DNA from: Candidatus Woesearchaeota archaeon | GTDB lineage: Archaea > Nanobdellota > Nanobdellia > Woesearchaeales > UBA12501 | Assembly (NCBI GenBank): GCA_026394915.1 | Contig: JAPLZS010000211.1 | Coordinates: 1-5,742 of the forward strand | Direction of reading: 5' to 3' | Length of the DNA: 5,742 bases | Shown: positions 1 through 5,742 of the stretch, in pieces | How the letters are laid out: every line of letters begins with the position of its first letter | Position numbering within the stretch: position 1 is the first letter of the stretch | Notes under the pieces: model-generated | Told to the model about the DNA's origin: nothing | What the model saw: the letters and a program-made list of their open reading frames with translations, nothing else | The model's database searches: none | Position numbers and translations under genes: made by a program

Positions 1-537
1 ATAGGCAACATATTGAACAATTTTATAGTCCTTGTGGCTCCTGCATGCATTGTTGTCGCGCTGAGGATAATCATTGAGTTCGCGTCACAAAGCGAATGGT
101 CATCAGAGGAAGATAAGATCATGGACCATATACGCGATCATCTGTCAGAGAAAGAGAAGATATGGGATATATTCATACTTATTGCAATATCCTTCACATT
201 CATAATACTCGTATTACGGCTTTTCTTTGTTGTAGACCAGTACATGGCATTATTGAATATCATTGACTGGATAATAATACTGATATTCTTCATAGACCTT
301 GTTGTGCTGTACAGACATTCAAGGAAGTTTGAGACATTCCTTAAAAAGAATTGGCCTGATGTAATTGCGATAATACCTTTAGGCATGGTATTCAGGCTGA
401 CAAAGGTTGTCAGATTTGTCAATATAATCAATTATCTTTCAGGAGCCCAGAAAGTAGAGAATATAAACAGGCCCATGAAGATTTTCTCAAATGATCCAAG
501 ATATGATAATGGCAGCAGAAAGCACAGGAAGAGATAA
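1..537 (+). CDS. Membrane protein with voltage-sensor-like four-helix bundle, 5' end outside window
   Basis: The frame is open to the left edge (ATA GGC AAC ATA precede a TTG at 13), so this is probably the C-terminal part of a longer gene; TTG at 13 is only a possible start. Numbering from that TTG (174 residues), hydrophobic segments lie at about 4-24, 50-74 (S1-like) and 83-100 (S2-like, with D95 after aromatic residues). A short S3-like stretch NWPDVIAIIPL (113-123, D116) follows, then an S4-like helix at 127-141 with R128, K131, R134 and N137 at three-residue spacing. This S2-S3-S4 pattern is typical of ion-channel voltage sensors. The RxxKxxRxxN series resembles the Hv1 proton-channel S4 (RxWRxxRxxN), but the Trp is absent and S1 has no central Asp. 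The protein ends about 33 residues after S4 in a basic tail (GSRKHRKR), leaving no room for a pore. It is likely an integral membrane protein of unknown function; ion transport is inference. It converges on porB with only 14 bases between the stop codons. Confidence 0.6.
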   Translation: MGNILNNFIVLVAPACIVVALRIIIEFASQSEWSSEEDKIMDHIRDHLSEKEKIWDIFILIAISFTFIILVLRLFFVVDQYMALLNIIDWIIILIFFIDLVVLYRHSRKFETFLKKNWPDVIAIIPLGMVFRLTKVVRFVNIINYLSGAQKVENINRPMKIFSNDPRYDNGSRKHRKR

Positions 538-551
538 AATCAAATATCCAG

Positions 552-2570
552 CTAGAATATCCTTATTTGCGCATCATCAAGCTTTACAAGCCTGTTCCAT
601 TCTGAATCGACATTTGCCTGCAGCTCTGCAATCTCCTCTTTTGTCAAATGTTTGAACCTTCCCTGAGGAGACAGGAATTCCTCTATTGGAGATGCTTTTG
701 AAGGCCTGTTGGTTATTCTCACAACACCATCCTCAATCTCGAACATAGGATACATGTTTGTCTTGAAAGCCAGCTTTGCTATCTCTATCGATAGGTTGCT
801 TGGTATGCCCCAGCCCGGAATGCATGGGACAAATACCTGGATGTATGACACGCTGTCTTTGGTCAGCGCTTTCTTGACTTTAGATATAAGATCATGAGGG
901 AATGCTGCATTCGCTGTAGCAACATAGCAGCCATGGCTGGCCATTATAAAAGGCATGTTCTTCCTGAACTCTGTCTTTCCATGAATCTTCTTTCCGAATG
1001 GAGTTGTTGTTGTCTCTGCATACTTCGGCGTTGCTCCGCTTCTCTGCACGCCAGTATTATGCACAACTATCCCATCAGCAACAAAATTATGCTCTTCTTC
1101 AACTCTTAAATCTAAAGTTGGTTCATCCTTGACAAACTTAATTGAGGTCACTTTCTCTGTGCTGAAATGCTCATTGTCAGCCAAGAAATCCCTTTGCTTT
1201 GTCTGGGAAGGGTATTTTGAGATGTCTGCTATTCTCTTTTTGCTGAAACAGATATATCCATAAGTAGAGTCTTCCAATAAGTTTCTATAGACGCAGAAAG
1301 TTCCTTTTTTCTTAGTTTGTTGATGTATCTTACCGACCTGATACCCTATTGTCTGCAATAATAACCTCAATGTCCTTAACAGATCGTAACTTGCGGAGAC
1401 ATACCTATTGCTATTGCCTATTTTATACCCATCTGATGACATTAACCCTGTTATAAAGGCCTCTTTCTCTGAATCAGTCAATGTAAATACCCAATCAGGA
1501 ATAATCTTATTCTTTGCGCCCCTCCCAAATCCAAGAGAATCAATAAATCTTGATAGATTAATTGAGTATATATAGATATAATTTTTGTCTTTCTGAATCA
1601 AATTTTGTTTGAATGATCTTTTGTATAGATATATCAATCGATTGCTTTCTTTTGTATTTTTAGGGAGCGCAAATCCTGTTTCTGCTTTCTGCGGCCTAAT
1701 CCACCCATCTCCCAGATACAATCCTAAGAACTCCATGAAGTCTTCAGAGCTCTTCTTTGGCAGAGTTAGATTATTTATCTTATTGACTTTATAGTCTCCT
1801 TTCTTTGATATTTTTATTGGCTTAAACTCAAAGCTTTTACCAGGTCTTGTCTTTTTAAGGACGACAACAACATCATTCTCCTTGATATGCCCTAATTCTT
1901 TCCATATAAAACAATGTGGTTTTCCCCTACCATCCCTCTTAAGGACTAAGAAAGGGTGATTTGAAGTCGCCTTTATTGTATGATGAAGAGTATTCAATTC
2001 AAAAACCCCCTTTATTCCATTATCAAATATTCCTGTGCACCTTTTCAATGCAAGATCTCCTGTCTTCTGGTCAAATGCATAAACTTCTTGCCCTAATTGG
2101 ATATCAGTTATTCTTTTCAGCCCATCTTTTGTCATTATAAGTGAATCGAGGCTTAAGCAATTCATGTAAGCTCCATTATCATAACAGACAAATGTGAATT
2201 TATGCCTTCTCTCTGCTGCTCCGCTCAGTGCCTGCAGACCTATATCAAACGTGCCGCCGTCTCCTGCAAATGCAAGAAGATTGATCTTATCTCTCTTGTT
2301 CTGCTGCACAAGAGCCTTGTCAACTCCTGATGCAACGCTTGCAGCTGTCTCAAAAGCAGCGTGGATCCATGGGATCCTCCATGCAGTCTGGGGATAAGGG
2401 GTTGAGAATACCTCTAAACAACCTGTTGCATTGGCAACTATTGTGTTCTTGCCAGATGCCTTCAGCACATGCCTTACTGCAAGTGACTGCGCACATCCTG
2501 CGCATGCGCGATGGCCAGATGCAAAATATTCCTCTGTTGAAAGATTATTTATTTTGTCCTTCATTGTCAA
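552..2570 (-). CDS. porB: Pyruvate (2-oxoacid):ferredoxin oxidoreductase beta subunit, intein-containing precursor
   Basis: TPP-binding catalytic subunit of the CoA-acetylating 2-oxoacid:ferredoxin oxidoreductase (pyruvate + CoA to acetyl-CoA + CO2 + reduced ferredoxin), cytoplasmic. The precursor is 672 residues: N-extein 1-137, intein 138-505, C-extein 506-672. The spliced protein would be 304 residues, normal for archaeal PorB. The N-extein has CxxC (C23, C26) and C51, which with C583 (PCIPGWG) make the usual four [4Fe-4S] ligands. The TPP/Mg motif starts at GDGG (103-106) and ends DNGAYMN (131-137), rejoining to TGVQRSG after splicing. The start is taken as TTG at 2570: GGAGG at 2585-2581 lies 10 bases upstream, versus 16 bases for the in-frame ATG at 2564. 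The TTG overlaps the porA stop by four bases (TTGA), implying translational coupling. It is the last gene of the operon. Pyruvate is the likeliest substrate, but a related 2-oxoacid cannot be excluded from sequence alone. Confidence 0.95.
1056..2159 (-). mobile_element. Intein with LAGLIDADG homing endonuclease inserted in PorB
   Basis: An in-frame 368-residue insertion splits the conserved PorB motif YMN|TG. Intein numbering: block A starts at C1 ([13 protein letters not shown]); block B is TSNH (T65, H68); the two LAGLIDADG helices are LGLYLGDG (145-152, acidic D151) and ITGLMSSDG (236-244, acidic D243); block F is [14 protein letters not shown] (351-364); block G ends VVHN with the penultimate H367 and terminal N368. 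The +1 extein residue is Thr. All residues needed for class 1 splicing are present and both endonuclease acidic residues are kept, so splicing and homing both look intact. Removing it restores an uninterrupted, normal-length PorB. The DNA is markedly more AT-rich than its host gene: bases 1561-1620 hold 12 G/C of 60 and 1801-1860 hold 18 of 60, against 33 of 60 at 2221-2280 in the extein. This fits acquisition by horizontal homing. Activity is inferred from motifs only. Confidence 0.96.
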
Positions 2571-3727
2571 AAAAGCCAGTCCTCCTTTGTGCCTTTTCCA
2601 AAGATCATATCCTTCAATGCCTTCTCAATATGCTGAGGAGTTATGTCCCTTCCTCCAAGGCCGGTTATGAATCCGCTGATCGTTCCTACTTCTGATTTTC
2701 CATCGCATAAAGCCGACCTTGTATCAGAATAGAGCGCACCTTCATATCCTGTTGAGATGTCCCTGTCTATGACTGCGATGCCTTTAAGGCCTTTTGCTGC
2801 TTTTGAAATAGCTTCTGATGGAAAAGGCCTGTAAGTCTTTACCTTTATCATGCCTGCCTTTATGCCTTCTTTTCTCAGATTGTCTATCACAACCCTTGCT
2901 GTGCTGCACAGTGTGCCCATCCCAATCAAAGCATAATCAGCATCATTCATTCTGTATAGTTCAATCAGGCCATCTCCGTATCCTCTCTTGAATTTTCCCC
3001 TGAACTCTGAATTCACTTTCTTTATTATATCTATAGATTCCTTCATTGCATCATGCTGCATCTTCTTGAAATGCATGTATGTGTCAGGATATGAAACAGG
3101 CCCCTGTGTAATCGGTTTTTTTGGATCAAGGAAAGCGTGGATTGGATTGTACTTTGGCAGGAAGCTGTTCACTTTTGACTGCTTCGCAATCTCAACAGGC
3201 TCCCACACATGGCTTAGAGTAAATCCGTCAAGGCAGACCATCACCGGAAGAAGCACATTCTTGTTCTCTGCAATCTTATAAGCCTGTATGATTGTGTCAA
3301 ATGCCTCCTGAGAAGATTCGACATAGAGCTGTATCCAGCCAGAGTCTCTTTCAGAGATAGAATCCTGATGGTCATTCCATATGTTTATCGGAGCAGACAA
3401 TGCCCTGTTTGCGACTGCCATAACAATAGGAAGCCTCATCCCTGATGCGACAAAAAGCATCTCATGCATCAATGCAAGGCCCTGTGAAGCTGTTGCAGTA
3501 AAGGTTCTTACTCCTGTTCCCTGCGCACCTATGCATGCAGACATTGAAGAATGCTCTGATTCGGTGTCAATTATTTCTGCATCAAAATCGCCATTGCTGA
3601 CAAAATCTGCAATATGCTCTACAATATGGGTCTGGGGAGTAATAGGATAAGTAGCTATGACTGAAGGACTGCAGAGCTTGACTGCCTCTGCAACTGCCTG
3701 ACTTGCTTCAATTACTTGTTTTGCCAT
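2567..3727 (-). CDS. porA: Pyruvate (2-oxoacid):ferredoxin oxidoreductase alpha subunit
   Basis: Alpha subunit, 386 residues, full length for archaeal PorA. The N-terminal pyrimidine-binding domain carries YPITPQT (27-33), whose TP pair contacts substrate in pyruvate:ferredoxin oxidoreductases, ESEHS (56-60) with the Glu expected to activate the TPP aminopyrimidine ring, TATASQGL (77-84), NR (107-108) and [15 protein letters not shown] (117-131). The second domain, about 260-350, includes [15 protein letters not shown] and VKTYRPFP and is the transketolase C-terminal-like domain that helps bind CoA in this family. It works with PorB, since each TPP sits at the alpha/beta interface. ATG at 3727 has a GGAG 12 bases upstream (3743-3740). 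It lies 38 bases after porD, and its stop overlaps the porB start. No broken motifs are seen. The sequence fits PorA best; VorA/KorA-type paralogues are the alternative. Confidence 0.95.
2581..2585 (-). promoter_or_regulatory. Ribosome-binding site for porB, supports TTG start
   Basis: AAAGGAGG on the - strand, within the last codons of porA, is the strongest Shine-Dalgarno match in the operon. GGAGG ends 10 bases before TTG (2570-2568) and 16 bases before ATG (2564-2562), favouring initiation at the TTG that overlaps the porA TGA. Confidence 0.6.
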
Positions 3728-3765
3728 TCTTTATCAGTTCTCCGTTTATTTCTACTCTTTCTACT

Positions 3766-4068
3766 TTATTTCTCCTCTTTCTTCATAACAATGCATTTAA
3801 CAGGGCATTCCTGTGCACATATCCCGCAGCCCTTGCAATAATCAAGGTCTGCGACAAACTCCTCGCTGATTGCATTGTCAGGGCAGAACATCCAGCAGAA
3901 TCCGCACTTTATGCACTTGCTTGGGTCTCTTACTGGCCTGAACTCCCTCCAGCTGCCTGTCTTGTTAGCCATTGATGAACCTGGCTTTGTTATGATTGCA
4001 CCTACTGTGATCTCAGGATTATTTCCATTGCCTTTCCTTACTTTTTTTGTTTTTTTTTTTCTTGGCAT
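3766..4068 (-). CDS. porD: Pyruvate (2-oxoacid):ferredoxin oxidoreductase delta subunit, 2x[4Fe-4S] ferredoxin-like
   Basis: Electron-transfer subunit that relays electrons from the PorB cluster to soluble ferredoxin. From ATG at 4068 the protein is 100 residues. A lysine-rich tail (MPRKKKTKKVRK) is followed by the PorD hallmark ITVGAII...PGSS...KTGSWR (20-41). Two ferredoxin motifs follow: C52, C55, C58, C62 and C78, C81, C84, C88, each CxxCxxCxxxCP, with an extra C92. The frame stays open to an earlier ATG at 4089 (seven more residues, MRRAVVK). The start at 4068 is preferred because GAGGAG (4087-4082) sits 13 bases upstream, close to the spacing in porA (12) and porB (10), while 4089 has no such site. 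In addition, an out-of-frame PorG C-terminus ends TAA-A-ATG exactly here, so the MRRAVVK codons look like former porG sequence. An 11-A homopolymer encodes part of the basic tail. Confidence 0.93.
   Translation of the reverse strand: MPRKKKTKKVRKGNGNNPEITVGAIITKPGSSMANKTGSWREFRPVRDPSKCIKCGFCWMFCPDNAISEEFVADLDYCKGCGICAQECPVKCIVMKKEEK
4050..4060 (-). repeat. Eleven-base A homopolymer in porD
   Basis: On the - strand, eleven A residues run through the codons AGA AAA AAA AAA ACA near the porD start, and a second run of seven A follows after one C. It encodes the lysine-rich tail before the conserved PorD fold. Such runs are prone to replication, transcription or sequencing slippage; here the written frame is intact. 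Confidence 0.85.
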
Positions 4069-4069
4069 T

Positions 4070-4117
4070 TTAACCACAGCTCTCCTCATAGACTTTCTTT
4101 ATCGCGCTCTTGTTAAC
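4070..4117 (-). pseudogene. Out-of-frame remnant of the PorG C-terminus
   Basis: Read one frame away from porG, codons from GTT at 4117 give VNKSAIKKVYEESCG and a TAA at 4072-4070. This resembles the normal PorG ending, in which a helix of the form KN-x-x-AIKxxYEE closes the protein. The in-frame PorG body stops matching the family at SLKSMQ (codon CAG at 4119-4117), so about 14 residues that normally join the two parts, plus one base of phase, appear to be missing. The TAA is followed by one base and then the preferred porD ATG at 4068, a natural operon junction. The family comparison is from memory of PorG sequences, not an alignment. A sequencing or assembly error would give the same picture. 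Confidence 0.6.
4082..4087 (-). promoter_or_regulatory. Ribosome-binding site for porD
   Basis: GAGGAG on the - strand lies 13 bases before the ATG at 4068. It falls inside the MRRAVVK codons of the longer porD frame, so it can serve only the shorter start. The spacing is long but close to that of GGAG before porA (12 bases) and GGAGG before porB (10 bases to the TTG). Confidence 0.5.
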
Positions 4118-4575
4118 TGCATTGACTTGAGGCTGACTGCTTTTGTTATTGCTGACAATGCTCCAAGAAGAGGCGTGTTCACAATAGGCCTCTTGAAAAT
4201 CTCCATTGCAACAGCTGTTGCATCAACTGTATAGACCTTGAACTTTTTATCGAGATTGAGATCTTTTGGCTTCTTTGACGTGTTGATTATGATTGTTCCG
4301 CCATCTTTAAGGCCTTTTGTGACATCAACTGCATTTATAAGAGTTGGATCAAGCACAATAACAATGTCTGGCGCATAGATCTGAGATCTCAGCCTTATGG
4401 GCTCTTTGTCAATCCTCACAAATGCCTCAACAGGGGCCCCTCTTCTCTCAACTCCGAAATTAGGGAATGTCTGGCAGTTCTTCCTGTCATGCAGAGCAGC
4501 TATTGCTATTATCTGACCAGTTGTCACAGCTCCCTGGCCTCCTCTTCCCCAGATCTTGATTTCTATCATATTCAT
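4099..4575 (-). CDS. porG: Pyruvate (2-oxoacid):ferredoxin oxidoreductase gamma subunit, C-terminus apparently truncated by frameshift
   Basis: Gamma subunit and first gene of the operon, 158 residues where archaeal PorG is usually about 175-185. Family signatures are clear: WGRGGQGAVTTGQ (9-21), FGVERRGAPVEAFVRI (40-55), IYAPDIVIVLDPTLI (66-80), DGGTIIINTS (91-100), VDATAVAMEI (118-127) and PIVNTPLLGAL (130-140). After AVSLKSMQ (146-153) the frame gives only LTRAR and stops. The expected amphipathic C-terminal helices are missing, yet the neighbouring frame immediately after encodes a plausible PorG end (separate entry), which points to a small out-of-frame deletion. The remaining body covers all conserved motifs, so function may survive. 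The start is ATG at 4575 or the in-frame ATG at 4569 (MIEIKIWG, nearer the usual family start). Neither has a clear ribosome-binding site. A TATA-like box lies about 58 bases upstream. Confidence 0.92.
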   Translation of the reverse strand: MNMIEIKIWGRGGQGAVTTGQIIAIAALHDRKNCQTFPNFGVERRGAPVEAFVRIDKEPIRLRSQIYAPDIVIVLDPTLINAVDVTKGLKDGGTIIINTSKKPKDLNLDKKFKVYTVDATAVAMEIFKRPIVNTPLLGALSAITKAVSLKSMQLTRAR

Positions 4576-4629
4576 GGCCCGTATTTGCTCTTTATTTGCT
4601 TATTTTTGATATATAGTGATATAAAAGAG

Positions 4630-4637
4630 TATATAAA
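4630..4637 (-). promoter_or_regulatory. Probable archaeal TATA box for the por operon
   Basis: TTTATATA on the - strand matches the archaeal TATA consensus and is centred about 58 bases before the porG ATG at 4575. A start site about 26 bases downstream would fall near 4607 and leave a leader of roughly 30 bases. A second AT-rich candidate, CACTATATATC, lies about 20 bases closer to the gene, so the exact box is uncertain. Confidence 0.5.
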
Positions 4638-4697
4638 TCCTGTGCTACTTTTATCCTATGGTTTACACATATTTATATTGATTCCCTTGTAGTAAAA

Positions 4698-4704
4698 TAT
4701 ATAA
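4698..4704 (+). promoter_or_regulatory. Probable archaeal TATA box for the nucleotidyltransferase-phosphatase gene
   Basis: TATATAA, inside AAAATATATAAG, is centred 30 bases before the ATG at 4731. A start site about 26 bases downstream would fall near 4726, so the transcript would be nearly leaderless, which agrees with the lack of a Shine-Dalgarno sequence before this ATG. It is divergent from the por promoter. The 155-base gap holds nothing else I can support. Confidence 0.5.
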
Positions 4705-4730
4705 GACAAAGGATTAAAATAACGATTAAA

Positions 4731-5742
4731 ATGCTAAAAGTCGATTCAGTCAATGTTTACAAGTCAGTCAAGATACTCAGCTTTGAGGATTCTATAAAGA
4801 AGATAAAAGAATTAAAAGCAAAAGGAAAGAAAGTAGGATTGTGCCATGGCGGATTTGACATGCTCCATCCTGGCCATGTAAAGCACTTTGAATCTGCAAA
4901 AAAGCTCTGCGATGTGCTGTTTGTCTCCGTCACCTCTGACAGGTTTGTCGAGTCAAGGAAAGGCTCAGGAAGGCCTGTTTTCCCTGATAGGCTGAGGGCA
5001 TACATGGCAGCAAGCATTGAGTTTGTCGATTATGTTGTTGTAACTGACTTTGCAAAGGCAATGGAGATACTTAAATCCCTCAAGCCGTCATACTACATAA
5101 AAGGCCCTGACTTTATAAAGAAGACAACGCCCGGAATAACCGCAGAAAGAGAAGCAATAAAAGAAGCTGGCGGAGAGATGAGATACACAGATGATCCAAA
5201 GCTCAGCACAACAGAGATAATAGATTACATAAAGAACAAGATGGACACAGAGAACATCCTTGTGATAATAGACAGGGACGGCACCATCATAAGGAATGAT
5301 GATTACCTCGGAAAGAACAAGTACTGGAAAGAGGAGATTGAGTTCAATGAGGATGTTGTCAGCTTCATCATATACCTGCAGACAAAATACAGGACAACAA
5401 AGATTGTGGTGAGCAATCAGTCAGGCATTGCAAGGAAATTCTTTGACTGCAAAAAGGTTGATGAGATAAACAGCCATATAGATGCAGAGCTGTCAAAGAA
5501 AAGCATAAAAATCGATGGATGGCAGTACTGCCCTGATGTTGACTCCAAGTTTGCAGAGAAGCAGAAGTGCAATGGCATATGCTTTGACAACAAGCATGTC
5601 AGGGAAAAGACAAAGAGAAAGCCAGACACTGCGATGGTGCTTGACGCACTCAAGGATCTTAAGAAAGATCTGAACGAGTTCACAAAGATTATTGTAATTG
5701 GCAATGGCAAGGATGATAAGGGCCTTGCAGACAATCTGAAGG
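4731..5742 (+). CDS. Bifunctional HldE/HldC-like nucleotidyltransferase fused to GmhB/HisB-type HAD phosphatase, 3' end outside window
   Basis: 337 codons are present and the frame is open at the right edge. Residues about 16-170 form a cytidylyltransferase-like Rossmann domain of the HldE C-terminal type: HGGFDMLHPGH (39-49, with the nucleotide-binding HxGH at 46-49), VSVTSDRFV, a GRPVF loop, YYIKGPDF (121-128) and LSTTEII (158-164). Residues about 176 onward form a HAD phosphatase of the DxD subfamily that includes GmhB and HisB-N: DRDGT (181-185, nucleophile D181 and acid/base D183), SNQSGIAR (228-235, motif II Ser), RKP (296-298, motif III Lys) and IGNGKDD (323-329, motif IV). In bacteria GmhB removes the 7-phosphate of heptose 1,7-bisphosphate and HldE/HldC then adds a nucleotide to the 1-phosphate, so the fusion joins consecutive steps of nucleotide-sugar synthesis. 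The heptose substrate is inference. The Cys/His zinc loop is altered (C267, C280, C284, CPD instead of CPH). ATG at 4731 is chosen because a TATA box is suitably placed. Confidence 0.88.
   Translation, partial: MLKVDSVNVYKSVKILSFEDSIKKIKELKAKGKKVGLCHGGFDMLHPGHVKHFESAKKLCDVLFVSVTSDRFVESRKGSGRPVFPDRLRAYMAASIEFVDYVVVTDFAKAMEILKSLKPSYYIKGPDFIKKTTPGITAEREAIKEAGGEMRYTDDPKLSTTEIIDYIKNKMDTENILVIIDRDGTIIRNDDYLGKNKYWKEEIEFNEDVVSFIIYLQTKYRTTKIVVSNQSGIARKFFDCKKVDEINSHIDAELSKKSIKIDGWQYCPDVDSKFAEKQKCNGICFDNKHVREKTKRKPDTAMVLDALKDLKKDLNEFTKIIVIGNGKDDKGLADNLK

Follow-up and report, generated by a model that had tools for sequence, protein, structure and literature searches.

A predicted self-splicing intein in a likely archaeal porB gene, with evidence for movement between lineages independently of its host

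The window analysed here, a whole stretch of 5,742 nucleotides from a Candidatus Woesearchaeota archaeon (assembly GCA_026394915.1, contig JAPLZS010000211.1), carries a likely porB gene interrupted in frame by a long insert. Is the insert a functional intein, and has it travelled with its host gene or apart from it? Our reading, to which we give a probability of roughly 0.9, is that a 368-residue, predicted self-splicing intein interrupts the gene, and that this allele has passed from lineage to lineage apart from its host gene, likely by homing. The host is likely a DPANN archaeon.

The intein and its likely porB host gene

The minus-strand frame 552-2564 is open throughout on the ORF reading; its ATG lies at 2562-2564, with an in-frame TTG upstream at 2568-2570. 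The insert is in frame, running from a Cys1 codon at 2157-2159 to an Asn368 codon at 1056-1058, with the junctions DNGAYMN/CLSLDS...ADGIVVHN/TGVQRSG, and it separates Asn135 from Thr136, numbered on the spliced protein (Table 1). A first-pass annotation of this DNA had proposed a 368-residue intein here, with Cys1, block B, two LAGLIDADG motifs and an HN/T end. The coordinates that it gave are exact to the base, and all of the motifs are intact. Its length of 304 residues for spliced PorB holds if translation is counted from the TTG; counted from the ATG, the product has 302 residues.

Class 1 inteins begin with Cys or Ser, end with Asn followed by Cys, Ser or Thr, and contain a TxxH block B and blocks F and G. 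The insert has Cys at position 1, a C-terminal Asn followed by Thr, the TxxH of block B, and blocks F and G. Pfam Intein_splicing matches residues 8-368 with 56.5 bits (cut-off 35.8), and LAGLIDADG_3 matches one stretch, residues 232-288, with 31.7 bits (cut-off 22.5). NCBIfam intein_Cterm exceeds its cut-off, and intein_Nterm is narrowly below (22.5 vs 24.5 bits). PDB matches of the endonuclease region include VMA inteins and I-DmoI. The intein has a G+C content of 35.5%, against 45.6% for the extein. Judged by sequence, the insert belongs with the ordinary class 1 inteins that bear an endonuclease, and both splicing and DNA cutting are predicted for it.

Table 1. Features of the intein, its host gene and the adjoining por genes in the window
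Feature	Coordinates	Strand	Basis
porB with intein	552-2564	-	open frame; NCBIfam best model PorB
C-extein of PorB, 167 codons, begins TGVQRSG (+1 Thr)	555..1055	-	alignment to 9bt4; stop codon 552-554
porB intein, 368 codons, Cys1 to Asn368	1056..2159	-	open frame, splice-junction residues, Pfam, allele conserved
Intein blocks F and G, EPTLDLR...ADGIVVHN (D350, H357, H367, N368)	1056..1124	-	in 164/164 distinct inteins; NCBIfam intein_Cterm
Predicted LAGLIDADG endonuclease region, about intein residues 121-331, boundary approximate	1167..1799	-	absent from mini-inteins; model helices/strands; PDB matches
LAGLIDADG motif 2, GLMSSDGY (D243)	1425..1448	-	D243 in 157/158 distinct inteins with a residue there
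LAGLIDADG motif 1 (D151, in LGDGW)	1701..1730	-	D151 in 155/158 distinct inteins with a residue there
Intein block B, TSNHPFL (T65, N67, H68)	1947..1967	-	residues in 164/164 distinct inteins
N-extein of PorB, 135 codons from ATG, ends DNGAYMN, has GDG...N TPP/Mg motif	2160..2564	-	TPP_enzyme_C; alignments to 9bt4, 1b0p, 7plm
porA	2567..3727	-	NCBIfam PorA_Arch 565.7 bits, cut-off 550
porD (ferredoxin-like subunit)	3766..4089	-	NCBIfam PorD_KorD 99.2 bits, cut-off 60.05
porG/porC (gamma subunit)	4099..4575	-	NCBIfam PorC_KorC 198 bits, cut-off 81.1

The best NCBIfam model of the spliced protein is NF008819 PorB, whose cut-off of 405 bits it misses with a score of 390.5 (369.6 bits for the intein-bearing precursor). 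Its best PDB match is the PFOR beta subunit 9bt4, in an alignment covering residues 11-289, and Pfam TPP_enzyme_C is found over its cut-off in the N-extein. We describe the host gene as likely to be porB of pyruvate:ferredoxin oxidoreductase because the PorB score is under its cut-off while that of the adjoining PorA is over its own. The porD product is just under the cut-off of the more specific PorD_Arch model (115.9 against 120).

The residue before the insert aligns with residue 995 of the 1b0p chain sequence, and the 7plm chain is numbered one higher, so that the -1 Asn corresponds to Asn996 of Desulfovibrio africanus PFOR. Passages of the structural report PMC5020499 describe Asn996 as bordering the pyruvate pocket and rotating when pyruvate binds; they further describe a Gly-Asp-Gly motif that, with an Asn (Asn118b), binds the Mg ion, Asn118b standing five residues before Leu123b, the Asn996 counterpart. 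With the alignment, these passages indicate an insertion that divides the substrate pocket immediately past the cofactor motif, in agreement with the earlier claim of an insertion at a conserved active-site codon directly after the GDG...N motif. As the pocket is split, the unspliced precursor would be inactive, and splicing would have to come first. The intein-bearing gene is the only PorB match (E <= 1e-20) in the window genome, whose assembly is 76% complete, and on sequence grounds it is plausible that acetyl-CoA formation depends on splicing of the intein.

Two further frames lie on the plus strand of the window. The one at 4731-5741, which points away from the por operon and continues past the window edge, is a predicted fusion of a heptose-phosphate-adenylyltransferase-like domain with a HAD phosphatase domain, for which only general domain models score over their cut-offs. 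Positions 1-537 are occupied by the last part of another open frame; its product has hydrophobic stretches and matches no NCBIfam model.

Distribution of the allele and occupancy of the site

A protein search with the intein region returned 517 matches at E <= 1e-3. The best 120 of these are 60-85% identical to it and all represent the PorB allele, with Cys1 at the same aligned place in 119 and HN/T in 120; conservation of the splice residues to this degree, as read from the sequences, is not due to chance. When 84,980 species were scanned, each represented by one genome, 61 related loci were obtained, 57 of them with the PorB allele; the scan required conserved intein peptides, so that 57 is a lower bound, biased to conserved copies. 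The remaining four (L087, L093, L094 and L095) lack this allele. The insertion site is the same in all 51 allele loci with both junctions in frame, and every occupied site that was read continues with TG-x-Q; of the other six allele loci, five run into contig ends and the sixth, L091, is frameshifted. In L091, from a Methanophagales bin, the frameshift affects a mini-intein at about 3001-3530 and leaves the N- and C-exteins in different frames, by either decay or sequencing error.

About ten archaeal groups, as named in record titles, carry the allele: Woesearchaeota, Nanoarchaeota, Heimdallarchaeota, Bathyarchaeia and Aenigmatarchaeota, and the further labels Micrarchaeota, ainarchaeum, Hadesarchaea, Methanophagales and Forterrea. 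Seven bacterial labels do so as well, namely Omnitrophota, Aerophobetes, Cloacimonadota, Parcubacteria/Patescibacteria, Poribacteria, Vermiphilus and Subteraquimicrobium. Nearly all of the sequences come from uncultured genomes (metagenome bins). Inteins at the YMN/TG junction occur in archaea and bacteria alike, a two-domain spread that the first-pass annotation, having identified the intein, had missed, along with its host-independent movement described below.

Ten of the best 120 proteins (P0011, P0024, P0030, P0035, P0039, P0044, P0048, P0065, P0090 and P0107; 443 to 541 residues) begin MN/C, at a Met two residues before the intein, with the N-extein missing. The N-extein is found in frame upstream in 51/51 loci with both junctions in frame, and from the sequences a mis-truncated annotation appears likelier than a split gene. 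Other inteins from the phylum of the window (L009-L022, in frames of 592-1267 aa) match the window intein over most of its length at 30-36% identity.

The occupancy of the site varies among close relatives. In the phylum of the window, 81 of 371 sampled genomes have an extein match and four of the 81, including the window genome, carry the allele; G129, the one same-genus genome among the matches listed (74% identical), is empty, as is the same-family G078. The extein is matched in 32 of 35 Omnitrophota genomes: two genes are full (G371, G399), one contains a mini-intein (G396), and those of G395 and G398, 86-90% identical, are empty, while G389 and G397 are fragments that cannot be scored. 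At least 139 of 148 Heimdallarchaeota genomes match, some possibly through paralogues. Among the matches listed for that phylum, G372, G458, G505, G550 and G470 are full, G514 has a mini-intein, and the gene of G520 extends over two contigs; G517, with a PorB 93-95% identical, is empty. In Aerophobetes (the phylum of G373; 14 of 17 genomes match), match coordinates show seven sites to be empty, two full, three with a mini-intein and two with a partial or partly deleted insert. One of the 14 matches in 117 Cloacimonadota genomes (the phylum of G378) is occupied. The named loci include six mini-inteins, 146-173 residues long, which have kept the splicing blocks and lack the endonuclease.

In the nearest 120 intein-free proteins listed, the flanks are directly joined as Y-x-N/TG-x-Q in all 120, with the +1 Thr always present, and joined flanks were also found in 77 empty loci. 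On the coding strand the site reads GCn-TAt-ATG-AAt/ACn-GGn in 52 occupied genes. The 77 empty genes are nearly as conserved around it, with a weaker ATG, and the window differs from the empty G129 site at four of the central 24 bases.

Full, endonuclease-less and empty alleles are stages of a homing cycle. The three forms of the porB site, as classified from sequence, are those expected of such a cycle. PRP8 inteins and haloarchaeal inteins likewise occupy one site with presence and absence among relatives, according to the portions of PMC1508164 and PMC4071816 that bear on this; their hosts are fungal and haloarchaeal, whereas here the host is likely a pyruvate enzyme, in both archaea and bacteria.

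Conservation, predicted fold and a possible switch

Intein sequences from the protein list and the genome loci gave 178 rows, and 164 distinct inteins after removal of duplicates. T65, N67, H68, D350, H357, H367 and N368 are invariant in all 164. Cys1 is present in 163, and the one sequence without it, P0017, is truncated before this residue. A few inteins lack an endonuclease aspartate, D151 in 3/158 and D243 in 1/158. Among 12 distinct close pairs, the same-gene duplicates L210/L211 and L043/L045 being treated as such, dN/dS is 0.03-0.10 in the endonuclease region of 11 (the twelfth is saturated) and 0.05-0.13 in the splicing domain of ten (the other two are saturated); many dS values exceed 1, which makes the ratios rough. 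The ratios nonetheless show constraint, not decay.

An AlphaFold2 model of the window intein has a mean pLDDT of 91.6, and its predicted Hint fold matches solved inteins. In the PDB, the closest folds are those of TliVMA and PhoVMA, endonuclease-associated inteins of Thermococcales (7qss/7qsu and 7qst; E 4e-23 to 6e-19), followed by PI-PkoII and PI-SceI. Like the window intein, TliVMA and PhoVMA combine a splicing and a LAGLIDADG domain in one chain, and the model aligns with them at TM-scores of about 0.66-0.74 by query length; they differ in sequence (about 20% identity) and in host, V-ATPase as opposed to PorB. PI-PkoII and PI-SceI, inteins that act as homing endonucleases in a polymerase and in yeast VMA respectively, share the two-domain plan, the sequence match to PI-PkoII covering intein residues 120-293, but both are only 14% identical to the window intein in the fold alignments. 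For the splicing domain, the best PDB sequence matches of the family profile are DnaB-type inteins (NpuDnaB 4o1r and Ssp DnaB 1mi8), and the best NCBIfam model of the window intein alone is a replicative helicase with intein. The DnaB-type inteins lie in another host gene and at another site, and have Val where the PorB inteins have an invariant Cys41.

This cysteine (window 2037-2039) is found in 164/164 distinct inteins, mini-inteins included, and is aligned with Val in 4o1r, 1mi8 and the DnaX intein 7cfv. A redox role for Cys41 is possible on sequence grounds, and the intein might be kept as a conditional switch, for example one that completes an oxygen-sensitive enzyme when conditions are reduced. 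We regard this as unlikely, since the patchy presence of the intein and its many empty relatives argue against a needed regulator, and Cys41 may be structural. Regulation through the extein Cys at -9 was also considered and rejected: this residue is equally common in empty (110/117) and occupied genes (55/58, duplicates included), and so points to no switch. Equally doubtful is the wider proposal that porB is a hub of live intein exchange between archaea and bacteria in anoxic habitats, with oxidation of Cys41 blocking splicing in some hosts.

Movement of the intein relative to its host, and its novelty

To compare the intein with its host gene, we used 51 rows, consisting of 50 loci and the window; 11 of the 61 loci were dropped as having other hosts or as truncated, partial or frameshifted. 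Over the 990 pairs with more than 300 aligned intein residues, mean identity is 61% for the intein and 49% for the extein, and the intein is the more similar in 95% of pairs; finding loci through intein peptides biases this comparison, and a few pre-start residues slightly lower the extein value. Trees of the two parts (43 rows) have 10 of 40 splits in common, and with either data set the AU test rejects the tree of the other part (p 7e-8 and 2e-5).

Could an old PorB intein have descended from a common ancestor, with many losses and no movement of its own? The ten common splits, which are shallow and include five Heimdallarchaeota rows, agree with such a history, as does the predominance of empty PorB genes across the sampled phyla, which repeated loss would produce. 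The reciprocal rejection of the trees speaks against it, as do individual pairs. The exteins of G372 and G505 are 96% identical (dS 0.45) with intein parts at only 71-73%, whereas those of G372 and G458 are 82% identical (dS 1.7) with intein parts at 89-92% and a lower dS (0.6-0.9). Between an archaeal gene, that of the window, and one from a Cloacimonadota bin (L035), the intein is 78% identical and the extein 43%. Purely vertical inheritance is thus very unlikely.

Whole porB genes or por operons might instead have been transferred, with the intein as a passenger that never moves alone. The porB history is indeed tangled, and in L035 the occupied porB shares a contig with porA and porD. The inteins are nevertheless discordant with their own PorB proteins, and the L035 PorB is at home in its phylum, being 91-93% identical to an empty gene of another Cloacimonadota genome, which makes this explanation hardly credible. 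The same identity casts doubt on L035 as a misbinned 3.6 kb contig and, at the level of sequence, supports its Cloacimonadota label. We give as little credence to a dead insert in the window, with PorB inactive or a pseudogene: although splicing is predicted only, ten proteins start just before the intein and the L091 locus is frameshifted, the window precursor frame is open, its operon is intact, the seven splicing residues are invariant and the dN/dS of 0.05-0.13 is that of purifying selection.

Movement of the allele independently of its host is therefore the reading that we prefer. In an intein tree of 44 rows (27 with archaeal and 17 with bacterial labels), five changes of label are needed, of which the starred branches force only one; judging from the sequences, the cross-domain step appears to rest mainly on L035 and the clash between the trees. 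When presence and absence of the intein were placed on an extein tree (FastTree, 175 rows, 168 different, long branches flagged), 18 changes were required, 10 of them forced by starred branches. The window extein nests with 13 empty rows, including its nearest, P0121 (86%). The window intein has therefore likely been gained late or been lost by relatives, two histories that this sequence tree does not separate.

The proposed pathway would begin with an acyl shift at Cys1, followed by formation of a branch on Thr+1 and cyclisation of Asn368, joining the exteins as YMN-TGVQ. On empty alleles, the endonuclease would recognise the conserved stretch around the site and cut it at the codon pair AAY/ACN, and repair would copy the intein in. 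Decay would then remove either the endonuclease, yielding mini-inteins, or the whole insert. A selfish element with a low host cost once spliced is the simplest reading. A viral carrier was considered and rejected. None of the 55 loci from IMG/VR viral scans contained the HN/TG-x-Q junction of PorB or the GDGG..DIG motif; long matches in them do not exceed about 33% identity, and 41-65% is reached only over short stretches of 402 bases or fewer, and a viral fold search gave the generic fold only.

Inteins are best known from DNA-processing genes, and the unusual features of the present one are its host gene and its reach across two domains. The first-pass annotation had suggested that the insertion site might be undescribed, and this suggestion stands after searches of open-access full texts, in which none of the papers listed describes a PorB intein; InBase and most subscription papers lie outside this scope. 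In the parts of PMC12713403, PMC3655853, PMC2718504 and PMC3087415 that combine 'intein' with PFOR or pyruvate synthase, the terms are unrelated. Neither 'pyruvate' nor 'ferredoxin' was found by word search in two intein reviews (PMC5874633, PMC7765530), and the inteins named in passages of PMC4853749 are in dnaB, dnaE and two ribonucleotide reductases only. Both the PorB host and the insertion site are thus likely to be new.

The likely host enzyme of the PorB allele belongs to the central carbon metabolism of anaerobes. With one allele at one codon in both domains, and with closely related genes that are full, decayed or empty, it offers a natural system for studying how inteins cross the line between archaea and bacteria, and whether DPANN archaea exchange DNA with surrounding bacteria. 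There is also a consequence for annotation, as at least 57 genome loci carry the allele and some NCBI entries start right at the insert.

Another intein of the window genome interrupts DNA gyrase subunit B after GDSAGG; its two ends lie on two contigs (C82 139-2073; C124 1-816). GyrB inteins are known in archaea: 61 intein-containing archaeal GyrB sequences were removed from the analysis described in a passage of PMC9348778.
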